From assembly GCA_007996965.1 (NCBI GenBank), contig BIMP01000001.1, forward strand, positions 1,116,001 to 1,180,000: a DNA stretch of 64,000 nucleotides. Reading direction: 5' to 3'. Shown piece after piece: positions 1 to 64,000 of this stretch. The translations under genes were made by a program, and so were the position numbers. Position 1 is the first letter of the stretch. Each line of letters opens with the position of its first letter. The notes under the pieces are model-generated. The model was not told where the DNA came from, made no database searches, and saw only the letters and a program-made list of their open reading frames with translations. This DNA comes from a cyanobiont of Ornithocercus magnificus. Lineage in GTDB: Bacteria; Cyanobacteriota; Cyanobacteriia; PCC-6307; Cyanobiaceae.

Positions 1-391
1 TTTGCTCAGTACAGTACTTAATATCCATAAGTGGGACACTTCGATGTTCTCCAGCGCTAAGGAGGGAGAGAAAAATGACTCGCTTTACTCCGGATTTGTC
101 ACAAGCGCGATAAAGATTAAGCTTGCCATCCCAGTCTGTATCGTAGACACTGCGAGGATCAGTTGGACGGCTGGTTGCAGCATCAATCAAGGCATCGACG
201 CCGTCAAGAGCATAGTCAAGACTGTCAGGTTCGAGCAAATCGCCACGCGTAAGCTCACAACCCCATTCCTGTAGGAAAGAAGCCTTCCTTGGTGTACGGA
301 CCATACAGCGGACCTGGTGGTCAGCATCGAGGGCACTACGCGCGATCTGTCGGCCAAGCGTGCCGGTTCCCCCAACCACCAGAACCTGCAT
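1..391 (-). CDS. ycf39: Ycf39, NmrA-like PSII assembly factor (3' part outside window)
   Basis: Reading the minus strand from an ATG at 389-391 gives an open frame to the window edge, about 130 codons. It starts MQVLVVGGTGTLGR, a Rossmann-fold glycine motif of atypical short-chain dehydrogenases, followed by VRTPRKASFLQEWGCELTRG and, near the edge, PLMDIKYCTEQ. These are the expected early blocks of Ycf39/HCF244. Known role in the family: helps chlorophyll delivery and D1 insertion during photosystem II assembly at the thylakoid. petM lies just upstream on the same strand, the usual picocyanobacterial pairing. The C-terminal half is missing only because of the window boundary; no frameshift is seen. 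Confidence 0.9.
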   Translation of the reverse strand, partial: MQVLVVGGTGTLGRQIARSALDADHQVRCMVRTPRKASFLQEWGCELTRGDLLEPDSLDYALDGVDALIDAATSRPTDPRSVYDTDWDGKLNLYRACDKSGVKRVIFLSLLSAGEHRSVPLMDIKYCTEQ

Positions 392-448
392 CAACCCTCC
401 CGTTGTCGGGGAGGAGCCTAGAAGGCCACCATGACAGGGCGCGTGGGA

Positions 449-547
449 TTAACCCTTTTGCAGCTTTAGGAGGAGAGCACCGCCAGCTAGTCCAACTGGG
501 ATTAATACCCAGAAGACAGCAGCAATCCCGAAGATTTCTGAAGCCAT
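449..547 (-). CDS. petM: PetM, cytochrome b6f subunit VII
   Basis: A 32-residue frame from ATG at 545-547 to TAA at 449-451. It reads [20 protein letters not shown] followed by [12 protein letters not shown]: one transmembrane helix with the typical MASEIF start and a short basic tail. This matches PetM in length and sequence. In the complex it is a single-span subunit on the periphery of cytochrome b6f in the thylakoid. ycf39 follows 58 bases downstream on the same strand, so the two are probably co-transcribed. Confidence 0.93.
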
Positions 548-1256
548 AGCACGCAAAGGAACTTGGGCTATCTTAAGAATCGCTAGAGCTGTAAGGGCTG
601 CGGTTGAGATTAAAGATCTAAAACTTGTACAGCTAGTACAGTACCCTGAACTTATGAATCTGTCATCCTGGTTTTGAGAGAAGCAAGAGAAGCAGTCATA
701 AGTGATAGATTATTACTTGAGATTAGAGCTATGGTTTGGCAGTCAATATCTGCATAGACTATGGTGCCCACGAATAGAAGTAGATCCATGTTAAAGTACC
801 CATCCAGAAACTATCTTCGGATGACTAAATAGTCCTCTGGGGTTAACCGTGGTGCTGAGCTCGCGGGTTCCCGTGTAGGCAGTTAGCTGCAAATTAGGTA
901 TATGTCTGCTAATAACTACGCATCACCATGGCACCTGAAGATATAAATCAGTTAGTGGCAAGCAAGTTGCTTGTAGTTAGGCAGTAGGATCTGCCAAGAT
1001 TAAGTTGGTTAGCCTAGCGAGTTAAGTTTGCGGCCTACAACACCTATTTAGAACAGATCCGATAAATAATGCATCGCCATAGTGACAAAATTGGCAGCAT
1101 AATCTCTAATGCTAAGGCTAATAGATATTACTTAATTGATAATGTTTGTAGAGTCTATTTAGCTAGCGTCCGGTGTATGGAAGCACCCATACCCAACCTA
1201 GTAGCAAGTGAGACCCTTATCTCGCGATAGTGACTATTTGACCAGCTAACTCACAA
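548..1256. other. spacer with no recognisable gene
   Basis: About 710 bases between divergent petM and the alpha/beta hydrolase. All frames are broken by frequent stops. It must hold both divergent promoters. A tract around 600-650 contains several GTAC words (TTGTACAGCTAGTACAGTAC) that could be an operator, but no known consensus fits well. No RNA gene was recognised. Confidence 0.4.
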
Positions 1257-2240
1257 TTGACTGCAGTGTACTTACAGCAAACTTCCAAGCCTTTGCCTTT
1301 GCTCAGTGGCTCGCAATGGGGAGAGAGCGCAGTCTGGCAGTGGCGGGGACTTCGCTGTCACTGGAGATTGCTAGGCCGGCCAAATCAGTTTCCATTGCTG
1401 CTGCTACATGGTTTTGGTGCTAGTAGTGCTCACTGGCGTTGCAATGCCGCTGCATTTGTCAATGCGGGCTACCAAGTATATGCCCTTGACTTAATAGGGT
1501 TTGGGGCATCCGATCAGCCTGGATTATACCAACAGCGTCTCAATAATCACATCTGGAGTGAGCAAGTAGCAGCGTTTCTCGAACAAGTAGTACGTGTGAA
1601 TGAACGAGGCCCTGCGGTTTTGATAGGTAACTCACTTGGTGCCCTTACTGCACTAACTACCGCGACATTGCGACGCCGACTTGTCGCTGCTGTAGTTGCA
1701 GCCCCACTACCAGACCCGGCTTTAATTAGGCCCAGTATGTCTTGTCATAACAGGCTGTACCGTCACTGGACTCGCAAGATCACAATGTTATCTTGCAGAT
1801 TATTTCCCATTGAGCTAATACTGCCGCTAGTTACCCACACACCTCTAATAATTGCAGGCTTGCAGGCAGCCTACTATCGCCGAATTAGGTCTGACCGCGA
1901 GTTAAAACAACTAGTCACACACCCGGCGCGACGCCAGACGGCATCACGCACCTTGCGGGCAATGTGTGCAGGCATGGCGCTACGCCCACACCAAGCCACT
2001 GCTCCAGCACTGCTGCAGCGCCTTGACTCTACTGCACAACGCCCCCCCTTGCTATTGCTTTGGGGAAGACAAGATCGCTTTGTACCTCTAAAACTTGGCT
2101 TCCATCTGCAGCAGAAATATCCCTGGCTTCAGCTTGTAGTGCTAGACAAATGCGGTCATTGCCCTCACGATGAAGCCCCTGACCGCTTTCAGGCTATAGT
2201 AGAGGAATGGCTGAAGCGTAACTTGGTAAACCCCAAGTAA
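1257..2240 (+). CDS. alpha/beta hydrolase
   Basis: A 327-residue alpha/beta-hydrolase fold protein. Visible are the oxyanion block LLLLHGFGASSAHW (about residues 47-60), the nucleophile elbow GNSLG (Ser near 126), the acid region GRQDRFVP and the catalytic His in KCGHCPHDE near the C-terminus, so the triad looks complete. Substrate is unknown; such proteins in this lineage are often annotated as putative esterases or pheophytinase-like. No ATG fits: the frame opens with TTG at 1257, and GTG at 1266 is an alternative. ilvN follows 20 bases downstream. Confidence 0.8.
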   Translation: MTAVYLQQTSKPLPLLSGSQWGESAVWQWRGLRCHWRLLGRPNQFPLLLLHGFGASSAHWRCNAAAFVNAGYQVYALDLIGFGASDQPGLYQQRLNNHIWSEQVAAFLEQVVRVNERGPAVLIGNSLGALTALTTATLRRRLVAAVVAAPLPDPALIRPSMSCHNRLYRHWTRKITMLSCRLFPIELILPLVTHTPLIIAGLQAAYYRRIRSDRELKQLVTHPARRQTASRTLRAMCAGMALRPHQATAPALLQRLDSTAQRPPLLLLWGRQDRFVPLKLGFHLQQKYPWLQLVVLDKCGHCPHDEAPDRFQAIVEEWLKRNLVNPK

Positions 2241-2260
2241 TTTAAGGATTAGTAGCAAGC

Positions 2261-2791
2261 ATGAAGCACACTCTTTCGGTATTAGTTGAGGACGAATCTG
2301 GTGCCCTAAGTCGCATTGCCAGTCTTTTTGCGCGACGTGGTTTCAACATCGATAGTCTAGCCGTTGGACCTGCTGAGAAACTTGGACATTCTCGCCTAAC
2401 AATGGTCGTAGAGGGAGATAGTCATACCCTCGAACAAATGACCAAACAACTCGATAAGCTTATCAATGTATTGCAAGTCCTGAATCTTTCATGTCTGCCA
2501 GCTGTAGAGCGGGAGCTAATGCTGCTCAAAGTATCAGCACCACCTGCCCAGCGCAGCGCCATTCTCGAACTCGTACAGGTGTTTCGGGCAAAAGTCGTAG
2601 ATATAGCCGATGCCACCCTGATCCTTGAAGTTGTTGGAGATCCCGGTAAGCTTGTAGCGCTTGAGCGACTACTTACACCATTTGGGATCTGCGAAATTGC
2701 ACGCACCGGTAAGGTGGCTCTTGAGCGAGCTTCAGGGGTGAGTACCGAGTGGCTCAAAGTCTCAGGGACAAGTAGCCGCATTCCAGCTTGA
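2261..2791 (+). CDS. ilvN: acetolactate synthase small (regulatory) subunit
   Basis: A 176-residue protein beginning [20 protein letters not shown], the ACT-domain signature of IlvN/IlvH, followed by [12 protein letters not shown] and a second ACT-like C-terminal domain. It binds the catalytic subunit IlvB and gives valine feedback control over the first common step of branched-chain amino-acid synthesis. The catalytic subunit is not in this window. It converges on the cyclophilin gene with a 3-base gap. Confidence 0.92.
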
Positions 2792-2794
2792 GGA

Positions 2795-3523
2795 TCATAC
2801 GTCGGGAGCAATAGCTAGCTCATTCACCACAGATACCTGAAGGATTCGATCATCTTGTCGGATTGCATCAATGACTTCAAGGCCCTTAATCACTTTGCCG
2901 AAAACTGCATAACGCCCGTCAAGCTCTGGCAGTGGTCGAAGAGCAATGTAAAACTGTGCACTAGCGGAGTCAGGGGCCTGGGAACGTGCCATTGCGATGG
3001 CGCCACGTTCATGACTGAGCTGCAACTTTAGCAGGTCACTAGGGCTGGTTGTAAGGCGACCGTAGCGCGGTTCTAATTCCGTTTTTAGCTTCACCTCTAG
3101 CGGGATAGTACGGATCTGGCCAGAGTCAGGTTCAACGAAACCGCCAGTGCCGAATTGCTCCCTTGAGGTTTTTGGATCAGCGGAAATAGGATCTCCTCCT
3201 TGTATGACAAAAGGTACTGGCTTGCGTACGACTCTATGGAAGACAGTACCGTCGTAAACACCACGGCGCACTAGGTCAATGAAGTTACCTGCTGTTACCG
3301 GTGCTGCTTCGCCATCTACTTCCAATAAAATTACGCCACGTGTGGTCTCCATACGAACCTGAGCCTGACCTTGGAGACAGAGGTTAAAAGCACCTCCAGC
3401 GCAACCCTTTGGAACAACGGCTGTCGTTGTAGCGCTACAGCCTACTAGTAATAGTAGACAGAGCAAAGGTAGAAGAGCTTTAAGCTGAGCATGGGGAATT
3501 GACAGCAGGTAACCTATCCACAT
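2795..3523 (-). CDS. cyclophilin-type peptidyl-prolyl isomerase, lipoprotein
   Basis: A 242-residue protein with an N-terminal hydrophobic stretch ending in a lipobox (LLLLVGCSA, Cys near 29), so probably a lipid-anchored protein on the outer face of the cytoplasmic or thylakoid membrane. The cyclophilin domain follows: TTRGVILLEVDGEAAPVT, GTVFHRVV, FVIQGGDP, SASAQFYIAL and DGRYAVFGKVIKGLEVID. Expected role is proline isomerisation during folding of exported proteins. It sits between ilvN (convergent) and ycf4 (same strand, 16 bases upstream), so it may be transcribed with ycf4. Confidence 0.88.
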   Translation of the reverse strand: MWIGYLLSIPHAQLKALLPLLCLLLLVGCSATTTAVVPKGCAGGAFNLCLQGQAQVRMETTRGVILLEVDGEAAPVTAGNFIDLVRRGVYDGTVFHRVVRKPVPFVIQGGDPISADPKTSREQFGTGGFVEPDSGQIRTIPLEVKLKTELEPRYGRLTTSPSDLLKLQLSHERGAIAMARSQAPDSASAQFYIALRPLPELDGRYAVFGKVIKGLEVIDAIRQDDRILQVSVVNELAIAPDV

Positions 3524-3539
3524 GTTATTTTTCCACTTT

Positions 3540-4091
3540 CTAAAGACCCTCGAGTGCTACGCCCAGGAAACGGGCGAGTTCAGCACCATCCTGCTCAAGT
3601 TGAGCCAATGGTAGTGGCTCGCCAACTCGTGTAAGCGGAATATCACGTCGACCTTGCAGTCGCAAGCTAAGACGCCTCCGGGGGTTGAAACTATCACGCA
3701 CTTCAACTTTCACTGCCTTGATCTGTGATAGTGGTATCTCTATAACGATTAGTCGACGAAAGCCTTGGCGAGAAATCGTAACTAGATTATTCTTACGATC
3801 GAAACGATTGCTGCCTGAGCCAACATTAATAGTAATTACTGACCATAAATAGATAGCCAAAGCAATGGCTGCGAGACTGTATAGCCCCATTACCAAGCCC
3901 TGAGGAACGAAACTGAGCGTAGCAGGGTGGCCAACCGGTAGCAGGTCCTGACCTGTGTAACTAGACAGCGAGGTGAGTAGGAATCCCATACCTCCTGTAC
4001 TGACTATCAGGGCCACTAGCACGTTGGAGAGTCGGCGGGAACCTAGTATTTGCTGTTCTAATGTGTCTTCTGGGTGCATCGATCCACACAT
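3540..4091 (-). CDS. ycf4: Ycf4, photosystem I assembly protein
   Basis: 183 residues with two hydrophobic helices (about residues 22-45 and 63-85) followed by a soluble domain containing [19 protein letters not shown] and [20 protein letters not shown]. These blocks are diagnostic of Ycf4, a thylakoid scaffold for photosystem I subunits. An in-frame ATG four codons in (4077-4079) is an equally possible start. It is divergent from psbD, an arrangement common in marine picocyanobacteria. Confidence 0.93.
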
Positions 4092-4172
4092 AAGCTTCTT
4101 GAGAGCTTCAAGTTATTGAATTGATAAAGGGCGCATTGGTCCTTGAAACAGGAAGGCAGTAAGGAAAACAGA

Positions 4173-4202
4173 TTGAAAGTGAATAGAGATTGTGCATATG
4201 GT
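4173..4202 (+). promoter_or_regulatory. possible psbD promoter
   Basis: TTGAAA at 4173-4178 and TATGGT at 4197-4202 are separated by 18 bases, an acceptable -35/-10 pair about 107 bases upstream of the psbD ATG. The leader then carries a small GC hairpin (CCCC at 4215-4218, GGGG at 4224-4227). Assigned by eye only. Confidence 0.3.
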
Positions 4203-4308
4203 TATGTCGGGGCTCCCCTAATTGGGGCACTACCCGCACAGCAGCAGTTGCTTTGTTAAGCTTTTTTGGCATTCCACAATCTACCAACTACCCACACCGC
4301 CTTTTCCT

Positions 4309-5364
4309 ATGACGATTGCTGTAGGACGCGCGCCACAGCGAGGTTGGTTTGACCTCCTCGATGACTGGCTCAAGCGCGACCGTTTTGTTTTTGTCGGTTG
4401 GTCCGGCATCCTTCTTTTCCCAACAGCTTACCTGTCACTTGGTGGCTGGTTCACGGGTACTACTTTCGTTACCTCCTGGTACACCCACGGCATTGCCTCT
4501 TCGTACCTTGAAGGTTGCAACTTCCTTACAGCTGCTGTCAGTACACCTGCTGACGCTATGGGCCATAGCTTGCTGTTGCTTTGGGGCCCTGAAGCCCAGG
4601 GTGATTTTGTGCGCTGGTGCCAACTCGGCGGCCTTTGGTCCTTTGTTGCGCTCCACGGAGCTTTCTCCCTGATTGGCTTCATGCTCCGTCAGTTTGAGAT
4701 CGCACGTCTTGTCGGCATCCGTCCTTACAACGCCATAGCTTTCTCCGGCCCGATTGCAGTCTTTGTAAGCGTCTTTCTGATATATCCTCTCGGCCAGAGC
4801 AGCTGGTTCTTTGCGCCCTCCTTCGGTGTGGCAGCAATCTTCCGCTTTCTCCTCTTCCTGCAGGGCTTCCACAACTGGACACTGAATCCCTTCCACATGA
4901 TGGGAGTAGCTGGCATCCTTGGTGGTGCTCTGCTCTGTGCTATCCACGGTGCCACGGTAGAAAATACCTTGTTCGAGGATGGTGAGCAAGCCAACACTTT
5001 CAAGGCTTTTGAGCCTACCCAGGAAGAAGAGACCTATTCGATGGTCACTGCTAACCGCTTCTGGAGCCAGATTTTTGGCATCGCTTTCTCCAACAAGCGC
5101 TGGTTACACTTTTTCATGCTGTTTGTGCCGGTGATGGGCCTTTGGACCAGTTCAATCGGTATCATCGGTCTGGCACTAAACCTGCGCGCCTATGACTTTG
5201 TTTCACAGGAGATACGTGCTGCTGAGGATCCTGAGTTTGAGACCTTCTACACGAAGAACATTCTTCTGAACGAAGGCTTGCGTGCCTGGATGGCACCGGC
5301 TGACCAGCCACATGAAAACTTCGTCTTCCCTGAAGAGGTCTTACCACGTGGAAACGCCCTTTAA
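4309..5364 (+). CDS. psbD: photosystem II D2 protein
   Basis: 351 residues from the ATG at 4309 ([20 protein letters not shown]), the normal D2 length. The frame stays open upstream to 4222, but the conserved N-terminus fixes the start. Recognisable blocks include the first helix [16 protein letters not shown], the pheophytin/quinone region, [20 protein letters not shown] with the His ligand of chlorophyll and iron, and the C-terminus [13 protein letters not shown]2 pairs with D1 to carry the PSII reaction-centre cofactors. The last 17 bases overlap psbC. Long antisense frames here are coding shadows. Confidence 0.98.
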
Positions 5365-6736
5365 TTCCGGTCTTATCGCTGTTGGCGGTAAAGATATTGA
5401 TTCCACTGGCTACGCCTGGTGGTCTGGCAACGCACGCCTGATTAATCTTTCTGGTCGCTTATTGGGTGCTCATGTTGCCCATGCTGGCCTGATGGTTTTT
5501 TGGGCTGGTGCCATGATGCTGTTCGAGGTGAGTCATTTCACCTTTGACAAGCCTATGTACGAACAGGGCTTGATCCTTTTTCCACACGTCGCAACCCTTG
5601 GTTACGGTGTTGGTCCTGGTGGAGAAGTCACTGACCTATACCCATTCTTTGTAGTAGGCGTGCTCCACCTGATTAGCTCTGCTGTGCTTGGCCTCGGAGG
5701 ACTATACCATGCTCTTCGTGGTCCTGAAATTCTGGAAAACTACTCCACCTTTTTCTCTCAGGACTGGAGAGATAAAAACCAGATGACTAACATCATCGGT
5801 TACCATCTGATCCTGCTAGGTGTTGGTGCTCTACTATTAGTTTTCAAGGCTATGTTCTTTGGTGGTGTCTATGACACTTGGGCACCAGGCGGCGGTGATG
5901 TGCGTCTAATCACTAACCCGACTCTTAACCCAGGCGTGATCTTTGGCTACCTCGTCCGGGCACCTTTCGGTGGTGAAGGTTGGATAATCGGTGTGAATTC
6001 GATGGAAGATATCATCGGTGGTCATATCTGGCTTGGCCTAACACTAATTTTTGGTGGCATCTGGCACGTAGTTACCAAACCTTTTGGCTGGGTGCGTCGT
6101 GCCTTTATATGGAATGGTGAGGCTTATCTGAGCTACAGCCTTGGCGCTCTAAGCTTCATGAGCTTTATCGCCTCAGCATATATATGGTTCAATAATACAG
6201 CCTACCCATCCGAATTTTACGGCCCCACTAACGCTGAATCTTCGCAGGCCCAAAGCTTTACCTTTTTAGTCCGTGACCAGCGTCTGGGCGCCAATATCGG
6301 TTCCGCAATGGGCCCTACCGGCCTAGGTAAGTACCTTATGCGTTCTCCTACTGGCGAAATTATTTTCGGTGGAGAGACAATGCGCTTCTGGGACTTCCGT
6401 GGCCCTTGGCTAGAGCCACTACGTGGACCTAATGGGCTAAGCCTAGACAAGCTGCAAAATGACATACAGCCTTGGCAGGTACGTCGTGCTGCTGAGTACA
6501 TGACCCATGCGCCAAATGCTTCACTTAACTCTGTAGGTGGGATTATTACTGAGCCTAACTCAGTCAACTTCGTAAATATACGCCAGTGGCTAGCTTCAAC
6601 CCAGTTTGTGCTTGCTTTCTTTTTCCTAGTAGGCCATCTTTGGCATGCTGGACGCGCTCGTGCAGCAGCAGCTGGCTTTGAAAAAGGTATTGACCGTAAG
6701 GCAGAGCCAACTCTAGCCATGAGTGATCTTGACTGA
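5348..6736 (+). CDS. psbC: photosystem II CP43 antenna protein
   Basis: 462 residues from a GTG at 5348-5350 ([18 protein letters not shown]), the usual CP43 start; the frame is open further upstream inside psbD but that part is not CP43. Six antenna helices are present, with the [20 protein letters not shown] chlorophyll-binding helix and the lumenal loop containing [14 protein letters not shown], whose Arg and Glu lie near the Mn cluster. GTG initiation with a 17-base psbD overlap is the classical psbDC arrangement and implies translational coupling. Confidence 0.98.
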
Positions 6737-6837
6737 AAATCGACCTCGAGCAGTTACAATTGACCCTGTTCCTAAGCCTTAAAACTACCTCGAGTGTTCA
6801 GAAATTCACTCTCATTTAACGCTTACTCAGTAACCAA

Positions 6838-6885
6838 GTATTTGATCATGTAAGTTCTGGTTGCAGAACTTACATGATCAAATAC
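6838..6885 (+). terminator. long perfect hairpin after psbDC
   Basis: A 22-bp perfect inverted repeat (GTATTTGATCATGTAAGTTC + TG) with loop GTTG, followed by CCCTTTTT. It begins 101 bases after the psbC stop and is probably the terminator and/or 3' stabilising structure of the psbDC transcript. Confidence 0.8.
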
Positions 6886-6935
6886 CCTTTTTAGGCTTAC
6901 CTTTCCTAGTATCTAGTTAGTCTACAGGCGTAACG

Positions 6936-7331
6936 ATGGTAGATATTAAGGCTCAAGATGACCTTCTATCCCACCGTAGTCGCGAGCGAGCATCGCGCAG
7001 CATACGATGCCTACCATTCACAGAGCAGTTTTACCGTGATGCCCAAGAGCGAGGTCTAGATGCTAAGACTGTTCTGCGATTATCCAAGGTGTATTGTCTA
7101 GATAAAACTGGCTGGTCTAATGCTGCTGGTAACATAGAAGAAGCCTTCCGCTGGTTAATTCGTGTTGGCGTTCTCAGAAGGGAGGTTGATGGACAAGGCC
7201 TGACTGCGCGGATACGTACTACTCCTCTTGGACGGCAGCTACTAGAAGCTAGACCAGGCTTACCCCAGGAGCGTGGCAGCCTACTTGATCATTTAAGGCT
7301 TAACTTACGTCGCTATTGGCCACCTTCATGA
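6936..7331 (+). CDS. conserved cyanobacterial protein, winged-helix-like
   Basis: 131 residues, no function assigned. It is charged and soluble; the segment [20 protein letters not shown] followed by [16 protein letters not shown] reads like a helix-turn-helix with a beta-hairpin wing, so DNA binding is possible but unproven. Its stop overlaps the cobQ start (ATGA at 7328-7331), so the two genes are translationally coupled. Confidence 0.75.
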
Positions 7332-8827
7332 GAGCACCGGCGGCACTGATGGTATTAGGCACCTCGAGCGGTGCAGGTAAATCACTAATGGCAACTTCAA
7401 TCTGCCGTGTACTGCGACGGCGTGGTGAGACACCAGTGCCTTTTAAAGGCCAGAACATGAGCAATAATGCTTGGGTTGACAGCGACGGCGGCGAGATGGC
7501 TTACTCTCAGGCTCTACAAGCTTGGGCTGCAGGCCTTGAACCTTCTTGCTTGATGAATCCCGTATTGCTCAAGCCCTGCGGCGATAGTACCAGTGAGGTA
7601 GTACATATAGGAAAGAGCGTAGGTATTGCCAAGGCTGAGCTGTACTACGAGGAGTGGTTCAAACCAGGCTGGCGGGCAATTCGACAGAGCCTAAAGGAAC
7701 TGCACAAGCATTATCCAAATGGCCACTTCGTACTAGAGGGTGCTGGCAGCCCAGTAGAAATGAATTTGCAAAGGCGCGACTTAACTAATCTACGCCTAGC
7801 GCAATACCTGCGGGCTAAATGCTTGTTGGTAGCTGATATTGAGCGAGGCGGTGTCTTTGCTCAAGTGATTGGCACACTTGAGCTACTCCGACCAGTAGAG
7901 CGTCGTTTGATCTGTGGTGTTCTAGTTAATCGCTTCCGAGGACGCCAAGAGCTATTTGATGAAGGGAGGCGATGGCTACAGCAACATACTGGAGTACCTG
8001 TTATTGGGGTAATGCCCTGGCTGGCAGAACTATTTCCACCTGAAGACTCTCTTGACTTGTTAGAGCGTCATAACTATAAGCGTGATGCCGAGATAGAGAT
8101 TGCCGTTGTTAAATTACCCTTTCTTAGCAATTTCTCAGATCTCGACCCACTTGAAGCAGAGCCATCAGTACAGCTACGTTGGGTTACACCCGGTGACTCT
8201 CTAGGACAGCCAGCAGCAATAATAGTCCCAGGTAGCAAACAGACTCTGTACGATCTTACTATCTTGCAAACTAGCGGGCTTGCAAGCCAGGTGCAAGCTT
8301 ACGCTAAGAAAGGAGGAACAGTACTGGGAATCTGTGGAGGTCTGCAGATGCTTGGACAAAGTTTAAAAGATCCGGAAGGACTAGAGGGAAGAAATACGAT
8401 ACGTGAGTCAATGGGTCTTAATTTATTGCCGTTAGTTACCTACTTCCAGCCTGGCAAGCTAATGCGGCAAAGGCGTCTAAGTACTCGTTGGCCTATTATA
8501 ACTGAAGTTAGTGGCTTCGAACTGCATCAGGGTAGAAGCCAAAAAATTAACGCAGCTAGCAGCGAAATAGTCCCACTGACTAATGATGATAGCGATGGGC
8601 TTGGCTGGGTACTAGAAAAAGCTGATTATCATGTTGCCGGCACATACCTACATGGACTTTTTGATAATGGCGTCTGGCGTCGGCACTGGCTTAATGGCAT
8701 CCGCCAGCGCCGGGGGTTGCAGAAGCTGCCAGTCAACCAGACCCACTATGGCAAGCAACGGCAAAAACTCCTCGATCGGCTCGCTGACGTCTTTGAAGAG
8801 CATGTAGATATAGAGCCATTATTATAA
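7328..8827 (+). CDS. cobQ: cobyric acid synthase
   Basis: 499 residues from the ATG at 7328; an in-frame TTG at 7316 is less likely because the ATG forms an ATGA overlap with the preceding stop. It carries the dethiobiotin-synthase-like P-loop GTSSGAGKS, the [10 protein letters not shown] region, and a C-terminal glutamine amidotransferase domain with the Cys nucleophile in [10 protein letters not shown] and the His in YLHGLFDN. It amidates the peripheral carboxylates of adenosylcobyrinic a,c-diamide in cobalamin (pseudocobalamin in this group) synthesis. cobL lies about 16 kb away. Confidence 0.95.
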
Positions 8828-9121
8828 GTGGCTCAAATTTAGCTGCGTGTAAGTGCTTACTTAACATTGTATTATTCTAGTGTCTCATGCTACTTAGGAC
8901 TTAAGGTCACTAGTAGCAAACTTTGCTTGCTTGAGAAAAGTACTTAGGTCAATTATGCCACCGCAGCCATTTGGGTTGTTAGCAAGTCTTGCACCATAAC
9001 AATCTAGTTTAGTAGGATTAAGTTACACGGACTAGAGGTATGCTTACTTTAGCTTACTGTTGCAGTATCTGAAACAGGATGTTAAAGCAGGTAGTGTACA
9101 CTGTGATCAACACCATCTACT
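8828..9121. other. spacer without recognisable gene
   Basis: About 294 bases between cobQ and the ferredoxin gene, with stops in all frames. No hairpin or RNA gene recognised. Confidence 0.4.
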
Positions 9122-9367
9122 ATGCCAACTACGTACACAACAATCATATGGCCAGATGGCGTTTCTACTCAGGCGGTGGCAGGCTGTAGTTGGCTACAGG
9201 CCGCTGCTGCTGCTAAGCAAATAATCCCTGTAGCTTGTTGTAAAGGCAGCTGCGGTGCCTGCGAAATCGAGGTTGATGGCAGCGTGGTACGGGCATGCAT
9301 AAGTCATGTTCCACAACCAAAACAAGGTGCTTTGATAGTACAGTTTATAACTGACCCTTACTGGTAA
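9122..9367 (+). CDS. short 2Fe-2S ferredoxin-fold protein
   Basis: 81 residues. Cys39, Cys44, Cys47 and Cys59 are in ACCKGSCGACEIEVDGSVVR followed by AC: spacing C-x4-C-x2-C-x11-C, the pattern seen in the N-terminal cluster domain of succinate dehydrogenase iron-sulfur subunits rather than plant-type ferredoxin, where the last Cys is about 29 residues further on. It probably acts as a small soluble electron carrier. The neighbours (thioredoxin-reductase-like flavoprotein, flavodoxin) are also redox proteins, but spacers of 0.7 kb argue against one operon. Confidence 0.8.
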   Translation: MPTTYTTIIWPDGVSTQAVAGCSWLQAAAAAKQIIPVACCKGSCGACEIEVDGSVVRACISHVPQPKQGALIVQFITDPYW

Positions 9368-10107
9368 TTTACCTAGTAGTGGGAAGTATTCTATCCACAA
9401 GTCTAGTAGAAAGCTTATAAATACTGCTAAGCATTAGCTAGTCCATAAGACATGAAGCTTGCCCATCTTTCACCCTAGTTGGGGCTAGAGCGACTAGCCA
9501 ACCTATCTTTTGCAAACAAGAGCTCTTCTATTGAAACCCAGTAGGCTGGCTAATGCAAAGTTTCATCGTTATTATCACTTTCCTAAATTCTCAGATGGGT
9601 TTTTAGTTGCCGCACATGATGCGCCTATAGTGCTTACATTAGCAAAGGTAGTTCTTGACAAGACTGCATGCTGTGGGTACAGCTTAATATGAGCACAGAG
9701 GAGCTCTCATGATGAGATGGGTATCTCAGAAAACTCTACTCGGAAGCTTGACACTCATAACTAAATTTTAACTAGCCGGTAAAGGCTTATACTATTCACT
9801 AAGGTCATAGCTTGTCAGCAGTCTACCGTTATTGCAAATCATGGAGGTTAAGCAACCAGCTTCGTCTTGATATTTTATGTGTGGAGAAGAGTCTCGCAAG
9901 ATTGTAGTTCTCCAAGTGATATTGGCACCAATAGTCGAGGAATGGTGATAGATCTACGTTGTCTTCTAAGGGCTTTTGTTTCACAAATTTTACGAGAGTG
10001 CACCCTGTTGAGAATTCAATTCTGGCACTTCTAGGTATGCTACTGATAGCTAACTCTTTCCAGCATGCTAACTTCTTAAGACTAAAGTTAATTCACCAGT
10101 CTAGCCA
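9368..10107. other. long spacer, no gene recognised
   Basis: 740 bases. The longest frame (9510-9692, 60 codons) has no recognisable features and a composition unlike neighbouring proteins. A short frame at 9453 opens ATG and stops after eight codons, then stays open again, as a decayed gene might. No family could be named. Confidence 0.4.
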
Positions 10108-11067
10108 ATGACCGAAATGATTGAAGCTGATGTATTGATCATTGGTGGAGGGCCCGCAGGCTGTGCTTGCGCTCTCTACACAGCGAGGTCATCTCTCTCA
10201 ACAATTATTCTGGACAAAAACCCTTCTGTTGGAGCACTGGCTATTACACATCAGATTGCTAACTATCCTGGTACAGCTTCTGTTATCAGCGGTGCAGCAT
10301 TGCTTAAACAGATGCGGGATCAAGCAATCAGCTACGGAACTGATTATCGCCGTATCCAGGTCTTTGGAGCTGAGACATCATCTGAATGGAAGGTAGTATA
10401 CACACCAGATGGAGTCTTCCGTTGTAGGGCTCTTGTCCTGGCAACCGGCGCCATGGGAAAGTCATCAACTTTACCAGGAGAAGACAAGTTTCTTGGGCGT
10501 GGTGTCAGTTACTGTGCAACTTGTGACGGCGCTTTTTTCAAAAATCGAGAAGTTGTTGTCTACGGTGCTAACCAAGAAGCTGTAGACGAAGCTCTCGTAC
10601 TAACCAAATTTGCGTCAACAGTTCACTGGATCACCAATAGTGAACCACAAGGCTCTCTTTCAGGGTTAAGTAATCTTCTAGACAGCAATAATGTTCAGCG
10701 ATGGCAGGGAACACGGCTAGTTTCCATCGAGGGTGACGAATCTGGAGTAAGCAGCATTAAGATAAAGCAACAGAGATCAACAGGTCCCGATACAATTGAT
10801 GCTGAGGGAATCTTTATCTACTCAACAGGGAGTAAGCCCATCACTGATTACCTCCATGGTCAGATTTCTCTACTAGAGGAAGGTGGTGTTAGGGTTGACT
10901 CTAATCTAATGACTGATGTAGAAGGAGTTTGGGCAATTGGAGATATCCGGAATACACCATTCAAGCAGGCTGTTGTTGCCTGTGCAGATGGCTGCATAGC
11001 TGCCATGGCGATAGATCGCTATCTCAATAAGAGATCTAATGTTCGTGTAGATTGGGTTCACCGCTAA
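10108..11067 (+). CDS. DTR/DDOR-like thioredoxin-reductase-family flavoprotein
   Basis: 319 residues. FAD-binding GGGPAGCACALYTARS at the N-terminus, the redox-active disulfide CATCD near 142, and the second FAD motif GVWAIGDIRNTPFKQAV near the C-terminus show a thioredoxin-reductase fold. The site where NADPH-dependent enzymes have GGGDSA and HRR motifs reads VVYGANQEAVDEAL and VHWITNSEPQ, so the NADPH pocket is not conserved. Cyanobacterial relatives without these motifs are the ferredoxin-dependent FFTR and the diflavin-linked DDOR/DTR enzymes. Convergent with the flavodoxin gene. Confidence 0.82.
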   Translation: MTEMIEADVLIIGGGPAGCACALYTARSSLSTIILDKNPSVGALAITHQIANYPGTASVISGAALLKQMRDQAISYGTDYRRIQVFGAETSSEWKVVYTPDGVFRCRALVLATGAMGKSSTLPGEDKFLGRGVSYCATCDGAFFKNREVVVYGANQEAVDEALVLTKFASTVHWITNSEPQGSLSGLSNLLDSNNVQRWQGTRLVSIEGDESGVSSIKIKQQRSTGPDTIDAEGIFIYSTGSKPITDYLHGQISLLEEGGVRVDSNLMTDVEGVWAIGDIRNTPFKQAVVACADGCIAAMAIDRYLNKRSNVRVDWVHR

Positions 11068-11086
11068 AGCAGTTGACAAAACAAGA

Positions 11087-11133
11087 AGGAAGTGCTTAAA
11101 GGTATGTGACTAAGCAGCGAGAAAGCACTTCCT
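11087..11133. terminator. bidirectional hairpin between DTR-like gene and flavodoxin
   Basis: AGGAAGTGCTT at 11087-11097 pairs with AAGCACTTCCT at 11123-11133: 11 perfect bp with a 25-base loop, in the 85-base gap between convergent stops. Likely serves both genes. Confidence 0.6.
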
Positions 11134-11152
11134 AATCTACCCGATGTAGTGG

Positions 11153-11662
11153 CTAGGCTTCAACCTTGATCTGCTCAACCCACTTACTTAGGCGTTCGTC
11201 AGAGAGATCAGGTTCGTTATCTTCATCGATGGGTAGGCCACAGAACTGACCATCAATAACACTCTTGGATGCATTGAATGTATAATTCTCAATAGGCACT
11301 TTCCCGATCATTTTGGCACCAGACTGACTGAATGCGGTGTATAGTTCCTCCATCGCATCACAAAAGTAATCTGAGTAAGAGGAGGAATCTCCTAAACCAA
11401 CGATTGCGACTGGCTTGCCAGCAAGGTCGAGGCTTGAGATATCCTTTATGTAGCTATCCCAAGCTGTGCCAGAACGGTCCTCATCAGCGCCAGTGTTCCA
11501 GGTTGGAATGCAACAGACTAAAGCCTCCGCACTAGCAAATTCACTGACAGAGTCGAGAGCGTCTACATCCTTAATCTCTGAAGACGGCAATAGCTCTTTA
11601 AGTTTGTCTGCAACGTCCTCTGTTTTGCCAGTGGAGGTCGCAAAGAAGATGGTGAAGCTCAT
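11153..11662 (-). CDS. isiB: flavodoxin
   Basis: 169 residues, the length of long-chain cyanobacterial flavodoxin. FMN phosphate loop TIFFATSTGKTEDVA, isoalloxazine loops IPTWNTGADEDRSGTAWD and VGLGDSSSYSDYFCDAMEEL, and the C-terminal FCGLPIDEDNEPDLSDERL are all present. It replaces ferredoxin as electron carrier from photosystem I, in most cyanobacteria under iron limitation. No Fur box was identified in the 5' spacer. Confidence 0.95.
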   Translation of the reverse strand: MSFTIFFATSTGKTEDVADKLKELLPSSEIKDVDALDSVSEFASAEALVCCIPTWNTGADEDRSGTAWDSYIKDISSLDLAGKPVAIVGLGDSSSYSDYFCDAMEELYTAFSQSGAKMIGKVPIENYTFNASKSVIDGQFCGLPIDEDNEPDLSDERLSKWVEQIKVEA

Positions 11663-12379
11663 GCGCTAGAATAGCTGTGTGTTTCTTTATAGGCCAGTCT
11701 GTGGACTCTAGATAGACCCTTTTGATACATCGGCGATTGTAAAAATGCACCTTGCTATTAGAAAGATTGCTATCTCAACCGAAATTGCCTAGGCTCTTTA
11801 TGTCCAGCGCCTTTAGAAAAATTTAAGGACATTATTTCCGGTTCGCCTGGCAACTGTGTAGCTTGAGCAAAGCTTTTAAATTAGCTGAGATATCACGGCA
11901 CTGCCTAAGTAAGCTCCACTATAGATGGTCAAGCAGGTTGACGTTCTAAGCAGAAGGTATAGTTTTTTCTGTCTAAGAAGAATACGTAAACTATCTGTAA
12001 AAGTTGCAAAGTAGCGTGGCTATGACGTGAGCAAGTTTCAAATCGGTATATAACTCCTTACTGTAAGGTCTTAAAATCCAAAAGATTTCTTTTAGGCAAA
12101 GTAAACTTGCCTACCCCTTAGTCAGGCTCAACTTTCTCGGCTAAAGGGTAGGCATTAGCAGTAACAAGTATATAGTCGAGCACAATTACTAAGCGTAGCT
12201 AAATATTACTTTAGTATCAGCATCTATTGACTAACAACTAAACTTTATGAAGGAGGGAATTGCTGCGAAGTTAGAGCTTTGCAATGCCCTTTGTCCTCTA
12301 GGCACAAATATTTGGCCAACTGCTACTGCTCTCAACAAAGACTCTAGACTGCTAGCTTCCGGGGTCTGCTTATTTCTTT
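11663..12379. other. long spacer between flavodoxin and MAPEG gene
   Basis: 717 bases holding divergent promoters. It contains one clear hairpin (12109-12153) with no gene end nearby. A 45-codon ATG frame at 12248-12385 overlaps the MAPEG start and resembles no known protein. Otherwise nothing recognised. Confidence 0.4.
12109..12153. terminator. orphan terminator-like hairpin
   Basis: GCCTACCCCTTAG at 12109-12121 and CTAAAGGGTAGGC at 12141-12153 form a 13-bp stem with one mismatch and a 19-base loop. The nearest gene ends are more than 400 bases away, so it may mark a lost gene or a small RNA. Confidence 0.45.
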
Positions 12380-12793
12380 ATGCGAAGTGAATTTGTTTGG
12401 AGCTTGGTGATATCAGTAGGAGTTGTGCTGCTCTCGATTATACCTCTCACCATAGCACGAATGCAGGCTGGCTACGGTTTTAGAAGCATGGATGCTCCGC
12501 GGGGTCTTTTCGATCAGCTACCTAGCTTTGGAAAGCGAGCCGTTTGGTGTCACCAGAACATGTGGGAAGGCCTGACACTCCATGCACCTGCTTGCCTACT
12601 CTGTCTAATAATTGGAGTTGATGCCACCACCACTACTTTAACTGCTACATGGGTACATCCTTTAGCTCGCCTGATTTATATGGGAGCCTATATTGCTGGT
12701 ATAGCACCTCTTAGAGGCCTGTGTTGGGCAGCTGGTCTCGCTTGTACTGGGCTTCTATACTTGACTGGCCTAGTTGCAGCCCTTAACAGCTAG
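12380..12793 (+). CDS. MAPEG-family membrane protein
   Basis: 137 residues, four hydrophobic helices. Blocks GKRAVWCHQNMWEGLTLHAP, THVHP-like WVHPLARLIYMGAYIAGI and APLRGLCWAAGLACTGLLY fit the MAPEG family (membrane-associated eicosanoid/glutathione metabolism). In cyanobacteria the substrate is unknown. The ATG at 12380 gives an N-terminal helix straight away, as expected. Confidence 0.78.
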   Translation: MRSEFVWSLVISVGVVLLSIIPLTIARMQAGYGFRSMDAPRGLFDQLPSFGKRAVWCHQNMWEGLTLHAPACLLCLIIGVDATTTTLTATWVHPLARLIYMGAYIAGIAPLRGLCWAAGLACTGLLYLTGLVAALNS

Positions 12794-13172
12794 AAATTTG
12801 GCTGTAGCGAGCCTAGTCTTTATTTGCAACCTTAAAGAACTGCGAGAGTGTCTGACCCTCGTATGTACTATTCTACTGTTGAAAAAAGTAACAGCTGGCT
12901 ATTATCTTTATCCAAATATAGGTGAGCAGGAAAGTCACAGCATATCTTCAAGATAAATAGTCGGAATATTGTTGTCAGTGGCTCTTAGACATCCAGTCTA
13001 TAATCATTGAGATTTCACTTAAGCTTATCTATTGTTTGCGGATGGTTCTCACCTCTATTCGCTGATTTGGCTAACTCAATCTAGGCTTTGGGTACACTGA
13101 GAATTAATTGGTTTTTTGGCAAGCTAGACTATAGATGGCTTATAGAGTTTGAGCTTTAGAAAAGACATCTTT
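12794..13172. other. spacer without recognisable gene
   Basis: About 380 bases. A 60-codon frame (12774-12956) overlaps the MAPEG 3' end in another frame and shows no recognisable features. Nothing else seen. Confidence 0.35.
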
Positions 13173-13820
13173 ATGACTGTCCAGGTACTAACCAAAGAGC
13201 AGCGCTGGAAATGGGACCAGACTGATGATGAGCTTTTCTACGCTCAGCCACGCTTCGTTCATCATCTAGATGAGGCTTTTAGATGCAGACTAACGAAGCT
13301 ATACTTAGACCAAATACCTGAGAATGCAATCATACTAGATCTCATGTCTAGCTGGGTCAGCCACTTGCCTGAAAGCATAAGCTATAGGGAGGTAATCGGC
13401 CATGGATTAAACGAAGAGGAGCTAAAAGAGAATCCAAGACTAGATAGGTGGTGGACTCAGAACCTCAATAAATGTCAAAGACTTCCTCTTAATGACGAGA
13501 GTATTGACGTAACCTTAATCGTTGCTGGGTGGCAATATTTAGAGCAACCTGAAGAGGTAGCGACAGAACTCTTAAGAGTGACTAGACCAGGAGGCAAAGT
13601 TATTGTAACATTTTCCAATCGGATGTTTCTCACCAAGGCTCCTGTGATTTGGTCTGAAAGTAGTGAACAAAACCGACTTAACTATGTAGCAAGGGTATTG
13701 ACAGCAGAAGGTTGGCAGAGGCTTCAAACAATAGCCGAGCAGACAAAAGCCAGTGGACTCAGAAGATTTTTTGGTGTTCAAGGAGACCCATTCTTTGCTG
13801 TAGTTGCTAGTCGTTGTTAA
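13173..13820 (+). CDS. class I SAM-dependent methyltransferase, type 11-like
   Basis: 215 residues from the ATG at 13173 (MTVQVLTKEQRWKWDQTDDE); an ATG eight codons earlier is also in frame. Motif I is ILDLMSSWVSHLP, where the usual DxGxGxG is modified to DLMSSW, as in a cyanobacterial methyltransferase group; then GHGLNEEELKENPRLDRWWT, LPLNDESIDVTLIVAGWQYL and LLRVTRPGGKVIVTFSNRMF. Substrate unknown. Flanked on both sides by long spacers, so probably monocistronic. Confidence 0.78.
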   Translation: MTVQVLTKEQRWKWDQTDDELFYAQPRFVHHLDEAFRCRLTKLYLDQIPENAIILDLMSSWVSHLPESISYREVIGHGLNEEELKENPRLDRWWTQNLNKCQRLPLNDESIDVTLIVAGWQYLEQPEEVATELLRVTRPGGKVIVTFSNRMFLTKAPVIWSESSEQNRLNYVARVLTAEGWQRLQTIAEQTKASGLRRFFGVQGDPFFAVVASRC

Positions 13821-14415
13821 TAGCCAAGTCAGCTCTCCTTAAACACTAGGTAACCGAGCTATATCATCTGGTATTGATGGCATCTGACGTGTGTATCACA
13901 GATTTTATAAGTAAGTGTCAAGGATAGCAGATTATCGTGATCTGCTATCCTTGACATAGCAGATAGGAGCTGTTATCAAGCTCTTTAGGACTGGTGAATA
14001 TGTCTATAGTCTGCCTGTGTTGCCCTACTAATTCAGTTTGAAGTATCAAAGTAAGTTAGAAAACGCTAGAAACTCTGAAAATGTGACCTCTGTCAGATGT
14101 AGGCAGCCTGTTCCCTATACTGCCACAAAGCAATGCTTCAAAAGCTGTATTGCCAACATCAAGCCAAGGTGGGAGAACACAGTGCGGTAGATAGTAAAAT
14201 CCTTAACTTCGGGGGATTAGCATAAGTTATTATTATGTATGATGATAGATGCTGGACGATTACAGCAGAGTTCAGTGTATTGAAGGAATGATTTTTGTCT
14301 CTAAAGAGTCTAGCACCTCAGTTCTTTTTAAAGCATCAGGCTGATCTAGGCCTAAGGCCACAATTGCAAGAATAACTAGGTTGTTAGCGAAGAGCTAGCC
14401 TAACACAGAGCTGAA
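13821..14415. other. spacer with one hairpin
   Basis: About 595 bases between convergent genes. It holds the perfect hairpin at 13916-13956 and nothing else recognisable; no frame longer than a few tens of codons. Confidence 0.4.
13916..13956. terminator. 17-bp perfect hairpin
   Basis: TGTCAAGGATAGCAGAT pairs perfectly with ATCTGCTATCCTTGACA around a 7-base loop, 95 bases after the methyltransferase stop. The right arm is followed by CATAGCAGATAGG rather than a T-run, so an intrinsic terminator of ordinary type is not certain. Confidence 0.6.
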
Positions 14416-15210
14416 TTAACGTGCTCCACCTACAATTACTGGGGGTGTCCCACTACCAATGCCAGGAACTACCTGAGTCTTGCCATCCCACTTATCAAGA
14501 AATAACTTGTACAAGACTTGTTCATTTAATCCCTGGTTTAAGGTCTCAAACTTCTTGGCTTCTTGCTCTGCTATCTTAACTTCAGTCTGGGATCGCAGAA
14601 GTTGTTGCTCTGCAATCTGTTTTTGCTCAATTGCTGCCCTGTACTCCTCAGCAATTTTTAGGCCAGTGAGGTCAAGGCCCTTTACCTCAACATAATCAAA
14701 TTTTTCCAACTCACTTGCAACAGACCCCTCAACAATAGAAGATATATTATTCCAATCTGTAGCGATGGTCACTAGCTCATACCTTGAAAAAACGGATTTC
14801 AAGGCCTTTAATAATGAAGGTTGTATAACTCTTGGGTAAATAGCAGAGTCGACAGTAGCGATCGTACTATAGATTCTGGGGGCTTCTTTGCTTTTGACTG
14901 CATATTTAATTGTCGCAGTAGCTTCAATGACTTGAAGGTCTTTAGTTAAACTTGAGAACTCCTCCGGTTTTACCTGGGTTCTTACATTGAAAAAATGGAC
15001 GGCTTGGACAAATGGTAGTTTGAGATTTAGGCCCGGTTTCCTTGAGCTCTCTCCCACTTTGCCCAGCGTCGTGATAACACCAATCTGTCCAGCTGGTACA
15101 ACAAATATTGAGGATAGTCCGACAATAACAGCGACAAATGCTATAACGATAGCTATTGAGGCCTGTATACCAGTCTGGTTTGGTGAGATGTTCCTCATTG
15201 GGGAGCGCAT
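14416..15210 (-). CDS. prohibitin / SPFH-Band 7 protein
   Basis: 264 residues: N-terminal membrane anchor (about residues 17-40), then IFVVPAGQIGVITTLGKVGE and a Band-7 domain with GLNLKLPFVQAVHFFNVRTQ, and a C-terminal coiled-coil stretch (AIEQKQIAEQQLLRSQTEVK). This is prohibitin architecture: oligomeric membrane rings linked to quality control, often with FtsH, which is encoded 2 kb away here. An ATG at 15196-15198 is an alternative start. Confidence 0.88.
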   Translation of the reverse strand: MRSPMRNISPNQTGIQASIAIVIAFVAVIVGLSSIFVVPAGQIGVITTLGKVGESSRKPGLNLKLPFVQAVHFFNVRTQVKPEEFSSLTKDLQVIEATATIKYAVKSKEAPRIYSTIATVDSAIYPRVIQPSLLKALKSVFSRYELVTIATDWNNISSIVEGSVASELEKFDYVEVKGLDLTGLKIAEEYRAAIEQKQIAEQQLLRSQTEVKIAEQEAKKFETLNQGLNEQVLYKLFLDKWDGKTQVVPGIGSGTPPVIVGGAR

Positions 15211-15553
15211 AATACACCTTGAATTACTCCCTTAATAGTAAAGAGCTTTATATAAAATCGTGATGGCAACATACAACCTTAACGTTTATATTTCTCCAAT
15301 CTAGTGCTGGTAAATAGCCATATCCCATAGGTCCTGTGCTGGTCTCGAGAGCAAGGGCTACAGCTTGTTAAGAAGTGTCATGTCCACTCATGTCTATCTT
15401 GTAGTTAAGATACAAACACACCTAGCAATCTCTGCTGCTATCTTTATAGTCTAGCCATAGAATACTATTAAGTCAGATCGCCATAAAATGGGCATTGTTG
15501 GCCTCTGAGTACTAGTTAGCTTGATACTCAGGCCATAAAATAGTTTCCTAAGA
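15211..15553. other. spacer upstream of prohibitin gene
   Basis: About 340 bases, stop-rich in all frames; presumably contains the prohibitin promoter. No repeats or RNA genes recognised. Confidence 0.35.
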
Positions 15554-15724
15554 TTGCTTGATTTGTCTGATTTGCTCCCGGATCTTCAAGAAGCTAGAGC
15601 CTGGACTTGGTGCAAGCAACAGCTCACAGCGGTAAGCCTTGCCTCATTACTTCGTTTTGACTTGCCGCCTTACTTCTCACACCTTAGTCTAGCTGTTGGC
15701 AAACTCTGTAAACCGAGCAGCTGA
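15554..15724 (+). CDS. possible small protein (56 aa), TTG start
   Basis: A frame of 56 codons from TTG at 15554 (or TTG at 15563) to TGA at 15722-15724. It has protein-like composition: LLDLSDLLPDLQEARAWTWC, KQQLTAVSLASLLRF and DLPPYFSHLSLAVGKL, with amphipathic helices and two Trp. No ATG is present and I cannot name a family. It could be a short true gene or the surviving part of a decayed one. It lies 68 bases from the 3' end of tRNA-Ala, on the opposite strand. Confidence 0.4.
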   Translation: MLDLSDLLPDLQEARAWTWCKQQLTAVSLASLLRFDLPPYFSHLSLAVGKLCKPSS

Positions 15725-15792
15725 AGCCGGGAAAATGCTGCCGCTTGGAACAAAGTATAAGTGTTTTACGGCGGAAGGCCTCTTATATGAAA

Positions 15793-15865
15793 TGGAGCCA
15801 AGGAGACTCGAACTCCTGACCCCCTGCATGCCATGCAGGTGCTCTACCAACTGAGCTATGGCCCC
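15793..15865 (-). tRNA. tRNA-Ala (GGC)
   Basis: Minus-strand 73-nt cloverleaf: acceptor GGGGCCA / TGGCTCC with discriminator A, D arm containing AGCTCAGTTGGTAGAGC, anticodon stem CCTGC/GCAGG with loop ATGGCAT (anticodon GGC), and T arm GGAGTTCGAGTCTCC. The 3' CCA is not encoded. An open frame across it on the same strand is spurious. Confidence 0.95.
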
Positions 15866-16211
15866 ATAACTGCGACTGCAGTAGCATACACGAAGCATCT
15901 TCAAATTTGGAACAAGTCGTCTCTGCTGCCCCTTTCCTTCACCTGTGTATGGTCACGCAGAGCCTGAGTGCCCATTAAGTATCGTTACCCCGTGCCTGCA
16001 ACAACTGTGTCGGACCGTAACTAGCTATGACTTAGTTGACCTCTGTGCACTGTCAAGACCTCAACGGAATTCTATCTACAACTATTGTAGATTAGTGTTC
16101 TGCCTTCCTCACTAGGCAAACCTACCCTCTGTTCCTCAGAAATGCTGAGTTCAGTCTTTACCTAAATTAGAGCCTAGTGCCTTCTATACTTACATCACCT
16201 ATTTTAATGAG
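15866..16211. other. spacer between tRNA-Ala and argF
   Basis: About 346 bases, no gene recognised. Must contain the tRNA-Ala promoter and the argF terminator region; no strong hairpin spotted. Confidence 0.35.
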
Positions 16212-17171
16212 TTAACATAGTCCTCCCATAACAGCGGCGAGAAGTGCCTGCTGAGTATGCAGTCGGTTTTCAGCCTGGTCAAAGATGCGACTTGCGGGAC
16301 TCTCTATGACAGCAGCACTAATCTCCTTACCTCTATGTGCAGGCAAGCAGTGAAGTACAATTGCTGCCGGATCAGCCTCTTTGAGCAGGACTTCATCTAG
16401 ACAGAAACCCTGAAAGGCGAGTTCCCGTTTTGCTTCTTCTTGCTCTTGTCCCATTGAAGTCCAGGTGTCGGTATAAAGCACTTGGGCACCGCGTGCTGCT
16501 GCTGTCGGTTCATGAAAGATCTCGACACGAGCACTGCTAGTTGCTAGGGCGCGAGCTTGTTTGAGTACAGCCGGTAGTGGCTCGAAGCCCTCTGGACAAC
16601 CAATGTGCACATTAACTCCTAAGACGGCTCCACAAAGCATCAGGGAGTGGGCCACGTTGTTGCCATCGCCCAGGTATGCCAGTGTCTGGCCATTTAGCTC
16701 GCCAAAATTTTCTTTTATAGTTAGATAATCGGCGAGCGCTTGACATGGGTGCTCAAGATCTGTAAGAGCGTTGAGCACAGGTATAGATGACCACATAGCA
16801 TAGTCAGCAACCTCTTGCTGTGTGAAAGCACGGACTGCTAGCGCGTCGCAGAAACGGCTGAGAACACAGGCTGTATCTTGCAGCGATTCACCTCTGCTTA
16901 TCTGGGTTACTTGAGGGTTAAGGTCCACAGTTTGACCGCCAAGACGTGCCATTGCTACTTGAAAACTGACACGAGTGCGAGTGGAGGGCTTTGTAAATAG
17001 TAGTCCAAGAACTCGATTGCTGAGCTCTATATGGCGATCGCCACGCTTGAGCTGTCCGGCAAGCTCAAGTAGTGCTCTGATCTCAGCACTATCAAGGTCG
17101 CTTGAAGAGAGAAAGTTGCGTCCCTTCAAGGTTCTGAGAGAGGCAGCGACATCCGTGGACGTAGCAGCCAT
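16212..17171 (-). CDS. argF: ornithine carbamoyltransferase
   Basis: 319 residues. Carbamoyl-phosphate loop KPSTRTRVSFQVAMARLGG, the QTVDLNPQ...RGESLQDTA segment, HPCQALADYLTIKE, and the ornithine-binding VLHCLPAHRGKEISAAVIE are all present. It makes citrulline from ornithine and carbamoyl phosphate in arginine synthesis. The start lies 52 bases after the ftsH stop, so the two may be co-transcribed. Confidence 0.96.
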   Translation of the reverse strand: MAATSTDVAASLRTLKGRNFLSSSDLDSAEIRALLELAGQLKRGDRHIELSNRVLGLLFTKPSTRTRVSFQVAMARLGGQTVDLNPQVTQISRGESLQDTACVLSRFCDALAVRAFTQQEVADYAMWSSIPVLNALTDLEHPCQALADYLTIKENFGELNGQTLAYLGDGNNVAHSLMLCGAVLGVNVHIGCPEGFEPLPAVLKQARALATSSARVEIFHEPTAAARGAQVLYTDTWTSMGQEQEEAKRELAFQGFCLDEVLLKEADPAAIVLHCLPAHRGKEISAAVIESPASRIFDQAENRLHTQQALLAAVMGGLC

Positions 17172-17223
17172 GGGGGACTTCCAAAGAGTCTTTATCGGAG
17201 ATCAGCCCCCCTTCCGTCAAGCC

Positions 17224-19098
17224 TTAAGCTGCTGCTAGCACATCTGGCATGGCACTAGCTGAAAGCATCTCCTTGAGTTCATCTCCTTCTATCACCTCTT
17301 TTTCAAGTATTCTCTGGGCAATTGTCTCTAGCAAAGCCAAATTATGACGTAAGATTGCCAGGGCTGAATCATGACCTTGGTCCACGAGCTCACGTACCTC
17401 GCGGTCAATAGCTTGTGCAGTAGCATCGCTGACGTCGCGGCGTGGGCTGCTTGAGCCTCCAAGGAAGCGGTTGCCTCCCTGTTTGTCATAGGCCAAAGGG
17501 CCAAGTGTTTCACTCATACCATAAGTACCAACCATCTGTTCAGCTAGGTCTGTGGCTCGTTGTAGATCATTAGAGGCTCCAGTGGTGATGCGTCCAAAAA
17601 CAACTTCTTCAGCTGAGCGTCCGCCGAGGAGCGTAGCAATTTGCCCTTGAAGCTCTTCTTTAGAGTTTAAGAAACGTTCCTCTGTGGGCAATTGCAGAGT
17701 GTAGCCGAGCGCGCTCATGCCGCGTGGCACGATTGAGATCTTTGCCACTTTAGCGCCGCCAGGCATAAGATGCCCGACGATTGCATGCCCAACTTCATGG
17801 TAAGCGACAACTTTCTTCTCCTCATGTTGAAGGACCCGACTTTTCTTCTCAAGTCCAGCTACGACTCGCTCAATTGCCTCGTTGAGATCTGCCTGCTCGA
17901 CACATTTGCGCTTGGACCGAGCAGCCAGCAAAGCACCTTCATTAACAAGATTCGCTAAGTCGGCTCCGGCAAAGCCACTAGTGGCCTGAGCGATGAGATC
18001 GAGATCGACCTCACTGCCCAATTTTACCTTGCGGACGTATATCTCTAGGATTGTGCGGCGACCAGCAAGATCGGGACGATCAACTAGGACTTGACGGTCA
18101 AAGCGGCCTGGGCGGAGCAGAGCGGCATCAAGAACCTCTGGCTGGTTGGTGGCTGCTAACACAATTACTGGTTTACCTTTGGGTGCGAAGCCATCCATCT
18201 CAGTGAGTAGCTGGTTCAGCGTTTGCTCACGCTCGTCATTGCCACCAACAACACCCATCGAGCCAGAGCGACTTTTACCGATAGCGTCAAGCTCATCTAT
18301 AAAGATAATGCAGGGAGCTTTCTGCTTAGCCTGCTCGAATAAGTCGCGCACGCGAGCAGCACCAGCACCGACAAATAGCTCGACAAACTCTGACCCAGAG
18401 ATGATAAAAAAGGGCACGCTTGCTTCACCAGCAACTGCCTTTGAAAGAAGTGTTTTGCCCGTGCCTGGTGGACCAACGAGCAATACGCCTTTTGGAATGC
18501 GGGCACCAATTTCGATGTAGCGTTCGGGTGTCTTAAGGAAATCAACTATCTCAGTTAGTTCCTGTTTAGCCTCGTCTACACCAGCTACATCAGCAAAAGT
18601 CACTCTTGACTCTTCATCAGGTACATAGACCTTGGCCTTGCTCTTGGTAAAGCTGAGTGCACCCTGTGCGCCACCACCGATAGAACGCCGTGCAAAAAAC
18701 TGCAACACGAGGATGAAGATAAGTGGCGGCACCACCCAGCTAAGAACAGTAGTGATAGGATTAGGTTTCTTTGGTGGCGCGGCAGCAAACTCCACACCCT
18801 TGGTCTCAAGGCGTTGGGGTAGATCCATGTCGAAAATTGGTGTTGTTGCCAACACTGCTGGTGCCCCTTCTGCAGGATCGATCAGTTCGTAGCGGATCTG
18901 GTCTTGCGTGATGTAGGCACGCTTGACAGCACCGTCATTTACCTGATCAATGAACAGTGAGTAGGGGACTCTAGGAACTTGCGTGCCCGGATTAGGAAGG
19001 AAGCTATTGATTAGTAGCAGCACCCCAAAGCCGATCAGCACAAGATTGATGATCCCAAAGCGACGGCTGGGGCGGTTATCGTCCTGGCGGATCGGCAT
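17224..19098 (-). CDS. ftsH: FtsH membrane AAA+ protease
   Basis: 624 residues: N-terminal membrane helix (about 16-35), lumenal/periplasmic domain, second helix (about 117-137), then AAA+ with Walker [11 protein letters not shown], Walker [15 protein letters not shown] region, and the zinc-protease motif HEVGH (HExxH) with the third ligand Asp in [11 protein letters not shown]. Degrades damaged membrane proteins, in cyanobacteria notably photodamaged D1. Full length, intact. The C-terminal sequence resembles FtsH of marine picocyanobacteria. Confidence 0.96.
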
Positions 19099-19517
19099 GC
19101 TGTCATTATGGATTGATGCTTAACCTAGTTCGGTCATACAGCCTTCTGTATCCTTGACACTGGCAGGAAACCGAACGCAACCCGCGTGAGTCATCTGTCT
19201 CTGCCGCAAAGCACGCCTAGTCATAAGTACTTTCGCCTGCTGTCGCCTGCTCACCCAAAAGCACAGCCCAATTTAGGTGGTAATTCGCGGTTAGTCCTCC
19301 CACTCCTAACGTTTAAATATCTAAACTGTTTGACTAATCCACTTAACATGGCCTAAGCAAGCTATCAAGATACGGCAGTTTGCTGGTGACTCAACCACCA
19401 GTCTCGAGCCTTAACTTTGCTGGCAATGTTAGTTTCTTGCTTCTTAGAAGACCTTATTTTTATGTCAGGCTATGAATAAATAAGTCAATTCTACACTAAT
19501 CTGCCAAGATCCAGACA
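19099..19517. other. spacer upstream of ftsH
   Basis: About 419 bases between the ftsH start and the ribD stop, both on the minus strand. Expected to hold the ftsH promoter and ribD terminator. A search for rpmF (L32), often near ftsH in relatives, found nothing. Confidence 0.4.
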
Positions 19518-20621
19518 TCATAGTTCTGGTATGTTACCTTGATATAGCTGAAGCAGAAGGTCTTTACCAATCCAGCTGACTGCCTTAGATTTAAGGCTAA
19601 TTGTTTGGTCCAAGCTGCTAAAGCCAAAATTATCCAGTGGTGTGCATGCTGCTGTACCGCCCAACAATTTTGGGGCGATGAGTGCTATCACTTCCTGAAC
19701 GCAGTCTTCACGAAGAGCGGCAGTTGCAAGCAAGGGCCCACATTCCCAAAGCACGTGGTTACAACCCCGCGAAGCCAGAGCTTGCATTAGTGCCGATGGT
19801 TTACAGGCATTTAATTCCAGCCTATTGATCCCGGCTTGGTCTAGGCGCTGACGCTGTGCTAGTAACGCCTCTGGACCATGCGCTACTAGAGTCGGAGCCA
19901 CACCATTGCTCCAAAGCTGGCAGCTTAGAGGGAGGTCCAGATGGCGGCTCAAAACTACCCGTAGTGGTTCTGGATTACAACGCCCTCGGCTAGTAAGTAG
20001 TGGGTTATCAGCTCGGAGTGTCCCACCACCAATAATAATAGCATCACATTGAGCGCGCAGAGAGTGTACCCAGTGTCTTGCTAGCGGGCCAGTGATCCAC
20101 TGGCTGATTCCATTAGGTAAGGCTGTGCGGCCATCAAGGCTCATAGCCCACTTGAGTGATCCCCAGGGCCTACCAGTCTGAACCCGATGGATAAAGGCAC
20201 GATTCTGGTAGGCCGCTTTTGTCCCCAGCACGCCAACAATGACATCTAGGCCAGCATCACGTAGCCGCGAGAATCCCGCTCCAGCAACTCGAGGATCAGG
20301 ATCTTGTAAAGCTGCTACCACCCGAGCGATACCAGCATTCAGCACCAACTCAGTACAAGGTGGTGTGCGACCATAATGGCAACAAGGCTCTAAGGTGACG
20401 ATCAAAGTTCCGCCGTAAGCAGCCTCTCCAGCTTGTGACAGTGCGACTGCCTCAGCGTGAGGCTGACCAGCACTAGCATGAAACCCTTCTCCCACCAAAT
20501 GCCCGTCAATATCAAGCACAACGGCACCTACAAGTGGGTTAGGACTAGTACACCCAGAGGCAAGGCTGGCCAACTGCAGAGCACGCTGCATCCAAGGTAT
20601 CCAGGCTGTCGCGCCTGTCAT
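19518..20621 (-). CDS. ribD: bifunctional riboflavin deaminase/reductase
   Basis: 367 residues from ATG at 20619-20621; this start makes a TGATG overlap with the upstream stop, preferred over an ATG 11 codons further up. N-terminal deaminase has the zinc motif HAEAVAL and PCCHYGRTPPC; C-terminal reductase has SLKWAMSLDGRTA and IIGGGTLRADNPLLTSR. It converts the pyrimidine product of GTP cyclohydrolase II in two steps toward riboflavin. ribF is encoded elsewhere in the window. Confidence 0.94.
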   Translation of the reverse strand: MTGATAWIPWMQRALQLASLASGCTSPNPLVGAVVLDIDGHLVGEGFHASAGQPHAEAVALSQAGEAAYGGTLIVTLEPCCHYGRTPPCTELVLNAGIARVVAALQDPDPRVAGAGFSRLRDAGLDVIVGVLGTKAAYQNRAFIHRVQTGRPWGSLKWAMSLDGRTALPNGISQWITGPLARHWVHSLRAQCDAIIIGGGTLRADNPLLTSRGRCNPEPLRVVLSRHLDLPLSCQLWSNGVAPTLVAHGPEALLAQRQRLDQAGINRLELNACKPSALMQALASRGCNHVLWECGPLLATAALREDCVQEVIALIAPKLLGGTAACTPLDNFGFSSLDQTISLKSKAVSWIGKDLLLQLYQGNIPEL

Positions 20622-21142
20622 CAGCTCAGCGGGCGATAACGAATTTCGCGCCACTCTCCAACAACATAGGGTGGAACTGGCAGCTCATTAAGAACTCCTG
20701 GAAGGTAGAGGCGCAGCGGGCGACTATTATTAAGGCCATCAAGCAGAGGATCAAGGGTGAACTCGGCAGCTGCAGCTCGACCATCTTTGGCTAGTGAAGG
20801 ATTATCCAAAGTGATGTCAGGAAGTAACCACTCTCGCCGGCCAGAGATCACCCGAAGGTCAACAGGGTGGTCTAGCCGCATCTTGCCAGGATAGCCTACG
20901 ATACGTAGTGTTACAGGCTCCCCTAAAGAGCCTTGGCGGTAAGCGATTATCTGCCAACTTTGGTAGTCAAGGTCGCGAAGGCTCTCTAGGCTGCGTATTA
21001 CACTCGTACCATCTTCGCTAGCATGCTGGTGAACTTGTGCAAAAGCAACATAAGGCCTAAGCAGCACTATAGCAATAACAATAGCGAACAGCTTACATAG
21101 CTGCTGTAGCAGAAAAGCATTTGAACCTATAGCTGCAATCAT
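20621..21142 (-). CDS. DUF3122-family secreted protein
   Basis: 173 residues with a signal-peptide-like N-terminus (hydrophobic about residues 17-35, ending YVAFAQ) and a beta-rich remainder including HASEDGTSVIRSLESLRDLD, QSWQIIAYRQGS and RLDHPVDLRVI. This matches the cyanobacterial DUF3122 family, function unknown, presumably periplasmic or lumenal. Overlaps ribD by one base (TGATG), so coupled translation with a flavin-synthesis enzyme. Confidence 0.8.
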   Translation of the reverse strand: MIAAIGSNAFLLQQLCKLFAIVIAIVLLRPYVAFAQVHQHASEDGTSVIRSLESLRDLDYQSWQIIAYRQGSLGEPVTLRIVGYPGKMRLDHPVDLRVISGRREWLLPDITLDNPSLAKDGRAAAAEFTLDPLLDGLNNSRPLRLYLPGVLNELPVPPYVVGEWREIRYRPLS

Positions 21143-21654
21143 GGACCTTGCCTAAAGCACACACCTGTTATAGGAAACAGGGCTTATCCCAACAGGTAAA
21201 TTGAGGTAGGCTAGATATCTGTAGGCAACTAGCCTTACTGATGAGCTATGGCACTATAATATCACACTAATATAAGCATGGCATAAAAATCAGCTGAATT
21301 GGCCAACGACAGCATTAAACCACGAAAGCAATTAAGTACCGCTGCTAGCAGCTGTGAGAGTCAGGCTATTGCCTTGCAGATAGGTGTAATTGTAGGGTTT
21401 ATACTTATAAACCCATCTCTGTTTTAGAGCCTAAGGCTAGATAACCTAGCTGCAAATAGAAAGTACAACAGTATCTTGTTAACACAATTATTATCTGCCC
21501 ATCTATCCACAAAACCCAGAGTGGAAGTATCATCATTGTTATGCAGTAAGCAATTCACTCTGTGGGCTTTTACCTCTAAGCCTAAGAGCTACTAATCTTT
21601 CGTGTTAACTGGAGTCCTTGAGGAGAAATTGGAGACCCTACCAAGCATAGATTT
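21143..21654. other. spacer with terminator-like structure
   Basis: About 512 bases between GH116-like gene (3' end) and DUF3122 (5' end), same strand. Contains the hairpin at 21511-21571; nothing else recognised. Confidence 0.4.
21511..21571 (-). terminator. probable terminator of the GH116-like gene
   Basis: On the minus strand CACAGAGTG pairs with CACTCTGGG-like sequence around a loop of about 32 bases, with GCCC/GGG closing pairs and a short T-run (GGGTTTTG) after the stem. Contains a 2-base bulge, so strength is moderate. Confidence 0.45.
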
Positions 21655-24150
21655 TCAGCGAACCACTTGATTTGCACCTGGTATTGTCTGCCAATCTGTA
21701 TGCACAGCCCAGGTTGCCCAGATTGCCGTTCCTTGTGGATATCTACTAAGGGAAGCTACCGTAACTGCCTCAGGCGTAGAGAATTGCAGACAATCTTCAT
21801 CATATAACTGCTGTATGACTATCTTGCAAATGGTCCCGGCAGTTTGACTATCTCCTATTAAGCGGCAGTAAGCTGCGAGGCTAATCCACGCATCTAGCAC
21901 TAAAGTGCTTCTTGAACCTGGTCTTATATCAGCACCCTGTAATCTACTGAGTGCGCCAATCTGGCCGCTGTCAAGAGCTTTTGCTCTCTTAATAGCTTTC
22001 AATAGGTTGTATACGTCAACATCGCTCATTACTGCTGGCAATGATAATAGGCGTGCGTAGAAATCACTACAGATCCAGTCTGCAATCAATGCTGACTCAC
22101 CGCTCCCAAAATTGTTTCGACAATACTCGTCTTTCCAAGGCAAACAGTCGAACCTCTTGCGTAACTGCTCGAGCCAGGCACCGAGCTCATGTTGCTCATT
22201 ACTGGTTTCTAGGCCAAGCTTTAATTGTAGTCGCTGCGACATTGCTAGTGCCGCTTCTACAGCACCAATCTGTAGTGGAAGTTTACCATAGTAGGCACTT
22301 AGCTCTTTCGGCGACCAATTAGCTGAGGTTTGGCTCAGGGTTTCGCCATCCTTTATCAGAGTATCAAAGTTGTTGCTTAAGCTTTTGAGAATACCCAGCA
22401 CTTGCACTGAAGCAGGCCAGCACTTTGCTAGGAAGTTGAGGTCTTCTCCTGTTGGTGCTAACTTAAAGATAAGCCAGACTTGTAAGACAAAGTTGCTAAC
22501 TAGATATTCCCAAAGATTTTGCCTCTGGTAGTTGTGATAACTATTGGCCTTGACGAATTCCTCACCTGAAGTTTCCAGCTCACGGCATGTGGCTTTCTGC
22601 AATTTGTGTAGAGCATCAGCTAGCTTCTGGCCTTGACTCAAGTATTTTCCAGCCGGTAGTAAAGTCTTGTCGTCTCCAGACAGAATGGCATGAGCGAAGC
22701 CACATAGTATTGCTTTGTCAAGCTCTGGCCATAATTGCAAGAGGGCAAAGGAAGAATTGTAGAGGTGGAGACTGGGGCCCTCATACTGGTCATAGTTAAA
22801 GTCCTCAAGCATGCCAAAGCGACCTAGAGGTTCATCTGGTTGCGCTGCTGTCCAAAAGCTATGGCTGCTAGCTAGCCTGCAGAGCTCGTTAAATAGGGCC
22901 ATGCGCATATCTTCTGGCAGTTCTGTGCGAGCTAGTACTGGTGCCTGCCAGGCATTAATCTCAGAACGCCAGCTACGCCAACTCTTCAATGCTTCTGCAG
23001 CTATCGTAGCTGCTGAGTTTCCCCCAGCACCAAAAAAATCGGTGTAGCGACGCCGGTCACGAATACCGTTGGCAAAAACTATCACTGGCAGATCCCAACT
23101 AATCACAAAGGGAATCTCGCGGAGCTCACCTGGTGCCAGGTTCAACTTCACAGCGACTGCCGCACTAGCTTGCTCGCCAGTGCGGCTTTGGCGATCGTTA
23201 TTGCTTACCGGGATCCGACCCTCTGAGGCAAACATTTGCCATAACTCAGCACCACTACTATCAAGATCCCAGCGACTGCAGCGCATTATCTCTGCATCTC
23301 CGAGATTATCTGGCAGAGCCAAACACCATTGTCCCTCGCCTTCAGCAATTGGCTCTGAGCGTGCCCCTTCTAGTAACACACCGGTTAAGCCCGGCTGATC
23401 AATCCAGTGATTAAATTGTCCCTCACTATTAGTGGCTGCTAATTCTTGATTATACTGACGACTCCCATCATTGCAAAAGTCTAGATGGGCTGATGGAAGT
23501 GTATTAAAGAGCCAACCTATCGTGTTGCGCCAGCTCAGCAGTAGTGACAGTTCCAAAAACTGGTAACCTGGGTTACGTAGGTGCCAGCAGAACACTGCCA
23601 CAGGGTAGCTAGTGCGGCGATAATCACCAGGAAAAATTGGACTAAACGCCTCACAGATTACGCTGGAACGAAAGACCTTGTCATATTGGGTCCAGCTAAG
23701 CGGATAGCGAACAGCACAGATACCAGTACTGTGGCTTGTTGTACTAGCTGGGTACCACTGCCATGCTAAGAGAGAGTTGTTGCTGCCTTTACGCGAATTA
23801 TCAAGATTTGGTGACGCTGCGAGCACATAGGCTCGAGTACTACCACCTTGCTTTTCATACAGTGCAAACTGACAATCGGGAATGCTGCCGTACTGATTTC
23901 TTTTGCTATCTAGGTGCCAAAGAGTAATATCTCCACGGCAGCTACGACCTATGCAACCCGTGCCGAAACCGCCAAGGGGCATACCATGCCAACACTTATT
24001 ATAGGGAGTACTTGTGACAGGTGATCTATAAGACTTTTTCCGGCCAAGACCTAAAGGTTGGCTCCAGCTAGCTTTGGGGACCGACCAAAGCCCAGGTTGC
24101 AGACCATGATGGAGTAAAGAGCGTAAGGTAAGCAGTTCCAGTGGTGCCAC
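21655..24150 (-). CDS. GH116 (GBA2-type) glucosylceramidase homologue, motif-altered
   Basis: 831 residues. N-terminal region has MPLGGFGTGCIGRSCRGDIT and GDYRRTSYPVAVFCWHLRNP, typical of the GBA2 N-terminal beta domain; the C-terminal half is an (alpha/alpha)6 domain with PLGRFGMLEDFNYDQYEGPS and LVSNFVLQVWLIFKL. The family hydrolyses beta-glucosides. The Glu of the nucleophile block (MLED) is still there, but the family's acid/base block PDQTYDTW reads LSQTSANW, so the catalytic Asp appears absent, and NTYDV is replaced by EGPSL. It may be a non-catalytic or diverged homologue. Confidence 0.75.
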   Translation of the reverse strand: MAPLELLTLRSLLHHGLQPGLWSVPKASWSQPLGLGRKKSYRSPVTSTPYNKCWHGMPLGGFGTGCIGRSCRGDITLWHLDSKRNQYGSIPDCQFALYEKQGGSTRAYVLAASPNLDNSRKGSNNSLLAWQWYPASTTSHSTGICAVRYPLSWTQYDKVFRSSVICEAFSPIFPGDYRRTSYPVAVFCWHLRNPGYQFLELSLLLSWRNTIGWLFNTLPSAHLDFCNDGSRQYNQELAATNSEGQFNHWIDQPGLTGVLLEGARSEPIAEGEGQWCLALPDNLGDAEIMRCSRWDLDSSGAELWQMFASEGRIPVSNNDRQSRTGEQASAAVAVKLNLAPGELREIPFVISWDLPVIVFANGIRDRRRYTDFFGAGGNSAATIAAEALKSWRSWRSEINAWQAPVLARTELPEDMRMALFNELCRLASSHSFWTAAQPDEPLGRFGMLEDFNYDQYEGPSLHLYNSSFALLQLWPELDKAILCGFAHAILSGDDKTLLPAGKYLSQGQKLADALHKLQKATCRELETSGEEFVKANSYHNYQRQNLWEYLVSNFVLQVWLIFKLAPTGEDLNFLAKCWPASVQVLGILKSLSNNFDTLIKDGETLSQTSANWSPKELSAYYGKLPLQIGAVEAALAMSQRLQLKLGLETSNEQHELGAWLEQLRKRFDCLPWKDEYCRNNFGSGESALIADWICSDFYARLLSLPAVMSDVDVYNLLKAIKRAKALDSGQIGALSRLQGADIRPGSRSTLVLDAWISLAAYCRLIGDSQTAGTICKIVIQQLYDEDCLQFSTPEAVTVASLSRYPQGTAIWATWAVHTDWQTIPGANQVVR

Positions 24151-24201
24151 CTATTAAAATGCCCAGATATTGTTCCAGCTTGTCAGGTACTTAATAGCAT
24201 T

Positions 24202-24483
24202 TCAGCCAGGTCCTGGCGTCGAATCTTGCTCGCCATCTAGCAAGGCATCAAGTGTGACAGCAGTGCGTACCAATGCACGATATTGCAGTACTATGCGTCG
24301 GTTCCTATCAAGCCAACGAGCTGGGTCTTTTGCTATATTAAGATTAGCCATAGTGCTAAGAGACGGGGTCTCTGGATCTAGCAACTCCAAATTACTTTGT
24401 TGTGCTATCAGCGCGATCAATAATTCGTGCAGTCTTTGGCGCCGTAACTGTTCCCTGTCTCTTGATCCCATGCCGTTTTCCAA
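24202..24483 (-). CDS. conserved picocyanobacterial small protein
   Basis: 93 residues, soluble and charged, e.g. REQLRRQRLHELLIALIAQQ and ARWLDRNRRIVLQYRALVRT. No family recognised. It is oriented with the GH116-like gene (52 bases upstream of it) and divergent from cobL. The opposite-strand frame here has lower protein likeness. It could be a helical adaptor; no function is claimed. Confidence 0.6.
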   Translation of the reverse strand: MENGMGSRDREQLRRQRLHELLIALIAQQSNLELLDPETPSLSTMANLNIAKDPARWLDRNRRIVLQYRALVRTAVTLDALLDGEQDSTPGPG

Positions 24484-24545
24484 TCTGATGTTCCATAATT
24501 CATCTAATCAAGTTGGGCCAGGTTGTTGCTGTGTGCCGGAATGAT

Positions 24546-25829
24546 GTGGCATGGGGTAGAAGCCCCGAGACTTGGATTGACGTAATAGGCTGTGATGCTG
24601 CTGGTGTCGACAGCCTCAGCTCCCACCATCAAGAACTCTTACGACATGCTGAGGCGATCGCAGCTCCAGAGCGTCTGTTATCAACATTAAAACAATGGTT
24701 ATCCCACCCTTACCCAGACTTAGTTGCCAGCGACCAGCCTGCAGAGCTGATTAGCTGGCTAAAACAGCGGTCACAACAGCAGCGTGTGGTTCTTGCTAGC
24801 GGCGACCCGCTCTGGTACGGCATTGGTCGCTGCCTGCTAGAAGCTTTCCACCCCGATCAGCTTCGCTTCCACCCTGCACCCAGCTCACTACAACTCGCTT
24901 TTGCTCGCTTGGGTCGTTCTTGGCAAGATGCTAGCTGGGTTAGCATACACGGACGTGATCCTGCTGCGTTAGCAACGCTACTGCAGCAGCGACCGGCTGC
25001 GCTAGCTGTACTCACAGACCCTAGTGGTGGGGGTGCAGCAGATGTCCATAGCGCATTACACAGCAGCGGACTTGCGGCAGCCTACGCATTCTGGATCTGT
25101 GAGAATCTAGGGCATCCACAAGAACGGGTAAGGTGCCTTAGCACAACAGACTTACCGCCAAATAACCTACATCCTTTGCACTTAGTAGTGCTTGTAGCAC
25201 GAGACCCAGAGTTGCCAGACCCAACCACTCTACCTCTGTTTGGTCTTAACGATGGCCTCTACCGACAGCACCCAGATCGGCCCGGTCTGATGACCAAGCG
25301 GGAGGTACGTGTTCAGCTTCTTGCTGACCTAGCATTACCGCCGCAGGGCATACTCTGGGACCTTGGAGCTGGCACTGGTAGTGTAGGGCTTGAGGCTTTA
25401 CGGTTGAGACCAAAGCTGACATTGGTAGCGGTGGAGCATCGCAGTGGCGGCGGCGCTGTGATACAAGATAATGCTAAACGTCTTGGGGTTTGGCCAGTTA
25501 CCGTAATTGAACAGGATATATTAACTGTTCTGCAAAGTGGAGCACTGAGTGCTAAAGTAGCTAGACCAAACAGAGTTATATTAGGTGGTGGTGGAAAACA
25601 GCGCTCTGCTATCTTAAAAAAAGTTCTGGCAAACTTAGCGCCAGGAGGTGTGGTGGTAGTGCCTTTAGCTACGCTCGAAGCCTTAGCAGAGTTGCGCTTT
25701 CTCCTAGAGCAAGCTGGTCTACAAGTTAATATTAGCCAGCAACAGAACTGGAGAGGTATACCTCTAGCCGAGGGTACCCGCCTTGCACCAACAAATCCAG
25801 TGTTAATTCTCAGGGGCTGTAGGATGTGA
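24546..25829 (+). CDS. cobL: precorrin-6Y C5,15-methyltransferase (decarboxylating)
   Basis: About 427 residues if GTG at 24546 is used; the frame is open from TTG 24513 and GTG 24531, and no ATG exists before WIDVIGCDAAGVDSL. N-terminal CbiE domain has ASGDPLWYGIGRCLLE; C-terminal CbiT domain has LWDLGAGTGSVGLEALR and VILGGGGKQRSAIL. It methylates C5 and C15 and decarboxylates the acetate side chain in cobalamin synthesis. Its last 20 bases overlap the convergent DUF192 gene. Confidence 0.92.
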   Translation: MAWGRSPETWIDVIGCDAAGVDSLSSHHQELLRHAEAIAAPERLLSTLKQWLSHPYPDLVASDQPAELISWLKQRSQQQRVVLASGDPLWYGIGRCLLEAFHPDQLRFHPAPSSLQLAFARLGRSWQDASWVSIHGRDPAALATLLQQRPAALAVLTDPSGGGAADVHSALHSSGLAAAYAFWICENLGHPQERVRCLSTTDLPPNNLHPLHLVVLVARDPELPDPTTLPLFGLNDGLYRQHPDRPGLMTKREVRVQLLADLALPPQGILWDLGAGTGSVGLEALRLRPKLTLVAVEHRSGGGAVIQDNAKRLGVWPVTVIEQDILTVLQSGALSAKVARPNRVILGGGGKQRSAILKKVLANLAPGGVVVVPLATLEALAELRFLLEQAGLQVNISQQQNWRGIPLAEGTRLAPTNPVLILRGCRM

Positions 25830-26118
25830 GACTTGACGGTCCAATCGCTACTAGATCCCCTACTCGGATTCTCAGTCGTGCCACTTCGCCAGCTCCGATC
25901 TCAATTACTCCATCAATATCTTGACTTAAACTATAAATCGGACAGGACAAAGATTGACACACAGCTACCTGGTTTTTCACTGCTAGTACATGACCCTGGT
26001 GCACAAAGATCATGTCCAGTGGGATACTTGTTTTGTACATCCAGAGCTGCAGATGCCGAGCGGGCTGAAAGGGAAACCACATGCCAGAGCCTGCTGGCAG
26101 GGCTGAGTGCTGCATCAT
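25810..26118 (-). CDS. DUF192-family protein, 5' end apparently damaged
   Basis: From ATG at 26116-26118, 102 residues with GMWFPFQPARHLQLWMYKTS, IPLDMIFV and GVIEIGAGEVARL: clear DUF192. But homology continues in frame upstream without a start: codons from about 26264 down encode EARWCFSSGSCLTFEVSDTL and EKQRVGMMQHS, exactly the domain's first strands, and there is no ATG, GTG or TTG before a TAA at 26267-26269. Relatives carry a secretion signal at this end. It is therefore either truncated, frameshifted, or starts at a rare codon. Confidence 0.65.
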   Translation of the reverse strand: MMQHSALPAGSGMWFPFQPARHLQLWMYKTSIPLDMIFVHQGHVLAVKNQVAVCQSLSCPIYSLSQDIDGVIEIGAGEVARLRIRVGDLVAIGPSSLTSYSP

Positions 26119-26269
26119 CCCTACGCGCTGTTTCTCAAGTGTGTCGCTAACCTCAAACGTGAGGCAAGAACCACTACTAAAGCACCAGCGGGCCTCGAGT
26201 GAAAGGTGTAATGTTGGAGGGGGAGTGAGCGGTTCCAGTTTTACTATGGCAAGAGTGTCATAACCTTAA

Positions 26270-26577
26270 GCCTCAATGCCAGGAGCTAGAAAAGTGCTAC
26301 TACCAAAATGGTAATGGTCTCTAACTGGGGCAGTGTTAGGCCAACTTTGCTGCACCTGAGTTAATCTTAAGTGATGTTGCACACTACATTGTGCCTCGTA
26401 GTTTCTAGGGTCACTGGTTAGATACCATAGTACTACTATGTATCCTATTTAGAAGACTGGTAAGGCCATTAATGTCGATCCAAACTTGTATAGCGCAGCC
26501 GTGGGACCAGACGGACGTTGTAATCTAAGTAGCAGTTTTGTCTCCACTTCAGCAGCATCTAAATGATATCAAATCGA
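26270..26577. other. spacer that may hold remains of the DUF192 signal peptide
   Basis: About 308 bases. On the minus strand, in a frame shifted by one relative to DUF192, LVVALF-stop-LLALRLKV precedes the domain (near 26310-26265), which could be a decayed signal peptide. Speculative. No other gene seen. Confidence 0.3.
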
Positions 26578-27501
26578 CTAAAAGCGCTCAGGCTTAGCAA
26601 CATGGGGCAGACCCCAGCCAAGCTTGTTACGAAGTACCTGGAAAAACTCATGATCGGTGAGCCGCACAAAGCGAACTGGATGATCGCTGCGCCGGATTAA
26701 GACACGGTCTTCTGGCCAGACATAACAACCTGCGCTGCCATCAACTACCATCATTAGCCGCTCGGGCGTAGCCGGGAAAACAGTAACAGGCTCCTGGTCA
26801 CTGAAGACAAGCGCACGCGAGGCCAGTGAATGAGGAGCAATTGGCGTCAACTGCAGTACAGGGCAATCTGGTGTGATCACGGGCCCACCAGCACTGAGTG
26901 CATAAGCAGTTGATCCTGTAGGTGTTGAGAGGATAACACCATCAGCAGAGATATCTACTGGGGCGTGGCGGCCAATGGCTATCTCAAAGTGGCACATGCT
27001 TGTAAGTGGTTCGCGGTGCAGTGCCATCTCATTGAGAGAGAGGGCTTCCCAACGACGTTGATCACCACGCATAGCACTAACCACAAGACTACAGCGCTCT
27101 TCAATTGTCCATTCTTGAGCGAGGACCTGTTCTAATGCCCGATCTAGATCTGAGAGATAGGCTTCAGCCAGGAAGCCTAGATGGCCAGTGTTAATTGTCA
27201 GGATAGGGACCTGCAGCGGAGCCGTTTGGCGGGCAGCGGATAGCACGGTGCCATCACCTCCAAGAACAATGGCAAGAGCCATCTCGGCATCAAAGCCTTC
27301 AGGCACACATGCGCTGTAGCCGAGCGAGCGCAGATGCTGATCAGGGGAGGGGCTTGCGAACCCAACCATTCCGCCAGAGCTGCTGGCACAAACCACGTCA
27401 TGACCTGCAGCCGTGAGCCGTTCCTGGATCGTGGCTGCTGTGCGCACAGCCAGATCCTTGCCGTCATTGACAATCAGTCCGACACGGGGCACTGATCGCA
27501 T
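26578..27501 (-). CDS. nadK: NAD kinase
   Basis: 307 residues. The GGDGT motif ([12 protein letters not shown]), [18 protein letters not shown] and [20 protein letters not shown] are all present; these are the ATP/NAD-binding signatures of NadK. It phosphorylates NAD to NADP, important for photosynthetic NADPH production. Starts at ATG 27499-27501 with an 800-base spacer upstream, so it probably has its own promoter. Confidence 0.95.
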
Positions 27502-28301
27502 CGGGCGAAGAACAGTCTCATCTTATGGGATGCGATGGCTGTGCTTCTCAGGCCGCCTATGCAGTTGCTGCATCATCTTTTCCTGGCAGTATCTAGTAGA
27601 AAGGTAAAATAATAACTCCAGTGCAAATAAAGACTTAGGAGGTCGAAGCAGATTATGCACGCGTGGGGGGCACGATAAGTTCGTATCTTATTATCGTTGG
27701 CTTGAGGTGATCAATGAACTATAATTAAAGTTCCTAGAAAAGACATATACCACAAAGACTTTCATAATATATGTTCAAATAGAGTTGATGCTACTTAACA
27801 ACATGTAGGACAATAATCACGGCTATTCTAGAACAGTTTAGGCAGGCATTGCTCTAATAACTTAGTCTGTGGACTAATAGCCAGACCGAAAAGTATGCTC
27901 ATCTATATACAGTAGCGCTACTTATGGCTTCTTTCAAGATAGCTTGGTACCTTAGACTTTAAGGGCCAGTTCAAAAGCAGGAGTAAGACTCAAATTAACC
28001 ACTAACCATCTCAATAGTTAAGTTATTGCCAAAAAACTGAACTACGCGAGCAGCACTAAAAGCCGCTATTACATTCTGGCTTTAGGTATTGACAAAAGCT
28101 TTTTTGTGTCTCACTGTTAGTCCTAGTCTGCTATCGTAGGAGACCTAGACTAGCTTATCAGTCGTATGTACTTGGCAATTACGGCTTTAAGTATTCTAAG
28201 CAGTCTTAGCCATTAGCAGTTGAGAGCTATTTAGTACTGCAAAGCAGGCTAATTATTATTTTATCACTGTGAGATGCGTTTGTAATTGATGTACCAGGGT
28301 A
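27502..28301. other. 800-base spacer, no gene recognised
   Basis: The longest spacer in the window. All frames are stop-rich. In relatives ndh genes often lie near nadK, but no NdhE/NdhG-like sequence could be read here. A small bulged hairpin (ACGATAAG...CTTATTATCGT) lies near 27672-27697. Looks like decayed, non-coding DNA. Confidence 0.4.
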
Positions 28302-29309
28302 TTAAAATTGCTCTAGAAAACGCAGGTCGCTGGTGAATAGACGACGGATATCGTCAATACCATGTCGTACCATGCAAAAGCGCTCAATGCCAAGTCCAGC
28401 AGCAAAACCACTCCAACGACATGGGTCTAGACCTAAACCTTCTAATACGGCCGGGTCAACCATACCACAGCCCATTACCTCAAGCCAGCGTCCTTGCCAT
28501 TGCACGTCTACTTCGGCTGAAGGTTCTGTAAAAGGAAAATAACTAGCGCGAAAGCGTACAGGTAGGTTACCGAAGAAAGCACGGAGAAAAGCCATCACGG
28601 TACCGCGTAGGTGGCTAAAGTTTATTTCCTCGTCAATAGCTAGTACCTCTACCTGATGGAAAACTGGTGAATGAGTTGTGTCAATAGCATCTCGGCGATA
28701 GACGCGACCTGGCGCCACTATCCGTACTGGCGGAGGGTTTTGCTCAAGATGACGGATTTGCACTGGTGAGGTGTGAGTGCGTAGTAATTGCCCATTAGGC
28801 AAGTAAAATGTGTCTTGCATATCTCGAGCAGGGTGGTCGCTAGGAATATTTAGAGCAGTGAAATTATAGTAATCGCTCTCAATCTCAGGACCATCAACTA
28901 TTCCATAGCCTAAGCCGACAAACAAGTCTAAGATTTCTTCGGTAGTGGTTACTAGGGGATGACGATGCCCTACGGGAATACCTGATGGCGGTGCTGTGAC
29001 ATCAAGAGTCTCAGAGGCTAAGCATTCAGCCATCTTAATAGCCTTTACTACCTCTAATCGTTCTCTAAGCTTTTGCTGCACCTGAACCTTGAGTATATTG
29101 GCACGCTGCCCGATTAGCGGGCGCTCATGGCTAGAAAGCTTAGCCATTGCCCCAAGCACTCTAGAGATCTTTCCCTTCTTGCCTAGGAGTCTTACTCGCA
29201 GTGCTTCAAGTTCCTCAACTTGTCCTGCTTTGGCAATCTGCTGCACTGCCTCAGCTTCAAGCATTTCAAGCTGGCTAGTGAGTTGCTGTAGGGAAGCGGT
29301 GGTGCTCAC
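28302..29309 (-). CDS. pheS: phenylalanyl-tRNA synthetase alpha subunit
   Basis: 335 residues: N-terminal coiled coil, then class II motifs. [39 protein letters not shown] (motif 2 region), [34 protein letters not shown] and the motif 3 segment [20 protein letters not shown] are visible. Forms an alpha2beta2 enzyme with PheT, which is not in this window. Divergent from surE with 77 bases between starts. Confidence 0.96.
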
Positions 29310-29386
29310 GGCTCAGTGGCGTCAAGAATCTCGATATCTAACTGTAGATGGTTTCCTGCCTAGGTTTTTCACTAAGCATTTTCACT

Positions 29387-30214
29387 ATGACACCGCTGCG
29401 GATTCTGATCAGCAATGATGATGGTATTTTTGCCAAGGGTATCCGCACGCTGGCAGCCACAGCTGTGTTTCGCGGTCATCAGGTGGCAGTAGTTTGCCCA
29501 GACCAAGAAAGATCTGCTACCGGCCACAGCCTCACCCTACATACTCCGATTCGGGCTGAACGGGCAGATGAACTATACGAGTCAGGGATTATGGCATGGG
29601 CTTGCAACGGTACTCCAGCCGACTGTGTTAAATTGGCCCTGTTTGAGCTGCTGCCAGAGTTGCCAAACTTGGTCCTTTCAGGAATCAACCATGGTCCAAA
29701 CCTGGGAACAGATATTTTCTGCTCTGGCACAGTTGCTGCAGCTATGGAGGCCACCCTTGCAGGTCTCCCAGCTTTAGCCATAAGCAGTGCCTGCTTTCAC
29801 TGGGCTGAATTCAGTGATGCTGCTGAGTTAGCTATGGATGTGGCAGAAGCTGCTCTAGCTAATCAATGGCCAACTAACCTTCTCTTAAACCTAAATGTTC
29901 CTCCATGTCGCAGTAGTGCTATGGGTTCACTGTGTTGGACAAAGCTTGCAATTCGTCATTATGAGAAGCAATTTAGCTGTCGGTCAGATCCAAGAGGCCG
30001 CCCTTATTACTGGCTTGCTGGCAAAGTCGTTGATGACCACCTTAGAGCTGGAGAAGGCCCACAAGACTGGCCAACAGATGTAGCGCAGATAAGTGCCAGT
30101 GCCCCCTCACTGACACCAATCCAACCGGATCTATTCTGGCGTGGTAGCCTAACTGCTCTACCTAATCTATTCCTAGGTGAGCGCCCTGAAATCTGTGCCA
30201 ACGACAAGATTTGA
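29387..30214 (+). CDS. surE: 5'-nucleotidase SurE
   Basis: 275 residues from ATG at 29387 ([20 protein letters not shown]), chosen over the ATG at 29348 because SurE proteins start directly with the ILISNDDG metal-binding motif. Other motifs: [27 protein letters not shown] and [20 protein letters not shown]. Hydrolyses nucleoside 5'-monophosphates with a divalent metal. Complete length. Confidence 0.95.
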
Positions 30215-30245
30215 CTAGACAGAACAGCACCTAAAAATTTTGAAA

Positions 30246-30824
30246 TTAGCTAGCGCGATAAATGCGCTGCAGTAGCCAAAGACTGAGAATTAGCCCAACT
30301 AGATGAGCGAATAATACCTGGGTATTACTAAGCACTGAGAACACCTCAATTGGTGTGACTGGGTAGCCAATAAAGCTACGTGACCCATCGCCACTAGCTG
30401 TAGACCCGAAAAAGCCTGGAGCTTGCAGTGATGTCTGTAGGAAGAGACTACCAGACAGTGACTGATAGCCAATAGCTGCAAATACAAGACCTAGTAGATC
30501 GGCAAGCAATCCTCGCTTGAGCAAACGACCAGTCTGACCTCGTGTTGGCCGAACAGCACTGGAGCTGTTTAGAGCTCTACCAACACGCACAATGAGCCAC
30601 CCTTGCCAAAGACTGAACAGCAACACTAAAAATGATAGAGTAGTGAGTGAAAGACCAGGTCCCAAACCAAGAGCACGCTCTGAATCACCGGTGAGGTTGC
30701 TACCGATGTTGTTGAACGCTAATACCACCACCACTACAGTTCCAAGAGTTAGCTGAACCCAGAAGCGGATCCATCCCATCCGTCTTAAGACAAGCGAGAG
30801 AGACTGCAGATCCAGGTGATTCAT
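30246..30824 (-). CDS. DUF3611-family membrane protein
   Basis: 192 residues, four hydrophobic helices (about 19-40, 55-82, 107-127, 160-185). LVLRRMGWIRFWVQLTLG and LLKRGLLADLLGLVFAAIGY fit DUF3611, a cyanobacterial and plastid membrane family of unknown function. Its 5' end is close to ribF, which begins 90 bases beyond on the other strand. Confidence 0.78.
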   Translation of the reverse strand: MNHLDLQSLSLVLRRMGWIRFWVQLTLGTVVVVVLAFNNIGSNLTGDSERALGLGPGLSLTTLSFLVLLFSLWQGWLIVRVGRALNSSSAVRPTRGQTGRLLKRGLLADLLGLVFAAIGYQSLSGSLFLQTSLQAPGFFGSTASGDGSRSFIGYPVTPIEVFSVLSNTQVLFAHLVGLILSLWLLQRIYRAS

Positions 30825-30914
30825 TTATGTGGGCACAACGATACGCGGATAGTCATTCAAACTTGCCATCGAAGCCCGCCTACTACACGGGATTCTTCCT
30901 CCACCTCGGGAACC

Positions 30915-31910
30915 TTGATCTCTCTTTGTCCTCCTAAGCAGGCCCGCACGCCAACCTCTCTAGCACTGGGCAGCTTTGACGGCCTCCATTCGGGACACCG
31001 ACGAGTAATTGCAGAGGCTGTCAAGCAGGCACCCGGATTGCCTACTGTTGTGAGCTTTTGGCCCCACCCGCGCGAGGTACTATACAATGAACCGCGGATG
31101 CGACTGGATCTACCTGGTGAAAAGTTAGCGCTTTTGGACTCGCTGGGTGTTGACCAGTTGGTAATGGTGCCTTTTGACTATCGTCTAGCAGCGCTGACGG
31201 CTGCAGAGTTCTTCGATCAGATCTTACACAGCACATTGCAGGCGCGTCGTATTGTAGTAGGTGCAAACTTCCGCTTCGGACGTGGGCGCGAAGGTAGTAG
31301 CGAGACCTTGTGTGAATTAGGACGCCGCATGGGTATTGAGGTGAAGGTAGTGCCAATCCAAGAGGTAAGTGGTGATCGCATAAGTAGCAGCCGTATCCGT
31401 GAAGCTCTACATAGAGCGCAGCTGGCCCGGGCAGCCAAGCTCCTTGGTCGCTCGTATTGCTTCAGTGGCCGCGTGGTGCGTGGGCGGGGTCTAGGACGAG
31501 AGATTGGTTGGCCAACAGCGAACCTCTTAGTGGATGGTCGAAAATTCTTGCCAGCTCTAGGGGTTTATGCAGCCTGGGCGAAGCTGACTTCACCAGACAG
31601 CCCCCGCTATGACGCTGTAATGAACCTAGGATCCCAGCCTACGGTCGATCCTGCATCACCTTCTGCAGTAGAAGTACACCTGCTAGACCGCGAACTCACA
31701 CTAGACGGACGTGAATTGATGGTAGAGCCGGTGCTGCGAATTCGTAGTCAGCAGCGGTTTGCCTCACTAGAAGAACTCAGCGCTAGGATTAGCTATGATG
31801 CAGAACTGGCTCGCCGCTATTTGGCCAGGACCACAACACCACAAGATTCAGTTAATAGTGGGATAGGCATTAGTCAAACCCCATACGATGAAGGCGCTAA
31901 TACCGCCTAG
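30915..31910 (+). CDS. ribF: bifunctional riboflavin kinase / FAD synthetase
   Basis: About 331 residues if TTG at 30915 is the start (MISLCPPKQARTPTSLALG); the frame is open further upstream to 30816 but that part is unlike RibF and overlaps the divergent gene. FAD synthetase domain: GSFDGLHSGHRRVI, GANFRFGRGREGS, ISSSRIREAL; kinase domain: GLGREIGWPTANL and YDAVMNLGSQPTV. It makes FMN and FAD. The 3' end overlaps a small antisense gene (31848-31967). Confidence 0.93.
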   Translation: MISLCPPKQARTPTSLALGSFDGLHSGHRRVIAEAVKQAPGLPTVVSFWPHPREVLYNEPRMRLDLPGEKLALLDSLGVDQLVMVPFDYRLAALTAAEFFDQILHSTLQARRIVVGANFRFGRGREGSSETLCELGRRMGIEVKVVPIQEVSGDRISSSRIREALHRAQLARAAKLLGRSYCFSGRVVRGRGLGREIGWPTANLLVDGRKFLPALGVYAAWAKLTSPDSPRYDAVMNLGSQPTVDPASPSAVEVHLLDRELTLDGRELMVEPVLRIRSQQRFASLEELSARISYDAELARRYLARTTTPQDSVNSGIGISQTPYDEGANTA

Positions 31911-31967
31911 TAGTGCAACACCCCAAGCTAGGACATGCATTGTACTCTCTGAACTATGGTTGCTCAT
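31848..31967 (-). CDS. 39-aa single-span membrane protein
   Basis: ATG at 31965-31967 to TGA at 31848-31850. Sequence MSNHSSESTMHVLAWGVALL then GGISAFIVWGLTNAYPTIN: a polar N-terminus, one helix of about 20 residues and a short lumenal-type tail. It has the look of a small photosynthetic-complex subunit, though I cannot match it to a known Psb, Psa, Pet or Ndh protein. It overlaps the ribF 3' end antisense by 63 bases. Divergent from thiE. Confidence 0.65.
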   Translation of the reverse strand: MSNHSSESTMHVLAWGVALLGGISAFIVWGLTNAYPTIN

Positions 31968-31996
31968 AGACTAAATACTGTGCGACTACCATCAGA

Positions 31997-33064
31997 GTGC
32001 CACGGGATTCACGGCCAGAGCTGTTTTCGCCCGAAGAACACGTAGAGCGTTTGATTGACGCTAATCTTGATCGTGCCCGGGAAGGCCTACGAGTAGTTGA
32101 GGATTGGTGTCGATTTGGGCTAAACCGCAAGGACTTGGTAGTTACGATTAAAGGCTGGCGTCAGTGGCTAGGACACTGTCACCGTGACTGCTACAAGCTA
32201 GCTCGCTGTGCCGCTACCGATTGTGGTACTGGTCTCACCCACCAAGCTCAGAGACAGCGCGCAGCACCTGCAGCAATCGTAGCTGCTAACGCCGGCCGGG
32301 TACAAGAAGCCCTACGTGTGCTTGAGGAATTCGGTCGCTATAGAGATATAGAGCTAGCCACGACTGCTACAACGATTCGGTATAGACTCTATGACCTTGA
32401 AAGGGAGGTTTTAGTTGCTGGTACCGCTAAGGAGCGTCAGCGGCGACTAGCAGCATGCCAGCTTTGCTTAATTACATCCCCACGACCAGATTTGCTATCC
32501 ATGGTGGAAGCGGCGCTCACGGCTGGTGTACAGCTGGTACAGTTTCGCCCAAAATATAGAGATGCGGTAGACAGCTGCGATCGCAAAAGTCTAGAATTGG
32601 CCAAGGAACTGGCAGAACGATGTCGCAGTACTGGAGCTCTGTTTGTCGTCAACGATCGTGTTGACATTGCATTAGCTACAGACGCTGACGGCGTTCACTT
32701 AGGCCAGGACGATTTACCGATCGCTGTTGCACGACAGCTATTAGGAGTAGAGCGATTGGTGGGTCGAAGTACCCACTCACTACCACAGATCTATGAGGCA
32801 GAGCAAGAAGGATGCAACTACCTTGGAGTAGGGCCAGTTTATTGCACTAAATCTAAACCAGAACGGAGCGTTGCCGGCTTATCCTTTGTTCGTGAGGCAG
32901 CAGCAGCTACCTCACTTCCTTGGTTTGCTATTGGTGGAATCAGCCCTGAGCGGATCCCAGAGCTAAAATCTGCAGGGGCGCAGCGTATTGCAGTAATCGG
33001 AGTGGTTGCAGCATCACCAGACGCAAGGAGCGTCGTCAGGTCTTTGCTCAAGGCTTTAGCATGA
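31997..33064 (+). CDS. thiE: thiamine-phosphate synthase with N-terminal extra domain
   Basis: 355 residues from GTG at 31997. The first ~135 residues (ERLIDANLDRAREGLRVVED) are the helical extension found in cyanobacterial ThiE; the TIM-barrel part follows with LCLITSPRPD, VQLVQFRPKYRD, LFVVNDRVDIALATDADGVH, LGQDDLP and GPVYCTKSKPERSV. It joins the pyrimidine and thiazole moieties. Its stop overlaps thiS (ATGA at 33061-33064), linking it to the sulfur carrier for thiazole synthesis. Confidence 0.94.
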   Translation: MPRDSRPELFSPEEHVERLIDANLDRAREGLRVVEDWCRFGLNRKDLVVTIKGWRQWLGHCHRDCYKLARCAATDCGTGLTHQAQRQRAAPAAIVAANAGRVQEALRVLEEFGRYRDIELATTATTIRYRLYDLEREVLVAGTAKERQRRLAACQLCLITSPRPDLLSMVEAALTAGVQLVQFRPKYRDAVDSCDRKSLELAKELAERCRSTGALFVVNDRVDIALATDADGVHLGQDDLPIAVARQLLGVERLVGRSTHSLPQIYEAEQEGCNYLGVGPVYCTKSKPERSVAGLSFVREAAAATSLPWFAIGGISPERIPELKSAGAQRIAVIGVVAASPDARSVVRSLLKALA

Positions 33065-33273
33065 AATTAATTGTAAATGGCGAGACCAGAGCGCTTGATG
33101 CTCTACCAAAAACGTCAACCCTAGAGGCAGTCATCCGACAGCTTGGACATCACCCCAGCCTAGTAGTCGTTGAGTACAATGGCACCATCATCACGTCAGC
33201 ACACTGGGCGGATCAGACAGTTCAAGATGGCGACAATCTAGAGATCGTCACCATCGTGGGTGGGGGTTCTTAG
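33061..33273 (+). CDS. thiS: sulfur carrier protein ThiS
   Basis: 70 residues, ubiquitin-like beta-grasp. MKLIVNGETRALDAL at the start and the C-terminus EIVTIVGGGS carry the Gly-Gly tail, here followed by Gly-Ser; such an extension is common in cyanobacterial ThiS-like proteins, and whether trimming is needed is unclear. Start ATG overlaps the thiE stop. Confidence 0.93.
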   Translation: MKLIVNGETRALDALPKTSTLEAVIRQLGHHPSLVVVEYNGTIITSAHWADQTVQDGDNLEIVTIVGGGS

Positions 33274-33347
33274 ATTTACCGCAGACATTTGTTCAGTTTT
33301 TGGTCCACTTACTGTCCCTAGTCTGCTGTTATTACAGGGTTAACACT

Positions 33348-34265
33348 ATGCGCCGCTGCTTGGCAGCTCTGATCCTACCAGTGCTGACGCTCTGCTTAGC
33401 ACTTCTCCAACCTGACCCTGCTCAGGCAGCTCGCGGTGGCCGTATAGGTGGAAGTAGCTTTCGCGCTCCGTCGCCTTCGTCACCCTCTATACAACGCAGT
33501 AGTGGTACCGGCTATAGCGGCTACCGCGGCGGCGGTATAGGTTTTCCATTCCTTATACCAATTTTCGGGTTTGGTGGTGGCGGGCTCTTTGGCTTCTTGA
33601 TACTGATGGCTGCTGTTGGTGTCTTACTTAATGCCATGCGTAGTGGTGGAGAAACCTCCAGCCTCAATAATGACAGGGAATATAACTTAGGCAATAGGCC
33701 TGAGCAGCCAATAACCATTACTCAGCTGCAAGTAGGTCTGCTCTCCAGCGCTCGCAATTTACAAGAGGACCTACGCCGTCTAGCTTCTGTAGCAAACACC
33801 AGTAACACAAGTGGGCTCCAGTCTGTCTTGCAGGAGACAACACTTGCCTTGCTGCGGCAGCCTGACCTTTGGGTTTACGGCAATGCTGAAATAGGTTCAG
33901 TCCCATTTGCTTCAGCTGAGAGCACTTTCAACCAGATCGCAATGACTGAGCGCAGTAAGTTGCTCTCAGAAGTTACTATCAATGTCGCTGGCCACTCATC
34001 TCAGAGTACTCAGCACAGTGGTGAGGCTGACGCAACTAGCGAGTACATAGTTGTCACAGTGTTACTAGCAGCTCGGAGCCCACTTCGTTTCGGCAAAAAA
34101 GACGCACTCAGCAGTGAGAGTCTGCGCGAGGTGCTGCAACTACTGGGATCTGTTCCAGCCTCTGAGCTAGTTGCTCTAGAAGTGATCTGGCAACCAGATG
34201 GTCGTGGCGATGTCTTATCGGCTGAGGAGTTAGTTACTGCCTACCCTCAACTACAACATCTCTAG
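33348..34265 (+). CDS. DUF1517-family exported membrane protein
   Basis: 305 residues from ATG at 33348 (MRRCLAALILPVLTLCLALL), a better signal peptide than the frame opening at 33300. Then ARGGRIGGSSFRAPSPSSPS, a Gly-rich region, a membrane helix around 84-105 (FGFLILMAAVGVLLNAM), and a C-terminal domain with ITQLQVGLLSSARNLQEDL and EVIWQPDGRGDVLSAEELV. Matches DUF1517, plastid/cyanobacterial, function unknown. Confidence 0.85.
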   Translation: MRRCLAALILPVLTLCLALLQPDPAQAARGGRIGGSSFRAPSPSSPSIQRSSGTGYSGYRGGGIGFPFLIPIFGFGGGGLFGFLILMAAVGVLLNAMRSGGETSSLNNDREYNLGNRPEQPITITQLQVGLLSSARNLQEDLRRLASVANTSNTSGLQSVLQETTLALLRQPDLWVYGNAEIGSVPFASAESTFNQIAMTERSKLLSEVTINVAGHSSQSTQHSGEADATSEYIVVTVLLAARSPLRFGKKDALSSESLREVLQLLGSVPASELVALEVIWQPDGRGDVLSAEELVTAYPQLQHL

Positions 34266-34308
34266 CATTTGACTAGTAGTGTTCTCTCCTGCTACCTCCT
34301 CAGTGCTC

Positions 34309-34977
34309 CTATGTATCTCGTTTATTGTCTCGGCATTTAAGAATGCGCAGCGCAGCCATCCCAGCACCATAACCATTATCAATGTTGACTACAGCCAGTC
34401 CTGGTGCACAGCTGGCGAGCATGCTGTTGAGCGCAACATGTCCGCCGGCACTAATGCCGTAACCTATAGATACAGGTACCCCGATTACTGGTTGAGGTAC
34501 AAGACCTGCTAATACTGTTGGCAGTGTACCCTCCATACCAGCACAGGCTATTAAGAGATCAGCTGTGCGCAGATGAGGTAACTGCTCAAGGAGACGATGT
34601 AAGCCGGCCACACCAACATCTAGCACACACACAGTTGAGACATTGTGGCACCGAAGAGCTAGAGCAGCTTCTTCTGCAATAGGCCGGTCGCTAGTGCCAC
34701 CACTAAGTATCATCACTGCTGCTGCACCTGTAGGATTTGGCAATGGGCCAAAAGTCAGACAACGTGATAGAGGATGATATTTCACCAGGGGCAACACATC
34801 TATGACGTGTGCAGCTTTGTCTGGCTGCACGCGAGTTACAAGTGCAAGTTCATCTGCCTCGGCAAAGCGACGCAAGATCATAATGATTTGCTCAGCAGAC
34901 TTGTGCTCGCCCCAGACAGCTTCTACCATGCCGAGACGCTGTCTCCGAGCTAAATCCAGGCGAACCTCAGGACTCAT
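34309..34977 (-). CDS. larB: LarB, nickel-pincer cofactor carboxylase homologue
   Basis: 222 residues with a PurE-like C-terminal fold: VMILSGGTSDRPIAEEAA, DLLIACAGMEGTLPTVLAGL and GVPVSIGYGISAGGHVALNS. LarB carboxylates and hydrolyses nicotinic acid adenine dinucleotide for the pincer cofactor of lactate racemase. No larC or larE is visible in the window. Its start overlaps the TIGR03792 gene stop (4 bases), making it the last gene of the era-trmD run. Confidence 0.88.
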   Translation of the reverse strand: MSPEVRLDLARRQRLGMVEAVWGEHKSAEQIIMILRRFAEADELALVTRVQPDKAAHVIDVLPLVKYHPLSRCLTFGPLPNPTGAAAVMILSGGTSDRPIAEEAALALRCHNVSTVCVLDVGVAGLHRLLEQLPHLRTADLLIACAGMEGTLPTVLAGLVPQPVIGVPVSIGYGISAGGHVALNSMLASCAPGLAVVNIDNGYGAGMAALRILKCRDNKRDT

Positions 34978-35423
34978 GACAGCGGTAGCAGCTCACCTTC
35001 GTACAGCAGCGGAAATGGATTTCCCAGCTGTTGGCCTGTGGCCTGACGGGCAAGTTTCTCGAAGCGAATCTGTACAGCCTCAACCTCTTTGACTGAGATA
35101 CTTTTCCAAGCGTCGCGGTTAACCCAGTAGATTAGCAACGTACCTTCTTCCAATTTAGGATCCCAGAGTAGGTCACGGCTCAAGAAGCCCTTTTGCTTAG
35201 CGAGCCAGGGTTCCCAGCTTCCTCGCTCCGCCTCTAGCCAAGTCTCGCGGGTTTGGGCTGTTACTTTCAACCTTAAGCACTCTACGACTATGCCTTCATA
35301 GCCTGCGCCAAGATTGGTGAAGGAGGCTGCGAGGCAAGTAGAAGGGTCGCTCAACATCAGCCATACAGCAAGAAGTGCAGTGAAGGATACAAGCAGTGAC
35401 TGCTGTCCGTGCGCACTCATCAA
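34974..35423 (-). CDS. TIGR03792-family protein
   Basis: 149 residues: signal-like N-terminus (hydrophobic about 10-32, ending STCLAA) and a small domain with [40 protein letters not shown] and [14 protein letters not shown], which has the ABM-type dimeric alpha-beta barrel look typical of TIGR03792. Function unknown. Overlaps trmD/ispF stop and larB start by 4 bases each, so it is in a tightly coupled operon. Confidence 0.8.
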
Positions 35424-36655
35424 AGCGATTGCAGTAGTACTACAGCTTGGCTGCTAATGCCTTCCTCACGACCCTCAGGGCCGAGCCTCTCGTTAGTGGT
35501 AGCCTTAATACCTAGTGCATCTGGATCAATATCAAGATGTGCAGCAATGTTTGCACGCATACTGTTTATATAAGGCTTCAGTTTAGGGCGCTCTGCTATC
35601 ACAATAGAGTCAACGTTAATGATCTGCCAGCCACGGTTGTGTACTAGCTCAACAACCCATTCTAGCAGCAGCAAACTGTCAGCTCCCTGCCAACGACGGT
35701 CATCAGGCGGGAAATGACAACCGATATCGCCGAGAGACAGGGCACCTAGGAGTGCATCTATCACTGCATGCACAAGCACATCAGCATCGCTATGTCCATC
35801 AAGGCCTAGTCTGTCAGGATGTTCAAGCTGAACACCACCTAGAATTAGTGGCCGTCCTGGCACTAAACGGTGGATGTCATAGCCGTTGCCAATGCGAAGC
35901 GACATGGTTTGAGAGTCCTTCTGCATATTCATTGCCTGAGTCGCTCCTGAGCTGCTAGCAACAAGCCAACGTTCATGTAAGTCTGGGCGGCGTTGTTGAG
36001 TTCTGAGTTCGCGCTGACGCTGACGCCAGAGGGCTATAGCATTATGGTTGCCACTGCGAAGAACCATTGGTACCTCCTGGCCGCGAAACGTAGCAGGACG
36101 CGTGTAATGAGGATGCTCGAGCAGCAAATCGATGTGGCTTTCTTCCTTGAGAGAGGTGATTGTGCCAACTGTACCCGGAAGCAAGCGCACAACTCCGTTG
36201 ATTACGGTCATAGCTGGTAGCTCACCACCTGTGAGAACAAAATCCCCGACAGAGATCTCCTCATCCACCAAAGCACGAATCCGCTCATCAAAACCCTCAT
36301 ACTGTCCACAAATCAACACTAGTTGCTCTGTTTCATTAGCCCAACGACACAGGTCTTGCTGCTGGAGTAAACACCCCTGTGGAGTCATAAGCAGTACTCG
36401 CCGCCGGGAATAACGTGGGATAGATTCAACAGCGGCGTAAACTGGTTCTGGCTTAAGCACCATACCAGCGCCGCCACCATAAGGCTCGTCATCTACTTTG
36501 CGGTAACGTCCCGTCGCATAATTACGTAGATCATGCGCGTAGAGCTTAGCAATACCATTTGCAAAAGCTCGGCCAATAACTCCCTTCCTAATCTCAAGAA
36601 GTGGCGCAAAAGCCTGAGGCACTAAGCTTACTACATCTAACCGATAAGGAACCAT
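35420..36655 (-). CDS. trmD-ispF: TrmD-IspF fusion: tRNA m1G37 methyltransferase and MECDP synthase
   Basis: 411 residues in one frame. Residues 1-233 are a full Trm[27 protein letters not shown] and [20 protein letters not shown] (trefoil-knot SAM site), then [15 protein letters not shown] and [10 protein letters not shown] where TrmD normally ends. After a linker, residues about 254-411 are a full Isp[13 protein letters not shown] (metal Asp, His), [20 protein letters not shown] and [16 protein letters not shown]. Two internal ATGs (35929-35931, 35902-35904) precede IspF with weak AGGA-type sites, so separate IspF may also be made. Confidence 0.92.
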
Positions 36656-36661
36656 AGACTT

Positions 36662-37228
36662 TTAAAGATCAGTTCGCGAGATTCGGCGGATTTCAGATGC
36701 GAAGCTGGCTCGCTCTGGAAGACCAGATGCCGCAGTAGCCATGGTGCTGCGCAAACGCAGGTTAGGCTTGGCGAAGTAAATCCACTCTGTCAAAAGTCCT
36801 CCATCATTCCGGCAAATACTCAACTCAAGGTTGCCAGATCTAAAGTTCCACACTCCGCTCGCTTGTTGTGCACCCTTTAGGTTGAAATGCCCGTCGGCGA
36901 GAAGGTATAATTCTTGCTCTAGTCCCTTGGGTGGCTTTAAGGTCATTCCACCAAGACACCGCTCGGCAGACTCTGCAATGCGCTTGACATCGATATAATC
37001 ATGTTGGCTACGATGCCATCCAGTGTCGCCGTTCCCTAGTTCAAAGTGGCTGCGCAAACTCATCCAGGAGCCAGCGCAGAGGTCGAGAAAACCAGCTAGA
37101 TCTTTGGGAGGGAAAGACGTGATTGGAGACGAAGTCTTATTCATTTTCATTGAAGTAGCTTCACAGATAGCCCAGCGTATGCCCTTGGTTGCAACTAAGT
37201 TTAAGAGCAAGTTTCGTCTAGTAGCCAA
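36662..37228 (-). CDS. CpcS/CpeS-like phycobiliprotein lyase
   Basis: 188 residues as drawn; ATGs at 37148-37150 and 37142-37144 are alternatives that avoid overlapping era. FLDLCAGSWMSLRSHFELGN, QELYLLADGHFNLKGAQQAS and YFAKPNLRLRSTMA followed by EIRRISR match the lipocalin-like CpcS/CpeS lyases that attach bilins to phycobiliprotein cysteines. Relatives persist in Prochlorococcus as well, so it does not prove phycobilisomes. Seven bases before trmD. Confidence 0.8.
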   Translation of the reverse strand: MATRRNLLLNLVATKGIRWAICEATSMKMNKTSSPITSFPPKDLAGFLDLCAGSWMSLRSHFELGNGDTGWHRSQHDYIDVKRIAESAERCLGGMTLKPPKGLEQELYLLADGHFNLKGAQQASGVWNFRSGNLELSICRNDGGLLTEWIYFAKPNLRLRSTMATAASGLPERASFASEIRRISRTDL

Positions 37229-38132
37229 GTTCCTTTAGTCGAGCAGGTTTGCTGCGCCAGTCAGGGGCAACTTTTACGAACAGTTCCAAGTAGACTGAGC
37301 TATTGATCAAATTCTGTATCTGTAGACGTGCCCCCCTGCCAATGGTGCGCAACATTGTACCGTCCTTGCCAATGAGGATTCTCTTCTGACTCTGGCATTC
37401 TACAAAGACAGTAGCAAGCATAGCAGTGTAGCTAAGATGCTTATGGTCCCTCTGAACATTCTCAATTCGATCGACGTTTACAGCCACACTGTGGGGCACT
37501 TCGTCGCGTGTGTGCAAAAGCACTTGTTCGCGTATTATCTCTGCTAGTAGTAGCCGCTCAGGCTGATCAGAAACCATTTCCGGCGGGTACAGCTGTGGCC
37601 CTCTTGGTAAACAGCTACTAATTACAGTCAACAGCTCTTCGCAGCCGTCACCCTTCAACGCACTACAGCGCAGCAGGGGCCAATCTAAGCCGTTAAGTAA
37701 CTCGCGATATGCCATCAGACTTGTTCTAGCTGACTCAGCATTCAAACAATCCCATTTATTGATTGTTGCTAAGATTGGCAGTGGCTGGCAGCGTAGTAAG
37801 TTAACCATAAAAACATCACCACGACCAGGTGCAGTAGACCCGTCAAACAAAAGTAGGACTAGATCAACCTCACTAATTGCTGAGCGAGTGCTCTGTACCA
37901 AGCGCTCTCCTAAGAGGTGGTGTGGCTTGTGGATGCCGGGCGTGTCTATTAGGACAATTTGAGATGATGGTGTTGTCAGGATAGCTCGTAGGCGATTGCG
38001 CGTGGTCTGCGCTACGGGCGAGGTAATTGCTACTTTCTTGCCTGCTAGCTGGTTAACCAGAGTTGACTTACCAACATTAGATCGTCCTGCCAAGGCAACA
38101 AATCCAGACCGGTGCTCGTCATCTATTGACAT
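37218..38132 (-). CDS. era: GTPase Era
   Basis: 304 residues: G1 GRSNVGKSTL, G3 DTPGIHK, G4 NKWD, and the C-terminal KH domain with ILIGKDGTMLRTIGRGARLQ. Binds 16S rRNA 3' end during 30S assembly. Its stop overlaps the longest version of the lyase gene by 11 bases, beginning the minus-strand run to larB. Confidence 0.96.
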   Translation of the reverse strand: MSIDDEHRSGFVALAGRSNVGKSTLVNQLAGKKVAITSPVAQTTRNRLRAILTTPSSQIVLIDTPGIHKPHHLLGERLVQSTRSAISEVDLVLLLFDGSTAPGRGDVFMVNLLRCQPLPILATINKWDCLNAESARTSLMAYRELLNGLDWPLLRCSALKGDGCEELLTVISSCLPRGPQLYPPEMVSDQPERLLLAEIIREQVLLHTRDEVPHSVAVNVDRIENVQRDHKHLSYTAMLATVFVECQSQKRILIGKDGTMLRTIGRGARLQIQNLINSSVYLELFVKVAPDWRSKPARLKELGY

Positions 38133-38222
38133 ATTATAGATAGTGGTGCGATATCCTGAGCTTTTAGTATCACATAAGTACTTCTTAGCTTAGCTTAAAG
38201 GATAAGATGTCCGTGTTAAGGA

Positions 38223-38750
38223 ATGACTTCTGCAACTGAAGAAACCTTTCAACAGGCTATGGAAACCACCGCTAACTGGCTGCAAAGCTGGGAGCGATGC
38301 GAAGTTAGTGATGAAGTTCTTGCTGATCGGGTAGCTGAGCTTATCTCTGATAGTGCTGGAGCGCGTGGTTTTTTCGCAATAACTCTAGCAGGTAATAGCC
38401 CCCTGATAGACCGCCTGCCAGATCCTATATTGATCAAGCTGCGTGCTGCTGGCAGGAAACTAGTAGATCTAATAGTACGCAACTTAGCCATGAGTGCTGC
38501 CATGAGTATCTATCACCGTAACAGAGGCAGTACAGATCAGGTGGAAGGATCAGAGCGTGTCAACGGTCGCTGCACTGAATTACTCCGCCTTCTTGATTCA
38601 AATATGGTGAAAGCACGTTTAGACATATTGCTCGAGGCTATAGTAATGGAGTGTGGCGAAGATATGTTGTTTCTAAATCGCTGGAACTATAGCTTAGAGC
38701 AAAAGCGAGCGATTCAGGAGAGTGTTGAAGCAGTTATTGCCCTGATTTGA
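38223..38750 (+). CDS. conserved picocyanobacterial protein, helical
   Basis: 175 residues, soluble, predicted mostly helical: ADRVAELISDSAGARGFFAI, LRAAGRKLVDLIVRNLAMSA and VKARLDILLEAIVMECGED. No family recognised with certainty. Divergent from era (90 bases) and convergent with the Bax-inhibitor-like gene. Its stop codon lies inside the left arm of a strong hairpin (38739-38816). Confidence 0.72.
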   Translation: MTSATEETFQQAMETTANWLQSWERCEVSDEVLADRVAELISDSAGARGFFAITLAGNSPLIDRLPDPILIKLRAAGRKLVDLIVRNLAMSAAMSIYHRNRGSTDQVEGSERVNGRCTELLRLLDSNMVKARLDILLEAIVMECGEDMLFLNRWNYSLEQKRAIQESVEAVIALI

Positions 38751-38816
38751 AACAGTTTAGTAATCTTAAGCTAGTCAAGCTAAGAATCAAATCTCTAAAC
38801 TGTTTCAAATCAGGGC
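38739..38816. terminator. bidirectional terminator overlapping a stop codon
   Basis: GCCCTGATTTGAAACAGTTTAG at 38739-38760 is matched perfectly by its reverse complement at 38795-38816 (22 bp); the 34-base loop contains a further short stem (CTTAAGCT/AGCTAAG). The left arm includes the TGA of the upstream gene. Located between convergent genes. Confidence 0.78.
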
Positions 38817-38854
38817 TATATTTGTCAATGCACAAAAATTCGGCCTACCTAGTC

Positions 38855-39592
38855 TCAATCGCGGCGACTACCACCTTGCAGGACAATAATCAAGCGTAAG
38901 ATAAACACAAATAGGTTAATATAGGTGAGGTACATTCCTAAAGCTCCCGCAAGATATTGGTCGTCTCGATAGTTGCGGGGCATTGTATAAAAGTCAACGA
39001 AGGCAGCACCGATAAATAGTACTGTGCCAAAACCAGCAATTACCAGTTCAAAACTGCCTCCAAGAAACATCTGCGGTGCAAAGAAACCACCGACTAGTTG
39101 CACTACCATGGCAATGACTAGACCAACAAGGCCAAGGCCTACAACACTGCCAAGAGCCTGGCCAACACTATCGCTCATGCGGCGGCCAGTAAACGAGGCT
39201 ATCACAAAAGTAATACCAGTTGCAAAAGCGGCAGTGCCAACTGAGCCAATGCCTGCGACGCCAATCGCATAGCTGACTAAGCCACTGAGAGTATAGCCCG
39301 TAATCAGACTGTAGAGGACTATTAGTGGCAGCGCTGTGGCATTATTACCTTTGAGAGCTGCATTTTGGGCTACAAAGAAGAGAACTAGATTACTAATCAG
39401 TGCCACCCAAAATAGCGGCATGAATAATGCACTGTTCGCACTGAGCAGAGATAAACCACCAATAACTCCACCAGCAGTGAGGACCATGCCACCGCCGACA
39501 TAAGGGAGTGCTTTGTTGACAACGTTGGGACCCGCTAAAGCACTAGACTGAGCTTGACGGATCGCCTGCTGAAAATTACTGCTTGCCGGCAT
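38855..39592 (-). CDS. Bax inhibitor-1 / YccA family membrane protein
   Basis: 245 residues with about seven membrane helices. GGVIGGLSLLSANSALFMPL, TFVIASFTGRRMSDSVGQAL and the C-terminal DFYTMPRNYRDDQYLAGALG, MYLTYINLFVFILRLI are characteristic of the BI-1/YbhL family. Possible ion-leak channel; physiological role in cyanobacteria unknown. Confidence 0.88.
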   Translation of the reverse strand: MPASSNFQQAIRQAQSSALAGPNVVNKALPYVGGGMVLTAGGVIGGLSLLSANSALFMPLFWVALISNLVLFFVAQNAALKGNNATALPLIVLYSLITGYTLSGLVSYAIGVAGIGSVGTAAFATGITFVIASFTGRRMSDSVGQALGSVVGLGLVGLVIAMVVQLVGGFFAPQMFLGGSFELVIAGFGTVLFIGAAFVDFYTMPRNYRDDQYLAGALGMYLTYINLFVFILRLIIVLQGGSRRD

Positions 39593-39671
39593 TGGTTACC
39601 CGGACCGAAAGGATGCACTCACTTTGTCAGAGCCAGTTAAATTTTGCTGAAACTCTTGGGTGTGGATCTCC

Positions 39672-40700
39672 CTATCGAGAATGGCATTTGTTCTTAAGAG
39701 CATCACGGTGTGCATAAGCCTCGACTACGCGCTGTACTAGAGGGTGGCGTACGATGTCTGATGATGTCAGGCGGCAGACAGCAACACCGTCAACTCCATC
39801 TAGAACCTCTGCAGCCTCCACAAGACCGCTGAGTTGACCAGCTGGGAGGTCCATTTGTGTTACATCACCTGTAGCTACCATGCGAGAACGCTCTCCAAGC
39901 CGTGTGAGCACCATTCGCATTTGCGCTGGCGTGGTGTTTTGTGCTTCATCAAGAATCACAAAGGCGTTCGCGAGGGTACGACCACGCATGTAAGCAAGTG
40001 GGGCGACCTCAATTATACTTTTCTCAATTAGTACGCCTGTCTTCTCAGGACCTAACAGGCTATGTAAAGCATCGTAAAGTGGACGCAAGTAGGGATCTAC
40101 TTTTTGCTGCAAGTCACCTGGAAGAAAGCCAAGTCGTTCTCCAGCTTCAATTGCAGGACGAGTGAGAATTAGCCGTTCTACCCGGCGCTCGCTCAACATG
40201 CGAACTGCAAGAACAGTGGCAAGAAAGGTCTTGCCAGTGCCAGCTGGACCAAGTGCAAAAGTTAGATCATGGTGCTCCATAGCTTCCACATAGGACTGCT
40301 GGCAGAGTGTTCGTGGGCGCAACAGTATTCCCCTCTGACTGCGGGCAAGCACGCGCCTTCCCATTGCAGCATGGTCCTCGTGGCGACCGCTATCAATTGC
40401 GCTAAGTGCTGACTGCAGATCAACAGCAGTCACAGACTGGCCTTCGCTCCAAACTGGGCGCATTAGCTCTATTGCGGCGGCGACACGCTCGAGTTGTGGT
40501 GGCAGACCTCGCATTTCTAGATTGAAACCCCGCATCACTAGGGCAACACCTGTAAGTGCTCCCAAGCGCTGCAGGATGATTCCATCCTCACCTGCTAGGG
40601 CCAAAGCAGCATCGTGGTCGGGGAGTTCGAGAACGAAGCAGCCGTCAGCGGTAGCGACGTCGCCCATGGGCGTGTCATGCCTCGACGGTGGTGCCCTCAT
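39672..40700 (-). CDS. phoH: PhoH-like ATPase
   Basis: 342 residues (an ATG at 40665-40667 is a possible later start). Walker A GPAGTGKTFLA, Walker B AFVILDEAQNTTPAQMRMVL, ATGDVTQMDLP and the C-terminal DIVRHPLVQRVVEAY are all present. PhoH family ATPases are linked to RNA metabolism and, in some bacteria, phosphate stress. Starts 12 bases after rpsP, so the ffh-rpsP-phoH order suggests one transcript. Confidence 0.94.
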   Translation of the reverse strand: MRAPPSRHDTPMGDVATADGCFVLELPDHDAALALAGEDGIILQRLGALTGVALVMRGFNLEMRGLPPQLERVAAAIELMRPVWSEGQSVTAVDLQSALSAIDSGRHEDHAAMGRRVLARSQRGILLRPRTLCQQSYVEAMEHHDLTFALGPAGTGKTFLATVLAVRMLSERRVERLILTRPAIEAGERLGFLPGDLQQKVDPYLRPLYDALHSLLGPEKTGVLIEKSIIEVAPLAYMRGRTLANAFVILDEAQNTTPAQMRMVLTRLGERSRMVATGDVTQMDLPAGQLSGLVEAAEVLDGVDGVAVCRLTSSDIVRHPLVQRVVEAYAHRDALKNKCHSR

Positions 40701-40712
40701 ACAATGCAGCAG

Positions 40713-41045
40713 TTATCCTGCTGCTGTTTTATTGGCTGCCTGTCTCTCGCCAGCTCTGTGCACAGTATTTTTCCCTGCTTTACTTACCGTCTCAGCAGGG
40801 CGAGTGCGTTTTCTAAGAAGACCCCCCTTTTCTAGTAGTACGCGGACAGTATTGGTTGGCTGAGCTCCCTGACTAAGACGGTGCCGCAGAGACTCTGCAT
40901 CTAGACGGGTCTCTTTAGTGCGAGGGTTATAAAAGCCTAGTTCCTCTAGTGGGCGGCCATCCCGACGGGATGTACTGTTACAGGCCACGATGCGGAAGCT
41001 CGCTTCCCGCTTCTTACCAAACCGCTTCAGGCGGAGCTTGATCAT
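40713..41045 (-). CDS. rpsP: 30S ribosomal protein S16
   Basis: 110 residues from ATG at 41043-41045 ([20 protein letters not shown]); the frame is open upstream to 41117 but S16 starts at [26 protein letters not shown] follows, and a basic C-terminal extension as in picocyanobacteria. Lies 89 bases after ffh. Confidence 0.97.
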
Positions 41046-41134
41046 CGTGGCTCTTGCTAATGGACAAGGAGAGTTGGGCAGTCTGGCGATAGTTGTTGCT
41101 ACTCGCCATATCACCACTCTAGCAGTGTGGTGAT

Positions 41135-42547
41135 TTAGAGATCTGCAAATCCCTTGCGCTTCTTTGGCGGTCGTCTTCGCCGCCCACTGCCAGTGGGTTC
41201 AGTACGCCCCGGCGATCTCATGCTCGGAATTCCGCTTACGCTAGGTATGCTGCCTCGTGTGATCTGCTGTACTGTTCCCCGCATTTTCTGGAAATCAGCC
41301 AGTACCTTGTCAACTTCGGCTGCAGTGTGCCCGCTACCGGCAGCAATGCGACGCCTGCGTGATGGTTGGGAGGCTAAGAGTTCAGGACAACTGCGCTCCA
41401 CTGCTGTCATTGAATTGATCATTGCTTCGATGTGTCTCAATCGCTGTTCACCTTGGTGCAGCGCGCTGTCATCGACTTTGTTCATTCCCGGAATCATCTT
41501 CATCAAACTGCCAAGTGAGCCCATCCTCTTGATCAGACGCATTTGCTGTAGAAAATCAGTGAAGTCGAATGAAGCTTCTTCCAGTTTTCTCTGCATTTTT
41601 TCGATATCTGCAAGCTCTACCTCTTTTTGAGCCTTCTCTACTAGAGTGAGCACATCTCCCATGCCGAGGATACGACTTGCCATTCGCTCAGGGTGGAATG
41701 GCTGCAGTGCCTCAACTTTCTCACCGGTGCCAATAAACTTGATAGGCTGACCACTTATCTTTCGAACCGATAGGGCAGCGCCACCACGGGAGTCGCCGTC
41801 AAGCTTGGTGAGCACAGCGCCAGTAATGCCCACTTGTTCATGGAACGCCCTAACCAGATCGGCTGCTTCCTGGCCGGCCATTGAATCTACAACCAGTAAT
41901 ACCTCACTTGGTTGCACAGCAGAGCAAATCTGCACCATCTCCTCCATCATCTCGGTATCGATTTGGAGGCGACCAGCTGTGTCTATAAGGACATTATCGA
42001 ATCCTTCCTCACATGCCTTCGCTAAACCAGCAAGGGCAATTTTTTCTGGTTTTGGCTCTGCCCTAAGGCTAAATACTTCAACACCAATTTGACTGCCAAG
42101 GGTGCAAAGTTGGTCGATAGCGGCTGGACGATGTGTATCGGCTGCTACCATCAATGGTCTCCGACCGCTATCTTTCAAATACAGACCAAGCTTTGCCGTA
42201 GCGGTAGTCTTGCCAGCTCCTTGTAAGCCGGTCATTAGTACCACATTAGGTCCCTTATCTGTTTCTGCCAATGGAGAATTACTCCCCCCCATCACCTCTA
42301 CCAGTTGCTCATGAATGACTTGGATGAACTTCTGATCTGGACTAATGCCTCTAACCACCTCAACACCAACAGCTTTCTCACGCACCTCTGTGACAAAATC
42401 CTTAACCACTGGAAGGCTTACATCAGCCTCAAGCAGTGCACGACTGACCTGCTTCAGAGCATTGTCTATGTTGGACTCGCTAATTTTTCCCTGGCCTCGC
42501 AGGCCTTTAACCACATCCTCGATGCGCGCTGACAATTTATCAAACAT
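41135..42547 (-). CDS. ffh: signal recognition particle protein Ffh
   Basis: 470 residues: N domain, G domain ([60 protein letters not shown]) and the Met-rich M domain with [20 protein letters not shown]. Binds SRP RNA and signal sequences for membrane targeting, here of thylakoid proteins too. The SRP RNA gene was looked for but not found. Confidence 0.97.
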
Positions 42548-42595
42548 TCTACGAGGGCTTTGAGTGAGTTCTTAAATTGTAGAAGGTAACTGCTT

Positions 42596-44515
42596 TCAAG
42601 AATTGCTAACGTATGTGCGCAGTTGCCATAGATTACCATTGCGGCCTAGAATGTACCTGAGGTTCAGAGTAGTTGGTGGCGTGGCTTCCAACACACGACC
42701 ATCAGATGCAAGACGTTGATCGCTATAGTTTACGACAGCACGAACTTCAATACGTAGCGGTGTGCGGCTGATGATTTCTAGAGAGTTAATAGATGCCTTA
42801 ATCTTCTGTGACTGGTTGGCAGTGGCGTCGCGCCCACGCTGGCTTTTTACGCTTGTTACTAGAGCAGGCCAAGCTACAATTGCCAGGCGGTCATCTTTGA
42901 GACCGGCCAATATAGCAGCTTTACCATCAAGCCAGCCCTGCAGTAGCTGACTTAGCTGGTTTTTGGAGGGATTGTCTGCTATCAGAGGTTTAATAGGGGG
43001 AAACATTAGTGGTATCGCCGTGCCAGTTCTGGAGTCAGCCACGCTCCGGCTATCTTTGGCTTTTCCCAAGATCAGCGGCTCAGAGTTGTAGCTGCTGCTA
43101 GTGCTTCTATCCAAACGAGTCATTCGCAGCCATAAGTCAACAATGCCGAAAGTAGATAAGGTCAATACAACAGCGACCATTGAAAGCAACTGCTGCCGCT
43201 TTCTTACTCCACTAGCTATTTTAGTCTCAGCAACTCTCAGCTTAGAAGACACATTATCTAAAGTTTTTTTGAGAGGTATAGATGATGTACTGCTGTAATC
43301 ATTTTGGTCTTCTGACTGTTTGAGGTAGCGGTCAAGACTGTTAACATAGGCTTGTACATCACTGTCGGCAAACCAAGCCTCAAGATCAACAGAGACTGCT
43401 CTAGTATCTTGAAACTCAGATAAGACATAGGTAGATAGCCAAGAGTGACAATAGCCACACATAGCAGCTAGTGAATCGTTAGGATATTCTTGTAACCAGC
43501 GCCGAAGATCAGAATCATTACTACTAAAAAAAGAGGTCTCAGCCTTTAGCACGTCACCGAGCAAGAGCTGCAAGCAGCCAATTAACGGAAGCGCATCATG
43601 ACCATCTTTTGCCTGCAAGTGAATAAGCTCTAAAGCCTCTGTGAGTTGTTCAGGCTTGCGACGAGAGAAGCCAGAAGCAGTAAGTGCAAGCACAGCTGGG
43701 AAGCCAGTATGTGCTGACGCCTCATAGTGGTGTTGGAAGAGATTAATATGTTCCTGGATAGTCAGGAACCTACGGATTCGTTGGAAGAATAGCTTAAACT
43801 CTTGATGGTCTAAGATGGTAGAGTTCCTAACCTTTTCCTCGGCAGTGCTACCATTATAATCATAGATTAGAGCCCTTAGTAAGTCCAGAGCTTTATCATG
43901 TGCTGAGCGGTCATTAGGGTTGCAACTGAGCAGATCAAAAATTTGATAAGGTCGGAGTAACTCAAGCTCTTGGTCTAGTAACTGACAGCACTTGATTGGC
44001 CTACCTACACATTGCAATAATCTTAGACCATCCTGAAGTAGGTTAGAGGCCGTGTCATAGCAATGTTGCTCTGCTTTTTCTCTAGCGGCATCGCGACATG
44101 CAAGTGCGACAAGTAGCGCTAGATCGGCCACTCGATCACTTTCAGTAGGTGGAGTTTTGAAAGAACCTAATACACGAACTGCTAAACGCAAAGCCTCTTG
44201 TGGTGCATGGGCTTCCCAAAGCAATATCAGTCCGCCTATTTCCTGCTCTGCTGGTACGTAAAAGCTGGACTTTGCAGCGTGATGATAGTAGCTGACGTTC
44301 GGCGGCCACATTTCGCAAGCACGGTGACAACTAGAAAGCCTGCTGAGCAGATCAGCAGACTTTCGTAGCAACTCCCCGCGTTGGTTCAAGGCTTCGTGGG
44401 TAAAGCCTTGATTAGGATAGTGATCAAGGCGCAGTTGCAGAGCTCTAAAAATTGCATCAGCAGTAGCTGAGGGACTTACCCCAAGCAGACGGCAGTGATC
44501 GATCGGCAGATCCAT
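42596..44515 (-). CDS. ftn2: Ftn2/ARC6-like cell-division protein
   Basis: 639 residues. N-terminal J-domain-like part (DLPIDHCRLLGVSPSATADA), a long helical middle, one transmembrane helix near 462-485, and a C-terminal IMS-type domain with LSQLLQGWLDGKAAILAGLK and IEVRAVVNYSDQRLASDGRV. This is the architecture of Ftn2 (ZipN/ARC6), which anchors FtsZ to the membrane. The J domain lacks an HPD motif, which is usual for the family. Confidence 0.88.
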   Translation of the reverse strand: MDLPIDHCRLLGVSPSATADAIFRALQLRLDHYPNQGFTHEALNQRGELLRKSADLLSRLSSCHRACEMWPPNVSYYHHAAKSSFYVPAEQEIGGLILLWEAHAPQEALRLAVRVLGSFKTPPTESDRVADLALLVALACRDAAREKAEQHCYDTASNLLQDGLRLLQCVGRPIKCCQLLDQELELLRPYQIFDLLSCNPNDRSAHDKALDLLRALIYDYNGSTAEEKVRNSTILDHQEFKLFFQRIRRFLTIQEHINLFQHHYEASAHTGFPAVLALTASGFSRRKPEQLTEALELIHLQAKDGHDALPLIGCLQLLLGDVLKAETSFFSSNDSDLRRWLQEYPNDSLAAMCGYCHSWLSTYVLSEFQDTRAVSVDLEAWFADSDVQAYVNSLDRYLKQSEDQNDYSSTSSIPLKKTLDNVSSKLRVAETKIASGVRKRQQLLSMVAVVLTLSTFGIVDLWLRMTRLDRSTSSSYNSEPLILGKAKDSRSVADSRTGTAIPLMFPPIKPLIADNPSKNQLSQLLQGWLDGKAAILAGLKDDRLAIVAWPALVTSVKSQRGRDATANQSQKIKASINSLEIISRTPLRIEVRAVVNYSDQRLASDGRVLEATPPTTLNLRYILGRNGNLWQLRTYVSNS

Positions 44516-44617
44516 CCAGCATCAGAGTCTGTTGGCACGGGACTGTAAGCAGGGAGAATTCCTACTCAGCTTTTATGGCTGTGCCCTTACAATCCCCCCT
44601 TAAGAACAGAGTGAGGC

Positions 44618-45718
44618 ATGATGCAGCAGCAAGAGATCACCACAAATGAGCTAGGTACCTTAAGTGGTGTAGTAGCTGAACCTGGTTCACATGCTGAACG
44701 CCTCTCCACGCTTGTTAGTGGTCAACGTGCTGCTGTGGATTGTGATACCGGACTTGCTCTATTCCGCGATATGACCTTAGGCCGCCGCTTTGAAGACAAG
44801 TGTGCTGAGATGTACTACCGGGGCAAGATGTTTGGCTTTGTGCACCTCTACAATGGCCAAGAAGCTGTCAGCACAGGCGTTATCGGTGCGATGAAGCGCC
44901 AACATGACTGGTTTTGCAGCACCTACCGTGATCATGTGCATGCCCTTAGTGCTGGTGTCCCGGCCCGTCAGGTAATGAGTGAGCTGTTTGGCAAAAGTAC
45001 AGGCTGTAGCCGTGGTCGCGGTGGTTCGATGCACCTATTCTCACGAGAGCATCACTTGCTCGGCGGTTTCGCTTTTATCGGTGAGGGTATTCCTGTTGCC
45101 TTGGGATCTGCTTTCACTAGTCGCTATAAGCGTGATGCTCTTGCTGATACCTCTAGCAATGCTGTTACGGCTGCTTTCTTCGGCGACGGTACTTGCAACA
45201 ACGGTCAGTTCTTTGAATGCTTGAATATGGCACAGCTTTGGAAGCTGCCAATTCTCTTCGTGGTTGAAAACAATAAGTGGGCAATCGGCATGGCTCATGA
45301 CAGGGCTACCAGTGACCCTGAAATCTGGCGAAAGGCCTCTGCCTTCGGTATGGCTGGTGAAGAAGTTGACGGTATGGATGTACTTGCTGTGCGAGCTGCT
45401 GCAGAACAAGCAGTCGAGCGAGCGAGAGCTGGGGAAGGTCCAACACTGCTCGAGTGCCTTACTTACCGTTTCCGTGGTCATTCTCTAGCTGACCCTGACG
45501 AACTCCGTTCTGAGCAAGAGAAGCAGTTCTGGGCAGAACGGGACCCACTGCGGGCACTGGAACATGATTTAACCCAAGCAAATCTTGTTACAGCAGAGCA
45601 GCTGCGTACAGTTGAAAAGGAGATTGACGCTGAGATTGCTGATGCTGTTGAGTTTGCTCTAGGAGCTCCCGAGCCAGATCCATCTGAGCTGACACGTTAT
45701 ATCTGGGCGGAGGACTAA
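44618..45718 (+). CDS. pdhA: pyruvate dehydrogenase E1 alpha subunit
   Basis: 366 residues: TPP-binding motif [20 protein letters not shown] ending in [11 protein letters not shown], plus [20 protein letters not shown] and [14 protein letters not shown] phosphorylation-loop region. Forms the heterotetrameric E1 with PdhB (not here). The E3 partner lpd lies 10 kb downstream. ftn2 is divergent. Confidence 0.96.
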
Positions 45719-45767
45719 TACCAATATAGAGATATATCTCCCAAAGCTAATTTAAAGACCTTTAGGC

Positions 45768-46682
45768 TCAGACTCCATGCAAACGAGCTTGGTCTGCTGC
45801 TGCTCGAAAAACAAGCGCATGTCGCTCGACGAGAGGATAAATATCATCATAGCCACCTCCAATCACAGTCGCGATGGGAATACCGCGACGTAGGCAAGAA
45901 TCGATTACCAGGTGGTCACGATGTAGTAGTCCAAGGTCAGAAAGGCAAAGCCGGCCTAGACGATCTTGACGATGTGGGTCAACACCAGCATTGTACAAGA
46001 CCAACTCAGGTCGAACAGCTTCAAGGATTACAGGTAGGCAATCGCCTACCTTACTTAAGTACTCTTGGTCTTCAATGCCGTCGGCAAGCGCTAGGTCAAG
46101 ATCGCTGCACTCCTTGCGCATTGGAAAATTTGAGGCAGCATGAACTGAGAAGGTAAACACCCGTGGGTCGCTACGAAAAATAGCAGCTGTAGCATCCCCC
46201 TGGTGTACATCGAGGTCGACAACCATTACACTGCTGATACTTCCCTCCTTCAAAAGTACACTAGCTGCTACTGCTACATCATTAAAGATGCAAAATCCAC
46301 TTCCATGATCAGGGAATGCATGGTGTGTGCCACCAGCGAGGTGACAAGCTATGCCATGCTCGAGCGCTAGACGTGCAGTCAGGATTGTGCCGCCGACTGC
46401 AAGCCAGGTACGGCGTAATAAGGGAACTGTTGCCGGGAGGCCGATACGTCGCCTTGCTACCTGGTCTAGTTTATCGTGTGCTAAAGCCTCATGGTAGCAG
46501 CGCTCGTGGACAAGCTCAAGCCAACGCCTTGGCACTGGTAGTGGTCGATGGATTTGCAGCGGTGAGGCAAGACCACGTTGCTGCAAGCAATTTTCTAGAA
46601 GTCGGAACTTGGCCATCGGAAAACGATGGCTGCTGGGTAACGGAACAGAGTAGTCGTGATGATAGACAAGCGGGACTGACAC
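45768..46682 (-). CDS. histone-deacetylase-fold protein (class II-like)
   Basis: 304 residues. Zinc-site motifs GGTHHAFPDHGSGFCIFND, VMVVDLDVHQGDATAAIF and YNAGVDPHRQDRLG, and IGGGYDDI near the C-terminus, fit the arginase/deacetylase fold of acetoin-utilisation/HDAC-like enzymes. The substrate may be an acetylpolyamine or acetyl-lysine; not determined. Converges on pdhA with 49 bases between. Confidence 0.88.
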   Translation of the reverse strand: MSVPLVYHHDYSVPLPSSHRFPMAKFRLLENCLQQRGLASPLQIHRPLPVPRRWLELVHERCYHEALAHDKLDQVARRRIGLPATVPLLRRTWLAVGGTILTARLALEHGIACHLAGGTHHAFPDHGSGFCIFNDVAVAASVLLKEGSISSVMVVDLDVHQGDATAAIFRSDPRVFTFSVHAASNFPMRKECSDLDLALADGIEDQEYLSKVGDCLPVILEAVRPELVLYNAGVDPHRQDRLGRLCLSDLGLLHRDHLVIDSCLRRGIPIATVIGGGYDDIYPLVERHALVFRAAADQARLHGV

Positions 46683-47258
46683 AGGAGATCTAGCAGGATC
46701 GCGAGTTCTCCACCCAGCATTAATATAAATTGCGGGGCTTCGACGCTAATCAAGACTGTTGATATGGCTAGAGCTCGGTCAAATGCCTGAGGCAGAGCGG
46801 CGATTCCACAACAAAATATCTCCCAACATTACAATATTAATTCTACGGTTTCCAAGCAACTGGGCACTGCGCTGATTCCATCAAGTCTTTCATTCAACTA
46901 AAGCCATGGTAAGTTAGTCTATACCTCGGCAGCTTTGGACTAGCTCAGAACATATACTCTGCAATTAAGCGGAATTTATTTGCAGTCTAAGTTAGCCCCA
47001 CTTAAGTGGGATTAAGAAACCTTAGGCCTCTATGCCAATATTCTCCTGGTAAGGCTTATAGCTAAATAGATATTTAGCCTGGTACCTGAAGAAAACGAGT
47101 GGAGATTCCAAAACCCCACGGTATTGCGCTGAGCTTAAACTAAAATTTAAGTATTACATTCTCATAGATTAGTTAGGTTAAGACCTGTGAGAGTTATGTA
47201 ATCTTATTGTAGTCATTACAAGAGCTGTTTGTAATTTTTTCTAGGAACTAGTGTACTC
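46683..47258. other. 576-base spacer, no gene recognised
   Basis: Between the deacetylase-fold start and the nnrD stop, both minus strand. Stops frequent in all frames; AT-rich end near 47140-47245 with weak imperfect repeats. Presumably contains the deacetylase promoter and nnrD terminator. Confidence 0.4.
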
Positions 47259-48878
47259 TCAGCAACTAGCTTTATTGTTCGCTTGTTGCAGAGCACATAT
47301 CATTATTGCGATTCTGGAAGCAACAATTGTCGCTGTACTGCCTGTTCTGCAAGTTCGGACTGCTTCAGCATGTAGAAGGGCAGCAGCAGCAAGGACGGAG
47401 AAATCGCATTGTTTTCCTGCTGCTAGGGTTAGTGCTCCCCAACCAGCAGCAAAGCCAGCTAGAACATCGCCAAGTCCTGTTCTTGCTCCCCATGGTGCAG
47501 TCTGGCTTAGCTGTATTAGTGATCCACTAGGGCTAGCTACCAGTGAGTGTGCACCTTTCAGAAGAATGCAGGAACCGCTAGCTATTGCAGCAGCTCGGGC
47601 TGCGGCAGCTGGCTCAAGATCTCTCAGATCTGGGAAAAGTCTATTGAATTCATCCCGATGGGGAGTTAGCCAAGTCGGACCATTGCGCTGCTTTAGCCAC
47701 GAGTAGTGACCGGGAATAGTAGCTAAGCGATTAAGTGCATCAGCATCGAGTAGTAACAGACCGGTGAATTCTGTTAGCACCTCTGTCAAACATGTCAGCG
47801 GCTCCTCAGATAATCCTAGGCCAGGACCAATCAGCAAGGCGTCCATGCGACTTTCTGCAATGACTGATAAGGCCTCACGTACCTCGAGGCAGCCACTTTC
47901 GTCACAGGGCAGTACGGCTTCCAACACTACTTCAGGAAGGGTTGCCCACAAGCTGCTTGCAATCAACTTCGGCAGCAGGGCTCGCACACTGCCAACACCG
48001 CTAGCTAACCCTCCTTCAAGAGCTAGGCGTGCGGCACCACTATAGTGAAGGCTACCTACTATTGCCAGGAGCCGGCCACGCTTGTACTTCATCGCTTCCC
48101 GTGGAGGACTTGGTACCGGCAAATTCCTTAAGTCAACTGAGGAAAGAGCAAGAATCACCTCATCTGGCAAGTTGTCTAGAAGCTGCTGAGGTAACCCCAT
48201 ATCTATGCGTTCTAATTCCCCTACTCTGGTAAGGGCTCGATCCTGAATAAGGCCTCGTTTAACCAGTCCAGCGGTGAGAGTAAGTGTTGCTGTAGCACCA
48301 CCTACGCCAAGAAGACATCCAGAATCAGAGTCGATTCCAGCAGGTACATCTAGGCTTACGAGTCGACCCGGATAGGAATATTCGCGCTCTTCAAGCAGGC
48401 TGGAGATCGTAGCAGGTAGTGGGCGAGATTGACCTAGGCCGAATAGTGCCTCGATCCACAGCCTAATATCGCTAGGATCCGGTTCTCTTTCTGGTAACCC
48501 AAGCCAGTGTGCATGACTCCAGTACTTTTGTGTTAGAGACCGCTGTAGTGGCAATGGTCGCCACAGAGACACGGATATACCAGCTTGATGAAGCTCTCTT
48601 GCAACTACTAGACCGTCACCACCATTATGTCCCGGTCCTATCAACACATGCACGCCGTGCTCAAGCATATTGGGCCGACTAAGAATCCTGGCAGCCATTG
48701 CCAGCCCCACTTTCTCCATCAAGGCAGCTTTTGGGAGGCCACTAGCGAAAACTGCATCCTCCATCGCCGCCATTTGGGCAGCTGTGACAAGCAGATGATC
48801 AACATCCTTAGGCGGCCAAGACACAATAGGCACGTGGGATCTCACTATGGGATAAGAACGCAGCATCGCCCGTGCCAT
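47259..48878 (-). CDS. nnrD: bifunctional NAD(P)H-hydrate repair enzyme
   Basis: 539 residues. N-terminal epimerase (YjeF_N): VTAAQMAAMEDAVFASGL, IGPGHNGGDGLVVARELH; C-terminal dehydratase: RGRLLAIVGSLHYSGAARLA, DALLIGPGLGLSEEP, LLLLDADALNRLA, WLTPHRDEFNRLF and GLGDVLAGFAAGWGA. Repairs hydrated NAD(P)H. The predicted start is only 2 bases from the divergent mnmA start, so either or both starts may lie further in; M36 (VTAAQM) is one alternative. Confidence 0.92.
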   Translation of the reverse strand: MARAMLRSYPIVRSHVPIVSWPPKDVDHLLVTAAQMAAMEDAVFASGLPKAALMEKVGLAMAARILSRPNMLEHGVHVLIGPGHNGGDGLVVARELHQAGISVSLWRPLPLQRSLTQKYWSHAHWLGLPEREPDPSDIRLWIEALFGLGQSRPLPATISSLLEEREYSYPGRLVSLDVPAGIDSDSGCLLGVGGATATLTLTAGLVKRGLIQDRALTRVGELERIDMGLPQQLLDNLPDEVILALSSVDLRNLPVPSPPREAMKYKRGRLLAIVGSLHYSGAARLALEGGLASGVGSVRALLPKLIASSLWATLPEVVLEAVLPCDESGCLEVREALSVIAESRMDALLIGPGLGLSEEPLTCLTEVLTEFTGLLLLDADALNRLATIPGHYSWLKQRNGPTWLTPHRDEFNRLFPDLRDLEPAAAARAAAIASGSCILLKGAHSLVASPSGSLIQLSQTAPWGARTGLGDVLAGFAAGWGALTLAAGKQCDFSVLAAAALLHAEAVRTCRTGSTATIVASRIAIMICALQQANNKASC

Positions 48879-48880
48879 AG

Positions 48881-50071
48881 ATGACTCATAGTGGTGCTAC
48901 TAAGGCTGGAGCTGCTGCTATTGAATGGCTGATGTGCTGGTCAGCAAACCAAAATGTGGTTGTTGGTCTCTCGGGTGGCGTTGACAGCTCCCTGGCAGCT
49001 GCTCTTCTGGTAGAAGCTGGCTGGAAAGTAGAGGGACTGACCTTCTGGCTGATGAGTGGTAAGGGCACTTGCTGTACTGAAGGTCTGGTGGATGCTGCCA
49101 ATATTTGTCAACAGCTAGGAATCCCACATCATGTGGTTGATGCACGCGAGACTTTCCAGCAAGAGATTGTGCAGGTTCTTCTCAATGGCTACCAAAGCGG
49201 GATTACACCTTTGCCCTGTTCTCGTTGCAATAAGTCAGTAAAGTTTGCACCAATGTTAGCTTGGGCGAGACAGCATGGTTTGTCACAGATCGCCACGGGG
49301 CATTATGCTCGGGTACACCGGCCCAGCAGAACAAGCCAGCTGGTTTCGGCACTAGGTGATAGCAGTGGTCGCTGTCAGCTTCTCCGTGGCCACGATAGCC
49401 AAAAAGATCAGAGCTATTTCCTCTATGATTTGCCACAAGAAGTGCTGAAGCAGGTCTTGTTCCCTCTTGGAGAACTCAGTAAAGCAAACACTCGTATCGA
49501 GGCAAAGCGACGCGGCTTGCGTACAGCTGATAAGCCAGAAAGCCAGGATCTTTGTTTAGCTGATCACTATGGCTCGATGCATGCTTTCCTTAAATCTCAC
49601 CTTCCCCATCGCAAAGGACAGATTTGCTTATCGGATGGTACCGTATTAGGCCATCATGATGGTATTCAAAATTTTACTATTGGCCAAAGGCGAGGATTAA
49701 GAGTTGCTTGGACTGAACCTTTGCATGTAACGGAGCTAGATGCAGTCAGTAATAGGGTCATAGTGGCTCCACGGTCACAATCTGGCCGGAGCTTCTGCAC
49801 AGTCGGTGCAGTGAACTGGGTATCAATAGCGCCGCCACAGGAGCCTTTTGAGGTAGAAGTACAAGTAAGATATCGCAGTCAGCCGGCATGGGCGCAGCTG
49901 ACACCTATTCAGCCGACAGAACAAGATATCGCCACACAACGTCCGCACCGCTGCCATATCGACTTCTACGAGAAGCAATTCTCAATTACACCAGGTCAAG
50001 CAGCAGTATTTTATGAGGGAGATATACTTCTTGGTGGCGGATTAATTCAGTGCTACAGCCACATCAACTAA
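48881..50071 (+). CDS. mnmA: tRNA-uridine 2-sulfurtransferase MnmA
   Basis: 396 residues. PP-loop VGLSGGVDSSLAAALLVEAG, catalytic Cys in GITPLPCSRCNKSVKFAPML and its partner in KPESQDLCLADHY, and TIGQRRGLRV. It thiolates U34 in Lys, Glu and Gln tRNAs. A later ATG at 48932 (MCWSANQNVVVGLSGG) is an attractive start since the first 17 residues are unlike the family, and that would leave 53 bases for the divergent promoters. Confidence 0.94.
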   Translation: MTHSGATKAGAAAIEWLMCWSANQNVVVGLSGGVDSSLAAALLVEAGWKVEGLTFWLMSGKGTCCTEGLVDAANICQQLGIPHHVVDARETFQQEIVQVLLNGYQSGITPLPCSRCNKSVKFAPMLAWARQHGLSQIATGHYARVHRPSRTSQLVSALGDSSGRCQLLRGHDSQKDQSYFLYDLPQEVLKQVLFPLGELSKANTRIEAKRRGLRTADKPESQDLCLADHYGSMHAFLKSHLPHRKGQICLSDGTVLGHHDGIQNFTIGQRRGLRVAWTEPLHVTELDAVSNRVIVAPRSQSGRSFCTVGAVNWVSIAPPQEPFEVEVQVRYRSQPAWAQLTPIQPTEQDIATQRPHRCHIDFYEKQFSITPGQAAVFYEGDILLGGGLIQCYSHIN

Positions 50072-50073
50072 GA

Positions 50074-51633
50074 CTAGTTAGTCTGGACTAAGGTTCCACA
50101 GATACCTGTAAACAGCAACACTAGCAGCGGAAGCTCGCGCCAGCATGTATACAGCGTTGTGCTCTGGTGTAAGTTGAGTGATGTGATGGCAATGCCCTCT
50201 TGGAGCGGGCGTAGCAATGTGACTACTGCACCATCGCTTGTCACATGAGCAGTGGGACCAGTGTTGGCTACACTAAGTAGATCGCGTCCGTTCTCTATGG
50301 CACGCAGAGCAGCCTCAGCTAGGAACTGACGCTGAAGAAGCAGAGGATAAGGGTCAAGGTTAGCTATTGTTAGAAGCCAGGTTGCCCCAGCATTCACTGC
50401 TGAAGCTAGAGCAGAACCATCACTGATCTCATAGCAGATTGCAACTGCAGCTGCTGGTCCCGACCAGTGAAAGGCACGAGATGGTGCACCAGGTTGTAAA
50501 CCGCCAACAGCTGAGAGTCCAATACCGAGATCAATTGGCAGAGAAGGCAACCACTCACCTAGGGGCACTAATCGATGCTTGTCAACCAGAGGGTAGGGTC
50601 TTTGTTGTCCTTCAGGTACCAGTAGAAGTGAGCTGCGTTGCTCACCATGGAACCAGCGGAAGCCACCTGTAAGTAGAGGTAGTGGTGATGGCGCCACCAG
50701 ATCCTGGCCTTCTAGCAAGGTACCCTCTGGAGCAATCAGGACTGTAGCGCCAAGTGTTACAGCTTGATCAAGGGCATCCTGTAACCGTCTTGGCAAGCGT
50801 TGTAGTTCTTCCTTGCTGAATTTCAAGCGAGTGGGAACTGATGGCTGCCAAGTAGCCATACGCAACTGCCCAGTTACAACAGGCGAGCGCGGTATCCAGC
50901 CGCTGAGTATCTGCAAGGACGGTGCAACCGTCAAAATTAGTAGAACAAGCAAGCAGAGTGTGCGAATGCGGTGGTTCTGTGGCGACCCCACTAGCCGCCA
51001 CAGCCACCAGCCAAGCAATACGAGGACTGCCGCTAAGCCACCACCACCAACTAGACGCGCTATACTGGTTAAAACACAACGTCCTGGGAGCAAGGCAGAC
51101 TCCACACCAATCCAATACAGTGGGGTTCTGGCGAGTAGCACCTCACCAATACCCCACATAGCTGCCATTCCGGACGCATGGAGAAGCATTCCACGCCCAG
51201 GTAAACAGCAGCCGATCCAGGCCCAAAATCCAACAAATACAGCAGCAGCAAGTGCGCAGAATATCCATAGAAATAGTACAAGTGGGAGACTCAACATTGC
51301 TGGTACTCCAACCCAGTCAAGTGGATGCAGATCCAGAAGCCAACGGTGACTAATCAAGACATTAGTGGCTGCCCAAAGCCCAGCAAGGCAAGGACTTTGG
51401 GCAATTGTCCAGAGTAGGGCTAGAGCAACAACAATCATTAAAGCCCCGCCAGATGGCAGTGCCAAACCACCAATTATGCCTCCCGTCAAAGCCAGTGGCA
51501 GATAGAAAAACCAGCTTACTCGGATTAGATTTGGTCCCGACATTAACCCCTGCACATAATCAGCAATTGTTGCTAAGCTACCTTGATTTCTCCGTGAAGT
51601 TTCCTGGGCATTAGGAATGACTCCAATACTCAC
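50074..51633 (-). CDS. lnt: apolipoprotein N-acyltransferase
   Basis: 519 residues with about six N-terminal membrane helices and a nitrilase domain. The catalytic Glu is in LIAPEGTLLEG, the Lys in LVDKHRLVPLGEWLPS and the Cys in AICYEISDG, so the triad is present. It N-acylates mature lipoproteins, consistent with a lipobox on the nearby cyclophilin. Converges with mnmA leaving 2 bases. Confidence 0.93.
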   Translation of the reverse strand: MSIGVIPNAQETSRRNQGSLATIADYVQGLMSGPNLIRVSWFFYLPLALTGGIIGGLALPSGGALMIVVALALLWTIAQSPCLAGLWAATNVLISHRWLLDLHPLDWVGVPAMLSLPLVLFLWIFCALAAAVFVGFWAWIGCCLPGRGMLLHASGMAAMWGIGEVLLARTPLYWIGVESALLPGRCVLTSIARLVGGGGLAAVLVLLGWWLWRLVGSPQNHRIRTLCLLVLLILTVAPSLQILSGWIPRSPVVTGQLRMATWQPSVPTRLKFSKEELQRLPRRLQDALDQAVTLGATVLIAPEGTLLEGQDLVAPSPLPLLTGGFRWFHGEQRSSLLLVPEGQQRPYPLVDKHRLVPLGEWLPSLPIDLGIGLSAVGGLQPGAPSRAFHWSGPAAAVAICYEISDGSALASAVNAGATWLLTIANLDPYPLLLQRQFLAEAALRAIENGRDLLSVANTGPTAHVTSDGAVVTLLRPLQEGIAITSLNLHQSTTLYTCWRELPLLVLLFTGICGTLVQTN

Positions 51634-51956
51634 TCAGTGAGCTCTAATTAGGAAGTTATGATGATGTTTGGACTCAGATGACTAGAAGCTAACTTGATAT
51701 TAGACACACTTTAAACTGTTAAGTGAGGCACCTAGCCATCTAAGTACCTTTAGACATATAGGAAGGTTATATAGTTAATGCACAGACGGAGTAGGATTCT
51801 TATCAGACCTTAGTAATATCTACTCTCGAGGCATGAAAACATTGCTGGGGGGCTCTTAAAGCGATGACCTGAAAATTAATTAGGTGTAGTAGCCAGCTAG
51901 GGTAGCTGATCTCTGAACATTACCTGTCAGAATATTGTAATCTGCCCATTAGGACC
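51634..51956. other. spacer between lnt and FKBP genes
   Basis: About 323 bases with divergent promoters; no gene or RNA recognised. Confidence 0.4.
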
Positions 51957-52574
51957 TTGCACGATATCCTGATCAGCACTACTGTCTGCTTAGTTTGCCT
52001 TGTTGTAGCACTCGTCAGCCAGGTTATTGCTCCTTCTGTCGTAACAGCCAAGTCAACCAGCAAATTTCCGTCCGTTGAGTTCGCTGCTGGCAGTACAGCC
52101 AGGAATCATTTCGAGCTTGACCCTGATGAGCCTAACCCCTCTCTATTCACCATGGCCTCAGACTCTAGTCCATCTGATAGTGGAGACATCAGTGCTGCTG
52201 CACCATTAAGCAGCCAGAAACAGGATGTTACGGCTCCCTATGTAACTACCAGTGGTCTAAAAATTACTGACCTGGTCATTGGAGACGGCATCGAAGCCAG
52301 GAAAGGACGAATGGTGAAAGTCCACTATCGTGGCACACTTGAGGATGGTACTCAGTTTGATACTAGCTACGGTCGGCGCCCCTTCAGCTTTCCTCTGGGT
52401 GCTGGACAGGTAATCTCGGGATGGGATGAAGGTGTAGCTGGTATGAAAGTCGGGGGTAAACGTCAGTTGGTAATCCCTCCTGAGTTAGGCTATGGCAACC
52501 GTGGGGCTGGAAGCGTAATTCCACCAAATGCAACCCTGACTTTTGAGGTCGAGCTTCTCGGCGTGAGTAACTGA
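51957..52574 (+). CDS. exported FKBP-type peptidyl-prolyl isomerase
   Basis: 205 residues from TTG at 51957. N-terminal signal/anchor ([20 protein letters not shown]), a Ser/Pro-rich linker to about residue 95, then [62 protein letters not shown] and [19 protein letters not shown]. All catalytic-pocket residues appear present. Probably periplasmic or lumenal. sodN begins 41 bases downstream. Confidence 0.93.
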
Positions 52575-52615
52575 TCCACAGTTAGGCTCTTGACAAGCTC
52601 AACCTCCACTCTACG

Positions 52616-53089
52616 ATGCTGCGCTCGGTCCTTTCTGCCGTCGTCCGTCGCTTACCAGTCGCCACCGTCCAGGCCCACTGCGATGGCCCCTGCGGCGTTT
52701 ATGACCCCGCCTCTGCTCGGATTGCTGCTGAGGCTGTTCTCTCTATGACCAAAAAACTATTGGCCATGGAATCTCCTGTAGGTGCTGATGCTGCTGCACT
52801 GGCTGCCTATAGCAATACCTTCTCGCGCTACGTAGCTATTAAGGAAGAACAAGCCAAGGAGACTAAAAAAGAGCTTCTCATTCTCTGGACCGACTACTTT
52901 AAGCCCGATCATCTCGCTACCTTCCCTGATCTACACGACACCTTTTGGAAGGCAACTAAGCTTTGCAGTGCTTGCAAGGTAAGTGTTGATCAGACCAAGG
53001 CCGAAGAACTCATGGTTGCTGTTGAGAAAATCCATCATATGTTCTGGCAATCAAAGAAACGCAGTGATGCTTGGGTCACTGCCAGCTAA
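52616..53089 (+). CDS. sodN: nickel superoxide dismutase
   Basis: 157 residues. Mature enzyme starts at the nickel hook HCDGPCGVYDP (His21, Cys22, Cys26 of this precursor); the ~20-residue extension before it is removed by SodX. SRYVAIKEEQAKETKKELLI and the C-terminal HHMFWQSKKRSDAWVTAS follow. The known four-helix hexamer detoxifies superoxide from photosynthesis without iron. sodX overlaps the 3' end. Confidence 0.97.
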   Translation: MLRSVLSAVVRRLPVATVQAHCDGPCGVYDPASARIAAEAVLSMTKKLLAMESPVGADAAALAAYSNTFSRYVAIKEEQAKETKKELLILWTDYFKPDHLATFPDLHDTFWKATKLCSACKVSVDQTKAEELMVAVEKIHHMFWQSKKRSDAWVTAS

Positions 53090-53447
53090 TCACAGTTTTT
53101 TCTCACCTTTACCAGAGGCCAGCCTCTTACAACTTTTACTGGTTCTGCTACGGAGCCATCGACACCTTCGTGTCGATGGCTCCTCTATGTTACCGACTTT
53201 GAAGCCAGGCGATTGGGTTATCTACCAGCCTAGGCAAACAACCGATTCACTCCCATCTAACGGATCAGTAGTAGTTGCATGTTTACCTAGACAACCAAAG
53301 CTACTAATTGTCAAACGGATATCACACCATGATTCTAGTGGTGTCTACTTACTTGGGGACAACTTAGATATAAGCACAGATAGCCGTGACTTTGGACCTG
53401 TGCAACCAAAGGATATTCTTGGAAATGTAGAGTCAAAGCTTTGCTGA
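53067..53447 (+). CDS. sodX: NiSOD maturation peptidase SodX
   Basis: 126 residues from ATG at 53067-53069, overlapping the sodN 3' end by 23 bases (the frame opens earlier, inside sodN). S26 signal-peptidase-like: catalytic Ser in HLRVDGSSMLPTLKPGDWVI, Lys in LLIVKRISHHD, and the GDN box LLGDNLDISTDSRDFGPV. It removes the NiSOD leader to free the hook His. A perfect hairpin lies within its coding sequence. Confidence 0.92.
   Translation: MLGSLPANHSFFSPLPEASLLQLLLVLLRSHRHLRVDGSSMLPTLKPGDWVIYQPRQTTDSLPSNGSVVVACLPRQPKLLIVKRISHHDSSGVYLLGDNLDISTDSRDFGPVQPKDILGNVESKLC
53152..53183 (+). promoter_or_regulatory. perfect 14-bp hairpin inside sodX
   Basis: GGAGCCATCGACAC pairs with GTGTCGATGGCTCC around a CTTC loop, 63 bases after the sodN stop and within sodX codons (LRSHRHLRVDGSS region). 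Possibly a transcription attenuator or 3' stabiliser favouring sodN over sodX. Confidence 0.5.
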
Positions 53448-53469
53448 AGCTCAGAGATTACTCCTCTAT

Positions 53470-54153
53470 TCAGGAGACTGTGGCAAAAGTCCGCTGTAAC
53501 CAAATAGCACCAGTAACGATTGAAATACCTCCAGTTATACCTACTAGTAGTGGCAGTAAGTGTGCCCCGCTGCGGATTGTAATCAGGGAGATAGTAACTA
53601 CCGTTAATAGCATTGCAATCACTGAGCCACCAAGATAGGCTACTAAGTAACTAGCAGCTCCAAGCGGAGGCAAAGCCAAGGCCGGCATGACAGCAAGGAG
53701 ATGGCTAGCGCCAGCTAAGCCATGAAGAAAACCTAGACTAGAAGCTGCATGGGAGTGACGCCAATGCCGGCCGCCGCCACGAACATGTAAGTGCAGATGC
53801 TCATGCGCTTTGTTCGTGCCATGGTCATGGGGATGAGCATGAATCTCCAGTCCAAATGCAGTCCGGACTGCTAATCCTCCCACCACTAGTAGGGCAAAGC
53901 CAACAAGAAATTCAGCCCAGGAGGACATCATCTTGAGTTTGGCCACATCTTTGATTAATACTGCAACAAGGCCTAGGGTCAAGACACCAGTAGAGTGCCC
54001 TAACCCCCAAGCAAATGCAGACCGGATGGCTCGAAGTGGCCTCGTAAGTGAGAGGGGTGCCATTGCCACCAGATGGTCTATCCCGGCAAACACGTGAATT
54101 GCCCCAGCTGCAAGGCCTGTAAGAAAAGGAATTAACACAGCATTTGCTGGCAA
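53470..54153 (-). CDS. hupE: HupE/UreJ-type nickel permease
   Basis: 227 residues, about six helices. IHVFAGIDHLVAMAPLSL near the start and GFLHGLAGASHLLAVMPALA are the HupE/UreJ signature segments; a His-rich loop (HAHPHDHGTNKAHEHLHLHV) may bind nickel. Position convergent to sodX with 22 bases between, so it fits as supply for NiSOD. A cobalt role cannot be excluded. Confidence 0.88.
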   Translation of the reverse strand: MPANAVLIPFLTGLAAGAIHVFAGIDHLVAMAPLSLTRPLRAIRSAFAWGLGHSTGVLTLGLVAVLIKDVAKLKMMSSWAEFLVGFALLVVGGLAVRTAFGLEIHAHPHDHGTNKAHEHLHLHVRGGGRHWRHSHAASSLGFLHGLAGASHLLAVMPALALPPLGAASYLVAYLGGSVIAMLLTVVTISLITIRSGAHLLPLLVGITGGISIVTGAIWLQRTFATVS

Positions 54154-54179
54154 GAGGAATTCTGGTGCAGCAGTGTAAT

Positions 54180-55064
54180 TCAGCGACGGATTAATGATTG
54201 CAGAGCAGCTTTCACATCTTGCTGCCGCATTAGTGATTCGCCTACGAGCACAGCTCTGGCACCTGCAGCATGAACCCGGTCAAGGTCAGCTCGACTAGTT
54301 AAGCCTGATTCACTCACTAATAAAACATCTTGCTGCTGCAGCTGCTTACTAAAGCGTTTGGCCAGCATTTCTGTCGTAGTAAGATCAGTTGCAAAAGTGG
54401 TGAGATCGCGGTTGTTAATGCCGAGCAAGGAGAACCCACCCATCTGTAGCACCCGGTCGAGCTCGTCATTAGTATGCACTTCTATTAGCACGTTGAGGTT
54501 TAGCAGTTCAGCTATACGGCGCAGGTATTGCAATTGCTGATTGGTATTGATTGCAGCTATCAGCAGTACAGCATCTGCACCAGCGACACGTGCCTGATAA
54601 ATTTGATATGGGCTTAGTATAAAATCTTTGCATAGCAGTGGTAAGTCAACTGCCTGACGCACTGCAGTCAACACATCAAAGCCACCCTGGAAGAAGCAAC
54701 GGTCTGTCAAAACAGATAAACAGCTAGCTCCACCGGCTGCATAAGCGTGGGCAATAGATGCAGGGTCAAAGTCTTCCCGGATTAAACCCCTGCTTGGACT
54801 TGCCTTTTTTACCTCGGCGATGACTGCTGGAGTTACTGGGGTCTGCCGCAGAGCTGAGATAATGTCTCGGGTAGGTGGCAACTGTGCTACTTGAGAGCGC
54901 AGCGTTTCTAAGGGGATCTTCTGACGGGCAGCTTCAACTTCCTTGTCTTTTTCCCAAACGATCCTCTCAAGTATGTTCCGGGGCTCACCGTCAACATGCG
55001 GGACAGCATACTCCAGATGAGCAACCCGGATTCTTGGGTTTGGTGGGCGACGGCGAATCTCCAC
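54180..55064 (-). CDS. trpC: indole-3-glycerol-phosphate synthase
   Basis: 294 residues; TIM barrel with [78 protein letters not shown] and [20 protein letters not shown]. The N-terminal ~45 residues are the extension typical of cyanobacterial TrpC. Starts 22 bases after lpd; co-transcription with trmH-lpd likely. Confidence 0.95.
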
Positions 55065-55086
55065 TAACTACTCACTAAGATACTTT

Positions 55087-56535
55087 TCAGATAGGGACGG
55101 CAATCTGAGCCGCAGCTTGCTTATAAGCCACTTCTACAACTTCGCTGAGAGTAGGATGAGTATGAACTTCACAGGCAAGGTCACGCACGCTTTGACGACG
55201 CGCTACAGCATTAGCTACCTCTTGAATCAAATCAGCAGCGTGTAGACCATAGATATGGGCACCTAGCACCTCACCAGTATCTGCACGGAACAGTAACTTC
55301 ATCAGACCGTCGCTATCTAATTCAGCGAGCGCTTTGGAGTTGGCCTTGAAATAACTACGAACATTCTTAAGCTTAAATCCTTCACTTTTAGCTAGTTCTT
55401 CAGCTTCTGCTTCACTCAATCCGACTGAACTAATTTCTGGATGTGTGAATGTGGCAGCAGGAATACTGCGGTAATCAATTGTGCGGTTGTGACCCAGTAT
55501 ATTATCCACAGCGACAGTCCCTTGGGCAGCAGCCGTATGAGCTAGCATCAGTTTACCAGTAACATCTCCAACAGCCCAAAGATGTGGCACAGGCCGATCA
55601 TTGATCAATACATGCATATGGTCATCAATTGGCAAGAAACCGCGTTTGGTCTCTACGCCTAGGGATTCTAAGTTGAGACCGCGGCTGCTAGGTACGCGAC
55701 CAGTTGCTACCAAAACAGCATCGACTTCTAGTGTCTCTACTAGCTCTCGACTCTGCATATCTGAAAGTTCAATGGTCACTGGACAGCCAGGTGTAACTTT
55801 GCTTGCTAGTACTCCAGAGCGGCCATCTATGTCGCGGCCATCTATGAGGTGCCGAGCTGCTATCCGCGTTATGTCAGGATCAAATGTTGGCATGACTCGG
55901 TCGAGAGCCTCAATCATCGTTACCTCACAGCCAAGAGCTGTATAAACATCAGCAAACTCCAGGCCTATGTAGCCGCTGCCAATAATTGCAATCCAGCGCG
56001 GGAGCCACTCAAGATTCACCGCTTCATCACTAGTAAACACAGTCCGACCATCGGTCTCAATACCAGAGGGAACAAATGGATCAGAACCTGTAGCAATGAT
56101 TATGTCTCTTGCAGATAGTATCCGGTCAACGCCACTGGGCTCACGAAGTCCAACCCGCTGGGATGCTTCAAGTCTGCCGTAACCTCGAATGATGGTGACG
56201 CCGGAACGCTCTAGAGTCTTTGTTAGATTACTTCGTATCGTAGCTACCAGTTGGTTGGCATGGTCAGCAATTTTTTGGCGCTCGAACCTTACCGGCGCAG
56301 CATGAATTCCAAATGCGGCAAGATGGTCAGCATCAGCTAGTTCTCGGACCCGACCGCTGGCTGCGAGAAGAGCCTTTGAGGGGACACAGCCGCGGTTGAC
56401 ACAGGTACCTCCCATGTCGCGCGACTCTATAATGCCCACCTTCAAGCCATGTTCGGCAGCATGCTTTGCAGCGTCAAATCCCCCATAACCGGCTCCAATC
56501 ACGACAAGGTCAAAGTCAAAATTAGAGTCGCTCAC
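55087..56535 (-). CDS. lpd: dihydrolipoamide dehydrogenase (E3)
   Basis: 482 residues. FAD site VVIGAGYGGFDAAKHAAEHG, redox disulfide GGTCVNRGCVPSKALLAASG, NAD site IIGSGYIGLEFADVYTALGC, and C-terminal HTHPTLSEVVEVAYKQ with the His-Glu pair. E3 of the pyruvate dehydrogenase complex. Start overlaps the upstream trmH-like stop by 14 bases. Confidence 0.96.
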   Translation of the reverse strand: MSDSNFDFDLVVIGAGYGGFDAAKHAAEHGLKVGIIESRDMGGTCVNRGCVPSKALLAASGRVRELADADHLAAFGIHAAPVRFERQKIADHANQLVATIRSNLTKTLERSGVTIIRGYGRLEASQRVGLREPSGVDRILSARDIIIATGSDPFVPSGIETDGRTVFTSDEAVNLEWLPRWIAIIGSGYIGLEFADVYTALGCEVTMIEALDRVMPTFDPDITRIAARHLIDGRDIDGRSGVLASKVTPGCPVTIELSDMQSRELVETLEVDAVLVATGRVPSSRGLNLESLGVETKRGFLPIDDHMHVLINDRPVPHLWAVGDVTGKLMLAHTAAAQGTVAVDNILGHNRTIDYRSIPAATFTHPEISSVGLSEAEAEELAKSEGFKLKNVRSYFKANSKALAELDSDGLMKLLFRADTGEVLGAHIYGLHAADLIQEVANAVARRQSVRDLACEVHTHPTLSEVVEVAYKQAAAQIAVPI

Positions 56536-57412
56536 TGGATCGCCGCGTAGAACTCATTATTATCGCTCGTTGTCGCTCGAGCAATAGTGGTACTGCTGCG
56601 GCAGCCACGTTAAGTGATTCCATACGCATACTGTGTGGTATAGTCACCAGATGGCTACAGCAAGCAATCAACTGTGGGTTAAGACCTGAACCCTCGTTAC
56701 CAAGCACAAGGACAGTTGGTCGTCTCCAATCAATCTCCCAATAGGGCAGAACTGGCCGGACAGAGCTAGGACCAGGTACTAATGTAGCTACTATCTGTAG
56801 GCCCACTCTCGCCGCATGTTGTAAACGCTGGGCGAGACTTTGCAGCCCATCAGTTTCATTAAGGCCAAGACGTTCAATAGGGATTTGCAGCACTGCTCCA
56901 GCTGAAGAGCGCAATACCTTTGGTGCAAGTATATCAGCGCCACCTGCTTGCCAGACAACGTTAACATCTGCGGCAAGAGCAGTGCGCAGTAGACTACCAA
57001 CATTACCAGGGTCTTGAAGACGATCTAGAGCTAGAGCAAAGCTGGTCAATTTTAGTGCCGGAGGTTGGGGCAAATGGCTCAGTGGACAGATTGTTGCCAC
57101 GCCATCTGGCTGCTGTGTGGTGAGTGCCGCTTGCAGTACTTTGTAAGTTACGGATTGCACTGTGCATCTTGGAGGACACAATGCCAGCAATGCTTTGTGG
57201 CTATTTAGCCAGCTTTCAGTTGCTACCAAATCGAAGCGATCGTACTTTGTAGTTTGCCTGAGGAGCTCCTCAAGTAGATGAGTTCCCTCCAGCAACAAGC
57301 ATCTATGTTCGGCACGGCCAGATCGTTTTGTGAGCGATCGCAGCTTTTTTACTAAAGGGTTGCGACTGCTTGTGATAGTTATTTGGCAACTAGAGCTGCT
57401 GACAGTTGCCAT
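56522..57412 (-). CDS. SpoU/TrmH-family RNA 2'-O-methyltransferase
   Basis: 296 residues. N-terminal substrate-binding domain (NPLVKKLRSLTKRSGRAEHR), then SPOUT motifs 1 LDRLQDPGNVGSLLRTALAA, 2 LVLGNEGSGLNPQLI and 3 IPHSMRMESLNVAAAAVPLL. Target RNA nucleotide (23S rRNA or tRNA) not determined. Followed by the 82-aa gene two bases upstream on the same strand, so likely the 57.6-54.2 kb operon. Confidence 0.92.
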   Translation of the reverse strand: MATVSSSSCQITITSSRNPLVKKLRSLTKRSGRAEHRCLLLEGTHLLEELLRQTTKYDRFDLVATESWLNSHKALLALCPPRCTVQSVTYKVLQAALTTQQPDGVATICPLSHLPQPPALKLTSFALALDRLQDPGNVGSLLRTALAADVNVVWQAGGADILAPKVLRSSAGAVLQIPIERLGLNETDGLQSLAQRLQHAARVGLQIVATLVPGPSSVRPVLPYWEIDWRRPTVLVLGNEGSGLNPQLIACCSHLVTIPHSMRMESLNVAAAAVPLLLERQRAIIMSSTRRSSERL

Positions 57413-57413
57413 C

Positions 57414-57662
57414 TTAGAAGCTGAGGTGCTTTCGCACCTTTATATCTTTATGGAAGCTGAGATTAGCACCATCGATGTCTAGTCCTTTTACAGCAGAAAT
57501 CTCACCTTTGATTCCTTCCGCAGCTAGATTCTCGGCAAGCTTCTTGATAACCTGGTTCTCGACAGTTGCGCAATCGACCGAACTGGGCGTAAATCTTTCC
57601 AGAAGCCTCCCGAGCTTTGATGCCATAACCTCAGAGGCATTAGAGATCTTAAGAACAATCAT
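57414..57662 (-). CDS. conserved cyanobacterial small protein
   Basis: 82 residues starting MIVLKISNASEVMASKLGRL, with VENQVIKKLAENLAAEGIKG in the middle. Conserved in picocyanobacteria as I recall it, function unknown. One base before the trmH-like start, so first gene of the trmH-lpd-trpC run. Confidence 0.75.
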   Translation of the reverse strand: MIVLKISNASEVMASKLGRLLERFTPSSVDCATVENQVIKKLAENLAAEGIKGEISAVKGLDIDGANLSFHKDIKVRKHLSF

Positions 57663-58018
57663 ACTTTAGGCGTAAGTCTTCTGTTGTCTAAGGTAATGGG
57701 CAAATGAACAAGGGGCTTAGAATTTTGAGTCTTAATGCTACTGCTGCAACTGACAGCTAAGTCTGAGAAATCATCGAGCCGTTCGAGCACGGTTTACCTC
57801 ATGCCTTAAAATGGATTCTGCGTAGCTTTGCTATAGTGACATGGAGGCCTCACACGGCACTCGACCAGACTGTGATGTACCATAGTTAAGTGCGTTTGGT
57901 ACTTAAAAGAGGAGGGATGACTTTGGTAGCTTGTTTGTCCTAGTAGGACTTAAAGGTGTGTTGTGGCTGAGCCTATGGTAACCACCTAACCACATTAGGT
58001 CTGTTGGCCTAAATATCG
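57663..58018. other. spacer upstream of tRNA-Leu
   Basis: About 356 bases. Includes a strong AGGAGG-type site followed by ATG at 57917 whose frame stops after eight codons, a possible gene remnant. No other gene recognised. Confidence 0.4.
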
Positions 58019-58102
58019 GCGGATGTGGCGGAATCGGTAGACGCGCAGGTTTCAGGTACCTGTGGTGGAAACACTATGGGAGTTCAAGTCTCCCCATCCG
58101 CA
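58019..58102 (+). tRNA. tRNA-Leu (CAG)
   Basis: 84 nt, class II: acceptor GCGGATG / CATCCGC, discriminator A, anticodon stem CAGGT/ACCTG with loop TTCAGGT (anticodon CAG), long variable arm TGGTGGAAACACTATG, T arm GGGAGTTCAAGTCTCCC. No encoded CCA. Confidence 0.95.
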
Positions 58103-58687
58103 CTACACTCAGATCTTACCTAGGGCAGCAAGATACACCGCAACATGGGATTCTCTGTCTAGCGTATATTCCTGAGAGCGGCTACTAGTCAAGCTTAATT
58201 TATAAGAATTATCGCTTCATACACCTCAATATCTATGCCAATAGTAATTTTTGTTGACACTGGTGCAAAGGTTTAGCGCGGCAGTTAGATACGCAGGATT
58301 AATGTCAGCTCTATATTAGCCTAAGAGACGCAATATTAAATCCTATATCGTAGCAGTTTGTATATAGCTCGGCTTCACTAGATATCGTTGTTACGACAGG
58401 TGAAAACATGTCCGACAACAAATGTATCCCCTCACTTAGTCATTCAACTGTTGCAGTGACACGGTCATCAAAGTTTGTTTTATTTGTCTCTGCCGTTGAT
58501 ATGCTGTGCAAGCTAAGTTTGCAATTATGTCATTTGCCAAGAGGCTGCCTACCTGCTACTAAGGTATCTGGCGGAGCCATTATCCAATTTGAGATTTGGC
58601 TGGTCTCTGAACTGTCTAAAACTTAAGTTATCAAAGCTGTGCAATCGTTAGGTAGGTCAGATATACCTGTAACGGCGGCGGCGTCTC
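58103..58687. other. spacer with an unrecognised 72-codon frame
   Basis: About 585 bases. A frame at 58408-58626 is preceded by AGGTGAAAAC and begins ATG (MSDNKCIPSLSHSTVAVTRS), but has no recognisable similarity and a Cys/Ser-rich composition unlike neighbours. Not accepted as a gene. Confidence 0.35.
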
Positions 58688-59956
58688 ATGAAGATTACCA
58701 AGCCGCGCCTCAGGATCGAAGGTGGCCGGCAGCTCAATGGAGAGCTCCGGGTAAGCGGAGCCAAAAACTCAGCTTTGGTACTGATGACGGCATCAATATT
58801 GTCGTCTAAGCCACTTAGGCTATACAACGTGCCGGAGCTCACAGACATAGATGGCATGATTGGAATTTTATCCTCTCTTGGTGTGAATGTGCGGCGCCGA
58901 CCAGGCCAGCTTGAGCTCAGCGCTGAGCATGTCACCAATGCTGAGCCTCCCTACGAGCTAGTTAATAGGCTGCGTGCCAGCTTTTTCAGCATCGGGCCAT
59001 TGCTTGGCAGACTGGGCTATGGCAGAATGCCCTTGCCAGGAGGTTGCCGTATTGGTGCCCGGCCAGTTGTCGAGCATATTCGTGGGCTTAAAGCTCTTGG
59101 CGCTCTAGTTAATATCGAACGTGGGATAGTCTCTGCAAGAGTTCCGGGTAGGTCTGGTCGCCTGACAGGGGCAACTATAGCATTGGATTTTCCCAGTGTT
59201 GGTGCTACAGAAACGATCTTGATGGCTGCTGCTCTTGCTGAGGGCATCACCATTATTGAGAATGCTGCTCAGGAACCAGAGGTTCAGGATCTAGCGAATC
59301 TCCTTAATGCAATGGGAGGTCACATTAGTGGTGCAGGTGGTCGTACAATTACTGTAAAAGGTGTAAAGCAACTGCATGGCTGTGAATACGTAGTTATTCC
59401 TGATCGGATCGAAGCAGGCACTTTTCTATTGGCTGCAGCAATCACACGTTCTAACCTCCGGATAGCACCGGTAATACCTGAGCATCTCAACGCAGTTCTT
59501 CAGAAGCTGCAGGACTGTGGCTGTCACCTCAGTATCGATTCGGATAGTGTAACAATTTATCCTGGTGAAATCCGTGGCGTAGATATCACTACCCAGCCAT
59601 TCCCTGGTTTTCCTACTGACTTACAAGCTCCATTTATGGCTCTGCTAACTACGGCACGTGGTACTAGTATAATTACCGAAAAGATTTACGAGAACCGCAT
59701 GCAGCATGTTGCCGAACTACAGCGAATGGGAGCATCAATTTGTGTTCAGGGCAGCACTGCCGTGATTGAAGGTGTATCCCAGTTAAGTGGTGCTCTAGTC
59801 TTGGGAACCGACTTACGAGCTGCTGCAGCCATGGTACTAGCCGGGCTAGCCGCTCACGGCACTACTTTGATCGAGGGACTACACCATCTTGACCGAGGTT
59901 ATTCTAATATTGAGGCTAAGCTTAGGCAGGCCGGGGCTTGCCTAAAACGTCATTAA
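58688..59956 (+). CDS. murA: UDP-N-acetylglucosamine enolpyruvyl transferase
   Basis: 422 residues. LNGELRVSGAKNSALVLMTA at the N-terminus, catalytic Cys in the loop LPGGCRIGARPVVEHI, and C-terminal TDLQAPFMALLTTARGTSII and VLGTDLRAAAAMVLAGLAAH. First committed step of peptidoglycan synthesis. Preceded by 585 bases of spacer. Confidence 0.96.
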   Translation: MKITKPRLRIEGGRQLNGELRVSGAKNSALVLMTASILSSKPLRLYNVPELTDIDGMIGILSSLGVNVRRRPGQLELSAEHVTNAEPPYELVNRLRASFFSIGPLLGRLGYGRMPLPGGCRIGARPVVEHIRGLKALGALVNIERGIVSARVPGRSGRLTGATIALDFPSVGATETILMAAALAEGITIIENAAQEPEVQDLANLLNAMGGHISGAGGRTITVKGVKQLHGCEYVVIPDRIEAGTFLLAAAITRSNLRIAPVIPEHLNAVLQKLQDCGCHLSIDSDSVTIYPGEIRGVDITTQPFPGFPTDLQAPFMALLTTARGTSIITEKIYENRMQHVAELQRMGASICVQGSTAVIEGVSQLSGALVLGTDLRAAAAMVLAGLAAHGTTLIEGLHHLDRGYSNIEAKLRQAGACLKRH

Positions 59957-60109
59957 TCTTGAACATATGCATAAGCAATTGCAGAAGCTGTGATCTCTTC
60001 ATATTCTTTGGTGCACGAAATCTATAGGATAGTCTCTTGCGAAATTGTACATCTGTCCTAAGACCTTATTGTAGTTTACCTTGGCATAAAAACTTACTGA
60101 CAAAAAAAC

Positions 60110-60322
60110 TTAAGTCCCTTGATCATTGTGATCCTCAGATTGACATTGACCTGAGTCTGGGGTGATCCGACATTGGTTTAGCTCTCCAGCTTCAGGGTCA
60201 GCTGCAGCCAGTAATCTCAACACCCGCAGCAGATCTGCACCTGCTAACTCTCCGTCGCTCTGCCATTTGAGGCTTGTACGAGGTTGTGGTCGCGGGCTGC
60301 TACCTCCGACTGGAGCTGCCAT
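60110..60322 (-). CDS. small conserved protein, possibly picocyanobacterial
   Basis: 70 residues; TSLKWQSDGELAGADLLRVL and RLLAAADPEAGELNQCRI give helical, protein-like composition, but no family is recognised. Divergent from the 81-aa membrane protein. Plausible gene. Confidence 0.55.
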   Translation of the reverse strand: MAAPVGGSSPRPQPRTSLKWQSDGELAGADLLRVLRLLAAADPEAGELNQCRITPDSGQCQSEDHNDQGT

Positions 60323-60412
60323 TTCCTAAAAGTGCAAGTCACAGGACTCTGACAGACATGAGATTGTCTGCAAGTTTTTGTCTCTGTTCTTCACCGGTTT
60401 AGCACTAGCTTT

Positions 60413-60658
60413 ATGAAGCTCTTGTGTCGAGTTACCGTGAACACCATTATCCGTGGCGTGGCTTATGTCTCTATCTGGGTAGTTTTGTGGGGCACTATTT
60501 CCTCTCTTGCAGACTGGCTCTTGCTACAGGCAGAGGTCTACACAGGCAACTCCCTTGGTCAAGCTGCTACTTTCATAGGCTATGGTGCTGCCTGCGTGGT
60601 TCTAGCGGTTAGGCTCTCGCGCCGCTTTCTCGGAACACCTAATGACGACTACACTTAG
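60413..60658 (+). CDS. small membrane protein (81 aa)
   Basis: Two hydrophobic helices (about 14-33 and 50-66), e.g. IIRGVAYVSIWVVLWGTISS and FIGYGAACVVLAVRLSRRFL. Function unknown; typical of picocyanobacterial unannotated proteins. Convergent with the TM2 gene. Confidence 0.65.
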   Translation: MKLLCRVTVNTIIRGVAYVSIWVVLWGTISSLADWLLLQAEVYTGNSLGQAATFIGYGAACVVLAVRLSRRFLGTPNDDYT

Positions 60659-60689
60659 GCTCAAACCTTGAGTCCACCATAAAACTTGG

Positions 60690-61115
60690 CTAACTGAGTC
60701 GGTAACGAATTACGCCATCCCTGTCAACACTGGCTAGAAGCACGCCCTCAGCCTCAAGCTTGAGTAGTTCTTCTTTGACTGAAGAAACCTCGCTGCTAAC
60801 ACCGAGACAGATTTGCCCAATCGAAACCTCGCCATTTCGGCATGCTTCTAAGATTCGCTGCTGCAGACTTGGTAGATGACTGGTCAAGTGTGGCAACGAT
60901 GTAGCAAGACTGAGATTCCGTTGGTCTACCATATCAGATGTTAGAAATAGATCAATGAGTTGACCAATGCCAAAAAATCCAAAGGTGAAAAGATAGAGAA
61001 GACCTGATCCAACTTTGCCAACGTAGAGGCGATGTAGACCACAAACACCAGCAAACCCAAGTAGCCACAGTATGTAGGCTATACCCTTGTTTTTGAGACT
61101 AACCTCACGAGCCAT
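60690..61115 (-). CDS. TM2-domain protein
   Basis: 141 residues. N-terminal TM2 pattern: LLGFAGVCGLHRLYVGKVGS and GFFGIGQLIDLFLTSDMVD (two helices with the G-x-H-R-x-Y turn). The C-terminal ~60 residues (LQQRILEACRNGEVSIGQIC, LKLEAEGVLLASVDRDGVIR) read like a winged helix. Function unknown. Confidence 0.85.
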   Translation of the reverse strand: MAREVSLKNKGIAYILWLLGFAGVCGLHRLYVGKVGSGLLYLFTFGFFGIGQLIDLFLTSDMVDQRNLSLATSLPHLTSHLPSLQQRILEACRNGEVSIGQICLGVSSEVSSVKEELLKLEAEGVLLASVDRDGVIRYRLS

Positions 61116-61525
61116 AGTTATGATGTCTAGATATTAAGACATAAGTCTGATCACTACAGATTAATGTTCAATCTATATCATCTTAAGGCACAATGAAGGC
61201 ATTGCTAAGTTTACAATGGCTAGCATGGTCTCATAGCAGCGAAGCGGGTTTTTTAGCATCTCACTGGCAGGTTACAGATTGTGCCATTTTAGCTGAGTAG
61301 GCAAAAGTTCTTAGGAAAGGTAAAGCCAGTAGATAGGCTACTAGTGTATGAGTACACAATACGTAATTAGCATGCTTGCCCCAAGGCCTGGCATGAAGCT
61401 GCTCTGCTCTACACTTCCAGTGTCTTGCTGACTGCCGTACACTTTTGGATGATTGATAGTGCTGGACCACAACTTTTACGTCATGATCCTAAGGCAGCAA
61501 CTGTCACCTAATACTGAGTTAAAGT
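61116..61525. other. spacer without confident gene
   Basis: About 410 bases. A 35-codon plus-strand frame starts at 61193 (MKALLSLQWLAWSHSSEAGF) and a 69-codon minus frame covers 61261-61470; neither resembles a known protein. Confidence 0.35.
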
Positions 61526-61720
61526 CTACTTGAACTTAGGATATGCTGCTATTGCCAAAATCACGCTACCGCTTACTGTAGTTAAGAGAGCAGCGGTTAG
61601 TAGTAATGCTATTAAGCTGCCGACAAATGACATCTTTATGCGCAGCAGGTTGGACTTAACTAATAAAATTAGCAGAACTAATACTGCGCCTTTCAAGGCT
61701 ACAACTTTTACATCGGGCAT
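61526..61720 (-). CDS. possible small two-helix membrane protein
   Basis: 64 residues: VVALKGAVLVLLILLVKSNL and VGSLIALLLTAALLTTVSGS form two hydrophobic stretches, and the sense is more protein-like than the opposite frame. No family recognised. Moderate support only. Confidence 0.4.
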   Translation of the reverse strand: MPDVKVVALKGAVLVLLILLVKSNLLRIKMSFVGSLIALLLTAALLTTVSGSVILAIAAYPKFK

Positions 61721-61864
61721 TTTGGTAAATGAGCAAAAGAAAGCGTCTAAAGCCTAACTACCCGCACTCACCTATGCTGATCACTCCTGCCAAGACCTTC
61801 TGTTAGCTGTGGAGCTAAATTATGTAAATAGCAACTATAGTTAGTATGACAACGTGGTATTAAG

Positions 61865-62287
61865 TTAACCGCGGAAAATTTCGCTGGCCATGTTGCGGAA
61901 ATTTCTAAGTGAAGCCCCTGGGCGCCGCCTACGCAACCGTAAAGTGTTAGCAGGCTGTAGGGATTTAGGCGCGTAGTTAATAATATTTACGATGGTAACT
62001 TGTTTAACAGGGGCTTTCGTAGGAGAAGTTACCTCACTGGTAGCTAATTCCTCGATGTTCTCATTTGAGACATTCTCTACAACAGGATCGGGATCTATTA
62101 CAGAAGCCTGAACTTTTCGCCGGGGCCTGAGGAGCAGGATGCCAACAGCTAGCACAAGTAGGGAAGCAATAGTAGCTGGTAAGCCAGCTGTGCGACCTTG
62201 AAAGTTCCAGAAAATGCCTGATGCAGCCAGTCCAAGAACACCTACTACTGTCAAAATAACACTGCTAAAAGATATAAGGCGGTTCAT
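61865..62287 (-). CDS. picocyanobacterial membrane protein, unknown
   Basis: 140 residues, two N-terminal helices (about 7-26 and 36-53), an acidic linker, and a basic C-terminus with LRLRRRRPGASLRNFRNMAS. Function unknown. A 59-residue frame lies 55 bases upstream on the same strand. Confidence 0.6.
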   Translation of the reverse strand: MNRLISFSSVILTVVGVLGLAASGIFWNFQGRTAGLPATIASLLVLAVGILLLRPRRKVQASVIDPDPVVENVSNENIEELATSEVTSPTKAPVKQVTIVNIINYAPKSLQPANTLRLRRRRPGASLRNFRNMASEIFRG

Positions 62288-62342
62288 GATGTGCAGTTTA
62301 CTTCAGGAGCGTCCTATAGACTTACATAATCCCTGGATTGCA

Positions 62343-62522
62343 TCAAGGTAATGGCAGAGATGACCAAAGGTGCAGCGGAACATCATGGGCTGTTATAGCA
62401 GTGATGCAAGTAACCAGAATCCCGGTAACAGTGGTGATGGTTCCTATAAAGATTCCTGCGCTTAACACCCAACGACGCTTGTTGGCCAGGTAACTTTGGA
62501 ATCTTGAGTATAGCATACCCAT
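62343..62522 (-). CDS. possible 59-aa single-span membrane protein
   Basis: ATG at 62520-62522 (or 62514-62516) to TGA at 62343-62345. MGMLYSRFQSYLANKRRWVL then SAGIFIGTITTVTGILVTCI gives a basic head and one helix. It runs in the same direction as the 140-aa gene, 55 bases away. Not matched to a family. Confidence 0.5.
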   Translation of the reverse strand: MGMLYSRFQSYLANKRRWVLSAGIFIGTITTVTGILVTCITAITAHDVPLHLWSSLPLP

Positions 62523-62725
62523 ATTCTTAAAGCGTAAGATACATAAATCTAGCTCACCTGATTTACGACAAAATTTAAGAAGCTCTGTAGCAAGAGCTGG
62601 GTCAGCAGTGGTGCTTAGGCAACTAAGTGCTTTGAGTATAACTACTTATTTTACGGCAAAAAGGTGTAGCTAAGCACCACAGTGCCCTCTCTGTTCCTTA
62701 AGCTGTGTTAAGAAAAGTTTACCCA

Positions 62726-63226
62726 ATGTTAAGAACCGTTCTCACCCGACCGGTTGCAGCTGACCTCGGCCTCCTCTTCTTGAGGATCTTTGCGGGTGCT
62801 TTGCTGATCCACCATGGCTACGAGAAGCTTGCAAACATTGAAAACTTTGCTGATGCCTTTGTACGGCCACTGCACTTACCATTTCCTATCCTTCTCTCTT
62901 ATGTTGCTGCTTTTTCAGAGGTAGTAGGCAGCTGGCTCTTGATCACTGGCTTGGCAACACGTCTTGGCGCATTAGCAATTGCTGGGACCATCTCAGTCGC
63001 AATCTATCATGCCATCATAACAGCTGGATTTAATATTTACCTCCTAGAATTACTGGGTCTCTACTTAGCAACCGCCGTTACTGTCCTGTTAGTTGGACCT
63101 GGGCAGTTTGCAATCGATGAGCTGATTGTTCGTCAATTTCAGCCTGATCTTCAGAAAGAGGCAACTCGCCTCGAAAATATTCTCGCGCAGTCTGCACCTG
63201 ATAAGCCTAAGTCTGCTGTTGGCTGA
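62726..63226 (+). CDS. DoxX-family membrane protein
   Basis: About 166 residues from ATG at 62726; a GTG at 62705 is possible. LGLLFLRIFAGALLIHHGYE, LANIENFADAFV, LLSYVAAFSEVVGSWLLITG and LATRLGALAIAGTI are DoxX family motifs (four helices). Role unclear, linked to oxidative stress or quinone metabolism in some bacteria. Confidence 0.88.
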   Translation: MLRTVLTRPVAADLGLLFLRIFAGALLIHHGYEKLANIENFADAFVRPLHLPFPILLSYVAAFSEVVGSWLLITGLATRLGALAIAGTISVAIYHAIITAGFNIYLLELLGLYLATAVTVLLVGPGQFAIDELIVRQFQPDLQKEATRLENILAQSAPDKPKSAVG

Positions 63227-63945
63227 CACATTACGAGGTTGAAGGCTAGGCAGCGACCTGGATATAATACCTAAAATCCAATATAAACCGAAATTAGACA
63301 TAGATTAACCAAAGCTGAGAATTCAATGACTCTCAACTTCGGTTAATCTATGTTAGGTCTTTAATACAAGGCTTAATTGAAAGCTCTAACCTTTGCCAGA
63401 TCTCAAGACCAGACAAGATTTAAAATCTTTATGCTTTAACCATGATCATATAGAAACAATAGTTTTTGATTAGTACCTGTAGTAGCATAATAATCTCAGC
63501 AACCTTTTACTAGGTCTTGAACTTTTAAGTCCCACTAGCAAGATAACATACCAAACAACTGCCAGTCGTGCTTCGCATATTGTGAGGTTGCTACTTTCCA
63601 AACTCTGTTTAGGTCTTAGGCTGAGATTAGCAGCGCAATACTTGCAGGTATGAGGACTATGCCAGTATTTTGATTTTAATTATCCACTTGTTTGATTGTC
63701 TGGGCTGGCTTCAAATACCAGATATGGTAGGTAGTAGGCCGAATGCATGGTTGGATTAAGAGCCGATAGGTCAATGGGCCTCTAAGTCGAAGTGCTTAGA
63801 AGGTTTTACTACCATGGCTAAGGTCAACATGTTTTACAACGGCGACATTAACCCAGGAGCACTTGCATGGTGGCCAGAACCGTGTCTTTGACGACAGCTT
63901 ACTGGAGGAACCTTAGTAAAGGTGTAAGTGCTTTCCAGAACCTGC
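63227..63945. other. spacer with hairpin and possible gene remnants
   Basis: About 720 bases. Contains the hairpin at 63298-63353. Between 63800 and 63916 two overlapping frames look protein-like (MAKVNMFYNGDINPGALAWW from 63814; QEHLHGGQNRVFDDSLLEEP ending at TAG 63914), as in a frameshifted remnant, but no family was identified. Confidence 0.35.
63298..63353 (+). terminator. terminator-like hairpin after doxX
   Basis: ACATAGATTAACCAAAGCTGAGA and its near-perfect complement TCTCAACTTCGGTTAATCTATGT form a 23-bp stem (two G-T type mismatches) with a 10-base loop, about 72 bases after the doxX stop. The T-run is weak. Confidence 0.6.
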
Positions 63946-64000
63946 ATGATTGAACCGCTGCAGTTGAGCATTGCCCAACGATTCGAGATCGAACGCATGA
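63946..64000 (+). CDS. start of a small gene cut by window edge
   Basis: ATG at 63946 followed by MIEPLQLSIAQRFEIERM to the edge. The LSxxQRFEIER pattern faintly resembles the start of NblA-type or other small cyanobacterial proteins (L-S-x-x-Q-x-F). Only 18 codons visible, so a tentative call. Confidence 0.4.
   Translation, partial: MIEPLQLSIAQRFEIERM

Follow-up and report, generated by a model that had tools for sequence, protein, structure and literature searches.

NdhQ, reportedly named in an earlier paper, and its partner NdhP are single-span subunits of the NDH-1L complex that are unrelated in sequence, NdhP being recognizable by a C-terminal GNGTAH. The available excerpt of a structural study describes NdhD as sandwiched between NdhP and NdhQ in the distal membrane arm, with both small subunits contacting NdhD and NdhF, contacts that together with lipids and carotenoids keep NDH-1L together; the same excerpt states that in other species the complex disassembles upon deletion of either subunit (PMC6992706). 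Excerpted text of two further reports places a beta-carotene in contact with NdhD1, NdhF1 and NdhQ (PMC7021789) and assigns NDH-1L functions in respiration and cyclic electron flow (PMC9283085). Another small protein, the 37-residue high-light protein SliP4 (HliR1) of Synechocystis, is described in the accessible part of its report as binding NDH-1 and photosystems (PMC12850537). On the viral side, the excerpts at hand name ndhI, ndhD and ndhP in cyanophages (PMC10452541, PMC3877843).

Within a 64,000-nucleotide stretch of the genome of a cyanobiont of Ornithocercus magnificus (contig BIMP01000001.1 of GCA_007996965.1, positions 1,116,001 to 1,180,000; hereafter the window), we examined a 39-codon frame whose translation is MSNHSSESTMHVLAWGVALLGGISAFIVWGLTNAYPTIN followed by a stop. 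A preliminary description had presented this frame as intact from ATG to TGA, with one membrane helix and a 63-base overlap with ribF on the other strand, and all three features were borne out by translation of the minus strand and by the end of the listed ribF ORF (Table 1). The names ribF and thiE for the neighboring genes are presumptive, being taken from that description. The single helix was judged by eye, as was the fit of the protein to the NdhQ format of one membrane helix within about 36-46 residues. Upon aligning 30 homologues we found W29, G30, L31, A34, Y35 and P36 to be invariant, and a simple scan of positions 31700-32250 returned no promoter or terminator.

Table 1. Features of the window gene and of related host and phage loci (window positions, or positions within the named locus).
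Feature	Position	Strand	Basis or remark
ndhQ (almost certain assignment), 39 codons, ATG to TGA	31848..31967	-	Translation, homologues, profile and PDB matches
Membrane helix, residues 11-31, HVLAWGVALLGGISAFIVWGL	31875..31937	-	Read from translation; aligns with NdhQ helix
C-terminal motif WGLTNAYP, residues 29-36	31860..31883	-	Alignment of 30 homologues
63-bp antisense overlap of ndhQ with ribF ORF 3' end	31848..31910	.	ORF coordinates
ribF ORF as listed, start codon uncertain	30816..31910	+	Conserved neighbor; ORF list and family loci
thiE ORF as listed	31997..33064	+	Conserved neighbor, bait for named genomes; ORF list and family loci
Genus g18 genomes without ndhQ	L095-L099 (G136, G175, G118, G017, G107)		ribF-thiE regions retrieved, 31% GC
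Proteins ending IWGLFNAYP or IGWGVMSAYP	L089:3861-3956, L090:3799-3873, L091:3635-3733, L092:3540-3599
NdhQ-like phage ORFs	L031:3998-4102, L032:3998-4102, L087 ORF ending 3072; also L221-L225, L101-L220
Tight viral ndhQ-ndhP pairs	L128:2159-2313; also L130, L133, L134, L164, L177, L180, L184, L212, L220
52-aa phage ORF	L032:4099-4251; same place in L031
Viral NdhP with three-residue insertion	L197:2776-2904; L208, L161, L213 and others

A search of 60 genomes recovered the gene in 30 of 37 same-family genomes, the window's own included, at E <= 8.1e-7; among the seven without it, completeness is 53-88% in five, and the other two, G005 and G017, are near complete. All 30 recovered family loci carry the gene antisense to and upstream of thiE, and ribF flanks it in 29, the exception (L004) being a locus cut by a contig end. 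The preliminary description had proposed looking in relatives for conservation between ribF and thiE and would have taken its lack at this locus in close relatives as refuting the gene; what we observed is a conserved locus. Using a ThiE alignment as bait, we kept 80 named loci and then ran the family profile upstream of thiE, which located the gene in 76, always antisense, among them loci of Prochlorococcus, Synechococcus (including WH7803), Cyanobium, Vulcanococcus and Candidatus Synechococcus spongiarum. The gene was missed at four loci: L289, for which just 2 bp were available upstream of thiE, L307 (Microcystis elabens FACHB-917), L320 and L343. Among the 14 homologues of 39 codons, the count being confined to this length, pN was below pS in 91 of 91 pairs, with means of 0.20 and 0.74, respectively. 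Conservation of the frame is thus far beyond chance and the gene is under purifying selection.

Searches of Pfam, NCBIfam and the PDB with the single window sequence gave no useful match, and scanning 30 homologues against Pfam and NCBIfam gave scattered weak matches, none above cut-off. The same holds for NdhQ itself, as sequences from Thermosynechococcus-type and picocyanobacterial sources had no match above cut-off in either collection, for which reason ndhQ goes unrecognized and is easily lost in annotation. We then turned to a profile of the 30 homologues (A1), in which three rows were retained although they are fragments lacking a start codon. Against the PDB this profile matched the NdhQ chains 6khi_Q (E 2.4e-6), 6l7o_Q (1.5e-5) and 6hum_Q (4.9e-4), the next match being PsbX at E 0.35. 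The window protein resembles these Thermosynechococcus chains in length and in its one helix, aligns with them end to end, and has in common with them an N-terminal [DE]GADSP-like signature and a C-terminal W[AG]LxxAY. Picocyanobacterial members differ in a Ser/Asp-rich start, present in many, and in ending WGLxNAYP, whereas other families end WALxSAY.

To compare the places that each query finds, we searched one set of 146 genomes from the class with both A1 and 35 residues of NdhQ. Outside the family, A1 identified 96 places (E <= 8.1e-4) and NdhQ 98 (E <= 0.0019), of which 96 coincide, the disagreements lying in G089 and G128; inside the family, the NdhQ query recovered the G009 locus at E 3.1e-5. 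A pairwise search with T. elongatus NdhQ did not find the window's own copy, and it is the profile alone that links the two. A bridging sequence, L027 (MRFDGADHPILVILSGALILGGICALVIWGLTNAYPTT), is intermediate between this family and the MKFDGADSP... proteins that other families have. The window genome also encodes the NDH-1L partners NdhP (E 2.4e-12) and NdhF (over cut-off). Collectively, the conserved locus, the purifying selection, the PDB match and the 96 of 98 shared places make it almost certain that the ORF is the ndhQ of a picocyanobacterium, and these sequence comparisons show the predicted product to be an orthologue of the NdhQ of Thermosynechococcus and most other cyanobacteria examined. 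The proposal that the frame encodes a thylakoid-type small single-span subunit of a photosynthetic complex, left unnamed at the time, is therefore supported, and by sequence comparison the subunit is NdhQ of NDH-1L. The window NdhQ is ordinary in kind, well supported and usually unannotated.

Short single helices look alike, and a subunit of another thylakoid complex, such as photosystem II or cytochrome b6f, might merely resemble NdhQ; PsbX is indeed the next PDB match. NdhQ, however, leads PsbX there by five orders of magnitude, and with nearly all places common to A1 and NdhQ we regard this reading as unlikely. SliP4 or a counterpart of it is a still weaker candidate, which we rejected as very improbable: it is alike in being small, with one membrane helix, and in working with NDH-1, according to the excerpted report (PMC12850537), but the N- and C-terminal ends of HliR1 deduced from primers in PMC5126843 do not match the window protein, no homologue beyond Synechocystis is reported there, and the places found by A1 are those found by NdhQ. 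The overlap with ribF could also point to a chance frame kept open by the ribF code. Nevertheless, the overlap is present in 15 of 29 loci and absent in 14, and the protein is conserved although those 14 lack it; this, along with the uniform excess of pS over pN, refutes a chance ORF, whose probability we consider practically negligible. Since only 15 of the 29 loci have it, the antisense overlap is not essential; it is incidental and plays no part in the role of NdhQ.

Having settled on NdhQ as the preferred identity, we carried its structural role over to the window gene by orthology from the published structures. The helix would insert at the distal end of the membrane arm of NDH-1L, with NdhD1 lying between it and NdhP; there it is predicted to touch NdhD1, NdhF1 and a beta-carotene and may help to fasten the NdhD1/NdhF1 module to the shared NDH-1M core. 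The complex held together in this way would transfer electrons of ferredoxin to plastoquinone and pump protons, and NDH-1L containing this NdhQ would serve cyclic flow around photosystem I as well as respiration.

The gene is missing from one genus (g18), in which none of the five sampled genomes (1.6-1.7 Mb, 100% complete) has an A1 match at E <= 1. A tblastn search of their ribF-thiE regions with the window protein likewise gave no match at E <= 1, and in the three regions inspected (L095, L097 and L098) ribF and thiE nearly abut with no ndhQ between them. All five genomes retain ndhP, which was present in 16 of 16 genomes tested, and NdhF over cut-off, as did 10 of 10 tested. By gene content, ndhQ has been lost from these genomes while ndhP and an ndhF persist, and genomes of this kind, with ndhP and without ndhQ, are natural knock-outs. 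Their size and low GC content suggest Prochlorococcus-like organisms, namely high-light Prochlorococcus. Separately, some Synechococcus-like genomes encode, away from ribF and thiE, second and distant small proteins ending IWGLFNAYP or IGWGVMSAYP (Table 1), which are possible NdhQ paralogues.

The window protein also matched 22 phage records at E <= 10, 19 of them Synechococcus phages or cyanophages, and the best phage type, MDKRKNDMKVIPSLVILGSITFFVIWGINNAYPV, lies one gene downstream of plastocyanin. When three phage peptides were used as queries, cyanophages alone were matched (71/71, 75/75 and 77/77 records), with many of the matches weak. The ORF is unannotated in nine of nine GenBank records (L031, L032, L087, L088 and L221-L225), none of which has an annotated CDS with its stop; eight were checked by script and L221 by eye. 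A pattern scan of viral contigs for WGxNNAYP gave at least 120 loci, as compared to 3 contigs, all with one sequence, for a control pattern of the same residues reordered; in 119 of the 120 matches listed a stop follows within seven codons. Because the control sequence likewise reaches a stop five codons on, nearness to a stop says little by itself, and what counts is how many different sequences there are; the viral contigs being redundant, the matches listed comprise 86 different stretches of 26 codons and 77 different peptides.

The phage family is diverse, with C-terminal ends of WG(L/I/M)NNAYP or WGLTHAYP. We aligned 30 phage sequences of 27-35 aa (A2), with start codons of our own choice; the invariance of the C-terminal motif in A2 is not independent evidence because the search pattern partly fixes it. 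Support independent of the pattern comes from the GenBank phages found by tblastn and from the loci reached through NdhP, with variants such as WGLTHAYP and WGLGNAYP. A2 matched the host profile A1 with 98.6% probability (hhalign), and its best places in picocyanobacterial genomes of the 60-genome set are the ndhQ loci. At E <= 10 its three PDB matches are all NdhQ chains, at E values of 0.2 to 2.8 that are suggestive but fall short of significance. The membrane part of the phage proteins has a mean pN of 0.42 and pS of 0.65, the high pN indicating loose selection there, and PHROGs returned two weak matches for the phage peptides, to families of unknown function. Together, these comparisons suggest that many cyanophages encode a putative NdhQ of their own that has escaped annotation.

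Comparing a library of labelled phage proteins with the 120 viral loci listed, we obtained a match to some labelled protein in 105. Within 2.5 kb, the neighbors among these 120 loci include gnd (27), DPS (22), talC (17), gp17 (17), petE (15) and zwf (10). Many NdhQ-like ORFs are followed at about 40 bp by talC or gnd, or preceded at 44 bp by petE; structural genes are near others, and the viral gene thus has no fixed place. NdhP is annotated in phage S-SCSM2R, which we confirmed against 6khi_P (E 3.7e-9), and a viral NdhP near the NdhQ-like ORF was observed in 38 of the 120 loci listed (E <= 1e-6), always on the same strand. Ten of the 120 form a tight ndhQ-ndhP pair in which NdhP starts 4-5 bp past the NdhQ-like stop (Table 1); these are near-identical and probably represent one lineage. 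In a reverse scan with an NdhP pattern, an NdhQ-like ORF was found in the flank of 28 of the 119 loci counted among the matches listed; three of these 119 (L101, L103 and L109) had also turned up in the WGxNNAYP scan. Within the flanks covered, many of them short, viral ndhP therefore frequently has no ndhQ close by.

From this gene content we infer, with fair confidence, that cyanophage NdhQ, often together with NdhP, in pentose phosphate/plastocyanin cassettes would support host NDH-1L during infection. In the infected host, the NdhD1/NdhF1 module would be clamped by the two viral subunits, NdhP and NdhQ, and this clamp may maintain or enlarge the NDH-1L pool and favor ATP and cyclic flow that depends on ferredoxin; NADPH and pentoses would meanwhile come from the phage enzymes Zwf, Gnd and TalC. 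In Prochlorococcus-like hosts without ndhQ, the phage may add a subunit absent from the host. We found no report of ndhQ in cyanophages in the open-licence papers searched, outside which an earlier mention is possible; there, PMC10452541 alone, in its available portion, mentions ndhQ and cyanophages together, as a reference title. The viral NdhQ-like family is a new lead that matters more than the window gene, as the viral ndhQ-ndhP pair and the occurrence of ndhQ beside zwf, gnd and talC raise the testable idea of a photosynthetic complex I whose membrane arm is rebuilt by phages.

In L032, and at the same place in L031, the NdhQ-like ORF is immediately followed by a small hydrophobic ORF of 52 aa with no relative in the PDB, NCBIfam or Pfam. 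A second class of viral NdhP, marked by a three-residue insertion (KGENxYY), was seen at several loci (Table 1).
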